From NCBI GenBank assembly GCA_003139615.1, contig PLJH01000141.1, positions 94,569 to 158,568 of the forward strand: a stretch of DNA of 64,000 nucleotides, given 5' to 3'. Shown in pieces: positions 1-64,000 of the stretch (its first letter is position 1; each line of letters begins with the position of its first letter). The notes below the pieces were generated by a model. It ran no database searches. It saw only the letters and a program-made list of their open reading frames with translations, and was not told the DNA's origin. A program made the translations under genes and the position numbers. Origin of the DNA: Alphaproteobacteria bacterium (GTDB taxonomy: Bacteria > Pseudomonadota > Alphaproteobacteria > Micropepsales > Micropepsaceae).

Positions 1-1783
1 ATTTGAGATGCAGCCGTCCCCAATTGGGCGCGTATTTCGCCGCTTCCGCGAATTTCGCGAGCGCGAGGTCGGAACGGTTCCCGAGGATCAGCGCCTCGCC
101 CCACATTTCCAGCGGATCGGCGAAATGCGGGCCGATGCGATGCGCCTGCTCGAACTTTGCAACCGCGCCATCGAGATCGCCCTTGGTCAGGAGCGCCTCG
201 CCCCATGCCTCGTCCGCAAAAGGCAAGGACGGCGTTCGCGCGGATACGAGTGCGAACCAGTGATCGGCAGCGCCCCATTTGTGCGTGATCGCCGCAATCG
301 TGCCGTGCATGATCACGCAGCGGTCGCAATCGATTTGCGTCTTGTCGATCAGGGTCTCTGCGCCCGCGATATCGCCGTTGCGTGCCAAGGTCTCGGCCAT
401 TGCCGGCCAAAACTCCGTGCGACGGATCACAGAGTCCTTTGGCTTTTCCGCGACGAGCCCATCCGCTTTCTTGTCAATTGCGGCTGCGGCGGTCCAATTC
501 TGCTCGGACCGGGCAAACCACGCTTGCACGCTGAGGAATATCGGATTTGGCCGGCCATCGCGGCCGACCATCGGAATCAAGGCCGCCAGACGACGCGCTT
601 CCGGCATATCGTGATCGCGCCATTCATAATTGACCAATTCTGCCGTGCCGCAATCGAGCGCATCCGAGAGACCCACGGCGCTCCGGCATTGCGCGATTGC
701 GCCCTGTGAATCGCCCTTGTCGATCGCTTGGTCGGTCGCAAGACTTGCAAGCAGCGATGATGCCATGTCAGGATTGAGATCGACCGTCTTGCCCGCATTG
801 ATGAGCGAGGAGACCGTTTCTTCAGCTGTCACTGCCGTTTCGCGGTGCTCTGCGAGGAACGCGCCGGCGCCGAGCTGAAACCGGGCAGCCGTATTGGCTG
901 GATCGAGCTCAGTCGCGATCCGGCTTTTCTCCATTTCGCCATAAGCATCGCCTTCCTGATAGAGCAAAGTGCCCCAACTCAGATATGCGAGCGCGCGTTC
1001 CCGCGGACTGCCGCGGCCCGCCAGCGGCACGATGATCGCTTCGGCTTCCGCATAGCGTCCGTGCGTTCCCAGATAATCCGCATAGCGCAGCGGACGCGAA
1101 GCGGCGTAGAGGCGTTCGGCGGCCTGCCCGATCAATGTGTCGAGACTGCTGCCCTCGACCGTGCTGCCGGGCTCCGCACCATAGCGGATGGTCAGCGCCA
1201 AGCCCTTGGGCGTGTGCACCAGATCGCCGGCCACGCGGGTTTCGTCGCCCAGCCATTCGCGCAAGTAACGATTGAGTTCACCCAGCGAAATGCCCGTGCT
1301 GGGAATTTCGATACGAACCTGATTGCTGTCGTTGCTGCGGTAGGAACCGGCGCCCTGCGCGAGAGAATACGTGTCGGCTTGCATATGGCCCAATGCGTCG
1401 AGAACCCGCCCGGCGAGAACGTCTCCCGTCATGCTCGATTGCGCCACATCGGCGGGAACCGAGAAGGCGTAGACTACAAGGTCGCGATCCTGCGTAGCAT
1501 TCCAGACCATGGTGCCAAGACCGCAAACGACAAGCAGGACGACCAGAAAGCCGGCAGCCTCCAGCGCAAAGCGCGCGTAATCGCTGACGCGGCGAAACCG
1601 CAGATGCGAAAGTTCGAATGCATTCTGCTCGACGAGATTCTGGCTCTGAAGTTTTGCGAGCCGCGTCTGCTCTTCGAGATAGGCGTCCGCCTTGGCCTGG
1701 CTCGCGCCGGTGAACGCGCCCGCGTCGGCCGCCGATCCGCCGCCCTGGCCCGTCGCCGGAAACCTACCGTCTTCGTCAGCCAT
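1..1783 (-). CDS. Membrane-anchored TPR protein, copy 1 of 3 (3' end outside window)
   Basis: This frame is open on the minus strand from an ATG at 1783 to the window edge, giving at least 594 residues; the C-terminus is missing. The product starts MADEDG. It then has a charged cytoplasmic stretch, one transmembrane segment around residues 73-95 (the VVLLVVC region), and an extracytoplasmic region containing VRIEIPSTGISLGE and WLGDETRVAGD. TPR-type helices follow, with the motifs HFADPLEMWGEAL and YAPNWGRLHLK near the window edge. It is clearly paralogous to the next two genes. Its start overlaps the upstream stop by 8 bp, so translational coupling is likely. I recognise no named family; a periplasmic scaffold or sensor role is only inferred from the TM plus TPR layout. 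Confidence 0.8.
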   Translation of the reverse strand, partial: MADEDGRFPATGQGGGSAADAGAFTGASQAKADAYLEEQTRLAKLQSQNLVEQNAFELSHLRFRRVSDYARFALEAAGFLVVLLVVCGLGTMVWNATQDRDLVVYAFSVPADVAQSSMTGDVLAGRVLDALGHMQADTYSLAQGAGSYRSNDSNQVRIEIPSTGISLGELNRYLREWLGDETRVAGDLVHTPKGLALTIRYGAEPGSTVEGSSLDTLIGQAAERLYAASRPLRYADYLGTHGRYAEAEAIIVPLAGRGSPRERALAYLSWGTLLYQEGDAYGEMEKSRIATELDPANTAARFQLGAGAFLAEHRETAVTAEETVSSLINAGKTVDLNPDMASSLLASLATDQAIDKGDSQGAIAQCRSAVGLSDALDCGTAELVNYEWRDHDMPEARRLAALIPMVGRDGRPNPIFLSVQAWFARSEQNWTAAAAIDKKADGLVAEKPKDSVIRRTEFWPAMAETLARNGDIAGAETLIDKTQIDCDRCVIMHGTIAAITHKWGAADHWFALVSARTPSLPFADEAWGEALLTKGDLDGAVAKFEQAHRIGPHFADPLEMWGEALILGNRSDLALAKFAEAAKYAPNWGRLHLK

Positions 1784-3746
1784 GCGATGCCCTCATATGC
1801 GCCAGTTCAGATTTTTCGGATGGCGCGAGATCAAGGGTTGACGCAATGGCAAACTGCTTTTGCGCGCCAGCTTTGTCGCCGTTCCACAGCAACGCCTCAC
1901 CCCATTTGAGATGCAGCCGTCCCCATTCGGGCGCATATTTGTTCGCTTCTTCGAATTTCGCGAGCGCGAGATCGGAGCGGTTCTTCAGCATCAGCGCCTC
2001 GCCCCACATCTCCAGCGGATCGGCGAAGTGAGGGCTCTTTTGATTAGCGAGGGTGAACTTCGCAACGGCGGCATCAAAATCTCCACGACGCATCAGCATG
2101 CCGCCCCAATCGGCATAGGCGAATGGAATGGATGGACCTTGCCTCGTTGCGTCTGCGAACCACCAGGCCGCTCCGCTCCAGTTCCCTTGAGCCGCATCGA
2201 TGCTGCCGCGCGTGCGCAGGCACGGATAACAATCCAACGAGGTCTTATCGATCAACGCGTGCGCTCCACGGAAATCGCCGGTCTCGGCAAGCGCGCCCGC
2301 CGTGAAAGGCGAAAATTCGCTGGTCAGCACCAAATCTACATATCGTTTGGTGTATCCGGGAATGGACGTGAGTTGCCGCGTCGCCGCCTCGGCGCCGGGC
2401 CACTCGGCCGTGACGGCGGTCCAGTCCCCAGACCAATAGTCTGCCTGCAGCTTCGCAGCTTCACGATTCATATTGGTGAACACATCCTTTGACGCGGGCA
2501 AGTCGTTCCATGCCTCGCGCATTTCCGTAGTCCGGTGAAGCAGCGCCAGCGTCATGATCGACAGCTCGCGCGCGCCCTCTGCCACGCCGTAGAAATCCGG
2601 AAGTGATACGGCATCCTCGCTATCGCGCATTGTGGCGCCAAAATCGCCCAGCGAAATGTCGATAATCGCGCGGTCGGCTCTACGGCTGATGGTCGCGGCA
2701 CGATCGCTCATTCCGCCATGGCCGCTTTCAAGCAACTGCACGGCCTTGCTCATATCGGCGATCGCGGATTCGTCGTGTCCGAGAATATGGTCGTCGCCGG
2801 CAATGTCCTGATACGGAAGCGCGAAAGACGAATCGAGCGCCGCGGCCTTGCGCTCCTCGGCCGACGCAAGCCGTGGATCGTCGGAATCGACGAGATTGGC
2901 GAGATTGGCGAGACCCACATGGCCCCAGATGCGGTCTTCGCGCGACCCGCTTGCGACAAGCTCCTCGAAGATTGCGCGCGCCGCTTCGCGCCCGCCGTGT
3001 TCGGCCTGCCTTTCATCCAGATAAATCGCATGCCGGTAGGGCTGTGTACGCGCATAAATCTGGTCGGCCGCCTGCTGCATGAGGGCATCGAAATCCGCCT
3101 CCGTGCCGGTGACGGTGGCGCCCGCATCGCTGCCGCTGCGGGCAGTGACAGCGATCGTGTTTCCGATGTGATAGACCTCGCCCGTGATATGCGTCTGATG
3201 CCCCAGCCGCGATACGAGGTAACGATAGAATTCGCCGATCGAAATGCCCGTGTTGGGAATCTCGACCCGGATGTCGCCGCCCCAATTGTTGGAATAAGAC
3301 GCGGCCGGCCTTGCCGAATCCGTGGCGGCCTGCATGGCCGAAAGCTTGTCCTGCAGTTTCGCCGCTACGCCCTGGCCCGTGAGGCCTTGCGCCGCCATGT
3401 CGGGCGGCACCGAAAAGGCTTCGATCACAACGCCGTCTTCCTGCGTGGCCGACCAGACGGTCAGTGCCGCGACAAGCATCACAACCGTGAAAATCGAGGC
3501 CAGCGCCAACTCAAAGGAAAGCTTCAGCACGTCGCTGATGTGATGTACGCGCAGCGACCAGTGACGGAGCTTGTCCTCCCGCCGCAAATCTTCGGCCTGG
3601 AGCCGCAAGACGATGGTTTGCTCGCGCAAAAACTCCCGCACATCCGCGGCAACGCCGGGATCGCGCGATGCTTCGTGCATCGCCACTCCGACCGCGGCGG
3701 CTTTGGCCGTCCCGTCATCTCCGGTCGACTCGCTTTTGTCAGCCAT
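1776..3746 (-). CDS. Membrane-anchored TPR protein, copy 2 of 3 (intact)
   Basis: 656 residues, and the only copy that is complete and intact in this window. Order: a charged N-terminus with a probable coiled coil at about 36-62, a transmembrane helix at about 79-98, and a conserved extracytoplasmic domain with VEIPNTGISIGEFYRYL and LGHQTHITGEV. A helical TPR array follows, with a C-terminal pair of repeats containing HFADPLEMWGEAL and LHLKWGEALLWNGD. Its stop (1776-1778) overlaps the ATG of copy 1, and its own ATG (3746) overlaps the stop of copy 3. The predicted topology places the TPRs outside the cytoplasm. There is no catalytic motif, so an assembly or binding function is inference. Confidence 0.85.
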   Translation of the reverse strand: MADKSESTGDDGTAKAAAVGVAMHEASRDPGVAADVREFLREQTIVLRLQAEDLRREDKLRHWSLRVHHISDVLKLSFELALASIFTVVMLVAALTVWSATQEDGVVIEAFSVPPDMAAQGLTGQGVAAKLQDKLSAMQAATDSARPAASYSNNWGGDIRVEIPNTGISIGEFYRYLVSRLGHQTHITGEVYHIGNTIAVTARSGSDAGATVTGTEADFDALMQQAADQIYARTQPYRHAIYLDERQAEHGGREAARAIFEELVASGSREDRIWGHVGLANLANLVDSDDPRLASAEERKAAALDSSFALPYQDIAGDDHILGHDESAIADMSKAVQLLESGHGGMSDRAATISRRADRAIIDISLGDFGATMRDSEDAVSLPDFYGVAEGARELSIMTLALLHRTTEMREAWNDLPASKDVFTNMNREAAKLQADYWSGDWTAVTAEWPGAEAATRQLTSIPGYTKRYVDLVLTSEFSPFTAGALAETGDFRGAHALIDKTSLDCYPCLRTRGSIDAAQGNWSGAAWWFADATRQGPSIPFAYADWGGMLMRRGDFDAAVAKFTLANQKSPHFADPLEMWGEALMLKNRSDLALAKFEEANKYAPEWGRLHLKWGEALLWNGDKAGAQKQFAIASTLDLAPSEKSELAHMRASHG

Positions 3747-4860
3747 GCGCCGTTCCCCATTTTGCGAGCTCGACTTGTTCCGTTCCGGAAAGATCTAGCC
3801 CCGACGCAATGGCAAATTGTTTCCCGGCTCCCACCTTATCTCCCGACCAAAGCAGCGCCTCGCCCCATTTGAGATGGAGACGCCCCCAATTCGGAGCGTA
3901 TTTATCGGCTTCCGCGAATTTCGCGAGCGCGACATCGGAGCGGTTCTTGCGGATCAGCGCCTCGCCCCACATCTCCAGCGGATCGGCGAAGTGCGGACCG
4001 ATGGCGTTTGCCTGCCGAAATTCCGCGATTGCACTGTCATAATCGCCACGATGAAGCAGCATCGCGCCCCAGTCGAGCATCGCAAAGGGTTCGGATGGCG
4101 CGTCGGAAACGGCGCGTGCAAACCAGCGCGCGGCGACGACATCATCGCCGGCCAGTTCCGCGATGCGGCCGCGGAACTCCAGACAGCGCGTGCAGTCGAG
4201 CTGCGTCATCCGCACAAGCGCTTCGGCATTTGCGATGTTGCCGGTCTTGGCCCAGGCATAGGCGAGCCAGGGCCAGATCAGCGTATGACGCGGATCGTTC
4301 ACAGTGCCGGTCCGCAACGCCATGCGATCCGCGGTGGCGAGGCTCGCTGCCGCGTCTTTCCAGTCATCGACGTCGGCGTCGATGAACGTGACGGGCAATT
4401 GCGCTTCGACATCGACGATCCAAATGACCGCCTGGCCGTCGGAATATTGCGGATGCTCCGCCAGAATGGCGCGCGCGGCCTCGACATCGTGATCGCGGGC
4501 CAAATCCGATGCCGTTACGACGCCTCCCTGCGCGTCGTAATCCGAAAAGCTGATCGTCTCGGCGATCCTGTCGTTGCGGACAGCCTCGGCGAAATCGCCT
4601 CGCGTTTGGGCCAGCATGGATCGCGCACTCGGGACGAGGTTGGCGAGTGCTTCGGGGCGATAATCGTCCAGCGAAGCGGTCGCAAACAGATGCACCGAAG
4701 ATGCAATGTGCGCAGCAAACGCTTCGCCGTGGTCGAGCGCAGCGTCCGCATTGGTGGCGAAGAAGCTCGGCATGGGGTCGTCCGGCGCGAGCGCAATGCT
4801 GCGCGCGTAAGGCACAATCGACTCGCGAAATTTGCCTTCGATCACCAAAATGTTGGCCAT
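3739..4860 (-). pseudogene. C-terminal part of frameshifted TPR protein, copy 3
   Basis: 373 residues that align with the TPR half of copies 1 and 2. It shares HFADPLEMWGEAL, YAPNWGRLHLKWGEALLW and the same final residues HG before the stop. The first in-frame ATG (4860) has no Shine-Dalgarno sequence and lies inside what should be the middle of the protein. Upstream of it the same frame stays open and reads sequence (RSLVYTNMANILV) that continues the homology of the N-terminal fragment. The two pieces therefore look like one gene split by a single-base deletion in the G5 run at 4881-4885. Either a real pseudogene or a sequencing error would explain it. Confidence 0.7.
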
Positions 4861-5630
4861 ATTGGTATAAACGAGCGATCGGGGGCCGATCCCACAACGG
4901 TAAGCTTTTGCGCGAGCGCGAACGAGCTCGATACATCGCCTCGCCGCGCCAGCAAATCCATAAAAACGAAGGGTTGTGTCTCCTTGAGGAGCGCGTTTGC
5001 CGCCTTGTCCATCAACGTATCGAGATCGGCTTCGCCGCCCTTGAAGGTTTGGCTAGGATTTGCGCCGGCACGAACGGTGAGCGCGATGCCCTCGGCGGTG
5101 CGATAAATTTCGCCGCTCACATGCGTCTCGTGACCTAGCCATCCCCGCAGCAGGCGCGACAATTCGTCGATCGATATGCCGGTGTCGGGAATCTGGACTT
5201 TGACATTCGAGCCCCAGCTTCCCTCGATGCTGTTCGGCTTGCGCAGGGTATAAACATTCGCCTCGTCGACCATCGCATTGAGGCGATCGAGCAGCTGTTG
5301 CGAGAGGACAGTTCCGTCGAGGCCCCTAGCGGCGAAATCCGGCGGCGTCTTGAGCGGCTCGGCGACAAGCCCTCTCGCGTCATGGGCCTGCCAGACGAGA
5401 GCAATCAGGCCCGCGACCACCAAAGCAATGAAGAGGGCCACGGTCGCTTCCATCGCGGCCTTGGCATAGTCGCCGATGCGGCGAAAGCGCAGATGCGAGA
5501 CATGCAGATCGTGCTGCTCGCGCGCATCTTCGATCTGGAGATCGAGAAGCACCCCCTGCTTCCTGAGAACTGCTCGTTGTTCGTCAAGAAACGAATCCGC
5601 CTTTTCGCGGCTGGCGCCGCCGAGCGACAC
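4842..5630 (-). pseudogene. N-terminal part of frameshifted TPR protein, copy 3
   Basis: 262 residues from a GTG at 5630. It covers the coiled N-terminus, the transmembrane helix (ALFIALVVAGLIALVW) and the extracytoplasmic domain (VQIPDTGISIDELSRLL, WLGHETHVSGEIYRT) of the tandem family, then runs out of frame after SAPDRS and stops. The GTG has no ribosome site before it. The frame is open back to a TAA and contains an ATA at 5696-5694 followed by EDES, which lines up with MADEDG and MADKSES of the other copies and has a G-run just upstream. The original ATG may therefore have become ATA. As the promoter-proximal copy, its damage could reduce coupled translation of copies 2 and 1. Confidence 0.7.
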
Positions 5631-5819
5631 CGCCGCCGCGACTGATGTCGCGCGGGACTCGCCTTGATCTCGGTTGGAAATGGACTCGTCTTCTATGGCT
5701 TACCCCCCGGTTGCCCCGAAGGACCGCCGTTTAATGCAGGTTAAGATGAAAGAAGGGCTAAGCCGGCGCAATGGGGCATTTGTCGCCGGGCCGGACGATG
5801 GGACAAAGTTTTGACGATT

Positions 5820-7148
5820 CTAGCGACGGCGCGCAAGAAGCTTGATCGGCGCCGATTCCCTAACGAATGCCATCGCGAAAAGCCCGACTGCTGCCGCGCC
5901 CGTCCAGTAATAGGCGGGCACGAGAGGATTGCCGGTCAACATGAGCAGGGATTTGACGATGACTTGCGTCGAGCCACCGAAGATCGCAATCGCGAAGGCA
6001 TAGATCGTGGACACGGCTCCGGCCCGTACGCTGCGGGGCAAGGTCTCCGTCAGCATGACGAGGACGGGGCCCGACGACAGGCAAAACACGACGGCGAGCC
6101 ACCCAACGGCGACATAAAAGACGAGCGTCGTATGAAAATGCCCGATGGCCCAGAACGCCGGCAAAATCGACGCGACTAGAACTACTCCCGGGACCAGCAT
6201 GACGGGTTTGCGGCCGAACCTGTCCGCCAGGAGCCCGCTCGCCAAATCGCCGCAAATCGCGAGCACCCCGCTGACGATGATGACGCCGAAGGCCGCGGCG
6301 GCCTGCATGTGCAACGTGTCGAGCGCGTACGTCGTCATATAATTGGTGGTGTAATTCGCAATCGTGGCCGATGCGAGGATCAGCAAGCCCAACACGATCG
6401 TCAGCAGATGCGGACGTAGCCTGGCACCGACGGACAATGCGCCGGCGGTGCCGTCCGGCGCCAGCCCCGCATCGTCGACTTTATGCAATGTCTCCGGCAA
6501 TGAGCGGCGCAGCATCAGTCCGAACGGAACGATGCAGGCTCCCACGAGCATGGTCGCGCGCCAGCCCCAATCCTGCATCTGCTGCGCGTCGAGATTGTAC
6601 GCCAACACCGTCGCGATAACGCCGGCGGCTAACGCGCCCAAATCCTGCGAGGCAGCTTGCAAGGCGGCATAGAAGCCGCGTCGCAGCGGGGGCGCGGCCT
6701 CGACCATATAGGCCGTCGCCGGACCTACATTTCCGCCAAGCGCAAAGCCCTGCACCAAACGAAACAGAACAGCGAGGACCGGCGCGGCGATGCCAATCTG
6801 TGCGTAAGAGGGCGTGAGCGCCAACCCGATAATGCCTACGCCCATCAGCCCGAACGAGAACAGCATCGCGGGCTTACGGCCTGCGCGATCGCCCCACGAA
6901 CCGATTACGATGGCGCCTACCGGTCGGCTCAGAAAACCCACGAAAAATGCTGAGAGCGAGAGGATCAGGCTCAACGACGCGTTTTGCGTCGGAAAAAATG
7001 CGCGGGCGATATAGACCGAAAAGAATCCGTAACTGACAAAATCGAAGAATTCGAGCGCATTGCCGACGACCACAGCCGCGATGTGGCGGAGCGGCATTGC
7101 CGGTATCGGAGGCAATGGCCGCTGACCGTCATTGGCAAGATCGGCCAT
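5820..7148 (-). CDS. MHS-type MFS metabolite:proton symporter
   Basis: 442 residues, about 12 hydrophobic segments. The N-terminal signature GNALEFFDFVSYGFF followed by SRPVGAIVIGSWGDRAGRKPAM is typical of the metabolite:H+ symporter branch of the major facilitator superfamily (ProP, KgtP, ShiA and relatives), which import organic acids, betaines or similar compounds. A second MFS loop motif, LADRFGRKPVML, begins the C-terminal half. The ATG at 7148 overlaps the stop of the S9 peptidase gene as TGATG; a GTG at 7151 is an alternative. The coupling suggests co-expression with a peptidase, so a peptide- or amino-acid-derived substrate is possible, but the sequence does not define it. Confidence 0.9.
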   Translation of the reverse strand: MADLANDGQRPLPPIPAMPLRHIAAVVVGNALEFFDFVSYGFFSVYIARAFFPTQNASLSLILSLSAFFVGFLSRPVGAIVIGSWGDRAGRKPAMLFSFGLMGVGIIGLALTPSYAQIGIAAPVLAVLFRLVQGFALGGNVGPATAYMVEAAPPLRRGFYAALQAASQDLGALAAGVIATVLAYNLDAQQMQDWGWRATMLVGACIVPFGLMLRRSLPETLHKVDDAGLAPDGTAGALSVGARLRPHLLTIVLGLLILASATIANYTTNYMTTYALDTLHMQAAAAFGVIIVSGVLAICGDLASGLLADRFGRKPVMLVPGVVLVASILPAFWAIGHFHTTLVFYVAVGWLAVVFCLSSGPVLVMLTETLPRSVRAGAVSTIYAFAIAIFGGSTQVIVKSLLMLTGNPLVPAYYWTGAAAVGLFAMAFVRESAPIKLLARRR

Positions 7149-9166
7149 CACCGCGCTTTCAGATGGGCGTCATACCACGCAAGATAGCGCTGCAACCGGT
7201 CCTTCAGATAGCTCGGCGTCGTGAGTCCGTGGAATTGTCCGGGATAGATGACGAGTTGCGTGTCGATCCCCATGCTCTTGAGCGCCTGATACATCTGCTC
7301 GCCATTGTGCAGCGGCACATTCATGTCCCGATCGCCGCCGAGAAACAAAGTCGGCGTCTTGATGCGATCGGCATGCAGGAACGGATAAGATATCTTGAGC
7401 CAGGTCGCCGTGTTCTTCCACGGCGTGCCCAACTCCATCTCGTAATCATACGCATACTGATCGTTGCCGTAGCCGCCCAGGATATCGGCGATGCTCGCAC
7501 CACTGGTAGCGGCCTTGAAACGCGTGTCGCTGGCGATCACGTAGTTCGTCAGCATGCCGCCATAGGACCAGCCGCCCACACCGAGACGCGCGGGGTCGGC
7601 GACGCCGGTCCTGACCGCATAGTCGACAGCTGCGAGTTCATCCTGCACATCGGGGCCGCCCCAATTTGCAAAGATCGCCGCGCAATAGGCCTGACCGCGT
7701 CCCGTACTGCCGCGCGGATTGGCGGCCACCACTGCGTAACCTTGCGCCGCAATGATCTGCCATTCGAAGCTGAACCCGAGCGGGAATTGCGCTTGCGGCC
7801 CGCCATGAATGCGCAGGATAGTCGGCAGATGTCCGCCGGTGGCGCCGGGGGGCTTCAGCAGGAAACCATGCACATCCGTGCCGTCCTTGCTCTTGAACGC
7901 GATCTCTTGAACCGGAGCAAGTTTCACATCCTCCATCCAATCGTTTTGATGGCTGAGTTGGCGCGGGGCGCCGCTGCCGTCCCAGGCGAAGACTTCCGAC
8001 GGCGATAGCGGGTTTGAAATCAGGAGAGCATGTTTGCCGCGCGCGGTGCCGAATTCGCCAATCGTGTCGCGTCCGCCGGCGATATGTTCGACCTTGCCGC
8101 CCGTGGCGGAAACACGCGCGAGATATTGCGCGCGGTCGTCCTCGACCATGAATTCGAGCGATTTTCCGTCGGGAGTCCATTGCGGATTGCCGACATTGCG
8201 GTCGAGCGACGCGGTCAAAAGCAGCGGCTTGCCGCCTGCTGCCGGAATGACAGCCAAAGTGTCGGTCGCATATTCGATCAGCTTCGGATCTCCGCCCTGC
8301 AGATAGGCAATCGATTTTCCATCCGGCGACCAGACGGGATAGCTTCCGATATCCGCACGGTTCGGTGAATTGTTGGCGCCAAGATAGGTTGTGATTGCGT
8401 GTGCTGCTGCACCCTTCGCGGCCGCGATGACATACACATCCCAATCGTCGTTGCGGTCGACATCCTTGTGCCGCTTGCTGACAAACGCGATCGATTTGCC
8501 GTCGGGAGACCACGCGGGCAGCGCCTCGTCGAATTCGCCGGGCGTGAGGATATCGGCTTTGCGGCTCGCGACATCGAAGAGATAAAGGTGATCGTGCAGG
8601 TGGCGGATATAGCCGCTCACATCCTGCATGAACTGGAAGCGGTCGATGACGATGGGCTTAGGGGTCTTATCCTTGTCGTCGGGGCCGTTCTCGTCCTTGT
8701 CTTCGTCGGTCGCGATCAGCGCGATGCGCTTGCCGTCGGGCGCCCAGGCGAAATCGACCACTCCCCCTTTGAAGTCCGTGATCTTCTGCGCTTCGCCGCC
8801 GAGGCGATCCATCAGCCAGAGCTGATCATTCTTCTTCTCGTCGGTGCGCCCGGACAGAAACGCGAGCCAGCGACCGTCGGGGCTCCAGCGCGGATGGCTT
8901 TCGCTTTCCTTGGGACGCGAGGTCAGCTGAATTGTGGTCTTGCCGTCATAGCTCGTCATCCACAGATGCGTCTCGTGCTTGTCTGCCTTCACATTGACCG
9001 TGCGGACTGTGTAAGCGACCCAGTCGCCGGCCGGCGAAATCTCCGGGTCGTTCACGTCGTGGAGCTGATCCAGATCGTCGAGCTTGAACAGGCGCGGCGG
9101 TGCAGCCTGTACGGCGCCGACGCACGCGATCGCAAGCACCGCGACCGCACAAATGGAAAGCTTCAT
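7148..9166 (-). CDS. Secreted S9 family (prolyl oligopeptidase-like) serine peptidase
   Basis: 672 residues with an N-terminal signal peptide (MKLSICAVAVLAIACVGAVQA) that points to periplasmic export. The middle is a WD40-like beta-propeller (repeated SPDGKSIAF / WSPDGRW units). The C-terminal alpha/beta hydrolase has nucleophile motif GWSYGG (about residue 535), acid in GGDRDMNVP (about 610) and histidine in PGQFHGL (about 645). This is the layout of acylaminoacyl- or dipeptidyl-peptidases of family S9. It probably releases dipeptides or acyl amino acids in the periplasm, which the coupled MHS symporter might import (inference). Confidence 0.93.
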   Translation of the reverse strand: MKLSICAVAVLAIACVGAVQAAPPRLFKLDDLDQLHDVNDPEISPAGDWVAYTVRTVNVKADKHETHLWMTSYDGKTTIQLTSRPKESESHPRWSPDGRWLAFLSGRTDEKKNDQLWLMDRLGGEAQKITDFKGGVVDFAWAPDGKRIALIATDEDKDENGPDDKDKTPKPIVIDRFQFMQDVSGYIRHLHDHLYLFDVASRKADILTPGEFDEALPAWSPDGKSIAFVSKRHKDVDRNDDWDVYVIAAAKGAAAHAITTYLGANNSPNRADIGSYPVWSPDGKSIAYLQGGDPKLIEYATDTLAVIPAAGGKPLLLTASLDRNVGNPQWTPDGKSLEFMVEDDRAQYLARVSATGGKVEHIAGGRDTIGEFGTARGKHALLISNPLSPSEVFAWDGSGAPRQLSHQNDWMEDVKLAPVQEIAFKSKDGTDVHGFLLKPPGATGGHLPTILRIHGGPQAQFPLGFSFEWQIIAAQGYAVVAANPRGSTGRGQAYCAAIFANWGGPDVQDELAAVDYAVRTGVADPARLGVGGWSYGGMLTNYVIASDTRFKAATSGASIADILGGYGNDQYAYDYEMELGTPWKNTATWLKISYPFLHADRIKTPTLFLGGDRDMNVPLHNGEQMYQALKSMGIDTQLVIYPGQFHGLTTPSYLKDRLQRYLAWYDAHLKAR

Positions 9167-9185
9167 AATGCCCCTCTCGCCGCGG

Positions 9186-10880
9186 TTACGCGGTTTTTTC
9201 GATCGTCAGCCCCAATTCGGCGATCATCTTCTCGCGAATGAGAAATTTTTGCACTTTTCCCGTCACTGTCATCGGAAATTCGTCCACGAAGCGAATGTAA
9301 CGCGGAATTTTCTGATGCGCGATCTGCCCGGTGCAGAAGGCGCGGATCTCGGCTTCATCGGCCGTCTCGCCGGGCTGAAGCGTGATCCAGGCGCATAACT
9401 CCTCGCCATAGCGCTTGTCGGGCAAACCAACCACCTGCACGTCTGCGACCTTGGGATGGGCGTAGAGGAATTCCTCGATTTCGCGGGGATAAAGATTCTC
9501 GCCGCCACGAATCACCATATCTTTGATACGACCCACGATGTTTCCATAGCCCTCGGCGTCGATCGTGCCGATATCGCCCGTATGCATCCAGCCGTCGCGA
9601 TCGATGGCGTCGTCGGTCTTCTGCTTGTCATCCCAATAGCCGAGCATGACCGAATAACCGCGCGTGCAAACTTCGCCGGGCACGCCGCGCGGCACGGTCG
9701 CGCCATGCTCGTTGACGATCTTCACTTCGAGATGCGGTTGCACCTTGCCGATGGTCGAAACACGCCGTTCAAGCGGATCGTCGCCGGAGCTTTGAAAACT
9801 CACCGGGCTCGTTTCCGTCATGCCATAGGCGATCGTCACATGGCGCATGTGGAGATGAGCAATCACTTGCTTCATCACTTTGACGGGACATGGCGAACCT
9901 GCCATGCAACCTGTACGCAGCGAAGCGACATCGTATTGTGCAAAATCGGGATGACCGAGAATGGCGATGAACATAGTCGGCACGCCGTAGAGACCGGTGC
10001 ATTTCTCGCGTTGAACCGTTTCCAGCACGGCCTTCGGATCGAACACTTCCGACGGATAGACCATGGTCGCGCCATGGGTGAGACAACCGAGATTTCCCAT
10101 CACCATGCCGAAGCAGTGATAGAGCGGCACGGGGATGCAGAGCCTGTCGCCAACTCCAAGCCCGATCGCGCGGCCGACGAAAAGGCCGTTGTTGAGAATG
10201 TTCCGGTGCGAAAGCGTGGCGCCTTTGGGTGAGCCCGTCGTGCCGCTGGTGAACTGGATGTTGATGGGATCGTTGCGGTCGAGCCGCGAGCCGATCTGCT
10301 CGATTTCACGCTGGAGCGATTCGTCGGAAATAGCGGCGACATCATCGAATGACTGCCAGCCCGCCCGTGAAACGCCGCCGATTTTGATCACGCATTTCAG
10401 AGCGGGCAGCCGAGCAGCCGACAAAGCTCCTGTCACCGCCATTGTAATTTCGGGCGCCAATTGCTCGATCATCCCCACATAGTCGCTGTTCTTGAAGCGC
10501 TCTGCCGCGACCAGAACTTTCACACCTACTTTGTTCAACGTGTATTCGACTTCCGACAGTCGGTACGCCGGATTGATGGTCACTAGGATGGCGCCGATAC
10601 GCGCGGCTGCGAATTGCGTCAATGTCCATTCGGCACAATTGGGCGACCAGATGCCGATGCGGTCGCCGGGCCTCACGCCCCGCTTCAGTAAGCCGGCCGC
10701 GAGACGATCTGCGCGCTCCAGCAAGTCGCGATAGGTCCAGCGAATGCCCTGATGCGCGCTGATCAGCGCCGGTCGATCCGGCCATTGCTGCGCCGCGCGC
10801 GCGAGCGCTTGGCCGATCGTATATTCAATCAGAGGCGGCGCGTTCGCGCCTGTCACATGGCTGAGACCTAAATCGGTCAT
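9186..10880 (-). CDS. AMP-binding fatty-acyl-CoA synthetase (FadD-like)
   Basis: 564 residues from ATG 10880. A longer frame begins upstream, but the sequence from MTDLGLSHV fits family length and follows a GAAAGA stretch. Adenylate-forming signature [16 protein letters not shown] lies near residue 205, with [18 protein letters not shown] and the C-terminal catalytic Lys region [11 protein letters not shown]. These are standard for medium/long-chain acyl-CoA ligases, which activate a carboxylic acid to acyl-AMP and then acyl-CoA in the cytoplasm. The chain length preferred cannot be read. It sits 22 bp after the Mur ligase and 19 bp before the S9 peptidase on the same strand. Confidence 0.93.
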
Positions 10881-10902
10881 TGCATGTCTTTCGTTAGATC
10901 CA

Positions 10903-12312
10903 TCATTCTTTGGGCCCGCCAATGGCGGCAAGCAACTCATTCGCGAATTGGGTCAGCGTATCGTCGCGCGCGCCCATCACCACAATCCTGTCGCCGGGTT
11001 TTGCAAGCGCAAGCAATTTCGTTCCACACGTGGCACGATCCGGAAACGCAAAAGCGGCGCGCCCGCGCGCCTCGACCCCGGCAACGATGTCGGTGCTGGT
11101 TACGGTCTTCTCGACCGTGCCACCGAAATAGACAGGATCCGGCATGATCAGAATGTCGTCCGTGTGCAGATTTTCCGAAAAGCAGTCGACGAACGCATCT
11201 TTCATCAACCGCAAAGGTCCGAAGCCATGCGGCTGGAACATCACAAGCAGGCGGCCCGGAAAATCATGCAGAGTCGCCAGCGTGGCCGCGATCTTGTCGG
11301 GATTGTGCGCGAAATCGTCGATGATCGTGATGTCGTTCGCCGTGCCGACCGTTTCCAGTCGCCGGCGGACGCCCGCAAACCCTTCAATGGCTCGGGCGGC
11401 GACATCGAGCGACACGCCCGCTGCGCGCGCCGCCGCAATTGCCGCAAGCGCATTGGCAACATTGTGGCGTCCGGGGACAGCGAGCTTGACATGGGCCGGC
11501 TCACCGCCACGCTCACGCACATCTAACGAGATCCCATCGCGCGCCGGGACAAGATTGTCGCCCAGGAAATTGGCGCGCGATTTCGTGAGACTATAGGTGA
11601 GCAGTCGGTCGGCCGGAACATTTGCCGCCAGCGCCACTGTCTCGTCATTGTCGAGATTGAGCACGATCGTTCGTGCCTTCACCGCGAAATCGCGAAACAG
11701 TGTGCGCAATTCGTCCAGCGATTTGTGATCGAGCGAAATGTTGTTGATCACGGCAATATGCGGCATGTAACGCGCGATCGAACCATCGCTTTCGTCCACT
11801 TCGCTGACAAAAATTTCACCCTTGCCTACGATTGCGCTTGCGAAGAGCGCGTCCGGCGTGACGAAATTCGACATCACGGCGCCATTCATCACGGTGGGGT
11901 CGAGTCCCGCCCGATGCAGAATCCAGCCGATCATGCCCGTGGTCGTGGACTTGCCGCTCGTGCCCGCCACGCCGATGGCCATGGGCGCGGCATTGAACAA
12001 TTGGGCAAGTAGTTCGGCGCGGAGTATCAGCTTGGCGCCGATCCGCCGCGCGGCCTCTACATCGGGGATCGTACTTTCGACAGCCGTCGACGTGACGACA
12101 ATCAGCTCCGGATCGGCGACGCCGCTGCCGTCCTGGGGAAAGAGCGTTATTCCGCGCTGCTGCAGAAATTCGAATTTCTGGGGTGTGCGGCCCTGGTCGC
12201 GCGCCCGGTCGGAGCCCGAGACCTTGAGGCCCTTGGCGCGCAGGATCAGCGCGAGCGGCAGCATGCCGCTGCCCCCGATGCCGCAGAAAAAATAAGCTCT
12301 GTGTCGATCCAT
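10903..12312 (-). CDS. mpl: Mur ligase of the MurC/Mpl type, probably Mpl
   Basis: 469 residues. N-terminal Rossmann motif GIGGSGM (11-17) with SGSD, then ATP loop [19 protein letters not shown] (114-132), and a C-terminal ligase domain with [15 protein letters not shown]. MurC adds L-Ala to UDP-MurNAc; Mpl re-attaches recycled tripeptide. The GMIGWIL, DFAH-P and RRLETVG wording is closer to Mpl than to MurC as I know them. It also stands outside a dcw cluster and 48 bp from a divergent LD-carboxypeptidase gene, which favours recycling. A degenerate MurC paralogue remains possible. Confidence 0.75.
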
Positions 12313-12360
12313 CGCCGGAGGCTATAAGGCCGGGGATTCGGTGACAAGCGACGGGATGAA

Positions 12361-13209
12361 ATGCAGACGCGCAAGATCAGGATCGGCATCGCGGCGCCTG
12401 CGTCGCGCATCGAGCCGGCGCTTGCCGAGAAAGTGAAGGCAATTGCGGCGGCCCAATTTCCGGATCGCGCGCCGGAGCTCGTATTCCATCCGCAATGCTA
12501 TCTCTCGTCCGGCCATTTTGCGGGCGACGACGAGGCGCGCGCGGGCGCCTTTCTCGATATCGCGAACGATGAAAGCTTCGATGCGCTGTGGGTAGCACGC
12601 GGAGGGTATGGATCCGGTCGGCTTTCCGAAAGCGTTTTACCCGCCTTGAGCGATGTCGCGCGCCGGAAAACCTATCTCGGCTACAGCGATGCGGGCGCCC
12701 TGTTCGGCGCGATGTATGCGGACGGCTTTCAGAACCTCGTGCACGGCCCGATGCCCGCCGACCTGTCGCGGGAGGGCGGCGAGGCGGCCGTTCGGCGCGC
12801 GCTGGCCTTTCTCGTCGATGCCGATCCCGGCACAATCGAACCATCCGTCGTGTCGCCCGAACCCACGGCAGCGTTCAACATCACGATCCTCGGCAATCTG
12901 CTCGGCACGCCATTCGAGCCCGATCTGTCGGGTCACGTGTTGATGCTGGAGGAAGTGTCCGAGCATTTGTATTATATCGACCGCGCCCTGCTTCATATTA
13001 CGGGCAGCCCGAATATCAGGCGCGCGGCCGGAATCCGGCTCGGCCGCTGTAGCGCGACCCCGCCCAACGATCCCCCCTTCGGCCAGAACGAAGAAGCGAT
13101 CGCGAAACATTGGTGCGCGGTATCCGGAATTCCCTATCTCGGCCGAGCCGATATCGGCCATGACATCGACAACAAGGTCGTGCCGTTCGGGCGCCTGACT
13201 CGGATTTGA
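12361..13209 (+). CDS. ldcA: LD-carboxypeptidase (peptidase S66)
   Basis: 282 residues. Family S66 features: nucleophile Ser in GYSDAGAL (about residue 109), Glu in LEEVSEHLYYIDRAL (about 198), and His in ADIGHDIDNKVVPFG near the end. These enzymes cut the L,D bond that releases terminal D-Ala from recycled muropeptide tetrapeptide, giving the tripeptide that Mpl then reuses. No signal peptide is seen, so a cytoplasmic location fits. The head-to-head arrangement with the Mur ligase puts two consecutive steps of peptidoglycan recycling under one short intergenic region. Confidence 0.9.
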   Translation: MQTRKIRIGIAAPASRIEPALAEKVKAIAAAQFPDRAPELVFHPQCYLSSGHFAGDDEARAGAFLDIANDESFDALWVARGGYGSGRLSESVLPALSDVARRKTYLGYSDAGALFGAMYADGFQNLVHGPMPADLSREGGEAAVRRALAFLVDADPGTIEPSVVSPEPTAAFNITILGNLLGTPFEPDLSGHVLMLEEVSEHLYYIDRALLHITGSPNIRRAAGIRLGRCSATPPNDPPFGQNEEAIAKHWCAVSGIPYLGRADIGHDIDNKVVPFGRLTRI

Positions 13210-13227
13210 ATCCGTCGTGGGCTCATT

Positions 13228-14004
13228 TTATCCGCCCCCATCCACATTGATCTTCTCTCCGTTCACGTAGGAATTGGCATCGGATACGAGGAACGTCACC
13301 ACAGCTGCCACATCTTCCGGCACGCTGACATGGCCGAACGGAAAGCGTGCGTCGAGCTCGTGGATGTCGGTAACACCCGCCCGCGCCTTCATCAGCCGCT
13401 GGCCCATATCGGTCACCGTCAGGCTGGGCGCCACGATGTTGGTGCGGATGCCATGCGCGCGCTCCTCCTTGGCGAGGGTAAGCGCAAGCGCTTCCATCGC
13501 GGCCTTGGCCATATTGTAGGGCGCGCCGTTGGCACCCATCGTCCGCGTCGCGACGCTCGAGATCATGATAATATCGCCACGCTTCTCCTTGCGCATGTGC
13601 GGCACAGCCAGCTTGGCGAGATAATGCGGCCCGAAGGCATGCACGCGCAGGACGCGTTCCATCTCGGCCGGATCTGTGTCGGCGACCGTCTGCCCACGGC
13701 TCGCAATTCCGGCGTTGTTCACGAGGATACCGATGCCGCCGAAATCACGAACGACATCGGCGACCATCGCGACATCTTCGTCCCAGTTTTCGACCGATGC
13801 GTGATAGGTCAGCGCCTTGCGGCCCAGCTTTTCGATTTCGGCCACGACCTCACGGGCCGCGCCCTCGTCGCGCCGGTAGTTCACGGCCACGTCGGCGCCG
13901 GCTTCAGCCAACGCGAGCGCAATCGCCCGCCCGATGCCCCGTCCGCCGCCCGTCACGAGCGCCACGCGCCCGGTCAATGAGATTTTCAAAGTTTCACTCC
14001 CCAT
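13228..14004 (-). CDS. SDR family NAD(P)-dependent oxidoreductase
   Basis: 258 residues. Classical short-chain dehydrogenase: TGGGRGIG cofactor motif near the N-terminus, NNAG, catalytic Ser (ISSVAT) and Y-x3-K in PYNMAK, and a C-terminal SDANSYVNGEKINVDGG segment. The family reduces or oxidises small carbonyl/hydroxyl substrates; sequence alone does not say which. The annotated ATG at 14004 lacks a ribosome site. A TTG 15 bp inside (LKISLTGR) follows a GGGGAG at good spacing and may be the true start. It is convergent with ldcA (18 bp gap) and divergent from the DUF2914 gene. Confidence 0.88.
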   Translation of the reverse strand: MGSETLKISLTGRVALVTGGGRGIGRAIALALAEAGADVAVNYRRDEGAAREVVAEIEKLGRKALTYHASVENWDEDVAMVADVVRDFGGIGILVNNAGIASRGQTVADTDPAEMERVLRVHAFGPHYLAKLAVPHMRKEKRGDIIMISSVATRTMGANGAPYNMAKAAMEALALTLAKEERAHGIRTNIVAPSLTVTDMGQRLMKARAGVTDIHELDARFPFGHVSVPEDVAAVVTFLVSDANSYVNGEKINVDGGG

Positions 14005-14127
14005 TAAGGATATCGATAGGACCCGTTTCCTATAGCCTATTCGAACGGCAGTGTGCCGCAGGCCTGTCGGTCAAGAAAATGCCAGAAATGTCGATTGAAT
14101 AGACCTTCCAGTCCAGAGGCTTTTCGC

Positions 14128-15411
14128 GTGGCTCTATCGATTCGACATTTGCAGGACGCCGTTGCGCCGGGACTGGCGATCTACAAGCGCTATCAGGCAC
14201 ATTTTTCGGCGCTCGCGATGATCGCAGGCTTCGGGATCGACAACCTGACGTTCGGGCGCATCGACCGTCCGGCGGCGAACATCATTTTCGCCGCTTATCT
14301 CGTGCTGGCGGGCGGAGCGATTGCCGTCGGCCACTTCCTGGAAACACGCGCCGACCGCGCGAGTGCGAAGCTGGCAAAGATCCAGGCCGCGTCGCTAGGG
14401 CATCAGACGTTCATACCAGCGTTGAAATACGCAAACGCCGCACCGGCGCCGACGATCAAGACGGCAAGCGAGGTGGCGACGGTCGATGGGGAAACGCCAA
14501 TCGTTGGGGAGCCACCGGCACCGGTCGAGCCAAAACCCAGCCGGATTCGGATGCTCCTACCGGCCGCGACCCAGTTCGCGCTGGGCGGTCTGTGGAGCGG
14601 CTTCCTCGTCTTCTATGGACGCAGTGCGGTGATGGCGGCATCCTGGCCGTTCCTGCTTCTGCTGGCAGGCTTTCTCATCGGCAACGAGACATTCCGGAAA
14701 TATCACTCGCGGCTGGTGTTCTCGTCGCTGCTGCTGTTGTTCGCGATCTACTCCTATTCGATTTTTGTCGTGCCCGTTTTTACACGCTCGATCGGCCGCC
14801 TGACATTCATCGCCAGCGGCGTGATCGCGGCGGCGTTGTTCCTGCTGTTCCTCCGCCTTTTGAAAGCAATCGGCCCGGTGCGCTTTCGCCAATCGCGGCC
14901 GCAATTGTTGCTGGGCGCAGTCTGCATCTTCGCCGCGATGAACGCGTTCTATTTCTTCGACATTCTGCCGCCCTTGCCCCTCGCGCTGGCCAATGTGGGC
15001 GTGTATCACTCCGTGAAGCATCAGGGCGCGGTTTATTACGCCATCGGAGAGCCGCTGACCTGGACCAATTCCGTCGGCCTTGAGCCGGCGGTAGAGCATG
15101 TTGCGCCCGGCCAGCCGCTTTACCTTTACAGTGCCGTCTTTGCGCCCATCAAACTCACCACGCGCATCGCGCATCGCTGGCAGTGGTACGATCCCAAGCG
15201 ATCCCGCTGGATCACGCAGTCCGTCGTGGCGTTTCCGATCAATGGCGGACGCGACGGGGGCTATCGCGCCTATTCCATCAAGACGAACCCAAAGCCCGGC
15301 GACTGGCGCGTAGACATCCGCACCGAAGACAATCGCCTGATTGGGCGATTGAAATTCCAAGTGGCGGAAGCGAGCGGTCCGGTCGCGACCGTCGCCAAGA
15401 CGCTTCAGTAA
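14128..15411 (+). CDS. DUF2914 domain integral membrane protein
   Basis: 427 residues from GTG 14128, chosen because AGAGG precedes it; an open frame extends further up but without a good site. About seven hydrophobic helices are visible (for instance IIFAAYLVLAGGAI, SWPFLLLLAGFLIG, LVFSSLLLLFAIYSYSIFVV), with a Pro-rich cytoplasmic insert after helix 2. The C-terminus is a soluble DUF2914 domain with HRWQWYD, FPINGGRDGGYRAYS and PGDWRVDI. DUF2914 has no established function that I know; the name rests on this C-terminal signature. It is convergent with the TonB receptor, 16 bp apart. Confidence 0.82.
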   Translation: MALSIRHLQDAVAPGLAIYKRYQAHFSALAMIAGFGIDNLTFGRIDRPAANIIFAAYLVLAGGAIAVGHFLETRADRASAKLAKIQAASLGHQTFIPALKYANAAPAPTIKTASEVATVDGETPIVGEPPAPVEPKPSRIRMLLPAATQFALGGLWSGFLVFYGRSAVMAASWPFLLLLAGFLIGNETFRKYHSRLVFSSLLLLFAIYSYSIFVVPVFTRSIGRLTFIASGVIAAALFLLFLRLLKAIGPVRFRQSRPQLLLGAVCIFAAMNAFYFFDILPPLPLALANVGVYHSVKHQGAVYYAIGEPLTWTNSVGLEPAVEHVAPGQPLYLYSAVFAPIKLTTRIAHRWQWYDPKRSRWITQSVVAFPINGGRDGGYRAYSIKTNPKPGDWRVDIRTEDNRLIGRLKFQVAEASGPVATVAKTLQ

Positions 15412-15427
15412 CCGGCCGGACCCGAAA

Positions 15428-17944
15428 TCAGAACTTCTGCTCGAATTTCAGCCCGATCGTGCGCGGCTGGCTCGGAATGACATAGGGCTCGTTGCCGCAG
15501 ATTTCGGAGGCGCACTCTGCATAGCGATAGAGCTGTCCGTGCTCGTCGAACAGATTGTTCACGTAGAACTCCAGCGTCCAATTGTCCTTGTTCACGCCCA
15601 TTGTGTAGTTGAACGTGGTCGATGCCGGAATTTGTCCGATCAGCGTTCGCACGGGCAAATTGGCCGGCCCACCATTCGGTTGGGTTGAGGTTATGCCGCC
15701 CGACGGCGCACAGCCATAAAAGGGGTCGCAGGTAAAGTTGCGCAAATCCGGCTGTTCGCTGCTCTGATACACAACCGATCCCTGAACATAGCCAAGCCAG
15801 GTGCCGAACGGCGTTTCATAGCGCGCCGTGGCGTTCGTCTTGTATTTCGGGTCCATCGGCAATTGCTGACCCTTCGGCGCCTGAGGCTCGTCGGGATCGA
15901 GCGGACCGGGGCATTGATTCACGACGACGCCGTTCACAATGGGGCCGCAGAAGTTCGTAGTGAGTTGTGCGTCGTCGGCATTTCCGGAGCCGGACAATGT
16001 CAGGCCGTCGATCGGCTTCCAGACGACATCTGCCTCGATACCCTTGATAACCGCATTGCCCGCATTGGAGATTTGCGTGAACGAATTGGCTCCCAGGAAC
16101 GAAAACTGGAAATCGTTCCAGTTCTCCCAATAAACATCGCCGTCGAAGCGCAACGTATCGTTGAGCCAAGACGTCTTCCAGCCGAGTTCGTAATTGATCA
16201 GAGTGTCGGGATTATAGGGCGGGAAATCCGTGCGGCGATTGTCGCCGCCAGGACGGAATCCGGTGGACCAAGTCGCGTAGATCATGTGATCGTCGTCGAT
16301 CTGATAGGCGAGATTGAGTTTGTGCGTGAAGCCGTGATCGGTGGTCTTCGCGTCGAGATTTGTGCACGGGCCGTCCTTGTAGATGCCGTAGCCGGTCATG
16401 CACGTCGCCTCGCCCGTGTGCGAGCTGAAGTTGCTGCTGAAGCCGAAAAATCCGTAAAGCGTATTATGCGCTTCGAAATAGCGCAGACCGCCCGTCAATG
16501 TGAGCTGCGGCGTGATGTCGAACGATGCTTCTCCGAACACCGCGGCATCCTGATCGGTGCGAAGCTGATCGGTCAGCCAGATCGTTTCCGGGTATACGTT
16601 TTGCCCAATGGGGGGATCGTTGCCCACCCAGTAATCGGAGCCCAGCGCATTGACTTTGTAGTCCTGAAAAATTTGATGCGTCTGCATTTCATAGAATGCG
16701 CCGGCCGTGAACCGGAATCGGTCGAACTTCGGCGAGGAAATCCGCAACTCCTGGCTGTTCTTCGTGAAATGATCCTTCTCGATAATATATTGCGAAGGAT
16801 CGACGGGATTACCGCTATTGTCCGAGATGTAATTGCCGAATTCGGACGGCGGATAGAGCGTGTCGTACCAGAAGGAGTAATCCGTATAGTCCGACTGAGC
16901 GTGAACGCGGCGGTCCATATAGCCGCCGGCATATGTCACGTCGAAATTCGAAATCTTGCCTTCGACCGTCAAAGCGGCCTGATACCAGCCGTCATGCACG
17001 AATTCGGGATAGTAGTGCTGCACGTCCAGATAGCCGACACTCGGATCGTAACCGAACACGCCGTTGCTCTTCTCGTCTTCTGCCATGATCGACGGCGTGA
17101 TCGTCCAGCTGTCGTTCAGGTCGAACTTGAGCGCGGCGCGGCCGCCGAGCTTGTCGACGGTGTTGAAATCGTTTTTGGCAATATCGAAATTGTTGATCGT
17201 GACGCCGGACGTCGGGTAGGTGCGCGTGCCCGGCACATTGTCGATATAACCCGCGTCATGCTCATCCCAGGCGACGATACGAATGGCGGCCTTGTCCGAC
17301 AGCGGAACATTGACGAAGCCATTCGCGACATAACCTTCGTTGCCGTGAGCGACAGTGTTCACTTCGGCGGAATAGCCCGCCTCGAAGGCGCTCGGGTCCG
17401 GCTTGTTGGTGATGATGCGGATCGTTCCCGATTCCGAGCTGGCGCCATAGAGCGTGCCCTGGGGGCCTTCCAGCACTTCGATACGAGAGATGTCGTAAGC
17501 CGGAATATCGAGCGTTCCGCCGATCGTCGAGATCGGCTGCTCGTCGAGATAAATGCCGACTGTCGGTAGCGAACCGGAATGATTGCCGTCATTGCCGCTG
17601 TTGACGCCGCGCATGAAGACGTTGTCGAATCCCGGACCGCCATTGCCGCCGCCGGCGCCGCCGACCGTGAAGTTCACGCTCGGCATGTACTGCACGTATT
17701 GGGAAAATGTCGTCAGGTTGAGGTCATCAAGCTTCTGCGCACTGAAGGCCTGGATGGCTATCGGAACGTTTTGGAGATTTTCCTCGCGCTTTTCGGCCGT
17801 CACGACGACCGTCTCGATCGTGTTGCTGCTGGGAGCGTTCTGGGCAAATGCCGGCCCGATGCCGGTCAGCATGCTCGACGCGAGCAACGCATGCCACAAT
17901 ACAGGGCGCGCAATATTCCGTGCCTTCAGACCCGATTCGCCCAT
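15428..17944 (-). CDS. TonB-dependent outer membrane receptor
   Basis: 838 residues from ATG 17944, preceded by a GGGGG run at normal spacing. Signal peptide (ending GPAFAQ), TonB box region IETVVVTAEKR, plug domain with FMRGVNSG and EVLEGPQGTLYGASSESGTIRI, then a long beta-barrel ending in KFEQKF with the terminal aromatic of outer membrane barrels. Such receptors import chelated metals or larger organic ligands using TonB energy. It is the last gene of a minus-strand run with two TPR-sulfotransferases, a DUF169 protein and a nitrilase. The substrate cannot be deduced. Confidence 0.93.
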   Translation of the reverse strand: MGESGLKARNIARPVLWHALLASSMLTGIGPAFAQNAPSSNTIETVVVTAEKREENLQNVPIAIQAFSAQKLDDLNLTTFSQYVQYMPSVNFTVGGAGGGNGGPGFDNVFMRGVNSGNDGNHSGSLPTVGIYLDEQPISTIGGTLDIPAYDISRIEVLEGPQGTLYGASSESGTIRIITNKPDPSAFEAGYSAEVNTVAHGNEGYVANGFVNVPLSDKAAIRIVAWDEHDAGYIDNVPGTRTYPTSGVTINNFDIAKNDFNTVDKLGGRAALKFDLNDSWTITPSIMAEDEKSNGVFGYDPSVGYLDVQHYYPEFVHDGWYQAALTVEGKISNFDVTYAGGYMDRRVHAQSDYTDYSFWYDTLYPPSEFGNYISDNSGNPVDPSQYIIEKDHFTKNSQELRISSPKFDRFRFTAGAFYEMQTHQIFQDYKVNALGSDYWVGNDPPIGQNVYPETIWLTDQLRTDQDAAVFGEASFDITPQLTLTGGLRYFEAHNTLYGFFGFSSNFSSHTGEATCMTGYGIYKDGPCTNLDAKTTDHGFTHKLNLAYQIDDDHMIYATWSTGFRPGGDNRRTDFPPYNPDTLINYELGWKTSWLNDTLRFDGDVYWENWNDFQFSFLGANSFTQISNAGNAVIKGIEADVVWKPIDGLTLSGSGNADDAQLTTNFCGPIVNGVVVNQCPGPLDPDEPQAPKGQQLPMDPKYKTNATARYETPFGTWLGYVQGSVVYQSSEQPDLRNFTCDPFYGCAPSGGITSTQPNGGPANLPVRTLIGQIPASTTFNYTMGVNKDNWTLEFYVNNLFDEHGQLYRYAECASEICGNEPYVIPSQPRTIGLKFEQKF

Positions 17945-18073
17945 AAGTAAGCCCCCGATTTCCCCGTGACGGTTCGATGTCACCGCCGGGACTAATTGTT
18001 GTCAAGATATGCAGGGCTCCATACCAGCCGCTGTGGTCGATTGCCGTTCGGTAATGCAGAAAAGTCACGGCGC

Positions 18074-20095
18074 TCAGAAATTGGGCACGCTTGGGTAGGT
18101 TTCGAGCAGGGGCACCAGCGCCAGCTTCAGCGGATCGAGCCAAGGCTCGAAGTTCTGCCAGTGCTCGACGGCGTCCTTGAAGATGGGGGTGCGGACCTGT
18201 TCCGAGCTTGCGGTTCGCACGGAACGGCCCGTTTCGTAGAATCTGAGGCAGCGTTCTTCAAACGGCACGCCGCAATAGTCGAGCAGTCGGCGCACCTCGG
18301 CCTCCGTATTCTCGACCAGGTTCTCGTAGATGATCCGGTGAACTCGGCCGGGCAACACGGCGTCGAAATGCGCCATCAGCTCGACATAGTCGCGGTAGTA
18401 CCTGCCCATTTCGTTCAGGCTGTACGTGAAGCCCTGCCCTCGTGCGAAGTGCTGCTTGAAACAGGAGAAACAGCACCCCAGGGGATGCCGACGGACATCG
18501 ACGATCTTTGCGTTCGGCAGAATCAGATGAATCAATCCAATATGCGCAAAATTGTTCGGCATCTTGTCCACGAAGAACGGCCGGCCCAGCCTGCGCTGAA
18601 CCCGCGTGCGCTCAAGATATTCCTCGCCCATTTTCTTCAGGCTGTCCGCGTCCAGTGCCGCCAGAACTTCCGGATAGGCCGACGGATCGCCCGCTTTTTT
18701 TCTCTGGCCCAGGCGACGGGAGAACGCGACGATTTCGGGAAGTTCCGCGGTCCCTTCTATTGCCGAATGGCTTGCCAGAATTTGCTCGACCAGCGTGGAT
18801 CCCGAACGCGGCAAACCCAGGACAAATATCGGATCCGGTGCTACCTGACCGCTACCGGCACGGCTCTCAAAGAAAGCTCGTGTGAGCACGGCCTTCGAGC
18901 GGCGAACGTGATCTCTCGTTTCCTCCGCATCGTACATAAGCTCCGTGCGGCGCAATGCATTGCCGTCCGCATATTGATTGAAGGATTCGGCATAGAGACC
19001 TTCGTCTTCCAACGCCTTTCCCAAGGCGAATTGCAGGTGATAGCGGTCTTCGTCCTTTAGTTTGCCGTAGCCCAGCTGCACCCGCATGTCTTCCACTTCG
19101 CGCGCCGAAAATCGGAAAGTTTTGATGTTGGCAAGGCTCCAGTAGGCCTCCCCAAAACTCGGCAGCAGCGCGATGCTCTTGCGATAGGCTGCAATGCAGT
19201 CACTTTGCCGCCCCTCCGCCTTGAGCGTATGGCCATAACTGAGCCAGACCTTCGCCTGATCCGGGTGGTCGCGGACAAGCTTTTCATAGAGCTTTATGGC
19301 GCGCGCGGAATCGCCGATCCGCGCCAATACGGCGGCGTTTAAATTGCGGAAACTCGGATTGTCGGGTGCCCGTTTCAGCAAAATTTCCGTCTGCGCAAGC
19401 GCCTCGGCCGTCCGGCTCATGCGATGAAGTACCATCGCGTAGCCATGTCGCGCGGCAAGAAAGCTCGGAGCGAGTTCGAGGCAGCGGGCGAACAGAGCTT
19501 CCGAATCTTCGTAGCGGCCCAGCCGCAAACCCGCCTCTGCCAGCATGCGGAGCGCAGGTATGTCCGTTGGAAACGCCTTCAGGAACTCGCGCAACAGATG
19601 TTCGGCAATCGCAAGCTTGTTTTCATTGAGAGCCGTTGCGGCCTGCAGCAGTCTCGGATCGTGGACCGACGTCTTGATCTGATTCATGTAAGCGTTGTCG
19701 GCCGCATCCGTGTCGCCAACGATGGTCAATTGGTCGCCGAGTTCGCGCCACGCGGGGGCGAGCTTCGGATTCAGTCGGACTGCGCGCATCAGTGCGGCAA
19801 TCCCTTCCCGCGTCCGGCCGACGTTCGCAAACGTCAAGCCGGCTTCGAAGTGAGCCATCGCGACCTTCGGTTGCGATTTGGCCAGCGGTTCGAGAATCTC
19901 AAGGGCCGCATCGAACCGACCTTGACGGCGTAGCGCGGACCCCAGCATCAGAAGCGCCTGCGGATGCCCAGGCACCGTTTTCAGGATTTCTCGCGTTTGC
20001 GTCTCGGCGGCGACATCGTTTTTGCCGAGCAGCTTCGCCGCATGGCCGAGCGCGGTCGCAAGGTCGGCAGTGGGCTCGGACGAGTTGTCAGACAC
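18074..20095 (-). CDS. TPR-containing sulfotransferase, full-length paralogue
   Basis: 673 residues. The first ~400 form a long TPR superhelix (repeats with LGRYEDSEALFARCLELAP, KVWLSYGHTLKAEGR). The C-terminal ~260 form a Sulfotransfer_3-like domain: PAPS 5'-phosphosulfate loop GLPRSGSTLVEQIL near residue 425, VDKMPNNF, and DVRRHPLGCCFSCFKQHF. Family members move sulfuryl groups from PAPS to a hydroxyl of sugars, lipids or tyrosines; the target here is unknown. No signal peptide or TM is seen. A closely related copy lies 84 bp upstream and a TonB receptor 129 bp downstream. Confidence 0.9.
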   Translation of the reverse strand: MSDNSSEPTADLATALGHAAKLLGKNDVAAETQTREILKTVPGHPQALLMLGSALRRQGRFDAALEILEPLAKSQPKVAMAHFEAGLTFANVGRTREGIAALMRAVRLNPKLAPAWRELGDQLTIVGDTDAADNAYMNQIKTSVHDPRLLQAATALNENKLAIAEHLLREFLKAFPTDIPALRMLAEAGLRLGRYEDSEALFARCLELAPSFLAARHGYAMVLHRMSRTAEALAQTEILLKRAPDNPSFRNLNAAVLARIGDSARAIKLYEKLVRDHPDQAKVWLSYGHTLKAEGRQSDCIAAYRKSIALLPSFGEAYWSLANIKTFRFSAREVEDMRVQLGYGKLKDEDRYHLQFALGKALEDEGLYAESFNQYADGNALRRTELMYDAEETRDHVRRSKAVLTRAFFESRAGSGQVAPDPIFVLGLPRSGSTLVEQILASHSAIEGTAELPEIVAFSRRLGQRKKAGDPSAYPEVLAALDADSLKKMGEEYLERTRVQRRLGRPFFVDKMPNNFAHIGLIHLILPNAKIVDVRRHPLGCCFSCFKQHFARGQGFTYSLNEMGRYYRDYVELMAHFDAVLPGRVHRIIYENLVENTEAEVRRLLDYCGVPFEERCLRFYETGRSVRTASSEQVRTPIFKDAVEHWQNFEPWLDPLKLALVPLLETYPSVPNF

Positions 20096-20179
20096 AGATG
20101 CGCTCGAAACTTTGCCGGCAGATCAAAGGAGCGGCATTGCGCGCATGTCAATCGAAACGACGCACGCCGATTGGAACTG

Positions 20180-21877
20180 TTACGGCCCCAAAGCCCTGGT
20201 CTGGAACGTGGGCGCATCGGGATAGAATTCGAGCACGGGACCTAGCGTCGCTTTCAGCGGACCGAGCCACGTCTCGTAGTTTCGCCAATGCACGAGCCCG
20301 TCCTTGAAGATGGGCGTGCGGACCTGTTGGGAGCTCGGCGTGCGTATGGGGCGTTTCGTCTCGTAAAACCTCAAACAACTTTCTTCGAACGGCACGCCAC
20401 AATAAGAGAGCAATCGACGCACTTCGCGTTCGGTGTTCTCGATCAGGTCTTCGTAGATGACCCGGTGAACACGTCCCGGCAGTACATCATCGTAATGTGC
20501 CATCAGCTCGACATAGTCACGGTAGTACCGGCCTAATTCGCCCAGATTATATGCGAAACCGTGACCACGCGCGAAATGCTGCTTAAAGCACGAAAAACAG
20601 CAGTTAAGCGGGTCCCGACGCACATCGATGATCTTTGCATTTGGCAAAATGAGGTGAATCAATCCGACATGCGCGAAGTTTCTCGGCATCTTGTCGACGA
20701 AGAACGGGCGATCCGAGCGGCGCTGTATGCGTGTGCGCTCGAGATATTCCTCGCCCATTCTCTTAAGGCCATCTGAATCGAGGGAAGCCAGTATCTCCGG
20801 ATAGGCCGAAGGATCCTCGATTCGCTTTCTTTGCCCCAATCGGAGGGCAAATGCGTTGATCTCGGGCAATTCTGCCGTCCCCTCGATCGCGGAATGGCTC
20901 GAAAGAATCTGCTCGATCAACGTCGAGCCCGAGCGCGGCAGACCGACGACGAAAATCGGATCCGACGCGTCGCAACCGCTGCCGGCGCGCACGCGAAAGA
21001 ATTCTCGTGTGAACAGAGTTTTCGAACGGCGCACATACGCTGTCGTTTCTTCCGCATCGTACGCAATTGCCGCACGGCGAAGCGTGTTGCCTTTCTCATA
21101 TTGCTCGAAGGATTCCGCATATAGACCATCGTCTTCGAGCGCTTTTCCCAGAGCGAAATGCAGATGGGTGCGGTCTTCGTCCGTCGACCGGCCATGCGCA
21201 AGCTGCGCACGAATGTCTTCTGTCTCCTCGAGCGTAAAGCGAAATGTCTTGATATTGGCGAGACTCCAATAGGCCTCGCCGAAGTTCGATTGCAGCGCGA
21301 TACATCTGCGGTAAGCGGCGATGGCGTCGTTCTGCCGGCCCTGGACCTTGAGCGCTTCGCCGTAACTCAGCCAAACCTTCAGTTGATCCGGATAGTCTTC
21401 GACGAGCTTTTCGTACAACTCGATGGCACGTACGAAATCTCCGACCCGCACCAGCGCTGCGGCATTCAAATTGCGGAAGTGTGGATTGTCGGGCGCGCAT
21501 TTCAGCAAGAGTTCCGTTTGCGCAAGCATTTCCGGGGCGCGGTTCAAATGATGAAGAACGATGGCATAACGGTGTCGTGCAGCGACAAGTCCCGGAGCTA
21601 CTTGAAGACAGCGTGCAAAAATCTTTTCCGCATCTCCGTACCGGCCGAGCCGCACTGCCACCTCGGCATACATGCGCAGGGCATGCGCGTCGGTTGGGTG
21701 TTCCTTCAGAAATCCCCGCAACAGAGGTTCGGCAGCGCCGATTTCGTTCTTCTTGAGCGCTGCCGCAGCCTCCGACAATCGCGGATCGCGAGTCGACGCC
21801 TTGATCTGGTTCAGATAAGCGTCGTCGGCTGCATCGATCGCGAGATCTCCGGCAGGCTCTGAAGTCTTGTCGGACAC
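20180..21877 (-). CDS. TPR-containing sulfotransferase, N-terminally shortened paralogue
   Basis: 565 residues from a GTG at 21877. The start was chosen because VSDKTSEP matches MSDNSSEP of the neighbour and it falls 7 bp after the DUF169 stop; the open frame continues upstream but would overlap that gene. Sulfotransferase domain with GLPRSGSTLIEQIL (about residue 310), VDKMPRNF and DVRRDPLNCCFSCFKQHF. Compared with its paralogue it lacks about 115 residues between DLA and DAAD, that is, the first TPRs, with the frame preserved. The rest is highly similar, so the pair is a recent tandem duplication with an internal deletion in this copy (or an expansion in the other). Confidence 0.88.
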   Translation of the reverse strand: MSDKTSEPAGDLAIDAADDAYLNQIKASTRDPRLSEAAAALKKNEIGAAEPLLRGFLKEHPTDAHALRMYAEVAVRLGRYGDAEKIFARCLQVAPGLVAARHRYAIVLHHLNRAPEMLAQTELLLKCAPDNPHFRNLNAAALVRVGDFVRAIELYEKLVEDYPDQLKVWLSYGEALKVQGRQNDAIAAYRRCIALQSNFGEAYWSLANIKTFRFTLEETEDIRAQLAHGRSTDEDRTHLHFALGKALEDDGLYAESFEQYEKGNTLRRAAIAYDAEETTAYVRRSKTLFTREFFRVRAGSGCDASDPIFVVGLPRSGSTLIEQILSSHSAIEGTAELPEINAFALRLGQRKRIEDPSAYPEILASLDSDGLKRMGEEYLERTRIQRRSDRPFFVDKMPRNFAHVGLIHLILPNAKIIDVRRDPLNCCFSCFKQHFARGHGFAYNLGELGRYYRDYVELMAHYDDVLPGRVHRVIYEDLIENTEREVRRLLSYCGVPFEESCLRFYETKRPIRTPSSQQVRTPIFKDGLVHWRNYETWLGPLKATLGPVLEFYPDAPTFQTRALGP

Positions 21878-21884
21878 CGCTGCG

Positions 21885-22655
21885 CTATCTCTTGTCGGCG
21901 TAACTGACGGCCATTCCGGCGCGCACGTCCTGCTGCATGCCATATTGCGGGAACGGGTAGCGGAAGCCGTTCTTCGCCAGCGCTTTCATTCCGTCGATCG
22001 CCTTCACCAGATATTCGGGCGGGATCGCCATCAGCATCTCGTCGTCCAGGACACCGCCATAGCGGCGCTCGGCAAAACAGGGGATCGACAGGCTCGGCTC
22101 ACGCTTCAAAAGCGCGCGGCCCCAGGAATCGGCGCAGGCCGATTCGCCGACCACGCTCCAGTCGAACCGCTTATAGCCGGACCATTGCAGCCCATTGATG
22201 AAGTAAATCATGGCACCCGGTGTTGCGTAGAAAAGCGCGATGTCGGGCGGATCGAGTTTGCCGCTCGCCAGCGGCGCCACGGCCAGTGCGTCGAAGCGGC
22301 CATCGGGTACGCAATGCATCGCGCTTTGGTGGGCGCTCGCGTCTTCGAGCGTACTGAACCAGACGCCCGTCATGTGTTTGCCGGATTTCCAGTCGTCGGT
22401 TTTGGCCCGCCCGAGTCCCACAACGGCGCGGCACTGCGCGCCTACGAGATCGTCGGAGGTAATTCCTACAGTCCAGCCCAGACGGGCCGCCTGCCCTACG
22501 ACCTGGTCGAGAGTGTGGATGGATTGCGGCCGGCGGATTTTCGGGATCGCCTCCATGTCTTCGCGTCGCTCGAACAGCTTCATGCCGAAGGCGATGGAGC
22601 GCAATTTGAGCAGACGTTCCAATTCGCCGACCAGATTCGGCCAATCATCGACCAT
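21885..22655 (-). CDS. DUF169 domain protein
   Basis: 256 residues. N-terminal LERLLKLRSIAFGMKLFE is the usual opening of DUF169 (COG2043) proteins, which occur in bacteria and archaea without a defined biochemical role. Other visible pieces are the GWTVGITSDDLVGAQCRAVVGL cysteine region, a central LFYATPGAMIYFINGLQW, and a second conserved Cys in VGESACADSW. No TM or signal. It lies between a nitrilase gene (46 bp) and a TPR-sulfotransferase gene (7 bp) on the same strand, so co-transcription is likely. The family call is firm; a function is not. Confidence 0.82.
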   Translation of the reverse strand: MVDDWPNLVGELERLLKLRSIAFGMKLFERREDMEAIPKIRRPQSIHTLDQVVGQAARLGWTVGITSDDLVGAQCRAVVGLGRAKTDDWKSGKHMTGVWFSTLEDASAHQSAMHCVPDGRFDALAVAPLASGKLDPPDIALFYATPGAMIYFINGLQWSGYKRFDWSVVGESACADSWGRALLKREPSLSIPCFAERRYGGVLDDEMLMAIPPEYLVKAIDGMKALAKNGFRYPFPQYGMQQDVRAGMAVSYADKR

Positions 22656-22701
22656 CGTTTACTCCTCTTTCCACGGCATTCGCTTTGGTTGACCCACGCG
22701 A

Positions 22702-23631
22702 TCAGCTCTTCGACAAAACAGGCGGCATGGGCGCTTCGTTCACCGAAAGACTGAATATGTCCGGCCGCGCATAATGCCCGACCACATCGAAATCGTATTT
22801 GGCGCGTGCGCTTTGGCCGGGATCGATCTCCGCCGACAACATTGCCTCGCCGGTGAAATCCGGTCCGGCCAGTATGTGACCCAGCGGGTCGACGATCGCA
22901 CTGCCGCCGCGCATCAACACGGTCTCGGGCGCGTTGCCGAAAGAGCATTCGTAATCGTCGGGATAAGCGCCGCGACGAATATGCTGGCAGGCCGTCAGCA
23001 CGAAACAGCGGCCCTCGAACGCGATATGGCGCATCGACGGCAACCAAGTTTCGCGATCGTCGGCCGTGGGCGCGCAATAAAGCGCCACGCCCTGGCTGTA
23101 CATGTGCATCCGAAGCATCGGCATATAATTCTCCCAGCAGACAACCGCACCGACGCGTCCAATGCTGGAGTCGAAGACCCGCATCGTCGAGCCGTCGCCG
23201 AAACCCCAGATCAGGCGCTCGGCCGCCGTCGGCATCAATTTGCGATGTTTGCCGATGAACCCCTTGGCGCCGTCGAAGAACAGCGCGGTGCAGTAAAGCG
23301 TTCCGCCCGAGCGCTCGATGGCGCCCATCACGACGAATATCCCGGCCTCGCGGGCGGCCTCCGCGACCAACGCGGTTTCGGGCCCGGGGACGTCGACGGC
23401 CGCTTCAAAATAGCGCTGGAAAGCGGCCCGTCCTTCCCTGGATCGTTGGCCCACGACCGCGCCGAAGCTCGCCCCCTTCGGGTAGAAACCCAGATACGCT
23501 TCTGGAAAAACCAAAAGCTTCGTGCCGTCACGGCCCGCGCGCGCAATATGGTTGGCAGCTTTCTCAGCCGAGGCCATCGGGTCGAACGGCACGGAAGCCA
23601 GTTGGGCGACGCTTGCCATAAAGGGTTGCAT
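22702..23631 (-). CDS. Nitrilase (carbon-nitrogen hydrolase)
   Basis: 309 residues. The catalytic triad of the nitrilase superfamily is visible: Glu44 in FPEAYLGFYPKG, Lys131 in KHRKLMPTAAER, and Cys165 in VVCWENYMP. The KLMPTAAERLIWGFGDGS context is that of true nitrilases (nitrile to carboxylate plus ammonia) rather than amidases. Cytoplasmic; probably a large homo-oligomer by family. The start could also be the Met at residue 5. As first gene of the run leading to the TonB receptor it may supply a catabolic step for whatever that receptor imports (inference). Confidence 0.9.
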   Translation of the reverse strand: MQPFMASVAQLASVPFDPMASAEKAANHIARAGRDGTKLLVFPEAYLGFYPKGASFGAVVGQRSREGRAAFQRYFEAAVDVPGPETALVAEAAREAGIFVVMGAIERSGGTLYCTALFFDGAKGFIGKHRKLMPTAAERLIWGFGDGSTMRVFDSSIGRVGAVVCWENYMPMLRMHMYSQGVALYCAPTADDRETWLPSMRHIAFEGRCFVLTACQHIRRGAYPDDYECSFGNAPETVLMRGGSAIVDPLGHILAGPDFTGEAMLSAEIDPGQSARAKYDFDVVGHYARPDIFSLSVNEAPMPPVLSKS

Positions 23632-23747
23632 GCCTTCGTCCCGAAGAGGGCCTCTCCGCTCAGCCTATCATTATTCTTCAAACGGCTTCAGCCGCCAGGA
23701 CGGCCGGCTGCTATCATGCATCGCCGCTTGACGCAGGGGGAGATTCG

Positions 23748-24392
23748 ATGCGTCCCGAAACCTATGACTTTCTGGGCAATTTGAGCGCGGTATGGACCGT
23801 CCTGCTTGGCGCCATTTTGGCCACGGGCGGCGGCTTTTGTGCGACCCAGATCGAGCGACACCTCGAGCACCGCCGGCGGGAACGAAACGCCGCACTTCTG
23901 TTTGCGGAGGTGCTGTCGATGCTGGGCATCATTCTTGACCTCACCTATGAATCCTATGGCCGCGGCGAGCCATTCGGCCCCCTCACAATGCGCCTGCTGC
24001 GCTCGGCCCGCCGCGAGATCGACATTTACGACCGCAACCGGGAAAGCCTGTTCGATATCCGTGACGCTGCCCTCCGGGCAAAGATTCACAGCATGGTCTT
24101 GCGTCTCGCAATGCCGATGGACGCCGTGTTCGACGTCACGCAGGAAATCCTGGCCGAGCAGGTTCTCCTCAAATCCACCGCAAATCTCGCGGAATCGCAA
24201 CGCCACGAAATCGAGGAACATATCGTCGACCTGCGATCACGCCGCGAGGGCAGCTACGAATTCGTTCGGGAAACTGCCGAGGGCCTGAAAGACCTGATCT
24301 CGAGTCTGGAACCCATCGCCCAGCAATCATTCGAAAAGCATGCTCTTGCGGTGAGAGGGAACTCGTCGCCGGTTGCTGCCATTGCACCGTAG
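23748..24392 (+). CDS. Hypothetical protein with one N-terminal membrane helix
   Basis: 214 residues with a strong ribosome site (GGGGGAG, 5 nt before ATG). After a short start there is one hydrophobic helix (AVWTVLLGAILATGGGF, about 14-31), then a basic stretch (RHLEHRRRERN) that would stay in the cytoplasm. A predominantly helical soluble part with many charged residues follows, with possible coiled-coil segments around 150-185 (IEEHIVDLRSRREGSYEFVRE). I do not recognise a family. It stands alone between the divergent nitrilase and the YkgJ-type gene 63 bp downstream, with which it could be co-transcribed. Confidence 0.7.
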   Translation: MRPETYDFLGNLSAVWTVLLGAILATGGGFCATQIERHLEHRRRERNAALLFAEVLSMLGIILDLTYESYGRGEPFGPLTMRLLRSARREIDIYDRNRESLFDIRDAALRAKIHSMVLRLAMPMDAVFDVTQEILAEQVLLKSTANLAESQRHEIEEHIVDLRSRREGSYEFVRETAEGLKDLISSLEPIAQQSFEKHALAVRGNSSPVAAIAP

Positions 24393-24455
24393 CCACGTGC
24401 ATTATGCCATGGCAAAGTGGTAAGCATCGACTCGTTGAAGTGAAATCTTCGACTC

Positions 24456-24860
24456 GTGAAACCGGATGCCGAGATTGGCGTCCACGATCCGGAACCCGTG
24501 ATGCTGTTTAATTGTGCAAAATGCCCAGGCTATTGCTGCTCTTACCCCATCATTCCGCTGAACAAGAAGGATGTCTGGCGGCTCGCCAAGCACTTCGGCA
24601 TCGGCTTTCGCGAGGCCAAGAAGAAATACACGAAGCCGCAGGAAGACGAGAAATACAGCATGCGCCGCAAGGCGGATGAGCATTTCGGTAAGGTCTGCCA
24701 GTTCTTCGACACCGACGAGAGACGCTGCACGATCTATACTGCGCGTCCCTCGACCTGCCGCACCTTTCCAGGCGGCCGCTGCGGCTATTATGATTTCCTG
24801 ACCTTCGAGCGGAATACCCAGGACGATCCGGAGCACATCGCGACAACCTGGAGCGATTGA
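24456..24860 (+). CDS. YkgJ-type cysteine cluster protein
   Basis: 134 residues. The cysteine pattern CAKCPGYCC ... CQFF ... RCTIY--RPSTCRTFPGGRCGYY matches the CxxCxxxCC-type zinc/iron-cluster proteins (YkgJ, PF03692). Members probably bind a metal; their roles are mostly unknown. The annotated start is GTG 24456. A GTG-ATG at 24498-24501 right before LFNCAKC is an alternative that would still keep the whole cluster. It ends 13 bp before the isocitrate lyase/PEP mutase family gene. Confidence 0.82.
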   Translation: MKPDAEIGVHDPEPVMLFNCAKCPGYCCSYPIIPLNKKDVWRLAKHFGIGFREAKKKYTKPQEDEKYSMRRKADEHFGKVCQFFDTDERRCTIYTARPSTCRTFPGGRCGYYDFLTFERNTQDDPEHIATTWSD

Positions 24861-24873
24861 GATTGGACCGCGC

Positions 24874-25731
24874 ATGACCGGGCCCGAGAGTCTCGACGTC
24901 ATATTGAAGCGGAACGAGACCATCGTCGTGCCGGGCGCCTATGACGCATTGTCGGCCCGCATTGCTGCCCGCGCCGGCGCACGCGTTGTTTATATGACCG
25001 GTTTCGGTGTCGCGGGTGCGAGCTTCGGCGTGCCCGACATCGGGTTGGTCGGCCCGGACCAGATGAGCGAGCGGGTGCGTGCAATCGCGTCCGCGATTGC
25101 ACCGCTGCCGCTTATTGCCGATGGCGACAATGGCCATGGCGGTCCAGCCAGTGTCGCGCGGCTCGTGCATGCCTATGAGCAGGCTGGCGCGCAATGCATT
25201 CAGATCGAAGACCAGGTCGTACCCAAACGCTGCGGCCATATGGACGGCAAGGAGATCGTGCCGCTCGCCGACGCCGTCGCCAAAATTCGCGCAGCCGTTT
25301 CCGCGCGTTCAAACGCAGTTTTCAAGATCGTGGCGCGAACGGATGCGATCGCAACGGACGGGATCGATGAAGCGCTGCGACGCGGCGAAGCGTTTCTCAA
25401 TGCCGGCGCGGACATTCTGTTTGTGGAAGCGGCGCGCCGCGAAGCGGAACTCGAGCGCATCGCAAAAACATTCTCCGGCATCCCTCTTGTGGCCAACATG
25501 GTCGAGGACGGAAAAACCCCGTTCCTGTCTTTCGAGACACTGAGAACCATGGGCTATCGGATCGTGTTGCGGCCGGTGGCGGCACTCCTTGCGATCGCGC
25601 AACGGCTGGAAACGGTCTACGCTGAAATTCTGGAGGGACGCGCGAGCGAACGGACAAGTTTCGCGCACTACAACGATATCGTGGGCCTGCCGGGCGCCCT
25701 GGCATTTGTAGCGCAGTGCGAAAAGGCCTGA
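24874..25731 (+). CDS. Isocitrate lyase/PEP mutase family protein
   Basis: 285 residues, a TIM barrel of the phosphoenolpyruvate mutase/isocitrate lyase superfamily. Mg-binding motif ADGDNGHGG, catalytic loop EDQVVPKRCGHMDGK (the KRCGH motif of 2-methylisocitrate lyase-type enzymes), and ARTDA. Length fits PrpB, carboxy-PEP mutase or oxaloacetate decarboxylase-like members. No methylcitrate cycle genes are adjacent, so I do not assign prpB. Reaction type is C-C lysis or decarboxylation of a small carboxylic acid; the exact substrate is open. Confidence 0.87.
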   Translation: MTGPESLDVILKRNETIVVPGAYDALSARIAARAGARVVYMTGFGVAGASFGVPDIGLVGPDQMSERVRAIASAIAPLPLIADGDNGHGGPASVARLVHAYEQAGAQCIQIEDQVVPKRCGHMDGKEIVPLADAVAKIRAAVSARSNAVFKIVARTDAIATDGIDEALRRGEAFLNAGADILFVEAARREAELERIAKTFSGIPLVANMVEDGKTPFLSFETLRTMGYRIVLRPVAALLAIAQRLETVYAEILEGRASERTSFAHYNDIVGLPGALAFVAQCEKA

Positions 25732-25921
25732 CTGCGGCCCAAAGCGGCTCATTCAGCGGAATTCGCCGCAAAATCGCGGGACAATCCAATTTCGATTTCG
25801 GCTTTTAACCAGTTGCGGTCGGGCCACGCTTTTAGGCATGATAGAAGGGTGCCGCAGTACCCGTTGCCGGACACGGGCTTGCGCGCGAGGATAGAGGCCG
25901 GCAGGTCACATCGGCAGCATC

Positions 25922-26656
25922 ATGGCGAACTTTGATAATAATGGCTCGCAGCCCCTCGCGAGAGCATCCGTGAAGGGCACAGTCAAATGGTTCAATTCCA
26001 CCAAGGGCTACGGTTTCATCACGTTGGAAGACGGGAGCGACGCGTTCTGTCACGCGTCCGCTTTGGCATCGCAAGGCACGCCCAACGTTCCGCAGGGAGC
26101 GACCGTAGTGTGCGATCTTCAGGAGTCGCCCCGCGGTCTCCAGGTGGTCGCGGTCCATAGCGTTGACACGAGCACGGCGGACCCGGCGCCATCTCAGCGC
26201 CCGCGGCCGGGCGGAGACCGTTTCGGTGGCAACCGCTCCGGCGGAGGCGACCGGCATGGTGGGGGCGATCACTACGGCGGCAGCGACCGATATGGCGGAG
26301 GCGACCGGTTCGGAGGCGACGACCGCTTCAGCGACCGATTTGGCGGGGGCGATCGCTTCAGCAGCAATGCCGACCGCTTCAGCGGCGGCGATCGCTTTGG
26401 AGGCGATAAGCCACACGGCGGAGGTGGCCGCGATGCGGGTCCCAGCGGCCCGATGGTCGATGGAAGGGTCAAATTCTTCAACGATCAGAAGGGTTTCGGC
26501 TTCGTGATGCCGGACAATGGCGGGGGCGATGTTTATTGCCATGCCAGCGCGCTTCGGCGGTCTGGCCTTTCGGTCCTGAACCCCGAGCAGCGCATCCGTT
26601 TCTCGACCCGCGAGGGCACCAAAGGTGTCGAAGTCGACCGGATTGAATTGATCTGA
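25922..26656 (+). CDS. Double cold-shock-domain protein with low-complexity linker
   Basis: 244 residues. The first cold-shock domain is at about 16-78 (KGTVKWFNSTKGYGFITLEDG, DAFCHASAL). The second is at about 177-244 (DGRVKFFNDQKGFGFVMPDNGG, DVYCHASAL). Both carry intact RNP1-type aromatics (KGYGFI, KGFGFV). Between them lies a ~90-residue linker of repeated GGDRFGG/GGGDR units rich in Gly, Asp, Arg and Phe. The family binds single-stranded nucleic acid and melts RNA structure. The linker is predicted disordered and resembles RGG/FG-type RNA-granule tails (inference). A ~190-bp leader precedes it, long enough for thermosensitive control, which the sequence does not prove. Confidence 0.9.
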   Translation: MANFDNNGSQPLARASVKGTVKWFNSTKGYGFITLEDGSDAFCHASALASQGTPNVPQGATVVCDLQESPRGLQVVAVHSVDTSTADPAPSQRPRPGGDRFGGNRSGGGDRHGGGDHYGGSDRYGGGDRFGGDDRFSDRFGGGDRFSSNADRFSGGDRFGGDKPHGGGGRDAGPSGPMVDGRVKFFNDQKGFGFVMPDNGGGDVYCHASALRRSGLSVLNPEQRIRFSTREGTKGVEVDRIELI

Positions 26657-26680
26657 CCGCGCACTAGTTTGCGACCAAAC

Positions 26681-26715
26681 CGACCCGCGCAGGCCAGCCT
26701 TGTGCGGGTCGCGCC
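26681..26715 (+). terminator. Probable terminator after the cold-shock gene
   Basis: CGACCCGC (26681-26688) pairs perfectly with GCGGGTCG (26704-26711). Three more pairs, one a G-U wobble, extend the stem to 11 bp around a 9-nt loop, and CGCCTTATTTT follows. It lies 25 bp after the stop and before the PadR promoter. Confidence 0.6.
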
Positions 26716-26736
26716 TTATTTTGCGCCCATTCCCAC

Positions 26737-26764
26737 TTGAATATTGCACGTGCGAACATATATA
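26737..26764 (+). promoter_or_regulatory. Promoter of the padR-RND operon
   Basis: TTGAAT (26737-26742) and TATATA (26759-26764) separated by 16 bp match a sigma-70-type promoter well. The expected start point near 26771 lies inside the palindrome described separately, and 40 bp upstream of the padR ATG. Confidence 0.6.
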
Positions 26765-26799
26765 GCCTCGATCTATATCGGTCCAATATAGATCAGGCT
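26764..26799. promoter_or_regulatory. Palindromic operator, probably for the PadR regulator
   Basis: GATCTATAT (26770-26778) and ATATAGATC (26786-26794) form perfect 9-bp arms around a 7-bp centre. AGCCT (26764-26768) and AGGCT (26795-26799) extend the symmetry. It overlaps the -10 box and start point and ends 11 bp before padR, so binding would block transcription. PadR proteins bind such dyads as dimers; autoregulation is inferred from position. Confidence 0.65.
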
Positions 26800-26810
26800 C
26801 GGGGCTCGGG

Positions 26811-27341
26811 ATGGACGTTCGTACCATTTGCTTGGGAATTCTCACCCGCGGCGACGCCACGGGCTATGAGATCAAGAAGCTGTTCGAGGACGACGGCTAC
26901 CAGCACTTCGTGGAAGCGAGCTTCGGCTCCATCTATCCCGCCCTGAACCGCTTGACCGAAGAAGGCCTCGTCTCGGTCCGCGAGGAAGCGCAGGAAAAGC
27001 GCCCCGATCGCAAGGTCTATTCGATTACCACCAGCGGCCGCAGCGCCTTCATTGCAGCGCTTCTGAAACCACTTCCCGAAGATCGCCACCGCTCGCCTTT
27101 CGTGTTCGCGATGCTGTTCTCGCATCTGCTGCCCCATGAGCGCGTCGTGTCGATGCTCGACACTTACATTCGCGTCAGCGAGGAAAAACTCGCGCAGCTT
27201 TCCGACATGAAGGCGGAACCGCAAACGCCGGGCGAGAAATTCGTCTCCGGCTTCGGCCGCGCCGTCTACGAGGCGATGCTGGAGTTCCTTCGCACACACC
27301 GGCACGAAATCGAACAACCAAAGGCCGAGGCGGCCGAGTAA
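26811..27341 (+). CDS. PadR family transcriptional regulator
   Basis: 176 residues. N-terminal winged helix with ICLGILTRGDATGYEIKKLFEDD and the PadR hallmark SFGSIYPALNRLTEEGLVS (about residues 39-57), followed by the wing (RPDRKVYSITTSGRSAF). A C-terminal helical dimerisation part of the longer PadR class (PF10400-like) follows. It most likely represses itself and the two efflux genes that follow after 11 bp. A promoter and perfect dyad lie just upstream. The ligand is probably a substrate of the pump (inference). Confidence 0.92.
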   Translation: MDVRTICLGILTRGDATGYEIKKLFEDDGYQHFVEASFGSIYPALNRLTEEGLVSVREEAQEKRPDRKVYSITTSGRSAFIAALLKPLPEDRHRSPFVFAMLFSHLLPHERVVSMLDTYIRVSEEKLAQLSDMKAEPQTPGEKFVSGFGRAVYEAMLEFLRTHRHEIEQPKAEAAE

Positions 27342-27352
27342 CCGAGCGCGAG

Positions 27353-28453
27353 ATGTTCAAATCGATGTTCGACTCCTTTATGCGTATGAGGCCAAGCTAC
27401 CGTGCGGCGCTGATCATTCTCGTGCTTGCGGTCGTCTGGATCGGCTCCGGATTTATCGTCGGCGGTCACAAGGCTTCCAGCAGCGACGCGCAGGCGAAGG
27501 CCGTCGATGTGCCGCGCGTGCGCGTCCAAATCCTTGCTGCGGCCGATCGCGATGCGACGATAACGATCCGTGGTCGGACGCAGGCGCTGCATTCCGTGGA
27601 CGTGCGCGCCGAGGTCGAAGGCGTTGTGCAGGCGCTTCGTGTCGAAAAAGGCGACCGCGTCAAGATGGGTGATGTTCTCTGTGAGATCAAGCTGAACGAT
27701 CGCGCGGCCAAGCTGCAGCAGGCGCGCGCGCTTGTGGCGCAAACGGCCAAGCAGCATGATGTCGATGTCGATCTCGCCAAGAACGGCTTCCGCTCGACCA
27801 CACAGGTTTCGCAGTCGGCCGCGTCTCTCGAAGCGGCCAAGGCGACACAGCAGACGATGGAAATCGAGCTCGCCAACACCAAAATCAAGTCGCCGTTTGC
27901 CGGCATCGTCGACGACCGCTACGTCACAGTGGGCGATTACATGAAGGTGGGCGACAAATGCGCCATGATCGTGGCACCCGAGCCTTTCCTCGCGGTCGGC
28001 CAGGTTTCCGAACACGAAGTGGGCGAGCTCAAGGTCGGCGATCCCATCACGGCCAATCTCGTTACCGGTGAAACGGTGCAGGGCAAGATCAGCTTCGTCT
28101 CGATCCGCGCCGACGACACGACGCGCACCTTCCGCATCGAAGCCGAACTCCCAAACCCCGACGCCAAGCTGCGCGCCGGCATCAGCGCCGACATCCGTAT
28201 TCCGGTGCGGCAGTTGATGGCCGAGAAGATCTCACCGGGAATCCTGGTGCTCGACGATAACGGCGTTATCGGCGTGCGTACGGTCGAGCGCGGTATCGTC
28301 CACTTCCACCCGGTCGATATCGTGTCCGACGGTCCCGACGGCATGTGGGTCAGCGGCCTGTCCGACGGCATCGCCGTGATCACGGTCGGGCAGGAATTCG
28401 TCAACGACGGCGAACGCGTGCAGACGGTCCAGGACAAGGGCGGCCGCGCATGA
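27353..28453 (+). CDS. RND efflux periplasmic adaptor subunit (HlyD/AcrA type)
   Basis: 366 residues. One N-terminal membrane anchor (RAALIILVLAVVWIGSGFIVGG), lipoyl-like motif HSVDVRAEVEGVVQAL with VEKGDRVKMGDVLCEI, an alpha-hairpin about 95-145, and the second lipoyl half IKSPFAGIVDDRYVTVGDYM. Beta-barrel and membrane-proximal domains follow. It links the inner membrane pump to an outer membrane channel, which is not encoded here. The stop overlaps the start of the pump gene as ATGA, so the two are translationally coupled. Confidence 0.93.
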   Translation: MFKSMFDSFMRMRPSYRAALIILVLAVVWIGSGFIVGGHKASSSDAQAKAVDVPRVRVQILAAADRDATITIRGRTQALHSVDVRAEVEGVVQALRVEKGDRVKMGDVLCEIKLNDRAAKLQQARALVAQTAKQHDVDVDLAKNGFRSTTQVSQSAASLEAAKATQQTMEIELANTKIKSPFAGIVDDRYVTVGDYMKVGDKCAMIVAPEPFLAVGQVSEHEVGELKVGDPITANLVTGETVQGKISFVSIRADDTTRTFRIEAELPNPDAKLRAGISADIRIPVRQLMAEKISPGILVLDDNGVIGVRTVERGIVHFHPVDIVSDGPDGMWVSGLSDGIAVITVGQEFVNDGERVQTVQDKGGRA

Positions 28454-31400
28454 TCCGGATCGTCGATTGGGCCGTCAACAACACGCGTGTGGTCGTCGCG
28501 ATGCTGGCCGTGGCCATCATTGCGGGCCTTATCTCGTTCGTCGTGATCCCGAAAGAAGCCCAGCCCGACATTCCATTCGGCGTGATTGTCGTGACGATCC
28601 CCTATCCGGGCATCAGTCCGGAAGATAGCGAACGCCTCCTCGTCAAACCGATGGAGACTTATCTGCGCTCCATCGAAGGTCTCAAGGACGTCACGGCGCG
28701 CGCCTACCAGGGTTTCGCAGTGGTCATTCTCGAATTCGACGTAAACTTCAACAAAGAAAAGGCGCTCGAAGACGTGCGCGCGCAGGTGGAAACCGCGCGC
28801 GCCGAATTGCCGACGGACGCCAAGCAACCGACCGTTCAGGAGTTCAATACGAGCCTCTTTCCGGTGATCACGGCGTCGCTCTATGGCGATGTGCCCGAGC
28901 GGACGATGCTCAAGATCGCACGCGACCTGAAAGATCAGATCAAGCAGATTCCCAGCGTTCTCGACGTCAATATCGGCGGCGAACGCCAGGAGATGCTCGA
29001 GATCGTCATCGATCCCTCGAAGCTGGAAAGCTACGGCATTACCCAGCAGGAAATGTTCGGCGCGATTTCCAACAATAACCGACTCATCGCGGCCGGTTCG
29101 ATTGATACCGGCCATGGCAGTTTCGAGGTCAAGGTTCCGGCCGTTATCGACAGTCCGCAGGATGTTCTCGAATTGCCGATCCGCTCGAGCGGCGCCGCGA
29201 CGGTCACGCTGGGCGACGTGGCGCAAGTCCATCGTACCTTCTACGACGCGACAAGTTTCGCCCGCCTGAATGGTCAGCCGACGATCGCGCTCGAAGTAAC
29301 CAAGCGCATCGGCGCCAACATCATCGACAACAACCTCAAAGTCCGTCAGCTGATCTCGGCGGCGCAGCAGTCCTGGCCGTCGGGCGTGCACGTGAAGTAT
29401 CTCTCCGATCGATCCACCGACATCCATGACACGCTGGGTTCGCTGTCGGATTCGATCATTCTCGCCATCATCCTGGTTATGATCATCATAGTCGCCGCAC
29501 TCGGGCTCCGCTCGGGTCTTCTGGTGGGCGCAGCAATTCCCACATCGTTCCTGATCAGCTTCCTCGTGCTGAATGCCACGGGAATGACGCTCAACTTCAT
29601 GATCATGTTCGCAATGCTGCTCGCTGTCGGCATTCTCGTCGACGGCCCCATCATCGTCGTCGAATATGCCGACCGGAAAATGACCGAGGGCACACCCCCG
29701 CGGCCCGCTTTCGCGGAAGCCGCGCGACGCATGTTCTGGCCTGTCGTCAGCGCGACCGCGACGATGATCGCCGCGTTCTTTCCCATGCTTTTCTGGCCCG
29801 ACGTGACCGGAAAATTCATGAGCTATTTTCCGATCACGCTGATCATCGTGCTGAGTGCCTCGATGTTCGTCGCACTAATCTTCGTGCCGGTTCTGGGCGG
29901 CATGCTGGGCAAGAAGCCGCCGCCGGACCCCGAACACGAAGCGGCCATTGAGGCATCGGAGACGGGTGACTGGCGTGATATTCCGGGTATCACCGGATGG
30001 TATGCCCATCTTTCAGAGCGGATCACGCAACATCCCGGACGCGTCATCCTCGGCGCACTGGCCGTCGTCGTCGTTATCATTGGCCTGTTCGCCGTGTTCA
30101 ACCACGGCGTCGAGTTCTTTGTCGATACCGATCCGGAGATGGCTAATATTCTCGTATCCGCGCGCGGCAATCTCTCCGCCCAGGAAAAGCGCGACGTCGT
30201 CATGAGCGTCGAGCGGATCGTCGAGTCCGTCGATGGGCTCAAATACATCTATGCCACCTCGGGCGAACAGCAGGACACGCTAAACGATCAGGGCGGAGTG
30301 CCTGTCGACAATATTGGTCAGATTCAGATTGAACTGAAGGACTACCACGAACGCCGCAGAGGCAGCGTGATTCTCGAAGAGATTCGGCGAAAGACAGCCA
30401 ATCTCGCAGGTGTCCATGTCGAAGTGCGCGTACCTACTAATGGACCGCCGACTGGCAAGGACGTCATGATCGACGTCTCTTCGGACGACTATGCGACGCT
30501 CGCCCAGACGACCGACACAATCCGTCGCCGCATGGACGGGTTGAAGGAACTGCGGGATCTCGAAGACACGCGGCCCCTACCCGGTATCGAATGGGACCTC
30601 GACATCGATCGCGACGTCGCCAACCGCTTCGGCGCCAATGCACAGACCATCGGCACGGCCGTACAGCTTGTCACCGACGGGATATTGGTTGGCGAATATC
30701 GTCCCGACGACACGACACAGCAGGTCGATATCCGCGTACGCTACCCCGCGTCATCGCGCGGCATTCATGCGCTCGACGATGTGCGCGTGTCGACGCCCGG
30801 CGGCATGGTGCCGATCTCGAATTTCGTCAAGCTCCGGCCTGCGCCCCAGGTGAATTCCATTGAGCGCGTCGACGGCCACCGCGTCTACCACATTCGCGCA
30901 AATCTCGTGCCCGGCGTTCTTCCGGCCACCGAAGTCGCAAAGATCAAAGCATGGATGGCGACCCAGACATTCCCGGCAAGCGTTCACGTCGCTTTCAAAG
31001 GTGCGGACGAAGAGCAGCAAAAAGCCGGCCTGTTTCTAGTGGGCGCGGCGTTCATGGCGCTGTTCCTCATCGCCATGGTGCTGGTCGCGATGTTCAACAG
31101 TTTCTACCACGCGACCCTGATTCTGATTGCCGTGGTTCTGGCCATGATCGGCGCGCTTCTCGGTATGCTGATCATGGGTCAGCCCTTCTCCGTTATTATG
31201 TCGGGCACGGGCATGCTCGCGCTTGCAGGCATCGTGGTGAACCACAACATTGTGCTGATTGACACCTTTCGGCGTCTGCGGCTGTCGGGCATGGACCCCA
31301 TCGAGGCGGTCATCCGCTCCAGCGCGCAACGCCTTCGCCCGGTGTTCCTCACGACCGTGACGGCCATCGGTGGGTTGTTGCCGATGATGTTCGCCATCGA

Positions 31401-31659
31401 GATCGATTTCTGGACGCGCGAGGTGACGGTCGGAGGCCCTCACGGCATGACCTGGGTTCCGATGTCGACGGCCATCGTGTTCGGATTGGCTTTCTCGAAG
31501 ATGATCACGCTTGGCCTTGTGCCTGCCATGCTGGCGTTGCCCTATCGTATCCGCGAAGCCCGCGAACTCCGGCGCGCGCGGCGCAACGGCGCGAATGACG
31601 TGCCCGCAGTCGCGCGGCCCCGCTCGGTGCCGCAACCGGAAGCGCAAGCTGCGGAATAA
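28450..31659 (+). CDS. RND family efflux permease (HAE1-type)
   Basis: 1069 residues from the ATG that overlaps the adaptor stop; an upstream in-frame extension would lie inside the adaptor gene. Twelve TM segments in the RND 1+5+1+5 layout: N-terminal WAVNNTRVVVAMLAVAIIAG and VVIPKEAQPDIPFGVI, porter domains, and central helices with GILVDGPIIVVEYADRKM (the RND motif where charged residues carry the proton relay). It exports hydrophobic or amphipathic compounds using the proton gradient. No OMF gene is in the operon, so it presumably borrows a TolC-like channel. It ends exactly at the base before the convergent ABC gene. Confidence 0.94.
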   Translation: MIRIVDWAVNNTRVVVAMLAVAIIAGLISFVVIPKEAQPDIPFGVIVVTIPYPGISPEDSERLLVKPMETYLRSIEGLKDVTARAYQGFAVVILEFDVNFNKEKALEDVRAQVETARAELPTDAKQPTVQEFNTSLFPVITASLYGDVPERTMLKIARDLKDQIKQIPSVLDVNIGGERQEMLEIVIDPSKLESYGITQQEMFGAISNNNRLIAAGSIDTGHGSFEVKVPAVIDSPQDVLELPIRSSGAATVTLGDVAQVHRTFYDATSFARLNGQPTIALEVTKRIGANIIDNNLKVRQLISAAQQSWPSGVHVKYLSDRSTDIHDTLGSLSDSIILAIILVMIIIVAALGLRSGLLVGAAIPTSFLISFLVLNATGMTLNFMIMFAMLLAVGILVDGPIIVVEYADRKMTEGTPPRPAFAEAARRMFWPVVSATATMIAAFFPMLFWPDVTGKFMSYFPITLIIVLSASMFVALIFVPVLGGMLGKKPPPDPEHEAAIEASETGDWRDIPGITGWYAHLSERITQHPGRVILGALAVVVVIIGLFAVFNHGVEFFVDTDPEMANILVSARGNLSAQEKRDVVMSVERIVESVDGLKYIYATSGEQQDTLNDQGGVPVDNIGQIQIELKDYHERRRGSVILEEIRRKTANLAGVHVEVRVPTNGPPTGKDVMIDVSSDDYATLAQTTDTIRRRMDGLKELRDLEDTRPLPGIEWDLDIDRDVANRFGANAQTIGTAVQLVTDGILVGEYRPDDTTQQVDIRVRYPASSRGIHALDDVRVSTPGGMVPISNFVKLRPAPQVNSIERVDGHRVYHIRANLVPGVLPATEVAKIKAWMATQTFPASVHVAFKGADEEQQKAGLFLVGAAFMALFLIAMVLVAMFNSFYHATLILIAVVLAMIGALLGMLIMGQPFSVIMSGTGMLALAGIVVNHNIVLIDTFRRLRLSGMDPIEAVIRSSAQRLRPVFLTTVTAIGGLLPMMFAIEIDFWTREVTVGGPHGMTWVPMSTAIVFGLAFSKMITLGLVPAMLALPYRIREARELRRARRNGANDVPAVARPRSVPQPEAQAAE

Positions 31660-33549
31660 TCAGTCCGCCGCGGCCAACGGCGTAGATCTGGCGATGCCGG
31701 GTACGACATCGGGATCGCTCTCGACCGCCAAAAGGATTTCGCGCGCCGCCGCGGCTTCGCGCTGCTTGTTCCACATCGACGCGTAATGGCCGCCTTTGGC
31801 GACGAGTTCGGCATGCTTGCCCTGTTCGACGATTTCGCCGTGATCGAGCACGAGGATTTCATCCGCATCTACGACCGTTGAAAGTCGATGCGCAATGACA
31901 AGCGTAGTGCGGTTTTTCGAGACTTCCGACAGCGCGCTCTGGATTTCACGTTCCGTATGCGTATCGAGCGCGGAGGTCGCTTCGTCCAACAGCAGGATCG
32001 GCGGATTTTTCAGGATCGTGCGCGCAATCGCGACGCGCTGCTTCTCGCCGCCGGAGAGCTTGAGCCCGCGCTCGCCCACCATCGCGTCGTAACCGAGCGG
32101 CAGTTCCTGGATAAAGCTGTCGATCTGCGCCATGCGCGCGGCTTCCTTGATCTCGGATTCGTTCGCGCCGATGCGGCCATAAGCGATGTTGTAGCGCACG
32201 GTATCGTTGAACAGGACGGTATCCTGCGGAACGATACCGATATTTGCGCGCAACGACGCCTGCGTCACGTCGCGGATGTCCTGTCCGTCGATGGTCACGC
32301 TGCCGCTTTTGATGTCGTAGAAGCGATAGAGAATACGCGAGATCGTCGATTTGCCTGCGCCCGACGGCCCCACCACTGCCACCGTCTTGCCGGCCGGCAC
32401 CATGAAGCTGATGCCTTTGAGCACGATGCGCGCGGGCTCATAGGAGAAAATGACGTTGTCGAATTTGATCTCGCCGCCATGGACGTCGAGCTCTTTCGCG
32501 CCCGGCTTGTCCTTCACTTCCTGCGGCTGGTAGAGAAGCCGGAACATCGCCTCCATATCGACCAACGCCTGCGTGATTTCGCGATAGACCGTGCCCAGCA
32601 AATTGAGCGGCTGGTAGAGCTGCATCAAGATGGCGTTGCCCATCACCAGCGCACCGATGGTGAACTGACCGCGCGAGATGCCGATCGCAGTCAGCACCAT
32701 CACGAGTCCCATGCCCACGGCCATGATCGCGGCCTGGCCCGTATTAAGGACAGACAGCGATATCTGCGCCTGGATGGAAGCCCGAGAAAACTTGTCCATC
32801 GATTTTTCGAATCTACGAGTCTCGTGGCCTTCATTGTTGAAATATTTCACAGTCTCGTAATTGAGCAAGCTGTCGACGGCCTTGGTATTCGCCTCGCTGT
32901 CGCTGTCGTTCATCTCGCGGCGAAAACGCACGCGCCAGCGCGTGATCGCGAAGGTAAACCACACATAGCCGCCGACCATCGCGAGCGTCGTCAGTGCGAT
33001 CCAGACGTTGAGCTTCCAGACCATGATTGCGGTGAACAGCAGGAGCTGGAAAAAAGTCGGGAAAATGCTGAACAGTGCAAACGAAAGCAGCGTGTCGATG
33101 CCCTTCGTGCCGCGCTCGATGGTGCGCGACAGGCCGCCCGTCTTGCGTTCCAGATGGAAGCGCAGGCTCAGCGTGTGCACATGGGCGAAGGTCGAGACGC
33201 CGACCTCTTTGAGCGCGTTGTATTGAACCTTCGCGAAAATGCCGTCTCGCAATTGCGCGAAGGCCTGCATCAGAATCCGCGACAACACATAGCCAACGAT
33301 CAGGCCGAAGACCGCGGCAATGGCGATGTTCGCAGGCGTCTTATGCGCCAGCCGATCCGTGATCCAGCCGAACATGACGGGCGAAACCGTCGTGGCCGCG
33401 ATCGACAGCGCGAGACAGACGAGCGCCACAACCACGCGCGCCCTGAGATCCGGCCGGTCCTTCGGCCAAAGATAGGGCATCAGCATATAGAGCGGATGAA
33501 GCGACGGCGTGCCGTCGCCCGATTCGAGCATGGGATTCGGAGTCGACAT
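31660..33549 (-). CDS. ABC exporter of the Atm1/HMT1 (ABCB7) type
   Basis: 629 residues, fused membrane and ATPase domains. The TM half has the Atm1 fingerprints [13 protein letters not shown] and [16 protein letters not shown]. The nucleotide-binding half has Walker [14 protein letters not shown]-loop [10 protein letters not shown], signature [14 protein letters not shown], Walker [13 protein letters not shown] and H-loop IAHRLST. Relatives export glutathione-linked compounds and give heavy-metal tolerance or support Fe-S biogenesis. It works as a homodimer in the inner membrane. The C-terminal ~30 residues after the H-loop region are Ala-rich and variable. Confidence 0.93.
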
Positions 33550-33721
33550 GCTTCAGCGCACCGAAAGTGCGGGAATCCCGGTGCTTGCCGGGGTGACGAA
33601 GGAAAACGACACGACTAACCTCTCAGGCGATAGCGGTTGGGTTCTGTTTAGAAAGATGGTGCGGCAGCCGCAATCCCCAACTATATCCCGCATCGCAACA
33701 GCCAAGAGAACGAATCGGGTC

Positions 33722-34315
33722 ATGCATAACCCTCCCGCCGGCGAGGAAAAGCGCTTGCGTGCCGTTTGTGTCTTCTGCGGCTCGTCGCCCGGCCGCGATC
33801 GGCGCCATGCGGAAGCCGCACGGGAATTGGGGACTTTGCTCGCGGCCAACGGCTTCTCGCTCGTCTTCGGCGGCGGCAATATCGGATTGATGGGCGAAGT
33901 GGCCCGCGCAGCCCGGGCGGGCGGTGCGCCCGTGGTCGGCATCCTGCCCAAGTTTCTGGAGCACCTGGAACCCCCTCTCCGGTCGGCCGAGGAACTGATC
34001 GTCACGCCCGACTTACAGCAGCGAAAACAGCGCATGTTGGCTCTGGCCGACGCGTTCGTGATCCTGCCGGGCGGGCTTGGTACGCTGGATGAATATTTCG
34101 AGGTGCTGACCTCGGCCCAACTTCACGCGCTGGGCAAGCCCATCCTGTTGGTGAACATCGCGGGCTATTTCGATCCGTTGAAGACGCTCCTCGATCATGT
34201 CGTGCGCGAAGGCTTCGCGAACCCGAGTCTTTTCGAACTTCAACAGATCGTCGTCGATCCCAAGGAAGCGATCGCGACGCTCCTTCTCAAGTTGCCTGCG
34301 GCCGGAACCGTCTGA
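33722..34315 (+). CDS. TIGR00730/LOG family Rossmann-fold protein
   Basis: 197 residues from ATG 33722; a longer frame runs upstream into the ABC gene start, but the family begins at VCVFCGSSPG. Signature motifs FGGGNIGLMG and LPGGLGTLDEYFEVLT (PGGxGTxxE) are those of nucleoside 5'-monophosphate phosphoribohydrolases (LONELY GUY type), which split AMP or cytokinin ribotides into base and ribose phosphate. In bacteria the role is usually nucleotide salvage or unknown. Its last 29 bp overlap the 3' end of the convergent rarD-like gene. Confidence 0.9.
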   Translation: MHNPPAGEEKRLRAVCVFCGSSPGRDRRHAEAARELGTLLAANGFSLVFGGGNIGLMGEVARAARAGGAPVVGILPKFLEHLEPPLRSAEELIVTPDLQQRKQRMLALADAFVILPGGLGTLDEYFEVLTSAQLHALGKPILLVNIAGYFDPLKTLLDHVVREGFANPSLFELQQIVVDPKEAIATLLLKLPAAGTV

Positions 34316-35192
34316 ATTGGCCCTCCAACGCCACGATCAGAATCGCAGCCCAGATGAGTACGAACGCAATCGCACTGCCGCGTGAGAACGTTTCGTGGAA
34401 GCCGAAGGTCGCGAGCAGAAGCGTGATCGATGGCGAGCAATATTGCAGGAAACCGAGCGTCGAAAGCCGGATGCGCCGTGCCCCCGCCGCGAACATCGCA
34501 AGCGGTACGGCGGTCAGCGGTCCCGCGACGATCAACAACGCGTCCTTGCCCAGATTGACGGATGGGAATGCGCCCGTGTGCCGCCACCACCAGAACGCCA
34601 CCAAGCCGAAGGTGATCGGAAACAGGATCAGTGTTTCGACCAGCAAGCCATCCAGCGAATCGATGTCCGTCAGCTTTCGGAAATAGCCGTAGAAGCCGAA
34701 AGACAGCGCCAGCGCCAGGCCGATCCAGGGAATGTGCCCAAGCTCATAGGCCTGCACGCTGACGGCGACCACCGCGAGCGCAATACCGGCGAGCCTCACA
34801 CGCGACAGGCGCTCGCCGAACAGGAAGACGCCCAACCCGATCGAAAGCAACGGGGTCAGATAATAGCCGAAGCTCGCCTCAACGAGCTGGCTGGTCGACA
34901 CGCAATAGATGAAGATCGTCCAGTTGCAACTGATAAGCACGCTGGTCAGCGCAAGAGTTGCGATCATGCGCGGCTCGCGCAGGATGCTGACGATACGCGA
35001 TGTACGCCCCCGCCAGGCCGCCACAGCCAACAGGAACAGCGCGCACCATAATATGCGGTGGACGGTCAATTCGAATGGCGGGACATCGCCGAGCAGCCGC
35101 CAGAAAAGCGGCACCACACCCCAGATCGCATAGGCGCCGCCCGCCAGCATGATGCCGGTGGTTTCGTTGTGCGGGGGTGCACTTTGAGTCAT
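34287..35192 (-). CDS. rarD: RarD-like EamA family permease
   Basis: 301 residues, ten hydrophobic helices in two EamA halves. The RarD fingerprint is visible: GAYAIWGVVPLFWRLLGDVPPFELTVHRILW, ISCNWTIFIY, EASFGYYLTPLLSIGLGVFLFGERLS and LGFLQYCSPSITLLLA. RarD proteins belong to the drug/metabolite transporter superfamily; their substrate is not established. It is downstream of and on the same strand as the citramalate synthase gene, 127 bp away. Confidence 0.9.
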   Translation of the reverse strand: MTQSAPPHNETTGIMLAGGAYAIWGVVPLFWRLLGDVPPFELTVHRILWCALFLLAVAAWRGRTSRIVSILREPRMIATLALTSVLISCNWTIFIYCVSTSQLVEASFGYYLTPLLSIGLGVFLFGERLSRVRLAGIALAVVAVSVQAYELGHIPWIGLALALSFGFYGYFRKLTDIDSLDGLLVETLILFPITFGLVAFWWWRHTGAFPSVNLGKDALLIVAGPLTAVPLAMFAAGARRIRLSTLGFLQYCSPSITLLLATFGFHETFSRGSAIAFVLIWAAILIVALEGQFRRFRPQAT

Positions 35193-35319
35193 GGCACTCG
35201 GGGGAAATCGGTCAGATTGACCATACTGAAATATGGCGGCGAAATATCGGCTGTCCGTGTCAAACCAGCTATGCGTCTTGGCAGGCGCAAATCCGGATCA
35301 CAAATTGCGACGATTATCG

Positions 35320-36918
35320 CTACTCCCGCGCGCCATCGCGGTAGAGCTTATAGCGGATCGAATCCGTCAGTGCCTCGAAGGACGCGTCCACGATATTGGG
35401 CGATACGCCCACCGTCGACCAGCGCTGCCCCTGCCCGTCCTTGCACTCCACCATCACGCGCGTCACGGCCTCCGTGCCGCTCGTGAGGATACGAACCTTG
35501 TAATCGACAAGCGCGAGGTCCTGCAGATAGGCCGAATAGCGGCCAAGGTCCTTGCGCAATGCTTCGTCGAGCGCGTTCACCGGACCGTTGCCGAGGCCGA
35601 CATTGTGGCAGGTCTCGGCGCCGACTTTCACTTTGACGACGGCCTCCGACACGGTCATCAGGTCGCCCATGGCATTGTGCCGACGCTCGACCATCACGCG
35701 GAAGCTCTCGACCTCGAAATAATCCGGCGTCTGTCCCAGAGCCCGCCGTGCCAGCAACTCGAACGACGCTTCGGCGCCGTCATAGGAATATCCCAGGAAT
35801 TCGCGCTGCTTCACGTCTTCGAGAAGACGCGCGACGCGAGCGTCTTTCGCATCGACATCGATTCCGGCATCGGCCAGCCGCGCGAGCAGGTTCGACCGGC
35901 CGGCCTGGTCCGACACAAGGATGCGCCGCGCATTGCCGATCGCGTCCGGCGGCACATGCTCATAAGTGCGCGGATCTTTCAGGACCGCGGAGGAATGCAG
36001 CCCGCCCTTATGCGCAAAGGCTGACGGCCCGACATAGGCAGCGTGACGGTTAGGCGCGCGGTTGAGGATTTCGTCCAGCAGCCGCGATGTCGCCGTCACG
36101 CGCGCCAGCTGTTCGCGCGAAACACCGGTCTCGAACTGCAAGGCGTAAGGCTCCTTCAACAGTAGGGTCGGGATCAGTGCGCACAGATTGGCGTTGCCGC
36201 AGCGTTCGCCCAGCCCGTTGAGCGTGCCCTGAATCTGCCGCGCTCCCCCGCGCACCGCCGCCAGCGAAATCGCGACCGCCTGCTCGGTGTCATTGTGCGC
36301 ATGAATGCCGAGTGCGGCATCGGGAAGCGCTGCGCGCACTTCCGAAACGATGCGATAGACGTCTTCCGGCAATGTGCCGCCATTGGTGTCGCACAGCACA
36401 ACCCAGCGCGCGCCTGCCGCATGCGCCGCGCGGATGCAATCGAGCGCATAGAGCGGATTGGCCCTGTAGCCGTCGAAGAAATGTTCCGCATCGAACAAAG
36501 GCTCGCGGCCCCTCGCCACTACGGCCGCGATCGACTCGGCGATGAAGTCGACATTGTCGCTGCGCGGAATTTCAAGCGCGACATCGACATGAAAATCCCA
36601 AGTCTTGCCGACGAGGCAGACAGCATCAGCCTTGGCATCCAGCACGGACGCAAGGCCAGGATCGTTGGCCGCGCTGCGGCCTGCGCGCTTAGTCATCCCG
36701 AAAGCCGTAAACTTGGCGCGCGTCAGCGGCGGCCGTTCGGTGAAAAACGCCGTGTCCGTCGGATTGGCGCCCGGCCAACCGCCTTCGACGTAATCGATGC
36801 CCAGCGCATTGAGTGCTAGCGCGATTTGGCGCTTGTCTTCCACGGAAAAATCGACGCCCTGCGTCTGCGCCCCATCGCGAAGGGTGGTATCGAAAAGGAA
36901 GAGGCGTTCGCGACTCAT
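35320..36918 (-). CDS. cimA: Citramalate synthase
   Basis: 532 residues from ATG 36918; a longer open frame enters the upstream repeat. HMGL-like barrel with FDTTLRDGAQTQGVDFS, GIHAHNDTEQAVA and NGLGERCGNANL, plus a C-terminal allosteric domain (VNALDEALRKDL, LVDYKVRIL). This composition with a C-terminal LeuA dimer domain is that of the CimA family, which condenses pyruvate and acetyl-CoA to (R)-citramalate for isoleucine synthesis. The ribosome site (GGAGGGTGGG) and the A of the ATG are the outer end of a 30-bp terminal inverted repeat, see the 144-bp element. Confidence 0.92.
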   Translation of the reverse strand: MSRERLFLFDTTLRDGAQTQGVDFSVEDKRQIALALNALGIDYVEGGWPGANPTDTAFFTERPPLTRAKFTAFGMTKRAGRSAANDPGLASVLDAKADAVCLVGKTWDFHVDVALEIPRSDNVDFIAESIAAVVARGREPLFDAEHFFDGYRANPLYALDCIRAAHAAGARWVVLCDTNGGTLPEDVYRIVSEVRAALPDAALGIHAHNDTEQAVAISLAAVRGGARQIQGTLNGLGERCGNANLCALIPTLLLKEPYALQFETGVSREQLARVTATSRLLDEILNRAPNRHAAYVGPSAFAHKGGLHSSAVLKDPRTYEHVPPDAIGNARRILVSDQAGRSNLLARLADAGIDVDAKDARVARLLEDVKQREFLGYSYDGAEASFELLARRALGQTPDYFEVESFRVMVERRHNAMGDLMTVSEAVVKVKVGAETCHNVGLGNGPVNALDEALRKDLGRYSAYLQDLALVDYKVRILTSGTEAVTRVMVECKDGQGQRWSTVGVSPNIVDASFEALTDSIRYKLYRDGARE

Positions 36919-37061
36919 CCCACCCTCCCCTTGAGGGAGGGTCGAAAAATTCGAAGAATTTTTCGGGGCCGGGTGCTGCCGCAACAATCCCCCTCCCCGA
37001 AACTTTCTTTTCGCTGGCGCTCAAAGAAAGCTTTCGACCCTCCCTCAAGGGGAGGGTGGGA
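36918..37061. repeat. 144-bp palindromic element with perfect 30-bp terminal inverted repeats
   Basis: Bases 36918-36947 are the exact reverse complement of 37032-37061. Inside are two more perfect hairpins: CGAAAAATTC/GAATTTTTCG (36943-36965, 3-nt loop) and CTTTCTTT/AAAGAAAG around the other half. There is no coding capacity. Terminal repeats, short length and an intergenic position resemble a MITE or a compound REP element. The left end carries the cimA ribosome site; the right end lies 29 bp after the cysS stop. Confidence 0.75.
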
Positions 37062-37090
37062 AATGAAGGAAGATCCAACGGCAACAATAC

Positions 37091-38425
37091 TCACCGCTTT
37101 ACCTCCCAGGTCGTTCCCTCGGGTCCGTCCTTCAACACAATTCCTTTGGCTAAAAGTTTATCACGAATGCGGTCCGCCTCTTTAAAATCACGCGCCTTGC
37201 GCGCGGCGTTTCGCGCCCCGATGTCCCGCGTGATTTCGCCGGCATCGACCGAGGATTTCGCTTCGATGCGCTCGGACACGACCGAAAAGCCCAACAGAGA
37301 CAAGCCGCCGGAGAGCTCTTCGACCGAACCCTTGTGCAATTCGGCGATTGCTTGGGGCGTGTTGAGGTCGTCGCACAGCGCAGCAAGAAATGCGTCGCCG
37401 ATTCGTCGCGAGGCGATCGGCTCCGCCGCATCGTACCAGCGCTCCAGCATGCCCCAGCTTTCCTTCATACCGTGAACGGTCCAATCCATCGGTTGGCGAT
37501 AATGGCTGCGCAGCATGTTGAGCCGCAGGACATCGCCGGGCCAGTCCGCGAGCAATTCGTGAATGGTCACAAAATTGCCGAGGCTCTTGGACATTTTCTC
37601 GCCCTCGACATTCAGGAACCCGTTGTGCAGCCAGTAATTGGCCATGGCGTGCTCGCGATGTGCGGCTTCGCTCTGCGCGATCTCGTTCTCGTGATGCGGG
37701 AAGACGAGATCGATGCCGCCTCCGTGAATGTCGAAAGTCTCGCCGAGATAGAACTCGCTCATCGCCGAGCATTCGACGTGCCAGCCTGGCCGACCACGCC
37801 CCCAAGGGCTTTCCCAGCCCGGCGTTGCCACGTCAGAGGGCTTCCACAAAACAAAATCCATCGGGCTGCGCTTATAGGGCGCCACTTCTACGCGCGCGCC
37901 CGCCACCATCTCGTCGAGCGAGCGGCGCGAGAGCTTGCCGTAATCGGCTTTCGACGACACATCGAACAGCACATGGCCTTCCGCCATATAGGCGTGGCCC
38001 AATGCCACCAACTTCGCGATCATCGTGACCATGGGCAGGATGTGCTCGGTCGCCCGCGGTGTGCGCGTCGGCGGCAGATTGCCCAGCGCCGCGGTATCCT
38101 CGTCATAGATTTGGCCGGTCTCGCTCGTCAACTCTCGCACCACGTCGAGGATCGGCACATTGCGGGCGCCGCGCCGCTCCAGCGCGCGTGCGTTGATCTT
38201 GTCGTCGATGTCCGTGATGTTGCGCACATAGGCGACGTGGTCCTCGCCATAGAGATGGCGCAGCAGCCGGAACAGCACGTCGAACACGACAACGGGCCGC
38301 GCATTGCCGATATGGGCGAAGTCGTAGACCGTCGGTCCGCACACATACATGCGCACGATCTCGGGATCGATGGGGACGAACTCTTCCTTCGTCCGCGATA
38401 GGGTGTTGTAGAGGCGTAAGGTCAT
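37091..38425 (-). CDS. cysS: Cysteinyl-tRNA synthetase
   Basis: 444 residues. Class I synthetase with zinc-ligand Cys in [10 protein letters not shown] (about 29), HIGH-type motif FAHIGNARP (about 37-45), WHVECSAMS (second Zn site) and KMSKSLGNF (about 278). The family attaches Cys to tRNA-Cys in the cytoplasm. Length is slightly short of E. coli CysS (461), mostly at the C-terminus. Upstream 210 bp are filled with C/G hairpins; downstream is the 144-bp element. Confidence 0.95.
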
Positions 38426-38469
38426 GGCGATTCACTTATAGCAACAGCGTTTGCGTTCCCCCACCCCAA

Positions 38470-38530
38470 CCCTCCCCACGAGGGGGAGGGGATACGAGTG
38501 GTGTTCACCTCCCCTTTATGGGGAGGTGAA
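38470..38530. repeat. Pair of C/G-rich hairpins between gltX and cysS
   Basis: CCCTCCCC (38470-38477) pairs with GGGGAGGG (38483-38490). TTCACCTCCCC (38504-38514) pairs perfectly with GGGGAGGTGAA (38520-38530) across a 5-nt loop. The first hairpin shares its ACCC-CCTCCCC core with the ends of the element at 36918 and with the hairpin at 49163. The rest of the gap (38426-38635) holds one more 7-bp hairpin (TTGCGGC/GCCGCAA, 38587-38604) and no gene that I can see. Confidence 0.65.
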
Positions 38531-38635
38531 CCGCGAAGCAGTTCGGGCGGGGAATTAATAGCGATGAGGATGGGTAAAAGGGAGCGTTGCGGCGTCAGCC
38601 GCAAATCGAAATCCGACAGATTTGGCGATAAATAG

Positions 38636-39973
38636 TCACGCCGTTTCCCCTTTGAGCCGCGCAAGAGCTTTCGCGCGCCCGATGAGTGGTAGCAGCTTTT
38701 TGAGTTCCGGTCCATGCTCGCGGGCCGTGAGCGCCAGCCTGAGCGGATGAAAGAGCGCGCGGCCTTTTGTGCCGGTGGCGGTACCCACGGCTGCGGTCCA
38801 GGCCAGCCAGGTCGCCTCGCTCCACGGCTCCGGCGGCAGATGTTCGGCAGCGGCCGCGGCAAAAGCGGTGCTTTCGATCACCGGGGCGACGGGACCGGAA
38901 ACCAGCGTCCACAGATCGGCCGCATCGCTCAACCGCGTCAGATTTGGTTTCACGGCATCCCAGAACGCGGCGCCTCCGCCGATACCCGTTGCCGCCAGGC
39001 GCGGCGCAACGGCTTCAAACGGAAGCGTATGCAGCAACCTCGCGTTGAGCGCCGTGAGTTCGTCGGGAACGAAATGGGCCGGCGCGCGGCCGATTTTCTC
39101 GAACGAAAATTCCGTGGCCAGCGCATCGAGCGAAGGTCTGAGCTCGATCGGATCGGACGTGCCGGTTTTGGCAAGATAGCAATCGAGCGCCAAAGCCTCG
39201 ATGCCGTCTTCGCGCAAGGAACGCAGCGAGAGCGAACCCAGCCGCTTCGACAGCGCTTCGCCCCCCGCGCCGATCAGCAGTGGAAAATGCGCGAACAGGG
39301 GAACTGTCGCGCCCAGCGCTTCGAAAATCTCGATCTGTGCAGCCGTATTGGTGACGTGGTCTTCGCCGCGAATGATGTGGCTCACTTCGAAATCGACGTC
39401 GTCGGCGACGGACGGCAACGTATAGAGAAAGCGACCGTCTTCGCGGATCAGCACGGGGTCGGAGAGCGTCGCCGTGTCGATCTCGACATCGCCGCGCAGA
39501 AGATCGCGCCACTTCACTTTGGAGTTCGAAAGCTTGAACCGCCAATGCGGCTTGCGGCCTTCGGCCTCAAGCTTCGCGCGATCGGCATCGGTCAGTGCGA
39601 GCGCGGCGCGGTCGTAAACCGGCGGCTTGTGCATCGCGATCTGGCGCTTGCGGCGGCGGTCGAGTTCGTCGGCCGTCTCATAAGCGGGATAGAGTCTTCC
39701 CGCCGCTTTGAGCTTTTCGGCGGCCGCTCGATGCGCGTCCGCGCGCTCTACCTGGCGCGCGAACAGGTCATGCGTAATACCGAGCCAACCCAAATCCTCG
39801 AGGATTGCCGCTTCGTATTCCGGCTTCGAACGCTCCGTGTCGGTGTCGTCGATGCGCAGGAAGAAGCGCGCGCTTTCCTTCTTCGCGAACAGGAAATTGA
39901 GCATCGCCGTGCGCGCATTGCCGACATGCAGCAAGCCCGTGGGCGACGGTGCGAAGCGAACGAGGCCTGTCAT
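38636..39973 (-). CDS. gltX: Glutamyl-tRNA synthetase (short form)
   Basis: 445 residues. Class I catalytic core: [15 protein letters not shown] (HIGH motif HVGN, about 16-19), [18 protein letters not shown] and the KMSKS-type loop ALSKRLGS (about 243). C-terminal helical anticodon domain is short and Ala-rich. Many alphaproteobacteria carry two GluRS; this shorter form with [16 protein letters not shown] resembles the second type, but whether another copy exists is outside the window. The ATG overlaps the NAD synthase stop by 4 bp (ATGA). Confidence 0.93.
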
Positions 39974-41631
39974 CGCGAATCCCGGAATGCATTGGTGATC
40001 GGATAACGCCTGTCGCGGCCGAAATTGCGGGGGCCGATCTTCACGCCGGGCGGCGCCTGGCGGCGTTTGTATTCTGCGACGTAGAGCAGGTTCTCGATGC
40101 GCCGGATCGTCGCCGGTTCATAACCCTTCGCGACCACGTCTTCGAACGACATCTCGTGCTCCACCAGGCATTCGAGAATGCCGTCGAGGACTTCGTAAGG
40201 CGGCAGCGAATCCTGGTCGGTCTGATCGGCGCGCAATTCGGCGCTCGGTGGACGGACGATAATGTTTTCCGGAATGACGTGGCCATCAGGTCCCATGCCG
40301 CCTTTCGGCCGCATCTGGTTGCGCCAGCGCGCGAGGCGGAACACTTCCATCTTGTAGACGTCTTTGAGTACGTTGTAGCCGCCGCACATGTCGCCATAGA
40401 GCGTCGCATAACCGACGCTCATCTCCGATTTGTTACCGGTCGTGAGCACCATCGGGCCGAATTTGTTGGACAGCGCCATCAGAATCACGCCGCGGATGCG
40501 GGACTGGATGTTTTCTTCCGTCGTGTCGGGCGCGCGGCCTGCGAAAGCGGATGCGAGCGTTTCACCGAAGGCGGCCACCGCGGTTTCGATGGGAATGGTC
40601 TCATAAGGGCAGCCCAGAAGCTTCGCGCAGGCCGCCGCATCGTCGAGGCTTTCCTGCGAGGTATAGCGCGACGGCAGCATCACGCAGCGCACGCGATCCT
40701 TGCCGAGCGCATCGACGGCGACTGCTGCCGACAACGCGGAATCGATTCCGCCGGACAGCCCGAGCACCACGCCAGGAAAGCGGTTCTTGTTCACGTAATC
40801 GCGCAGGCCCAGCATCATCGCGTGATAGACGGACTGCGGGCGCTCTTCGCCCGCCCAGCGTTCGCCGGGCGCGCAGACCCAAGTCTCGCCCTTGCGCCGC
40901 CAGTCGGTAATCGCAACCATTTCCTGCCACGCAGGCAACGCCCACGCGACCGAACGATCCGCATTGACGACGAGAGACGCGCCGTCGAACACGAGCTCGT
41001 CCTGCCCCCCCACCTGGTTGAGATAGATGAGCGGCTTGCTCGCTTCGGTGACACGCGCAGCGACAAGATTGAGACGCACATCTTCCTTGCCGGCTTCGAA
41101 AGGCGAACCATTCGGCACGAGCAATATTTCGCCGCCGGTTTCCGCGAGGCACTCCACGACATCCGGTGTCCAGATGTCTTCACAGATGGGAACCCCAATT
41201 CGCACGCCGCGGATGTTGAACGGTCCGGGCATGGGGCCGGGCGTGAATACCCGCTTCTCGTCGAACACGCCGTAGTTCGGCAGATCGTATTTGTAGGTGT
41301 GCGCGGCTACTTTGCCGGCTTCGAGCAGCAGGCAGGCATTATAGAGCTTGCCGTCATCGACCCATGGCGAGCCCATCAGCACCGCGGGACCACCGTCCGC
41401 AGTGTCCTGCGCCAGCGCTTCGACCGCCTCGCGCGCCGCCTGCTGCAGCGACGGCTTCAGCACGAGGTCTTCAGGCGGATAGCCCACGATGAAGAGTTCG
41501 GAAAACAGGATGACATCCGCGCGGCCTTCCGCGGCCTCAGCGCGCGCTTTTCGCGCCAGCGCGAGGTTGCCAGCCACATTGCCCATGGTGGGATTGATCT
41601 GGGCGATAGCGATACGAAGTCTGTCCGTCAT
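39970..41631 (-). CDS. nadE: Glutamine-dependent NAD+ synthetase
   Basis: 553 residues, two domains. The N-terminal nitrilase-like glutaminase has Glu in [14 protein letters not shown], Lys in [12 protein letters not shown] and Cys in [10 protein letters not shown]. The C-terminal synthetase has the P-loop [16 protein letters not shown] (about 291-306) and [19 protein letters not shown]. It amidates deamido-NAD+ with ammonia channelled from glutamine. The downstream gltX start overlaps its stop, so the two are coupled. Confidence 0.95.
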
Positions 41632-41756
41632 CGGCGGTGTTTAGCCTGCTATTCGCGCCGGCAAAAGGATTGATTCTTCACGCGACCGATCGCAACCGTG
41701 CGACTGCCGGCAATGGCCGCGAGTGTCAGAATTTGGAATGAAAAAGGCGCTGCAGT

Positions 41757-42746
41757 TCAAGCGTGCGCTGCGTAAGCCGCCGTGGTTTGCATATCGGCGA
41801 AAGGCGCATAGGCCTCGTCGATTTGCAGCGCGGTCTCGAGCGCACGGCGCGCCTCTTCGGGGCGCACCAGGGTGGCAGCACCCCGTTGAACGGAATTGAC
41901 GAAGGACCCCACCGACTCGCCCAGAGGATCGTCCAGCACGAGCGGCTTCAAGGTGCGTTGGGTTGTGTTGCGCACATTGCGGGTCATGAAATCGATTTCA
42001 ATGACGCCATCGGCATACACCGCGCGCATGCCGCGACGGCGCGTCTGCGACACGCGGCTCGCATGCAGCCGCGCCTGCGCACCACTTTCGAACGTGACGA
42101 GCGCATTGACATCGTCCGCGTGCCGGCTGCGGCTCGCGGTTCCGCGCGCACGGACATTCGCGACATCGGAGGGGATCAGGCGATGAACGAGATCGAGATC
42201 GTGGATCATCAGATCCAGGACGACGCTCACATCGTCGCCGCGGCCGGTCCACGGACCCGTGCGCCAGCATTCCACTTCGAGCGGCGCGTCGCGATAGTCG
42301 AGCATGCCGGTGCGGGCGAAGACGAAACGTTCCTGGTGGCCGACCGTCAGCACGCGGCCGGTCGCATCCGCGAGCGCGATCAGTTCGTCAGCTTCGTCGA
42401 GATCGGTTGCAATGGGCTTCTCAACCAGCACATGTGCGCCGGCTTCGAGAAACGCGCGCACGATCTGGGCATGGGTTCTTGCAGGCGAGCAGACGCTGAC
42501 GAGATCGACTTTGCCGAGAAGATCGCGCCAATCGGCAAGCGCCGGAATGGCATGGGCCGCGGTGACAGCGTGGCGTGCTTCAAAGCTCGGATCGGCGACA
42601 CCGACAAGCTCGACACCGGGAAGACGGGCGTATTTCGCCGTATGATGGCGGCCGAAAGCGCCGATGCCGACAACGCCGGCGCGGAGAATTCGGGGATCGG
42701 AACTGATCTTGGGTCGCAGCAACGGGAATCCCCGGGCAATTTCCAA
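41757..42746 (-). CDS. Gfo/Idh/MocA family oxidoreductase
   Basis: 329 residues from TTG 42746; no ATG is available before the conserved core, so the start is tentative. N-terminal NAD(P)-binding motif GVVGIGAFGRHH (about 24-35), then SVCSPARTHAQIV and VEKPIATDLDEADEL with the family's catalytic Lys. C-terminal alpha/beta domain with LMIHDLDLVHRL. Family members oxidise or reduce sugars and related alcohols, including UDP-amino sugars for lipid A; the substrate here is not clear, and no partner aminotransferase is adjacent. Confidence 0.85.
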   Translation of the reverse strand: MEIARGFPLLRPKISSDPRILRAGVVGIGAFGRHHTAKYARLPGVELVGVADPSFEARHAVTAAHAIPALADWRDLLGKVDLVSVCSPARTHAQIVRAFLEAGAHVLVEKPIATDLDEADELIALADATGRVLTVGHQERFVFARTGMLDYRDAPLEVECWRTGPWTGRGDDVSVVLDLMIHDLDLVHRLIPSDVANVRARGTASRSRHADDVNALVTFESGAQARLHASRVSQTRRRGMRAVYADGVIEIDFMTRNVRNTTQRTLKPLVLDDPLGESVGSFVNSVQRGAATLVRPEEARRALETALQIDEAYAPFADMQTTAAYAAHA

Positions 42747-42869
42747 GGCTTATGAGCCACAGGGGCGCACGGGGTGCGACTCATAAAATGTTTCGTCTTG
42801 TTACACCCCCTGCCCCTGATAGGGTGCCAGCCAACCAGATACCCCAAAAATATCGTTAAGGAGATGGAA

Positions 42870-43895
42870 ATGTCCGACCCTAAAAACCATGAAATCCGCC
42901 TGAAAAGCCGGCCCGAAGGGATGCCGACCCTCGCCAATTTCGAGGTCGTGGAGACTCCCGTTCCGGCCGCAAGTCCCGGCCAGGTCCTGGTCCGCAACAG
43001 CTATATGTCTGTCGACCCCTATATGCGGGGCCGGATGGTCGACCGGGCGAGCTACACGCCGCCCTTCCAGATCGGCGAGACCCTGACGGGCGGCGCGGTC
43101 GGCCAGGTGGTCGCCTCGAACAACCCGGGCTTCAAGGTGGGGGACTTCGTTTCGAACTTCGCGGGCTGGCGGGAATGGTTTGTGTCGAGCGGCGGCGACC
43201 TGCAGAAGGTCGATCCCTCAATCGTGCCGATTCAGACCTTTCTGGGCACCTTCGGCATGCCCGGTCTGACCGCCTATGCGGGGCTTCTGAGAGTCGGCGA
43301 ACTCAAGGAAGGCGAGCGCGTGTTCGTCTCGGCCGCGAGCGGCGCAGTCGGTTCCGTCGTCTGCCAGATCGCCAAGAACAAAGGTTGCTACGTGGTGGGA
43401 TCCGCAGGCTCCGACGAAAAATGCGACTGGCTGATCCGCGAGGCACGCGTCGACAAGGCGATCAATTACAAAACCTGCGGCGAACTCGATACGGCCGTGC
43501 GCGAAGCGTTTCCACAAGGCATCGACGTTTATTTCGAGAATGTCGGCGGCGCGCATCTCGTGGCCGCACTTTCGAACATGCGTCCCAATGGGCGCATTCC
43601 CGTCTGCGGCATGATCGAACAATACAACGCGACCTCGCTTCCTCCCGGACCGGGCAACATCGTTGCCGTCATCCCGCTGCGCCTGACGATCAAGGGGTTC
43701 ATCGTCTCCGACTATGGCGACATGATGCCGGATTTCATGCGCGACATGGGCGCATGGGCGAAAGCCGGTAAACTCAAATGGGCCGAGACCATCGTTGATG
43801 GAATCGAGAACGCGCCGAAAGCGTTCATCGGACTTTTCAAGGGCGACAACACCGGCAAGATGCTCGTGCGCGTGGGTCCGGACAAAGCGGTCTGA
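42870..43895 (+). CDS. CurA/YfmJ-type NADP-dependent oxidoreductase
   Basis: 341 residues. AAGGAG (42858-42863) is at correct spacing for ATG 42870 and too close to the earlier ATG at 42864. Zinc-free MDR fold: SYMSVDPYMRGRM near the N-terminus, GTFGMPGLTAYAGLL, the Rossmann motif SAASGAVGSVVCQIAK, YFENVGG, and CGMIEQYN. Members reduce alkenals, enones or curcumin-like double bonds with NADPH, often in detoxification. Monocistronic, with a strong terminator 16 bp after the stop. Confidence 0.93.
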   Translation: MSDPKNHEIRLKSRPEGMPTLANFEVVETPVPAASPGQVLVRNSYMSVDPYMRGRMVDRASYTPPFQIGETLTGGAVGQVVASNNPGFKVGDFVSNFAGWREWFVSSGGDLQKVDPSIVPIQTFLGTFGMPGLTAYAGLLRVGELKEGERVFVSAASGAVGSVVCQIAKNKGCYVVGSAGSDEKCDWLIREARVDKAINYKTCGELDTAVREAFPQGIDVYFENVGGAHLVAALSNMRPNGRIPVCGMIEQYNATSLPPGPGNIVAVIPLRLTIKGFIVSDYGDMMPDFMRDMGAWAKAGKLKWAETIVDGIENAPKAFIGLFKGDNTGKMLVRVGPDKAV

Positions 43896-43911
43896 TGTAA
43901 TTTTCTGGGAG

Positions 43912-43940
43912 GCGGAGAAGATCAGATCTTCTCCGCTTTT
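43912..43940 (+). terminator. Rho-independent terminator after the oxidoreductase
   Basis: GCGGAGAAGATC (43912-43923) and GATCTTCTCCGC (43925-43936) are perfect complements around a single A, followed at once by TTTTC. The innermost pairs will open to form the loop. It may also serve the convergent gene ending at 43953. Confidence 0.8.
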
Positions 43941-43952
43941 CAATTTCCGCCG

Positions 43953-44690
43953 CTACGCCTCGTCACCCAGCGCGAGCAAATCGGTGAGGGCGGCGAGGAT
44001 CAGATAAGACAGCATCAACGGCGCGATGCCGATCAACACGTCTCCAAGTACGCCGGAGAGAAGGCTGCACGGCACGAAGCCGTAGCCTGTGCCCATGAAA
44101 AGCAACTGAAATCCCACCAGCGACGCAACGCCCAGGAGAAAGGCGAGCATCGTGGCGCCCAGCGGCTCCGGACGATGCTTGCGTTCAAGCCGGACGATTC
44201 CCGCGGCGAGGCGCACGCGCGACAGCGCAGATCCCAGGAAGATGAAGGCCAGCACCCACGCAAACGCCGACGACAACATCCGCCCGCCATCGAGACCGCA
44301 GACGCCGAGGCCGCCTTCCAGCGCGCGCTGCCCCGGTACGGCAAAGCGAATGGCCGCTTCGAGCGAGCCCGGAACGGGCCCCGTCAAATGCGCGGGCGCA
44401 TAGATCGCCTGCATAAAGAAGCTCGCGCATGCAAAGGCCAGAAACACGATCTCATTGAAACCGGGCGTCAGTTGATCGGGCCGGAACCGTCCGAGCAGAT
44501 GGCTTGATGCCGCGCCATATCCGCCCACGAACAGCAATCCCATCGCGCCGAACAGCGCAATGCAGATTCCGATCTGCTGGATGGCGACGGCCATGGGAAT
44601 GTTCGCGCCCAGCGCACGCAGCACGGCATGCGCGCCCGCATAGAGGCAGAACACGATCCAGCCTTTCGCCAGAAGGCGCGCGACGCCCAT
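43953..44690 (-). CDS. Hypothetical integral membrane protein
   Basis: 245 residues with about six hydrophobic helices (for example IGICIALFGAMGLLFVGG, NEIVFLAFACASFFMQAIY, MLSSAFAWVLAFIFLGSAL, MLAFLLGVASLVGFQLLFMG, IAPLMLSYLILAALTDLLAL) and a basic cytoplasmic loop (RLERKHRPEPLG). No family recognised. It follows the class II DAHP synthase gene on the same strand by 40 bp, so co-transcription is likely, but nothing links it to aromatic biosynthesis. Confidence 0.75.
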   Translation of the reverse strand: MGVARLLAKGWIVFCLYAGAHAVLRALGANIPMAVAIQQIGICIALFGAMGLLFVGGYGAASSHLLGRFRPDQLTPGFNEIVFLAFACASFFMQAIYAPAHLTGPVPGSLEAAIRFAVPGQRALEGGLGVCGLDGGRMLSSAFAWVLAFIFLGSALSRVRLAAGIVRLERKHRPEPLGATMLAFLLGVASLVGFQLLFMGTGYGFVPCSLLSGVLGDVLIGIAPLMLSYLILAALTDLLALGDEA

Positions 44691-44730
44691 ACAACTACAC
44701 CCCTCCCACCAAACGTCTAGCTCCCGCGGC

Positions 44731-46110
44731 TCAGGCCGATGCCGCGAAACGCGCGTCCTTCATTCGCTCAGTACGCAGGCTTTCCGCCATCAGGAAAGCA
44801 AGCTCCAGCGCCTGGTTCGCATTGAGCCGCGGATCGCAATGCGTCTGATAGCGGCTTGCGAGGTCTTCTTCGGAAATCGCCTGCGCACCGCCCAGACATT
44901 CCGTCACGTTCTGCCCCGTCATTTCGAAATGCACGCCGCCGGCATGCGTGCCCTCGGCGCGATGCACATCGAAGAAGGCCTTGACCTCTTTCAAAATGCG
45001 CTCGAAAGGCCGCGTCTTGAATCCGGATTGCGTCGACACCGTATTGCCGTGCATCGGATCGCAGGACCACACGACCTTCGCGCCTTCGCGTTTCACGGCG
45101 CGGATCAGCCGCGGCAATTTGTCGGCGATCTTGTCGGAGCCGAAACGGCAGATGAGCGTAAGTCGGCCAGCCTTGTTTTCTGGGTTGAGCGCCGCAATAA
45201 GCTTGAGTAGTTCATCCTCGGGCAATGACGGCCCGCATTTGAGGCCGATCGGATTCTTGATACCACGGCAGAATTCGACATGCGCGCCGTCGAGATTGCG
45301 TGTGCGATCTCCTATCCAGACAAGATGCGCGGAGGTGTCGTACCAATCGCCGCTGGTGGAATCGATACGCGTCATCGCCTGCTCGTAGCCGAGCAGCAGC
45401 GCTTCGTGGCTGGTATAGAAATCCGTCGCGCGCAACTGCGGCGTCGACTCCGGCGTGATGCCGCACGCCTCCATGAATTCCAGAGTTTCGGTGATGCGGC
45501 CTGCCAATGCACGGTAGCGTTCGCCGGCAGGCGACCCCGCAATGAAGCCCAACGTCCAGCGATGCACATTGTGCAGATCGGCGTAACCGCCCGAGGCGAA
45601 AGCGCGCAGCAGGTTGAGCGTGGCCGCCGATTGCATATAAGCTTGCATCAGGCGCGCCGGATCCGGCGCGCGCGACACTTCGTCGAATTCGATGCCGTTG
45701 ATATTGTCGCCGCGATAGGACGGCAACGTCACACCGTTCTGGGTTTCGGTATCGGCCGAGCGCGGCTTCGCGAATTGGCCCGCAATACGGCCCAGCTTCA
45801 CGACAGGCAGCGCGCCCGCATAGGTCAGCACGACGGACATCTGCAGCAACACGCGGAAGGTGTCGCGGATGTTATCGGGATGGAACTCGGCGAAGCTCTC
45901 AGCGCAATCACCGCCCTGCAGCAGGAAAGCCTTGCCCTCGGCCACATCCGCAAGACCGGCCGTCAGATTGCGGGCCTCACCGGCGAAAACCAGCGGCGGA
46001 TAGGTCTTGAGACGTGTCTCCACAGCGACCAAAGCCGCAGGATCCGGGTATTCCGGCACCTGACGGATCGGTCTGCCGCGCCAACTGGACGGGCTCCAGG
46101 GTTGGGCCAC
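44731..46110 (-). CDS. aroG: Class II 3-deoxy-7-phosphoheptulonate synthase
   Basis: 459 residues. Plant/Mycobacterium-type DAHP synthase: [19 protein letters not shown] at the N-terminus, [66 protein letters not shown], and [17 protein letters not shown]. It condenses PEP and erythrose 4-phosphate, the first shikimate step. The metal-binding Cys (GGDCAES), His (DPMHGNT) and Glu (FEMTGQ) are present. Confidence 0.95.
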
Positions 46111-46220
46111 GTTTCAACGCCTCCGAGGGGTCTCGCTGGATATACGAAAAGGATCAGCGGTTTACCAGAAGGCCCGCCCGGAGTGGTGAACGGCACAATA
46201 CTCTACTCTTTGCCGATACC

Positions 46221-46661
46221 TTAGCTCGGCCAACCCTGCAGTGGCTTACCCGTTTCGAGAAGGGTCTTGAGGCCCGAGAGGATGGCGGGCCACCCGCCGG
46301 AAACGGCCTCGATCAGCTTCGATCCCTCCCGGTCGATTTCGTGGGTGACGGTCAGCTTCACCAGATCGCCCGTTCTTTCGATATCGAATGTGGCGCGCGA
46401 ATGACCCTCCTCTTTCAAATCGAGTCGGAATTCGTTTTGCCAGGAGACGACCAAGTGCCGCGGCGGATCGATCTCGAGCACTTCGCCGGTGTCGGCGACG
46501 CGGCCGTCGCTGAACTCCAGTTTCCAGGAAGAGCCGACTTTCCAATCCGATATCTGCGACACGCCGACCCAATATTGCTTCGTGAATTCGGGTTTGATCA
46601 ACGCCTCCCACAATTTCTCGGGCGTGGTCTGGATGTAGGTAACGTAGACGAATTTGCTCAT
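46221..46661 (-). CDS. AHSA1/SRPBCC family protein
   Basis: 146 residues with a strong GGAGGAA ribosome site. Hot-dog-like START fold: FVYVTYIQTTPEKLWEALIKPEFTKQYWVGV opening, then GSSWKLEFSDGRVADTGEVLEIDPPRHLVVSWQ and the C-terminal helix GWPAILSGLKTLLETGKPL. This is the AHSA1-like subclass that is very often paired with ArsR regulators, as here (2 bp apart). Ligand or substrate unknown. Confidence 0.9.
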   Translation of the reverse strand: MSKFVYVTYIQTTPEKLWEALIKPEFTKQYWVGVSQISDWKVGSSWKLEFSDGRVADTGEVLEIDPPRHLVVSWQNEFRLDLKEEGHSRATFDIERTGDLVKLTVTHEIDREGSKLIEAVSGGWPAILSGLKTLLETGKPLQGWPS

Positions 46662-46663
46662 GG

Positions 46664-46975
46664 TTATTCCTCCAGCATTTTCTTGAGATCAGCCAGCGCG
46701 CGCACGCGATGGCGCTCGAACTTTCCGATCCAGCGATCGGCGATGTCGTTGATGGGAACGGGATTGATGTAGTGCAGTTTCTCGCGGCCGCGCTTCTGCG
46801 CGACGACGAGGCTGGCCTCCTCGAGAATGCCGAGATGCTTGGTGACCGCCTGTCGCGTCATGTCCAACTCGCCGCAAAGCTCGCCCAGGGTTTGTCCGTT
46901 CTTCGCATGAAGAAGGTCCAGCAGGCGCCTGCGGCTCGGATCCGCCAACGCTCTGAAAACCAAGTCCATACTCAT
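46664..46975 (-). CDS. ArsR-type winged-helix regulator
   Basis: 103 residues from ATG 46975; a TTG at 46990 would add five residues but sits directly against AGAAGG. Winged helix: FRALADPSRRRLLDLL, then GQTLGELCGELDMTRQAVTKHLGILEEASLV and wing KRGREKLHYIN. Metal-binding cysteines of ArsR/SmtB sensors are missing (only one Cys), so this is the non-metal subclass that accompanies SRPBCC genes. Two overlapping palindromes at the start suggest autorepression. Confidence 0.9.
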   Translation of the reverse strand: MSMDLVFRALADPSRRRLLDLLHAKNGQTLGELCGELDMTRQAVTKHLGILEEASLVVAQKRGREKLHYINPVPINDIADRWIGKFERHRVRALADLKKMLEE

Positions 46976-46977
46976 GT

Positions 46978-47002
46978 TTGCAATATGCAACCTTCTGGTT
47001 GC
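46978..47002. promoter_or_regulatory. Overlapping palindromes before the ArsR gene
   Basis: TTGCA-ATA-TGCAA (46978-46990) and GCAACC-TTCT-GGTTGC (46987-47002) share four bases and cover the region right upstream of the regulator start. Their size and place fit an operator for a dimeric winged-helix repressor controlling its own two-gene operon (inference from position). Confidence 0.5.
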
Positions 47003-47043
47003 CTGTCAAGTGGGGTGGGATTGTCGAGCCAATTCACGAGGGT

Positions 47044-48417
47044 TCAGCCGTTTTTCGAATAGGATTTGATGCGCATGGTGACGAGTTCTTCGGCGACGCT
47101 GGGATGAAGCGCAATCGTCGCGTCGAAATCGGCTTTCGTCGCGCCCATCTTCATCGCGACGGCCACGATCTGGACGATCTCCGCCGCTTCGGGTCCGAAG
47201 ATGTGACAACCGAGCACGCGATTGTCTTTCGAATCCACGATCAGCTTGAACAGCGCGCGTTCGTCGCGGCCGGAGAGCGTGTTCTTGAGCGGGCGGAAGC
47301 TCGATTTATAAACGTCGATTGCGTGGCCATGCGCCAGCGCGGAATGTTCCGTCATTCCCACTGTGCCGATTTCGGGCTGGCTGAACACGGCCGTCGGCAC
47401 AAAAGTATGATCGACGGGCGTGGGAACACCATCGAACACTGTCTTCACGAAGGACATTGCTTCATGGATTGCGACAGGGGTCAGCGCCATGCGGTCGGTC
47501 ACGTCGCCGATGGCGTAGATGTGTTCGATATTCGTGCGGGAATATTTGTCGACCTCGACCCGTCCTCGCTTGCCGAGTTTGAGACCGATCTTGTTCAGCC
47601 CCATATCGGCGGTGTTGGGCACGCGGCCGATGGCGAGCATCACGTCGTCGGTCTCGATCATTTCGTCCTTGTCGGTGAACGCAAAGACTTCGCCGTCACG
47701 CTTGTCGATCCGCTTAAGCACACGATCGACGACGACGCGGATGCCTCGCGCGCTCATCGAATCCGTCAGCGCATCGCGCATGTTTTCGTCGAAGCCGCGG
47801 AGGATCTTGGGGCCACGGTAAAGCAGTGTCACCTCCGCGCCGAGGCCGTGGAAGATATGCGCGAACTCGACCGCGATATAGCCGCCGCCCGCGATTACGA
47901 TACGTCTGGGAAATTTCTCCAGATAAAACGCTTCATTGGAGGTGATGCAATGTTCCGCGCCCGGCGCACCCCCCGTATCCCGCGAGGGCCGCCCGCCCGT
48001 GGCGATGAGGATGTGTTTCGCCGTGACAGTGCGGTTTTCCTTCACGAGACGGATCGTATGTTCGTCCTCGAACACCGCGCGATCCATGATGATCTCGACA
48101 CCAGCGGCCTTGACATTCTGGCGATAGAGTCCTTCGAGCCGCGCGATTTCCTTGTTCTTGTTGGCGACAAGCGTGTTCCAGTCGAAATGCGGCGTGGGTA
48201 TCGTCCAGCCGTAACCGGCGGCGTCCTCGAAATCCTCGGTGTAATGGCTCGCATAGACGAACAGCTTCTTCGGAATGCAACCGCGGATCACGCAGGTGCC
48301 GCCGAAGCCGTATTCCTCGGCGATCGCGACGCAGGCGCCCGTTTGGGCCGCGAGCCGGCTCGCGCGCACGCCGCCCGAACCGCCGCCGATGACGAACAGA
48401 TCGTAGTCGCAACTCAT
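47044..48417 (-). CDS. gor: Glutathione-disulfide reductase
   Basis: 457 residues. FAD motif GGGSGGVRASRLAA at the N-terminus, redox-active disulfide GGTCVIRGCIPKKL, NADPH domain motif IAGGGYIAVEFAHIFHGLG, second FAD motif IYAIGDVTDRMALTPVA, and the C-terminal catalytic His-Glu pair in GATIALHPSVAEE-type sequence (IALHPSVAEE). It reduces GSSG with NADPH. The start overlaps the rpiA stop by 4 bp, so redox and pentose phosphate (NADPH source) functions are coupled. Confidence 0.94.
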   Translation of the reverse strand: MSCDYDLFVIGGGSGGVRASRLAAQTGACVAIAEEYGFGGTCVIRGCIPKKLFVYASHYTEDFEDAAGYGWTIPTPHFDWNTLVANKNKEIARLEGLYRQNVKAAGVEIIMDRAVFEDEHTIRLVKENRTVTAKHILIATGGRPSRDTGGAPGAEHCITSNEAFYLEKFPRRIVIAGGGYIAVEFAHIFHGLGAEVTLLYRGPKILRGFDENMRDALTDSMSARGIRVVVDRVLKRIDKRDGEVFAFTDKDEMIETDDVMLAIGRVPNTADMGLNKIGLKLGKRGRVEVDKYSRTNIEHIYAIGDVTDRMALTPVAIHEAMSFVKTVFDGVPTPVDHTFVPTAVFSQPEIGTVGMTEHSALAHGHAIDVYKSSFRPLKNTLSGRDERALFKLIVDSKDNRVLGCHIFGPEAAEIVQIVAVAMKMGATKADFDATIALHPSVAEELVTMRIKSYSKNG

Positions 48418-49121
48418 TTCTCGATCACCTCGATGCCGGTTTCGCGCGCGATGACGAGCGCCGTGGCGAGACCCACGAACAGACCGTGGTCGACGACCCC
48501 GGGAACTGCCGACAACGCGGCCGCGAGCGCGGGTGCATCGGTAATTGCACCGAAAGCGCAGTCATAAATGTAATTGCCGCCGTCAGTCTTGAACGGAGCA
48601 CCGTCTTTCAGGCGCAGGGTCAGCGGCAGATGGTTGTATTTGAGTTTCGCCGCAGCATTGACGATGCGCGCGGCGGTCGTCGCATGGCCGAACGTCGAGA
48701 CTTCCACCGGCAAGGGAAAGTGACCGAGTTTCGCCACGAGCTTCGTCTCATCGGCAATCACGATCATGCGCTTCGAGGACGCCGCAACAATCTTCTCGCG
48801 CACCAGCGCGCCGCCGCCGCCTTTGATCAACGTCAATGCGCGGTCTGCTTCGTCGGCGCCGTCAATGGTCAGATCGAGCGGCGCGAGCCCGTCGAGATCG
48901 GCCATCGGGATCGACAATGCCCGGGCCTTCTGAGCCGTGCGTTCGGAGGTCGCGGTGCCTACGATCTTCATCCCGCCGCGCAGCTTGGGCGCCAGCACGT
49001 CGAGAAACGCTTCCGCCGTCGTGCCGGTGCCGAGGCCGAGTTTCATGCCGTCTTCGACGAATTCGAGCGCCCGCAATGCGGCGGCGCGTTTGAGGCTGGC
49101 GGGATCGGACGAGTCGGTCAT
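48414..49121 (-). CDS. rpiA: Ribose-5-phosphate isomerase A
   Basis: 235 residues from ATG 49121; the longer frame upstream reads through repeat sequence. Motifs LGTGTTAEAFL (phosphate loop), TIDGADEADRALTLIKGGGGAL (catalytic Asp), VADETKLV-like IADETKLVAKLG and PVEVSTFG are those of RpiA, which interconverts ribose 5-phosphate and ribulose 5-phosphate. It overlaps gor downstream. Confidence 0.95.
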   Translation of the reverse strand: MTDSSDPASLKRAAALRALEFVEDGMKLGLGTGTTAEAFLDVLAPKLRGGMKIVGTATSERTAQKARALSIPMADLDGLAPLDLTIDGADEADRALTLIKGGGGALVREKIVAASSKRMIVIADETKLVAKLGHFPLPVEVSTFGHATTAARIVNAAAKLKYNHLPLTLRLKDGAPFKTDGGNYIYDCAFGAITDAPALAAALSAVPGVVDHGLFVGLATALVIARETGIEVIEK

Positions 49122-49162
49122 GGGAAAGTATGTATCCGAGACGGTGCGGTCCCACCCTAACT

Positions 49163-49179
49163 CTCCCCACAAGGGGGAG
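49163..49179. repeat. Short C/G hairpin between rpiA and glmS
   Basis: CTCCCC (49163-49168) pairs with GGGGAG (49174-49179), preceded by CCCACCCT. The wording matches the hairpin at 38470 and the ends of the element at 36918, so a shared intergenic repeat family is likely. Confidence 0.5.
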
Positions 49180-49190
49180 GGAACAGCAGG

Positions 49191-51020
49191 TCACTCCACC
49201 GTCACGCTCTTGGCAAGGTTGCGGGGTTGGTCGACGTCGGTGCCTTTGGCAACGGCTGTGTGGTAGGCGAGAAGCTGCACGGGCAGTGCGTAGAGCAGTG
49301 GCGCCAACAGTGGGTCGACATCTGGAACTTCGATGGTCTGCCAGGCCTGGCTGCCCGCTTCCTTCAGTCCCCGCGCATCGGAGATCATCACCACCTTGCC
49401 GCCGCGGGCCATCACCTCCTGCATGTTGGAGATAGTCTTTGCGAACAGCGCGTCATAGGGCGCGATCACGATCACAGGCACGTTCTCGTCGATCAGCGCG
49501 ATGGGGCCGTGCTTCATTTCACCGGCGGCATAGCCTTCGGCGTGGATATAGGAGATTTCCTTGAGCTTCAGTGCACCTTCGAGCGCGATCGGGAAATTCA
49601 CGCCACGTCCAAGATAGAGCACGTCGGTCGCGCGTGCGATTTCGAGACCCAGCGTTTCGATCTTCGGTTCCTGCTTGAGAAATTCGACGATGAGGCGCGG
49701 CGTTTCGAGCAACGCCGCGCATATCTTCGCTTCCTGCTCCGCATTCAACGTGCCGCGTGCGCGACCGGCCGCAATGGCTAGCGCGGCCATCACGCTCAAC
49801 TGGCAGGTGAACGCTTTGGTCGAAGCCACGCCGATTTCCGGGCCGGCAAAAGTCGGCAGTACGATATCGGCTTCGCGCGCGATGGAGCTTTCCGGCACGT
49901 TGACGATCACAAGAATCTTCTGGCCTTGCGCCTTCGCATGACGCAGGGCCGCGAGCGTGTCGGCCGTTTCGCCCGATTGCGAGATGAACAGCGCCACGCC
50001 CTTGTCAGGATAGACGGGATCGCGATAGCGCAGTTCGGACGCCATATCGGCCTCGGAAGACAGCCGCGCAATGATCTCGAACCAGTATTTGCCGATCAGC
50101 GCCGCATAGAGTGAGGTACCGCAGGCCGAGATGGTAAGCCGTGATGCGTTCGCAAACGCCTCAACTACACCGGCTTCGCGCAAGCTGACGCAGGGCCCAG
50201 CCGGATCGAGATAATGCGCGAGCGTGTGTGCGATCACTTCCGGCTGCTCGTGGATTTCCTTCGCCATGAAATGGCGATAGCCGCCCTTGTCGACGAGGCC
50301 TGCAGACGCGCTCGCGATCTTCACTTCGCGGTTGGCGAGCCTACCTTCGGAATCGAAGATCTCGACCTCGCCGCCGCGGATCACGGCGACATCGCCTTCC
50401 TCGAGATAGGAAATGCGGTTGGTGAAAGGCGCCAGCGCGAATGCATCGGAGCCCAGATAGGCTTCGCCGTCGCCATAACCCACCGCGAGCGGGCTGCCCT
50501 TGCGCGCGCCCACCACCATCGACTCTTCGTCCTTGAAGATCATCGCAAGCGCATAGGCGCCCGTGAGGCGTCGCACCGCGATGATCGCGGCCTGGGCCGG
50601 ATCGAGCCCCTGATCGAGATAATCCGTCACCAGATGCACGGCCACTTCGGTGTCTGTTTCCGATTGAAATTTGTGGCCCTTGGCGAGCAGTCCGTCGCGC
50701 AATTCGCGGAAGTTTTCGATGATGCCGTTGTGGACCAGCGCCACGCGCGCGGAGGCATGCGGATGCGCATTCGCTTCGGTCGGCGCGCCGTGCGTGGCCC
50801 AGCGCGTGTGGCCGATGCCGGTGTGACCCGTGAGCGGATGTTTGCGCAGCGCCTCGCCGAGCTGCGAAAGTTTGCCGGCCGCGCGGCGGCGTTCGATATG
50901 GCCGCCTACCAGCGTCGCGATGCCGGAGGAATCGTAACCACGATATTCGAGGCGCTTGAGCGCTTCGAGAATAACCGGCGCTGCATCCTGCTTGCCGGCG
51001 ATGCCCACGATTCCGCACAT
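49191..51020 (-). CDS. glmS: Glucosamine-6-phosphate synthase (isomerizing)
   Basis: 609 residues starting MCGIVGIAG with the N-terminal catalytic Cys exposed after Met removal, which fixes the start at 51020. Class II glutaminase domain (HTRWATHGAPTEANAHPH, HNGIIENF), then two SIS domains (ISACGTSLYAALIGKYWFE, ISQSGETADTLAALRHA, STKAFTCQLS) and the C-terminal KSVTVE. It makes GlcN-6-P from fructose-6-P and glutamine for peptidoglycan and LPS. One base separates it from the glmU stop, so the two successive UDP-GlcNAc pathway enzymes are co-expressed. Confidence 0.96.
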   Translation of the reverse strand: MCGIVGIAGKQDAAPVILEALKRLEYRGYDSSGIATLVGGHIERRRAAGKLSQLGEALRKHPLTGHTGIGHTRWATHGAPTEANAHPHASARVALVHNGIIENFRELRDGLLAKGHKFQSETDTEVAVHLVTDYLDQGLDPAQAAIIAVRRLTGAYALAMIFKDEESMVVGARKGSPLAVGYGDGEAYLGSDAFALAPFTNRISYLEEGDVAVIRGGEVEIFDSEGRLANREVKIASASAGLVDKGGYRHFMAKEIHEQPEVIAHTLAHYLDPAGPCVSLREAGVVEAFANASRLTISACGTSLYAALIGKYWFEIIARLSSEADMASELRYRDPVYPDKGVALFISQSGETADTLAALRHAKAQGQKILVIVNVPESSIAREADIVLPTFAGPEIGVASTKAFTCQLSVMAALAIAAGRARGTLNAEQEAKICAALLETPRLIVEFLKQEPKIETLGLEIARATDVLYLGRGVNFPIALEGALKLKEISYIHAEGYAAGEMKHGPIALIDENVPVIVIAPYDALFAKTISNMQEVMARGGKVVMISDARGLKEAGSQAWQTIEVPDVDPLLAPLLYALPVQLLAYHTAVAKGTDVDQPRNLAKSVTVE

Positions 51021-51021
51021 C

Positions 51022-52383
51022 TTACTTACTCTCTCCTTGCGTCTTTTTCTTTGCGGCTTTTTCGGCACGTTTACGGTTGCGGAATTTCTCTGCCCAGCCG
51101 GGAAGTTCCTTCTGCTCGGCGCGCGTGACGGCCAACGCATTGTCGGCCACCGCCTTCGTAATCACGCTGCCTGCCCCAACATAAACGCCGTCGCCTACTT
51201 TCACGGGCGCCACCAGCGCCGAATTCGAACCGATGAAGGCCCCCGCGCCGATATCGGTGAAATGCTTGTCGAAGCCGTCGTAATTGCAGGTGATGGTGCC
51301 CGCTCCGATATTGGCGCCGGGGCCCACGCGCGCATCGCCGATATAGGTCAGGTGGTTCGCCTTGGCGCCCTTTTCAATGCGGGCTTTCTTCACTTCCACG
51401 AAGTTCCCGATATGGACGTCTTCTTCGATGATCGCGCCGGGCCTGAGCCGCGCATAGGGGCCGACAAGCGCGCGCGTGCCCACTTCCGCGCCTTCCAGAT
51501 GTGAGAACGCCTTGATCTCCGCGCCGCTCCTGACCGTCACGCCGGGCGCAAACACGACATAGGGGCCCACCTGCACATCGGCTTCGAGCACGGTGTCGTA
51601 GCTGAGGAAGACAGTCTCCGGCGCAATCATGCCGACGCCCGCATCGAGCGCACGGGCCCGCAGGCGCTGCTGCATCGCACGCTCGGCGGATGCGAGTTCG
51701 CTTCGGCTGTTGACGCCCATCATGTCCGTTTCGTGCGCTTCGACAACGGCGCAGGAGACGCGATCCGCCTTCGCGAATGTCGGCACATCGGTCAGGTAAT
51801 ATTCGTGCTGCGCGTTTTCATTCTTCAACGCGGCCGCCCAGCGGAAAAAGTTCTTCGCATCCGCCGCCATGATGCCCGCATTGCACAGATCGACTTTACG
51901 CTCGCTCTCATTCGCATCCTTGAACTCGACGATGCGCGCGAGCATGCCGTCACGATCCACGATGGCGCGGCCATAGGCGTGGCTTGGCGAGCGAAACGCG
52001 ACGATCGCCATGCCGGCTTTTTCGCGTGCGGCAAATGACTGCTCGAACGTCTCGGCGGTCGCGAGCGGCATATCGCCATAGGCGACAACCAGCACGCCCG
52101 CGAAATCGGCGAGTGCCGACGCGGCACATGCCGCCGCGTGTCCCGTGCCGAGTTGCTCGTTCTGGATGACGGCTTCTGCGCCCTCAAGTGCCGCATAGGC
52201 GCGCACATCGTCTGCGCCGGGAGCAGTCACGACCACGATGCGCGACACGCCGGCTGCGCGCACCGCCGCGATCACATGGCCCAGGATCGGGCGGCCCGCC
52301 ACGTCATGCATCACCTTGGCCTTGGCGGATTTCATCCGCGTGCCCTGGCCGGCTGCCAGAATGATCGCCGCGCGAGCGCTCAG
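51022..52383 (-). CDS. glmU: Bifunctional GlmU, probably initiated at CTG
   Basis: 453 residues if read from CTG 52383. The first ATG (52335) would start at MKSAKAKVMH and drop the uridyltransferase loop LAAGQGTRM that is needed for UTP binding. In the CTG frame this loop falls at residues 9-17, the usual place, and AAAGG lies 8 nt before the CTG, while a TAG closes the frame just upstream and there is no ATG, GTG or TTG. Other features: EQLGTGHAA, VVAYGDMPL, and a C-terminal left-handed beta-helix with GTITCNYDGFDKH and SALVAPVKVGDG. It acetylates GlcN-1-P and then makes UDP-GlcNAc. Confidence 0.92.
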   Translation of the reverse strand: MSARAAIILAAGQGTRMKSAKAKVMHDVAGRPILGHVIAAVRAAGVSRIVVVTAPGADDVRAYAALEGAEAVIQNEQLGTGHAAACAASALADFAGVLVVAYGDMPLATAETFEQSFAAREKAGMAIVAFRSPSHAYGRAIVDRDGMLARIVEFKDANESERKVDLCNAGIMAADAKNFFRWAAALKNENAQHEYYLTDVPTFAKADRVSCAVVEAHETDMMGVNSRSELASAERAMQQRLRARALDAGVGMIAPETVFLSYDTVLEADVQVGPYVVFAPGVTVRSGAEIKAFSHLEGAEVGTRALVGPYARLRPGAIIEEDVHIGNFVEVKKARIEKGAKANHLTYIGDARVGPGANIGAGTITCNYDGFDKHFTDIGAGAFIGSNSALVAPVKVGDGVYVGAGSVITKAVADNALAVTRAEQKELPGWAEKFRNRKRAEKAAKKKTQGESK

Positions 52384-52512
52384 AGGCTAAACCTTTCTTC
52401 CGCGTGCTTGGGGCCTTTGCGATAACCTGCTAGCACAGCACGACAAAATGACGATTTGCGACCGTATATTGCCACAAAACCGCCGCGTCCGGCGAAGCTT
52501 AGCAGCAGCACC

Positions 52513-53178
52513 GTGAACACAAGTTTCATTTTCGATCTCGATGGAACGCTGGTCGATACCGCGCCCGATCTTTTGGGCGCGCTGAATGCCGTTCTCCTGC
52601 GCGAAGGCCGGCCCGCCGTGGACATCACCGATCTGCGCCATCTGGTGGGGCATGGCGCGCGCGCGATGCTGGCCGAGGCGATGACAATGACGGGCGCGCC
52701 CGCCGAACCCGATCGCCTTTCCGGAATGTTCGACGATTTCATCGTCCACTACCGCGCGCATATCGCCGACGAGAGCCGGATATTTCCGAGTGTCGAGGCG
52801 ACGCTCGCGCAGCTTGCGCAAGATGGCGCGCGGCTCGGCGTTCTCACCAACAAGCCGCAGGAACTGAGCAACAAGCTGCTCGCGGAACTCGATCTCACGA
52901 AATACTTCACGGCTATTCACGGCGCGGGGCGCTATCCCTATTCCAAGCCCGATGCGCGCGTGTTCTATCACGTGATCGACGAACTCGGCGGCACGTACGG
53001 CGACAGCATCATGATCGGCGACAGCATCACCGATGTGGCGACCGCGCGCGCAGCGGGCGCGCCGGTCATCGTCGTGACCTATGGCTACACGCCCGAGCCC
53101 GCACATCTTCTGGGTGGAGACGCCGTGACGGATCATTTTGCGGACGTGCCCGCGCTGGCGAAGCGTTTGTTGGGGTAG
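52513..53178 (+). CDS. gph: HAD hydrolase, phosphoglycolate phosphatase-like
   Basis: 221 residues from GTG 52513, chosen because the family begins directly with FIFDLDGTLVDTAPDL; a TTG at 52456 would add 19 unrelated residues. HAD motifs: DLDGTLVDT (nucleophile Asp), VLTNK, KPDARVF and IGDSITDVATARAAG (acidic metal site). Cap domain of the Gph type (VGHGARAMLAEAM). Removes phosphate from phosphoglycolate or similar small phosphates. Divergent from glmU. Confidence 0.87.
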   Translation: MNTSFIFDLDGTLVDTAPDLLGALNAVLLREGRPAVDITDLRHLVGHGARAMLAEAMTMTGAPAEPDRLSGMFDDFIVHYRAHIADESRIFPSVEATLAQLAQDGARLGVLTNKPQELSNKLLAELDLTKYFTAIHGAGRYPYSKPDARVFYHVIDELGGTYGDSIMIGDSITDVATARAAGAPVIVVTYGYTPEPAHLLGGDAVTDHFADVPALAKRLLG

Positions 53179-53773
53179 GAAGCTTGGGACGACGTCGATG
53201 GCCCGGCAATAGCGTTCGACTCTCATTCGACTTTTCCCCTGTTAAACAGGGGAAATAACAGGATGGGAACTTTCTTTCGCGGCGCAGCATCTATCCGATC
53301 TCTTGGTGCACGGACCGGAGCGGTGCCGTCTCGCATCCGATAAAAATTTTCGAGCCTGTTTTCTTTCCAAAAATTCCAGCAAATCGGCGGGTTTCTGCCG
53401 GCAGAACAGGCGAAAATCGGCCTGTTCCCGACCTTATAGTCCGCCTGTTCCTGACCTGTTTCCTGCCTGTAATCAACGTGCATTCCACCTGTTTTCGAAC
53501 CAGCCCGGTTCAGCACCGTCGACGTTTAGGCGGCGACAAAGGATCGCCACCGCGCCGCAAAGTGAGGCTCAGCCTAAGATACCAATGAAGAATTCACATA
53601 TCCCCATTTGGAATATATATAAACCCAAATGGTCTCTAACGGCAATCCCAGGCGGCCGCGGCGGCCCGTACCTTTGATACACCAGATGCGAACGAGCGAC
53701 GGCGAAAATTCCGACACGCGGGACTGTTGACGCCCTTTGCGGGCGCACTCTATACGGCGGGTCCGCGAAGAGC
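53179..53773. other. Gene-free stretch with repeated CCTGTT motifs
   Basis: No credible gene. CCTGTT or its complement AACAGG occurs about nine times between 53238 and 53493 (for instance 53355, 53421, 53444, 53455, 53488; complement at 53257 and 53405), plus a perfect 23-bp palindrome TTTCCCCTGTT-A-AACAGGGGAAA at 53233-53255. The short open frames that cross it have no ribosome site or recognisable product. The last ~200 bp before the tRNA are AT-richer (53580-53640) and may hold the tRNA promoter. Confidence 0.6.
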
Positions 53774-53848
53774 GGGCGCGTAGCTCAGCGGGAGAGCACT
53801 CCCTTCACACGGGAGGGGTCACAGGTTCAATCCCTGTCGCGCCCACCA
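53774..53848 (+). tRNA. tRNA-Val (CAC anticodon)
   Basis: Complete 75-nt cloverleaf with encoded CCA. The acceptor stem GGGCGCG pairs with CGCGCCC, the D-arm is GCTC-AGCGGGA-GAGC, and the anticodon stem CTCCC/GGGAG holds loop TTCACAC (anticodon CAC). The T-arm is ACAGG-TTCAATC-CCTGT. Discriminator A then CCA at 53846-53848, followed by a T-run. CAC reads GUG valine codons. Confidence 0.97.
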
Positions 53849-54037
53849 TTTTTCCGGGGATTCTGCGGGCTTCTAAAGTTGGTTGATCGTTCTACTTGGC
53901 ATCAAAATCCGGGGAAAATCCGTGGACTTTGTTCGCCAAATGTTTCAAGCGCCGACGCGATTTCGCGTGCTGGTTTTGACGATAAACAGCGCGACCTTTG
54001 CTGCCGGTCTCTCTTGGTTGAATCGCCAATTCGCAAA

Positions 54038-56206
54038 TCAATACGCTGCACCATAATGGTGGTAATAGTCGCTCCCATCGGCGTAGCCATATTGCGCCTG
54101 CCGTTTCATATTGACCCTGTTGAGGACCGCTCCTGCGAGCCGGGCATTGCTCTGACGTAGAATTCGAACGGCGGCATGGACCGTCGAAGCCGGCGTATTG
54201 TCCCACCGAATGACGTGAAGAACACAGTCTGCCTTCGAGGCGAGAATTCGCGCTTCTGCGAACCCGAGAAGCGGCGGAGTGTCGATGATGATCTTGTCGA
54301 ATTTCCTGGCCAGTTCTTTTAGAAGATCGTCAATTCGATCGTCACTGAACACATCGCCGGAAATGTTTTTTGTTGCGGATCCCGCCAAGAACCAAATTTC
54401 GCTCTTGCTGTCGTGAATGAGCGCTTCGTCGGTCGGGATCGATTGCGTGACGATTTCTGCGATTCCGAATTTCGGCTTTGCGAAAAACTTGGACGCGCTC
54501 GCACGTCTGAGGTCGCAATCGAGAAGCACGACTTGAGATCCCATCGCCGCGTATGTCCGCGCCAGACAGATGGATGTCAGCGTCTTGCCCTCACCCGGCA
54601 CTGCCGAAGTGACAGCAATAATTTGAGATTTTTCCTCCGGCAGCGCAAAAGCAAGATGGGCGCGCAGGCTGCGAAATGCTTCGGCGGACGCGCTCAAAGG
54701 GCGGCGGATAATATAGGCCGCCGGGCGGCCGGCGCGGCGCAGCGCTCTCACGTCCGGCAGTATGCCGGCCAATGGCACGCCCGTCACCCGCATCAGATCG
54801 CCTCGACTGCGTATGCTGCGGTTTGACATTTCGGAAAGAACGACCGCAAGAAATCCTGCAATCGTCGCGAGCACGAATCCGACCGCCAGGATGAAACGCA
54901 TGCTCGTGAACGGCGAAGCCGGCGCGGCAATCGCCCACGATTCGACCGTGGCATCGACTTGCTGGAGGCTTCGTGCCGCCGAAACCTCGCTGGCCCGGGT
55001 CAGGTATGTTTCATAAATCTTTTTCGAGGAATCGGCCGTCTGCTGGAGGGTCAGCAATCCGGAACGAGAGCGATTGTTCGCGACGAGCTTCGCCTCGGTC
55101 TGCTGACGGCTGACGAGAAGAGAGGCTTCCCTCCGTCCCGCGACGTCCGCGTCCGCCCGCAGACTGGACAGGATTCGACCCGTTTCGGACTTGAGCTGGA
55201 TGCGTAAGTCCTGCAGTTCTGCCTGCGCCTTTTGCACCGCCGGATATTCCGGACGAAATTCGGTTTGGAGTTGGGCAAGATTTGCGCTGACGTCCGCCTC
55301 CTTCTGCCGCAGCGCGGCGATCGTGTTGGACGCAAGCGTCGCACCGACATCGGAGCCGCCGCCGCCGCTTCGCGCCTGCGAGAGCGCCGCACCCAATCGT
55401 GCATGTTTTTCCGCCGAATCCGCCTGAGCGTCGGCGATTTCCTGATTCAGCGCGGACAGCTCCGTCTCGGTCAGCGATGTCCCGTTTGCGCCCAGGAGAT
55501 TGGTTTGGGCCTCATAGTCTTCCACCCGGGATTCGGCTTGCGCTGCCTGATCGCGCAGCCCGCCCAGTGTCGCGTCCAGTTCTCGATCCGCTCGAGCGAC
55601 GGCTGTGAGCTTTCCGTTCAGTTTCCGCGCCATATAAGTGTCGACAATGTTGTCGGCAATCCACTTTGCCTTTGCCGTGGTGCCGGCGAGAAATCCCACC
55701 TGGACAACGTAGGTGAGTCCGATACGCCTGATCCTGCTGTCGGCCTCAATCGCCGAGACGACGGTTCGCATGAGTTCATCGGACGGAGCCGCAGCTGCGA
55801 AACCGCCAAAAGCGGAGTCCTTATAAAGTTCGAGCTTTTTAGCGACGGCTTCGGCGATCGCCGGAGAACGGATCACTTCCACCTCGGTATCGATCGCGCT
55901 CGTGTCCGGCGGAGCGGAGGACTGCACGTCCCCAGGCTCCGTGAGATTCTCTCCGGCAGGATGGATGATCAGCGTAGCTTCCGCGTACTGGCTCCGCGGA
56001 ATCAGCAGGCCAGCCCCCGACACGGCGGCAAATATTATCGCAGCCACCGATACCGCAAGCCGCCATTTGCTTCGAACGACGCCTATTGCACGCCGCAGCG
56101 CAGGCACGTTCTCCTCCTCCGGAAATGGTTCTTGAACCATTGGAGGGGCTCGTGAGCCGGGAACGATAATTTCATTCATCTCATCAACCAGGCTTGCCGA
56201 TACCAT
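54038..56206 (-). CDS. Exopolysaccharide co-polymerase fused to BY-kinase (ExoP/GumC-like)
   Basis: 722 residues from ATG 56206 (TTG 56212 and ATG 56179 are alternatives). N-terminal Wzz domain with a TM (LAVSVAAIIFAAVSGAGLLI), long periplasmic coiled coils, and a second TM (FILAVGFVLATIAGFLAVVLS). Then a cytoplasmic tyrosine kinase: Walker A SAVPGEGKTLTS, Walker A' VVLLDCDLRR, Walker B KIIIDTPPLLG. The C-terminus has five tyrosines in its last 18 residues (YGYADGSDYYHHYGAAY), the autophosphorylation cluster. It controls chain length and export of an exopolysaccharide with the Wza-type protein encoded 15 bp upstream. Confidence 0.92.
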   Translation of the reverse strand: MVSASLVDEMNEIIVPGSRAPPMVQEPFPEEENVPALRRAIGVVRSKWRLAVSVAAIIFAAVSGAGLLIPRSQYAEATLIIHPAGENLTEPGDVQSSAPPDTSAIDTEVEVIRSPAIAEAVAKKLELYKDSAFGGFAAAAPSDELMRTVVSAIEADSRIRRIGLTYVVQVGFLAGTTAKAKWIADNIVDTYMARKLNGKLTAVARADRELDATLGGLRDQAAQAESRVEDYEAQTNLLGANGTSLTETELSALNQEIADAQADSAEKHARLGAALSQARSGGGGSDVGATLASNTIAALRQKEADVSANLAQLQTEFRPEYPAVQKAQAELQDLRIQLKSETGRILSSLRADADVAGRREASLLVSRQQTEAKLVANNRSRSGLLTLQQTADSSKKIYETYLTRASEVSAARSLQQVDATVESWAIAAPASPFTSMRFILAVGFVLATIAGFLAVVLSEMSNRSIRSRGDLMRVTGVPLAGILPDVRALRRAGRPAAYIIRRPLSASAEAFRSLRAHLAFALPEEKSQIIAVTSAVPGEGKTLTSICLARTYAAMGSQVVLLDCDLRRASASKFFAKPKFGIAEIVTQSIPTDEALIHDSKSEIWFLAGSATKNISGDVFSDDRIDDLLKELARKFDKIIIDTPPLLGFAEARILASKADCVLHVIRWDNTPASTVHAAVRILRQSNARLAGAVLNRVNMKRQAQYGYADGSDYYHHYGAAY

Positions 56207-56221
56207 TCTCAAGGAAATCTG

Positions 56222-56887
56222 TCAGGGATGGAGAATGGCTGCGAGTGAAATCAAATTTCCGAAATCCCGCACAAACCGCCTTGCATCGGACACGTCGACC
56301 ACGATGATGTCATTCGCGCGCACGAATGGATCGGCGGCTTTTCCGTCCCGAATGTCCACGAGATCAAAGACGGACACCGTTTTTTGTCCGTCGGCGCCGT
56401 TGCGGATTAGAGTGACGTGATGGGCATCCGAGACCGCATCGGGCCCTTTGGCCAGCGCGACAGCCTGCAGCAACGTCGTGCGCGGCCCGATTTGATACAT
56501 TCCAGGTTGGACGACTGAGCCATCGACGGTGATTTTCTGACTCGCGGGGTCCTTCACAATCACGGTGACGATGGGGTTCTTGAGATATTTCTCGCCGAGG
56601 TCCGTCGCGATATCCTGCGCCAGTTGGTTCGGCGTTCGACCGCTTGCCGAAACCTGCCCGAGCAGCGGAACGATGACAAATCCCGAGGCATCGACCTGAA
56701 CCGTTCGGCTCAGGTCCGGAACATCGAAGACGTCGATCTGCAACGTGTCCTGCACACCAATCAAATAGTCCGAAGCCGGGTTCGCCGCGGCTGCAATCGT
56801 AGAACTCGGAATCGAAGCAATGTCTTGTGCGCTGGCTTGGGCCGCGAAGAATGCGAACACCGAAAATGACACGAGCAATCGTTTCAT
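56222..56887 (-). CDS. Polysaccharide export outer membrane protein (Wza-like)
   Basis: 221 residues from ATG 56887, just after a G7 run; the open frame upstream is not needed. Signal peptide MKRLLVSFSVFAFFAAQASA. Poly_export domain starting YLIGVQDTLQIDVFDVPDLSRTVQVDASGFVIVPLLGQV, followed by one SLBB-like domain (ITVDGSVVQPGMYQI). No lipobox Cys is visible, unlike E. coli Wza, and the length is that of short alphaproteobacterial ExoF/GumB-type members. It forms the periplasm-to-surface channel for polymer. First gene of a two-gene operon with the co-polymerase/kinase. Confidence 0.9.
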   Translation of the reverse strand: MKRLLVSFSVFAFFAAQASAQDIASIPSSTIAAAANPASDYLIGVQDTLQIDVFDVPDLSRTVQVDASGFVIVPLLGQVSASGRTPNQLAQDIATDLGEKYLKNPIVTVIVKDPASQKITVDGSVVQPGMYQIGPRTTLLQAVALAKGPDAVSDAHHVTLIRNGADGQKTVSVFDLVDIRDGKAADPFVRANDIIVVDVSDARRFVRDFGNLISLAAILHP

Positions 56888-57284
56888 GAATGCCCCCCCG
56901 GGCCTTCGCGGCCAAATTAGAATCGAACATGCTGCGAGCGAACGAGTCCTATCGCGCGACAAAAGCCAGCACGCCTTCGGACGGCCATCGTATGATAGAG
57001 AGGCAATCTTATCAACCGCTGCAACGCCGTTTGCAGGCCCACCTCGGTCACGGGCAACTGAAACCACGCCGCTGCAAAAAGTGGTCAAAATTGAACAGTC
57101 TGTGTCTTAGAGACAGCCTACCATTAGGGGCAGCGGTGCTTTTCGGCGCTAGCAATATGGATACCGCGCCAGGTGGTTCCCGCACTCTCGCTCTACCTTC
57201 AGCGCGGAGGCAGAGGTCGCCGACTGTCAATCCTTTCTCTCGCCGCCGTGGATCGCACCGAACATTTCTTTTAAGACGATCCGG
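56888..57284. promoter_or_regulatory. Divergent intergenic region of the polysaccharide locus
   Basis: 397 bp between two divergently read genes, without a credible gene. It should hold the promoters of both sides. I see a short dyad TGTCT-TAG-AGACA near 57102-57114, but no convincing -35/-10 pair or long palindrome. Base composition is lower in GC than the housekeeping part of the window. Confidence 0.4.
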
Positions 57285-58463
57285 ATGTCTTGGAAAACGC
57301 GCGAAGCCTTCACGACACGCTCGACATTTTCATGTGGCGCATTCGTCGTCACAGTGTCGAACGATATTCTATCTTTTGTGGAGCATTGGCCGACATTGTC
57401 TGAACTGAACCACGTTGCAAATGTGAGAAGCTACGCTTTCCAATGTCGTGACCATCTCGAAATCTGGCTGGAGACAATCGGGCATCAACGCCGGACTTCC
57501 CCGTTCTTCGTGAGTGTTACTGAAAAGTCGGGCAATCCCGTGATGATGATTCCCTTGGGAGTGGAGAAGCACAGGGGAATTCGATTTCTCGGATTTCTCG
57601 ATGGCGGGGTCGCCGACTACAATGCGCCTGTGCTTTTCGCCGCCGCAGAAAAACTTGACCATGTTGATATTCGTAACTTGTGGAACGCCATCTGCCGCGC
57701 GGCACCGCCGTTCGACGTCGCGCTGCTCGAAAAAATTTCGCAGTATGTCGACGGCTTCAGGAATCCATTTTACGAAATTTCACCCGGTCGCTGGCCGGTC
57801 TCCGGATACTATCTGACGTTGCAGCCCGGTGGCGACAATGACGCGCTTCAACGAAGCAGCTACGCCGCAGACAACCGCCGCCAGCGAAAGCGAATTTCCG
57901 AGATCGGAGAATTTAAATTCAGGATCGCTCGGGATAGGAGTGAAATTGACGACGTCTTCGAGACTTTCGTCCGGCAAAAATCGCGGCGATATATGGAAAC
58001 TGGGGCCGAAAACGGCCTCGATGTTCCCGCCAAGCGCTCTTACTATTCGACTTTGGCGCAGCGGCTGTCGAATGGATACGGCGTTCAGCTATCTTATCTA
58101 AGCCTGGGCGGTGATATCATCGCGACGCACTGGGGTTTGGTCGCGGGCCGACGCTTTTACTATCTGATGCCTGCTTACGAAGCGGGCGTCTGGCGCAAAT
58201 TTTCTCCAGGACGCCTTCTCATGGAAGAACTTGTTTGTTGGTCGCACGACAACGGCATTGAGGTGTTCGACCTTGGAATTGGCGACGAAGAATACAAGCT
58301 CAAATGGCGAGCCAAGGCGCTTGCTTTGTCGGGCGGACTAATTCCGCACACGATTGTCGGTCAAATTTATTGTGCCGCCATGCGATTTCGAAAAGCGCTG
58401 AAGAGTCGACTGTCGCCAAGCATGATACGCACGATTAGGTCGTTGCGGGTCAAAAACACATAG
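57285..58463 (+). CDS. GNAT acyltransferase of the CelD/BcsL type
   Basis: 392 residues. The C-terminal half carries the Acetyltransf_6 signature: NRRQRKRISEIGEF, YYSTLAQRLSNGYGVQLSYLSLGGDIIATHWGLVAGRRFYYLMPAYE, KFSPGRLLMEELVCWSHDNGIEVFDLGIGDEEYKLKW. The N-terminal half resembles the first FemAB/GNAT lobe. Such proteins are common in cellulose and exopolysaccharide loci and presumably acylate the polymer or its precursor; acceptor unknown. Cytoplasmic, no TM. The gene is AT-richer than the core genome part. Confidence 0.87.
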   Translation: MSWKTREAFTTRSTFSCGAFVVTVSNDILSFVEHWPTLSELNHVANVRSYAFQCRDHLEIWLETIGHQRRTSPFFVSVTEKSGNPVMMIPLGVEKHRGIRFLGFLDGGVADYNAPVLFAAAEKLDHVDIRNLWNAICRAAPPFDVALLEKISQYVDGFRNPFYEISPGRWPVSGYYLTLQPGGDNDALQRSSYAADNRRQRKRISEIGEFKFRIARDRSEIDDVFETFVRQKSRRYMETGAENGLDVPAKRSYYSTLAQRLSNGYGVQLSYLSLGGDIIATHWGLVAGRRFYYLMPAYEAGVWRKFSPGRLLMEELVCWSHDNGIEVFDLGIGDEEYKLKWRAKALALSGGLIPHTIVGQIYCAAMRFRKALKSRLSPSMIRTIRSLRVKNT

Positions 58464-58516
58464 ATCATAAACAATTGATAGTTCCTGCATCGGCGATGGC
58501 GGCAACGCTTGAAAGC

Positions 58517-58582
58517 AGATTTTCGATATTCCAGTCAGAACTCTTCGTTCACGGATAGTACCTAGACTGATATCGAAAATCT
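58517..58582. promoter_or_regulatory. 13-bp perfect inverted repeat before the GH16 gene
   Basis: AGATTTTCGATAT (58517-58529) and ATATCGAAAATCT (58570-58582) are exact complements. CAGTC (58532-58536) and GACTG (58565-58569) extend the stem by 5 bp after a 2-nt bulge, leaving a loop of about 28 nt. It lies between the acyltransferase stop and the GH16 start, with no T-run behind it, so a binding site or mRNA structure fits better than a terminator. Confidence 0.55.
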
Positions 58583-58618
58583 AACTTGCTATCGGGACGC
58601 CATTCGGTTTGGGTGCCG

Positions 58619-60985
58619 ATGTCTTGTGGCTGGGACGCAAAATCGATGACATTCAATACGAACCACCCTTCGGTTCACGGAACGTTGGCGCTTGATGACG
58701 AGTTCAGCTCGCTCAATGTGTCGAGTGGAACTTCGGGAGCCTCGACTACGGATTCCTGGTACGATCCGCCGAGCGGAAGCGGCGAAACACCTGCTGCGAT
58801 CGGCGATCAGGAATGGTATGTGGGCTCGAACGCTCCCGCGACGATATCCGTAACACCATGGGCGGTCCCGAATGGAATACTGGCGCTGAAAGCGGCGCCG
58901 GCGGGTTCCGCGATCACACCGCCTACAAGTGGATATCAATCCACGTCAGACGAATCCAACACATCCCAAACGTCCGATCTCGACGCACAATCGGCGACAT
59001 TCAATCCGAACCACCCTTCGGAACACGGAACATTGACGTTTGATGACGAGTTCAACTCGCTCAGTCTGTGGAATGGAACTTCGGGAACCTGGGCGACCGA
59101 TTACTGGTACGATCCCTTAAACGGCAACGGCAACACGCTTGCACCCAACGGGGAGCAGGAGTGGTACATCAACGCGAACGACTCGGCGACAAGCTCTGTG
59201 AAGCCGTGGACTGTGTCGAACGGTGTTCTGACGTTGACGGCAGCGCCCGCCGCCTCCGCCATTCAACCGCTGATCGACGGCTATCAATATACCTCCGGCG
59301 AAATCAACACGGCGCATTCCTTCAGCCAACTCTATGGCTTCTTCGAAATGCGCGCCGAATTGCCGGCTGGGCAGGGCCTTTGGCCGGCATTTTGGTTGTT
59401 GCCCGAGAACGGTGCGTGGCCGCCGGAGCTCGATATTATGGAAGTGCTCGGAAACAATCCGACGACGCTTTACACGACGGCTCATTACGTGTCCGCGGGG
59501 GGCGTCAACAGTGCGAACGGCATCGGCACCACCGTCGCTAACACCAGCACTGGTTATCACACCTACGCCGTCGACTGGGAACCCAACACCATCACCTGGT
59601 ATTTCGACGGCAAGGAAGTCTACCAAATTGCCACGCCGGCCGACATGCATACCCCCATGTATATGGAGGCCAATCTCGCGGTTGGCGGGTATTGGCCCGG
59701 CGACGTGAACTCCAGCACCCCTCTTCCGGCGCAAATGGAAATCGATTGGATCAGGGCCTATGCCGCCAACCCCGGCGTCGTGCTGGCCGCCAACGGCACG
59801 GCTGATCAGCATCTTTCCAACGCCAATTTCGGCGACACTTTCTACGCGGGCGACAATTCTGTGTTCATGACGGGCGCAGGCGGAGGCGATACCTTTGTGT
59901 TCAACACGCTGCCTATCGCGCACAGTCACATCACGGATTTCGAGGCGGGCGATACAATTGATCTAAGCGCGTTGTTTGCGACGACCGGCTATCACGGCAC
60001 CGATCCGATCGGCGCCGGCTACCTGGACCTAGTGGCAACAAGCTGGGGCAGCACATGGGTTTTCTTCGATCCAGACGGCCCCAACGGCGCGGAAAAACCG
60101 GTTCTTATTACGTCTCTTGCGCATGTGATGCCCTCAAGCCTAAGCGATTCCGACTTCATCATCACGAACGGCACGGCGGCCGGCCAGACACTGACGGCGA
60201 ACGGTACCGCCGGTCAGATTCTAACTGGTACCCCCGGCAACGACACAATCTACGCCGAGGGAAACTCGGTGATCATGACCGGGGTCGGCGGATCCGACAC
60301 CTTCGTCTTCAATGAACTGCCGACACATGCCGGCCAGATCACAGACTTCAATCCGGCGACCGACAAGCTCGATTTGAGCGCGCTGTTCGAAGCTGCCGGA
60401 TATCAGGGCAGCAATCCGGTCGGCGACGGATATCTGCAATTCGTCGCGACCAGCAACGGCTCCACGCAAATCTATTTCGACCCGGATGGTTCAAGCGGCT
60501 CGGATAAACCCTCATTGATCACCACGCTCGACAATGTGGTCTCGACGAGCATCAATGTGGGGACCGACATCTACACGGGTGTTGGTTCGACCTACACGGC
60601 AAACAACACGCCCGGCCAGATTTTGGACGGCGCCAGCGGCAACAACACATTCTACGCCGGCAGCAACTCGGTAGTCATGACGGGTGGAAGCGCAGGATCG
60701 GACACCTTTATTTTCAACGATGAACCTTGGAACGCGGGTCAAATCACGAATTTCAATCCGGCAGCCGACAAGATCGACGTCAGCGGATTACTCGCAATTG
60801 CCAACTATCACGGAACGATGCCGTTCACGGATGGAATACTAAGCGTTGCGCCGGATTTGAACGGCGACACGCTTGTTTATTTCCATCCCGGCGGCGCCGG
60901 CTCTTCCACTGAGATACTCATAACCACGCTCGACAACGTTTTGCCTTCCAGTCTTAACCTGACAACGGATTTTGTGTTTTCGTAG
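58619..60985 (+). CDS. Secreted GH16 glycanase with RTX-like C-terminal repeats (ExsH-like)
   Basis: 788 residues from ATG 58619 (TTG 58586 and ATG 58646 are alternatives). Residues ~10-115 are a partial copy of the start of the catalytic domain (TFNTNHPSVHGTLALDDEF). The real GH16 domain follows, from TFNPNHPSEHGTLTFDDEF, with catalytic ELDIMEV at about 270. After it come three ~115-residue repeats with GSDTFVFN and ITDF--ATDKLDLSALF wording, like the C-terminal domains of type I secreted proteins; no Sec signal is present. By analogy with Rhizobium ExsH/PlyA it would trim the locus's own polysaccharide outside the cell (inference). Confidence 0.9.
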   Translation: MSCGWDAKSMTFNTNHPSVHGTLALDDEFSSLNVSSGTSGASTTDSWYDPPSGSGETPAAIGDQEWYVGSNAPATISVTPWAVPNGILALKAAPAGSAITPPTSGYQSTSDESNTSQTSDLDAQSATFNPNHPSEHGTLTFDDEFNSLSLWNGTSGTWATDYWYDPLNGNGNTLAPNGEQEWYINANDSATSSVKPWTVSNGVLTLTAAPAASAIQPLIDGYQYTSGEINTAHSFSQLYGFFEMRAELPAGQGLWPAFWLLPENGAWPPELDIMEVLGNNPTTLYTTAHYVSAGGVNSANGIGTTVANTSTGYHTYAVDWEPNTITWYFDGKEVYQIATPADMHTPMYMEANLAVGGYWPGDVNSSTPLPAQMEIDWIRAYAANPGVVLAANGTADQHLSNANFGDTFYAGDNSVFMTGAGGGDTFVFNTLPIAHSHITDFEAGDTIDLSALFATTGYHGTDPIGAGYLDLVATSWGSTWVFFDPDGPNGAEKPVLITSLAHVMPSSLSDSDFIITNGTAAGQTLTANGTAGQILTGTPGNDTIYAEGNSVIMTGVGGSDTFVFNELPTHAGQITDFNPATDKLDLSALFEAAGYQGSNPVGDGYLQFVATSNGSTQIYFDPDGSSGSDKPSLITTLDNVVSTSINVGTDIYTGVGSTYTANNTPGQILDGASGNNTFYAGSNSVVMTGGSAGSDTFIFNDEPWNAGQITNFNPAADKIDVSGLLAIANYHGTMPFTDGILSVAPDLNGDTLVYFHPGGAGSSTEILITTLDNVLPSSLNLTTDFVFS

Positions 60986-62531
60986 TCGGCGGAAGGAAGC
61001 GCCACATGGCCGGCGCAGAGAGCGATTCTTCGGGGAAGCGTCGCCGCAGACTTTCGATATCGTTTCGAATTTGTTTGCCGCCCACTGAAAAGGCGACGGC
61101 CGCGAATGTTATAGCGCCGACTATCATGGTCGCGACCAGCCGTTGAATCGCAGGGAGTTCGGCTATCCACGGACGGAGCAGTAGCACCGCAGAGGCCATG
61201 GCAGCTGTCGCCACGAAGCCGGTGATTGTTGCCGAGAACAGGCTGGAAATCGGCAGATGCATTGGCCGCGCCAGCGACAAGACGTAAAGCGGAGACAGCG
61301 CTAACGCTCCCAGGCTGAAGCCGATCGCGGCACCTGCGACGCCGTAGTGAACGCCAATGCCGGTACCCAACGATGTTGCAGAACCAGTCAGCAATGTGAG
61401 CTTGAATACGCGGCCGGACCATCCCTTCCCCAGAAGTGCGGCGGTCACAAATCCATAGACACACATCAAAAATGCACCTGGCGCCAAAGCCGCCAGGGTC
61501 GGCGCGGTGCCGAGCCATCGTTGTCCAAGAAGGATCGGCGCAAGAGGATCTGCCGTCAGAGCCAGTCCGCAAAACAACGGCGCGAGCACCAGCACCAGAA
61601 TTCTCAAGGCAGTCATGACGAACGATGAAGCGGCATGCCGGTTTGCCGCAACCGCGACCGCGGAAAACGTGGCCAGATTAATGGGATTGGACACAACCAT
61701 ATCGGCAATACGGGTTAGCTGATAGGCCATGGAATAGTGACCGGCGGCGTTCACGCCGAGCAATCCGCCGACGATCAGCACCGGCGCGCTCTTACCCGCG
61801 AAGTCTGCAACGTTCGCCGCAAGATTGTTGGCGCTGAAGCGAAAGAGCGGCCGCGCGAGCTTCAGTTGCAATACAAATCTCGGGCGAAAGCGGGAGACGG
61901 ACGACACCCACGCCGCCTTTGTTGTCCAAAGCAGGAGTTGCTGTGCGACAAGGCTCCAGATTCCAAATCCATGATAAGCCATGGTGATTCCGACAGCGGC
62001 ACTCACGACCGAACAGCCGAAATCCCCTGCCGCAAAAAGATCAAATCGTTGAGAGCGCACGATATGCGCGTTGGCGACAGAAAGATTGGCGCTTATAATA
62101 AGGATCGGTGACAAGGCGCAGAGCACCAGCGTCAAACCGGGCTGCGCGTAGAGTATGGAGAGCGGCCATGCCATCAGGCACACCAAAGCCGCGAGACCTA
62201 TGCCTATCAGCACCGACAGCCAATAGACCGTGGACTCAAGGTTCCGATCCGGGTGCTCTTCCCGCACCAGGGCCGCTCCCATTCCGCCGTCGGATAGCAT
62301 GTTCGCCAAGAGGACGAACGACATCGCAACGCTCATGAGTCCGAAGATGCTGGGTCCGAGCATGTGCGCGAGAATCGGAATCAACACAAGCTGCAAAACG
62401 AGCTTGGAAATACTGGCAGCACTGAGCAGTACAGTGCCGAATAGTACGTGCCCGGAAGCCCGGCCAAGAGTAACGCCCTCGGGCGCCTCGCTGGGCCGTT
62501 CGGTGCCCTGCGTCCGCGAGCGTCGCGTCAT
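60954..62531 (-). CDS. Wzx/ExoT-like polysaccharide flippase (MOP superfamily)
   Basis: 525 residues from ATG 62531 (GGGG 8 nt upstream). About 12-14 TM helices. The N-terminal part (GTVLLSAASISKLVLQLVLIPILAHMLGPSIFGLMSVAMSFVLLANMLSDGGMGAALVR) is characteristic of the WzxC/AmsL/ExoT branch that flips undecaprenyl-linked oligosaccharide across the inner membrane. Mid-protein NNLAANVADFAGKSAPVLIVGGLLGVNAAGHYSMAYQ also fits. Its 3' end overlaps the convergent GH16 gene by 32 bp. Pairing with an export channel and co-polymerase indicates a Wzy-dependent pathway; no polymerase is in the window. Confidence 0.92.
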   Translation of the reverse strand: MTRRSRTQGTERPSEAPEGVTLGRASGHVLFGTVLLSAASISKLVLQLVLIPILAHMLGPSIFGLMSVAMSFVLLANMLSDGGMGAALVREEHPDRNLESTVYWLSVLIGIGLAALVCLMAWPLSILYAQPGLTLVLCALSPILIISANLSVANAHIVRSQRFDLFAAGDFGCSVVSAAVGITMAYHGFGIWSLVAQQLLLWTTKAAWVSSVSRFRPRFVLQLKLARPLFRFSANNLAANVADFAGKSAPVLIVGGLLGVNAAGHYSMAYQLTRIADMVVSNPINLATFSAVAVAANRHAASSFVMTALRILVLVLAPLFCGLALTADPLAPILLGQRWLGTAPTLAALAPGAFLMCVYGFVTAALLGKGWSGRVFKLTLLTGSATSLGTGIGVHYGVAGAAIGFSLGALALSPLYVLSLARPMHLPISSLFSATITGFVATAAMASAVLLLRPWIAELPAIQRLVATMIVGAITFAAVAFSVGGKQIRNDIESLRRRFPEESLSAPAMWRFLPPTTKTQNPLSG

Positions 62532-62639
62532 TAAAAGACCCCAAGCGTAAGCGCCCCACACGCCGAAAGACGAGCAGGCGCTATGGCAACGAATTAACGC
62601 TTAGAGAGTTCCCCGCATGACCACGGGGCGCCCCGTGGC

Positions 62640-62831
62640 CTAAAGCCAGTGGAAAGCGACAATAACCCAAAAAAGCAGGCAGCTTCCGAGGATGAAAAGA
62701 AGCCGCCAGCCCCTCGGCCATTTGCCGTCAACAGGCAGCTCGGTGACATTATTCATCTTCGATAGCTCTGGGGGCGCGATTACGGCCCTCTTAGTGTCGC
62801 CTGTCGACGATTGTGATGAATCTGGGTTCAC
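62640..62831 (-). CDS. Small membrane protein of the polysaccharide locus
   Basis: 63 residues from GTG 62831, with GAGGGG 6 nt upstream, a better ribosome site than many larger genes here. A polar, Ser/Thr-rich N-terminus precedes a basic WPRGWR turn and one C-terminal TM helix (LLFILGSCLLFWVIVAFHWL). Predicted topology is N-terminus in the cytoplasm. No recognised family. It lies 108 bp upstream of the flippase on the same strand and divergent from the glycosyltransferase, so a role beside these membrane enzymes is possible but unproven. Confidence 0.6.
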   Translation of the reverse strand: MNPDSSQSSTGDTKRAVIAPPELSKMNNVTELPVDGKWPRGWRLLFILGSCLLFWVIVAFHWL

Positions 62832-62933
62832 AACGGACCCCTCAGCTTCACACGAATTTTATCCCTCCAAACGTTAACAAAAGCAACGCCCGACAGTGGG
62901 CCGTTCTCCTGCCTGAGAGAGCAGAAGTTCATT

Positions 62934-62970
62934 GGAACTCGGGAGCCAACCAGGGGGTTCCCTTTCTTTA
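62934..62970 (+). promoter_or_regulatory. Hairpin in the leader of the glycosyltransferase gene
   Basis: GGAACTC (62934-62940) pairs with GGGTTCC (62955-62961, one wobble) and is followed by CTTTCTTTA. It could act as a weak terminator or attenuator 30 bp before the start codon. Stem is short and the tail is not a pure T-run, so support is modest. Confidence 0.3.
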
Positions 62971-62998
62971 GCATCCTTACCTGCGAGGGGCACGCGCC

Positions 62999-64000
62999 TT
63001 GGAATTGAAAGACGTCGCAGCCGGTTCCGACAACGGGCTGGTCGTTATTCCCTGCCTTAACGAGGAAGGTTGCATAGCCGCGGTCATTGAAAATGTCCTA
63101 CGCGATCCAGCTGCCGATAAACTTTTGATAATCGTCGCAGACGGAGGAAGTACGGATAGAACGCCGGAAATTGTGTCAAAATTTGCCGCTCGTGCCCAGA
63201 ACGTTCGATTGATTTCCAATCCGCTTCGCATTCAAAGCGCAGGCGTGAACCACGCGGCCCGCCAATACGGGAAGGGCCAACAGTGGCTCATTCGCATGGA
63301 CGCGCATGCCGAATATCCCGAGGCTTTCGTATCCCAACTGATCTCCGAGGCGCGGCGCACGCGTGCATCTTCCGTAGTTGTTGCGATGAAATCGCTCGGC
63401 AATGGGTGCTTTCAACAAGCGGCAGCGACAGCGCAGAACACGATACTAGGAGCTGGCGGGTCTCCTCATCGCAGGAACGGCGCCGAAGGCTTCGTCGACC
63501 ATGGCCATCATGCGTTGTTCGACATGCGCGAATTTCTTGCGCTCAATGGGTATGACGAAACGCAAAGCCACAACGAGGACGCGGAATTCGATTGCCGCCT
63601 GATGGGCGCAGGCGGTCGGATATGGCTGACGCGCGCGATTCGGATTGGATACTATCCCCGCGCCCGGCCCGACGAACTCTATTTTCAGTATCGTAACTAT
63701 GGCCGCGGTCGAGCAACGACGATCCTGCGTCATCGCGCGCGCCCCAAACTACGACAACTGCTTCCAGCTGCCGTAGCGCCTTCGGCCGCGCTTCTTCTCG
63801 CCACGCCATTGTTTGGCGTTGCAGCATTGCCGTGCGCGCTCTGGCTCGCCGTTTGCCTGGTCTTCGGCGCCTCACTTGGACTGCGGGAACGGAAGCGCTG
63901 CGCGTTTGCCTCGGGCTTCGCCGCAATCGTCATGCATCTGGGTTGGTCAATCGGCTTCTGGTCCGCGTTCCTCAACGGTGCCATTAATGGTCGCTGGAGG
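62999..64000 (+). CDS. exoA: ExoA-like family 2 glycosyltransferase (3' end outside window)
   Basis: 334 codons, open to the window end. Start TTG 62999 chosen because GAGGGG lies 8 nt before it, an in-frame TAG closes the frame upstream and no ATG exists before the domain. GT2 motifs: VVIPCLNEEGCIAAVI, VADGGSTDRTPEIV, NPLRIQSAGVNHAA, IRMDAHAEYP (DxD-type site) and NEDAEFDCRLMGAG. A C-terminal pair of hydrophobic segments (VAPSAALLLATPLFGVAAL and onward) anchors it. This matches succinoglycan ExoA, which adds glucose by a beta-1,3 link to the lipid-linked intermediate. Which sugar is used here is not shown. Confidence 0.88.
   Translation, partial: MELKDVAAGSDNGLVVIPCLNEEGCIAAVIENVLRDPAADKLLIIVADGGSTDRTPEIVSKFAARAQNVRLISNPLRIQSAGVNHAARQYGKGQQWLIRMDAHAEYPEAFVSQLISEARRTRASSVVVAMKSLGNGCFQQAAATAQNTILGAGGSPHRRNGAEGFVDHGHHALFDMREFLALNGYDETQSHNEDAEFDCRLMGAGGRIWLTRAIRIGYYPRARPDELYFQYRNYGRGRATTILRHRARPKLRQLLPAAVAPSAALLLATPLFGVAALPCALWLAVCLVFGASLGLRERKRCAFASGFAAIVMHLGWSIGFWSAFLNGAINGRWR

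Follow-up and report, generated by a model that had tools for sequence, protein, structure and literature searches.

CUG is a rare start codon in bacteria. It accounts for 0.024% of bacterial initiation codons and in E. coli the output from CUG is 0.86% of that from AUG, as both figures are cited in PMC11497404, and among close relatives ancestral AUG starts were found switched to CUG in 2 of 61,358 cases (PMC5622118). A noncanonical start with a regulatory effect is that of sigR in Streptomyces, where, according to PMC5472188, the GTC start was shown experimentally to lead to repression by IF3. Our literature search on bacterial CTG starts in essential genes found nothing direct. Here we analyze glmU in a window of 64,000 nucleotides, by which we mean the whole stretch of alphaproteobacterial DNA that was analyzed, and we think it probable that this gene has a natural, lineage-specific CTG start that replaced an ancestral ATG by a change of one base. 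The features around the start are as follows.

51022-52383, minus strand: coding sequence of glmU with the CTG taken as its start, 453 amino acids (assigned from NCBIfam GlmU equivalogs, solved GlmU structures and its single copy)
52333-52362, minus strand: ILAAGQGTRM nucleotide-binding loop, with the first in-frame ATG (52335-52333) at its end
52381-52383, minus strand: CTG where relatives have their ATG start (from the alignment with relatives)
52387-52389, minus strand: TAG stop that shuts the glmU frame upstream
52392-52396, minus strand: AAAGG, Shine-Dalgarno-like, 8 nt ahead of the CTG (from sequence and duplex energy)

As assembled, the minus strand from 52400 to 52330 reads ...GCGGAAGAAAGGTTTAGCCT CTG AGC GCT CGC GCG GCG ATC ATT CTG GCA GCC GGC CAG GGC ACG CGG ATG. 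In the glmU frame the TAG (52389-52387) is followed by CCT, by the CTG (52383-52381) and further on by ATG 52335 (translation LSARAAIILAAGQGTRM), and after the TAG this frame encodes P L S A R A A I I L A A G Q G T R M. When ORFs are called mechanically, glmU begins at ATG 52335 and the LAAGQGTR stretch is dropped. The sequence-only reading had stated that the frame is closed just above the CTG with no ATG, GTG or TTG and that AAAGG lies 8 nt ahead of the CTG. Both statements were borne out, since AAAGG is seen at 52396-52392 and a check of all frames from 52428 to 52336, that is, from the -10-like element to the first ATG, found no ATG, GTG or TTG. A frameshift concealing an upstream ATG was thereby ruled out. 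The near-cognate codons in this interval are CTG 52383, ATC 52365, ATT 52362 and CTG 52359, along with an out-of-frame ATC at 52423.

The product is the bifunctional GlcNAc-1-P uridyltransferase/GlcN-1-P acetyltransferase because it scores far over the cut-offs of the NCBIfam GlmU equivalogs. The CTG-started protein scored 626 bits with PRK14353 (cut-off 505 bits), where residues 4-447 matched from profile position 6, and 474 bits with TIGR01173 (cut-off 367 bits), whereas the ATG-started version matched PRK14353 only from profile position 19, at 600 bits. Solved full-length GlmU chains align to the CTG-started protein from residues 2-6 onward and through residues 426-448, and the C-terminal left-handed beta-helix acetyltransferase domain is thus present. 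The protein has the GlmU loop pattern L-x2-G-x-G-T-x-M, as LAAGQGTRM, only when it is translated from a start upstream of 52335. It had been claimed that the first ATG costs the nucleotide-binding loop and that homology continues upstream of this ATG, and both are correct: ATG 52335 follows LAAGQGTR, the PRK14353 match loses its N-terminal profile positions, and the homology, which is not due to chance, covers the whole loop, with the CTG aligned to the ATG of relatives. A start at ATG 52335, the first canonical start, would mean that the uridyltransferase is lost and that UDP-GlcNAc comes from another enzyme. This is extremely improbable because the 16 codons preceding this ATG encode the conserved GlmU loop and the genome has no second full-length GlmU-like gene, only weak partial nucleotidyltransferase or acyltransferase-like matches. 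No departure was found in the window's GlmU at any column that is invariant among the other congeners and there was no frameshift; the gene therefore looks normally constrained and its consensus clean.

The sequence-only reading had named the codon in relatives as a point to check. We searched for glmU in 60 further genomes, 36 of them from the same genus, with 80 loci from named genome contigs, and took as the start codon the nearest ATG at least 5 codons before the loop, otherwise GTG or TTG. Among 98 distinct glmU loci the start was ATG in 94, TTG in 3, GTG in 1 and CTG in none. All 35 of the high-scoring distinct relatives, at roughly the genus level, had ATG, and CTG was found in the window alone. 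Relatives thus have ATG at the place of the CTG, and TTG or GTG occurs in a few distant ones. Four loci, L045, L060, L082 and L110, are more distant alphaproteobacterial glmU genes whose only candidate starts ahead of the loop are GTG or TTG. The closest relative among the genomes searched (L005/L035), whose GlmU is 76% identical to that of the window, has ATG ACC GCG CGG GCG GGA ATC ATT CTG where the window has CTG AGC GCT CGC GCG GCG ATC ATT CTG. The CTG is aligned to the ATG of this relative (LSARAAIILAAG versus MTARAGIILAAG) with a single A-to-C difference, and upstream the two are collinear, with GCAGGTTATCGCAAA in common and a distance of 37 nt between TTATC and the start codon in both. 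That relatives' starts fall exactly at the CTG position also bears on the alternative of a non-canonical start elsewhere, at AUC 52365 or AUU 52362, which would give MILAAGQGTRM or MLAAGQGTRM. Either codon would keep the loop and AUU is a known natural start, that of infC. We nevertheless hold this to be very improbable, because there is also no Shine-Dalgarno sequence at a suitable distance from these codons (the preceding stretch is AGCGCTCGCGCGGCG). As had been proposed, the CTG is a better start than any other in the assembled sequence, since it occupies the relatives' ATG position and no canonical start is compatible with the conserved N terminus.

Upstream of the start the following features were recognized.

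52420-52425, minus strand: predicted -10 element TTATCG (from conservation; most congeners have it too, with an offset of 28 relative to the CGTCAYTTT block)
52442-52447, minus strand: predicted -35 element TTTGTC within the conserved block CGTCATTTTGTC (from conservation)
52513-53178, plus strand: divergent gene, HAD-type and phosphoglycolate phosphatase-like, likely GTG start at 52513 (named from reading its sequence)

The divergent gene and glmU have a common intergenic region, and the conserved block between them looks like a promoter. In most congeners the block, CGTCAYTTTRCC, lies 28 nt upstream of TTATC, CTATC or TTACC, and block and TTATC-type element together resemble a -35/-10 pair (TTTRCC, a spacer of 16-17, TTATCS). 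Between 52420 and 52480 of the window (minus strand) and in loci L005-L033, GCAATATAGCGTCGCAAATCGTCAYTTTRCC is strongly conserved and the offset to TTATC is constant at 28. The distance from the -10-like element to the glmU ATG is 7-11 nt in many congeners, a spacing that suggests leaderless or nearly leaderless glmU mRNAs. In the window and in L005, L009, L014, L021-L023 and L037 the start is 37-66 nt downstream of this element and therefore a leader with a Shine-Dalgarno sequence is expected in them. Since glmU is present in single copy, its protein is clean and the promoter-like region is conserved, translation of an intact enzyme has to begin upstream of the loop, and for this the CTG is the only good candidate. 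The duplex energy of AAAGG, calculated with an assumed anti-Shine-Dalgarno tail CACCUCCUUU because the 16S 3' end of this genome was not found, was -4.8 kcal/mol. The Shine-Dalgarno sequence was stronger in 16 of 29 congeners, and there is thus no sign of compensation for a weak start codon. A stronger, compensating Shine-Dalgarno sequence was dropped as an explanation because the strength in the window is the median for the genus.

We surveyed 349 kb of the same genome through 207 ORFs picked by codon bias, some of which are shadow ORFs. When these were ordered by how far a coding-like extension reached above the first canonical start, glmU came 14th. This survey, which has low power, turned up no second convincing case of a CTG start. 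The higher-scoring flagged ORFs that were scanned with NCBIfam or Pfam had either no family hit or a match beginning at or after a canonical start, with the exception of a contig end that looks misjoined (L127). General CTG use in this genome does not look to be the case, and the test is a weak one. In L127, which is on contig C70, positions 1-230 misfit the gene for an FAD-subunit dehydrogenase, whose profile match begins from position 134 of 280 at residue 37, and this suggests a misjoin or a frameshift at the start of the contig. As to the translation machinery, the gene for IF3 is present once in the genome. The exact 16S 3' end pattern GGATCACCTCCTT was not found in the genome, and no initiator tRNA was recognized in the draft, where its anticodon-stem pattern occurs at four places, none of them called a tRNA by ARAGORN. 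In Alphaproteobacteria the rRNA operon often carries tRNA-fMet, and it is probably missing from this draft.

The most serious alternative, a sequencing error of the kind that the sequence-only reading had also named, is that the true codon is ATG (or GTG or TTG) and that one base was miscalled in the consensus or assembly. The difference is of one base, precisely where it is most consequential, every close relative has ATG, the assembly is a draft of 142 contigs, and in it the start of another contig, L127, does not fit the gene adjoining. Against this, the rest of glmU has neither odd residues at invariant columns nor a frameshift, and within its contig of 172,549 bases the site lies about 25 kb in from the closer end. 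From typical short-read consensus error rates we estimate that a random error at exactly this base is about as rare as natural CUG starts, or rarer. When this estimate is set against the published CUG rates, a real CTG is favored, and we regard a miscalled base as unlikely, although less so than the other alternatives. Counting against a real CTG are the low CUG output in E. coli, which would be a severe cost in an essential gene, the unstrengthened Shine-Dalgarno sequence, the CTG not being shared by relatives, the lack of a second convincing case in the 349 kb surveyed, and the draft state of the assembly, in which no 16S 3' end was recognized.

If the CTG start is natural, the ancestral glmU ATG would have become CTG in this lineage via one A-to-C substitution. 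Transcription would begin from the genus-conserved predicted promoter, whose -10-like element is about 37 nt upstream, and give an mRNA with a short leader; the ribosome would bind AAAGG and make an ordinary Shine-Dalgarno-led start at CUG, where initiator fMet-tRNA would pair weakly at the first codon position. The resulting protein, MSARAAIILAAG..., would include the full nucleotide-binding loop, and the yield of GlmU would be lower than from AUG. We infer that the CTG is present in the living genome, that this promoter is used and that initiation takes place at CUG with such a reduced yield. It had also been suggested that the CTG could throttle UDP-GlcNAc synthesis and this remains unsupported. 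In this form the CUG start would keep GlmU low and sensitive to initiation factors, as a recent translational valve of one species on the UDP-GlcNAc supply. We consider it quite improbable: a regulated noncanonical start of the infC or sigR type would be expected to recur as such among relatives, and here the genus-level relatives all have ATG. The Shine-Dalgarno sequence, too, is of median strength for the genus.

A gene finder limited to ATG, GTG and TTG will call this GlmU too short, with the catalytic loop missing. A real CTG would show that an essential single-copy gene can keep working on a start that is among the weakest of the near-cognates, and would offer a natural test of the importance of start-codon strength. 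An erroneous CTG would be a warning about draft genomes.

In comparison with known systems, the gene is like GlmU of Alphaproteobacteria (PRK14353, TIGR01173) in the whole protein, the loop, both domains and glmS following it, and it differs in the start codon only. With sigR (PMC5472188) it has in common a noncanonical start that gene finders miss and an expected lower output; in sigR the IF3 repression is experimental, whereas for glmU such regulation would be conjecture and relatives in the genus do not have its CTG. The likeness to the rare natural CUG starts of bacteria is that of a Shine-Dalgarno-led near-cognate codon with a first-position mismatch and of an isolated replacement of AUG (PMC5622118), but here the gene is that of an essential enzyme and initiation at its CUG is a prediction. 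A CTG start of glmU would be something rare that is already known in bacteria, and no new system.
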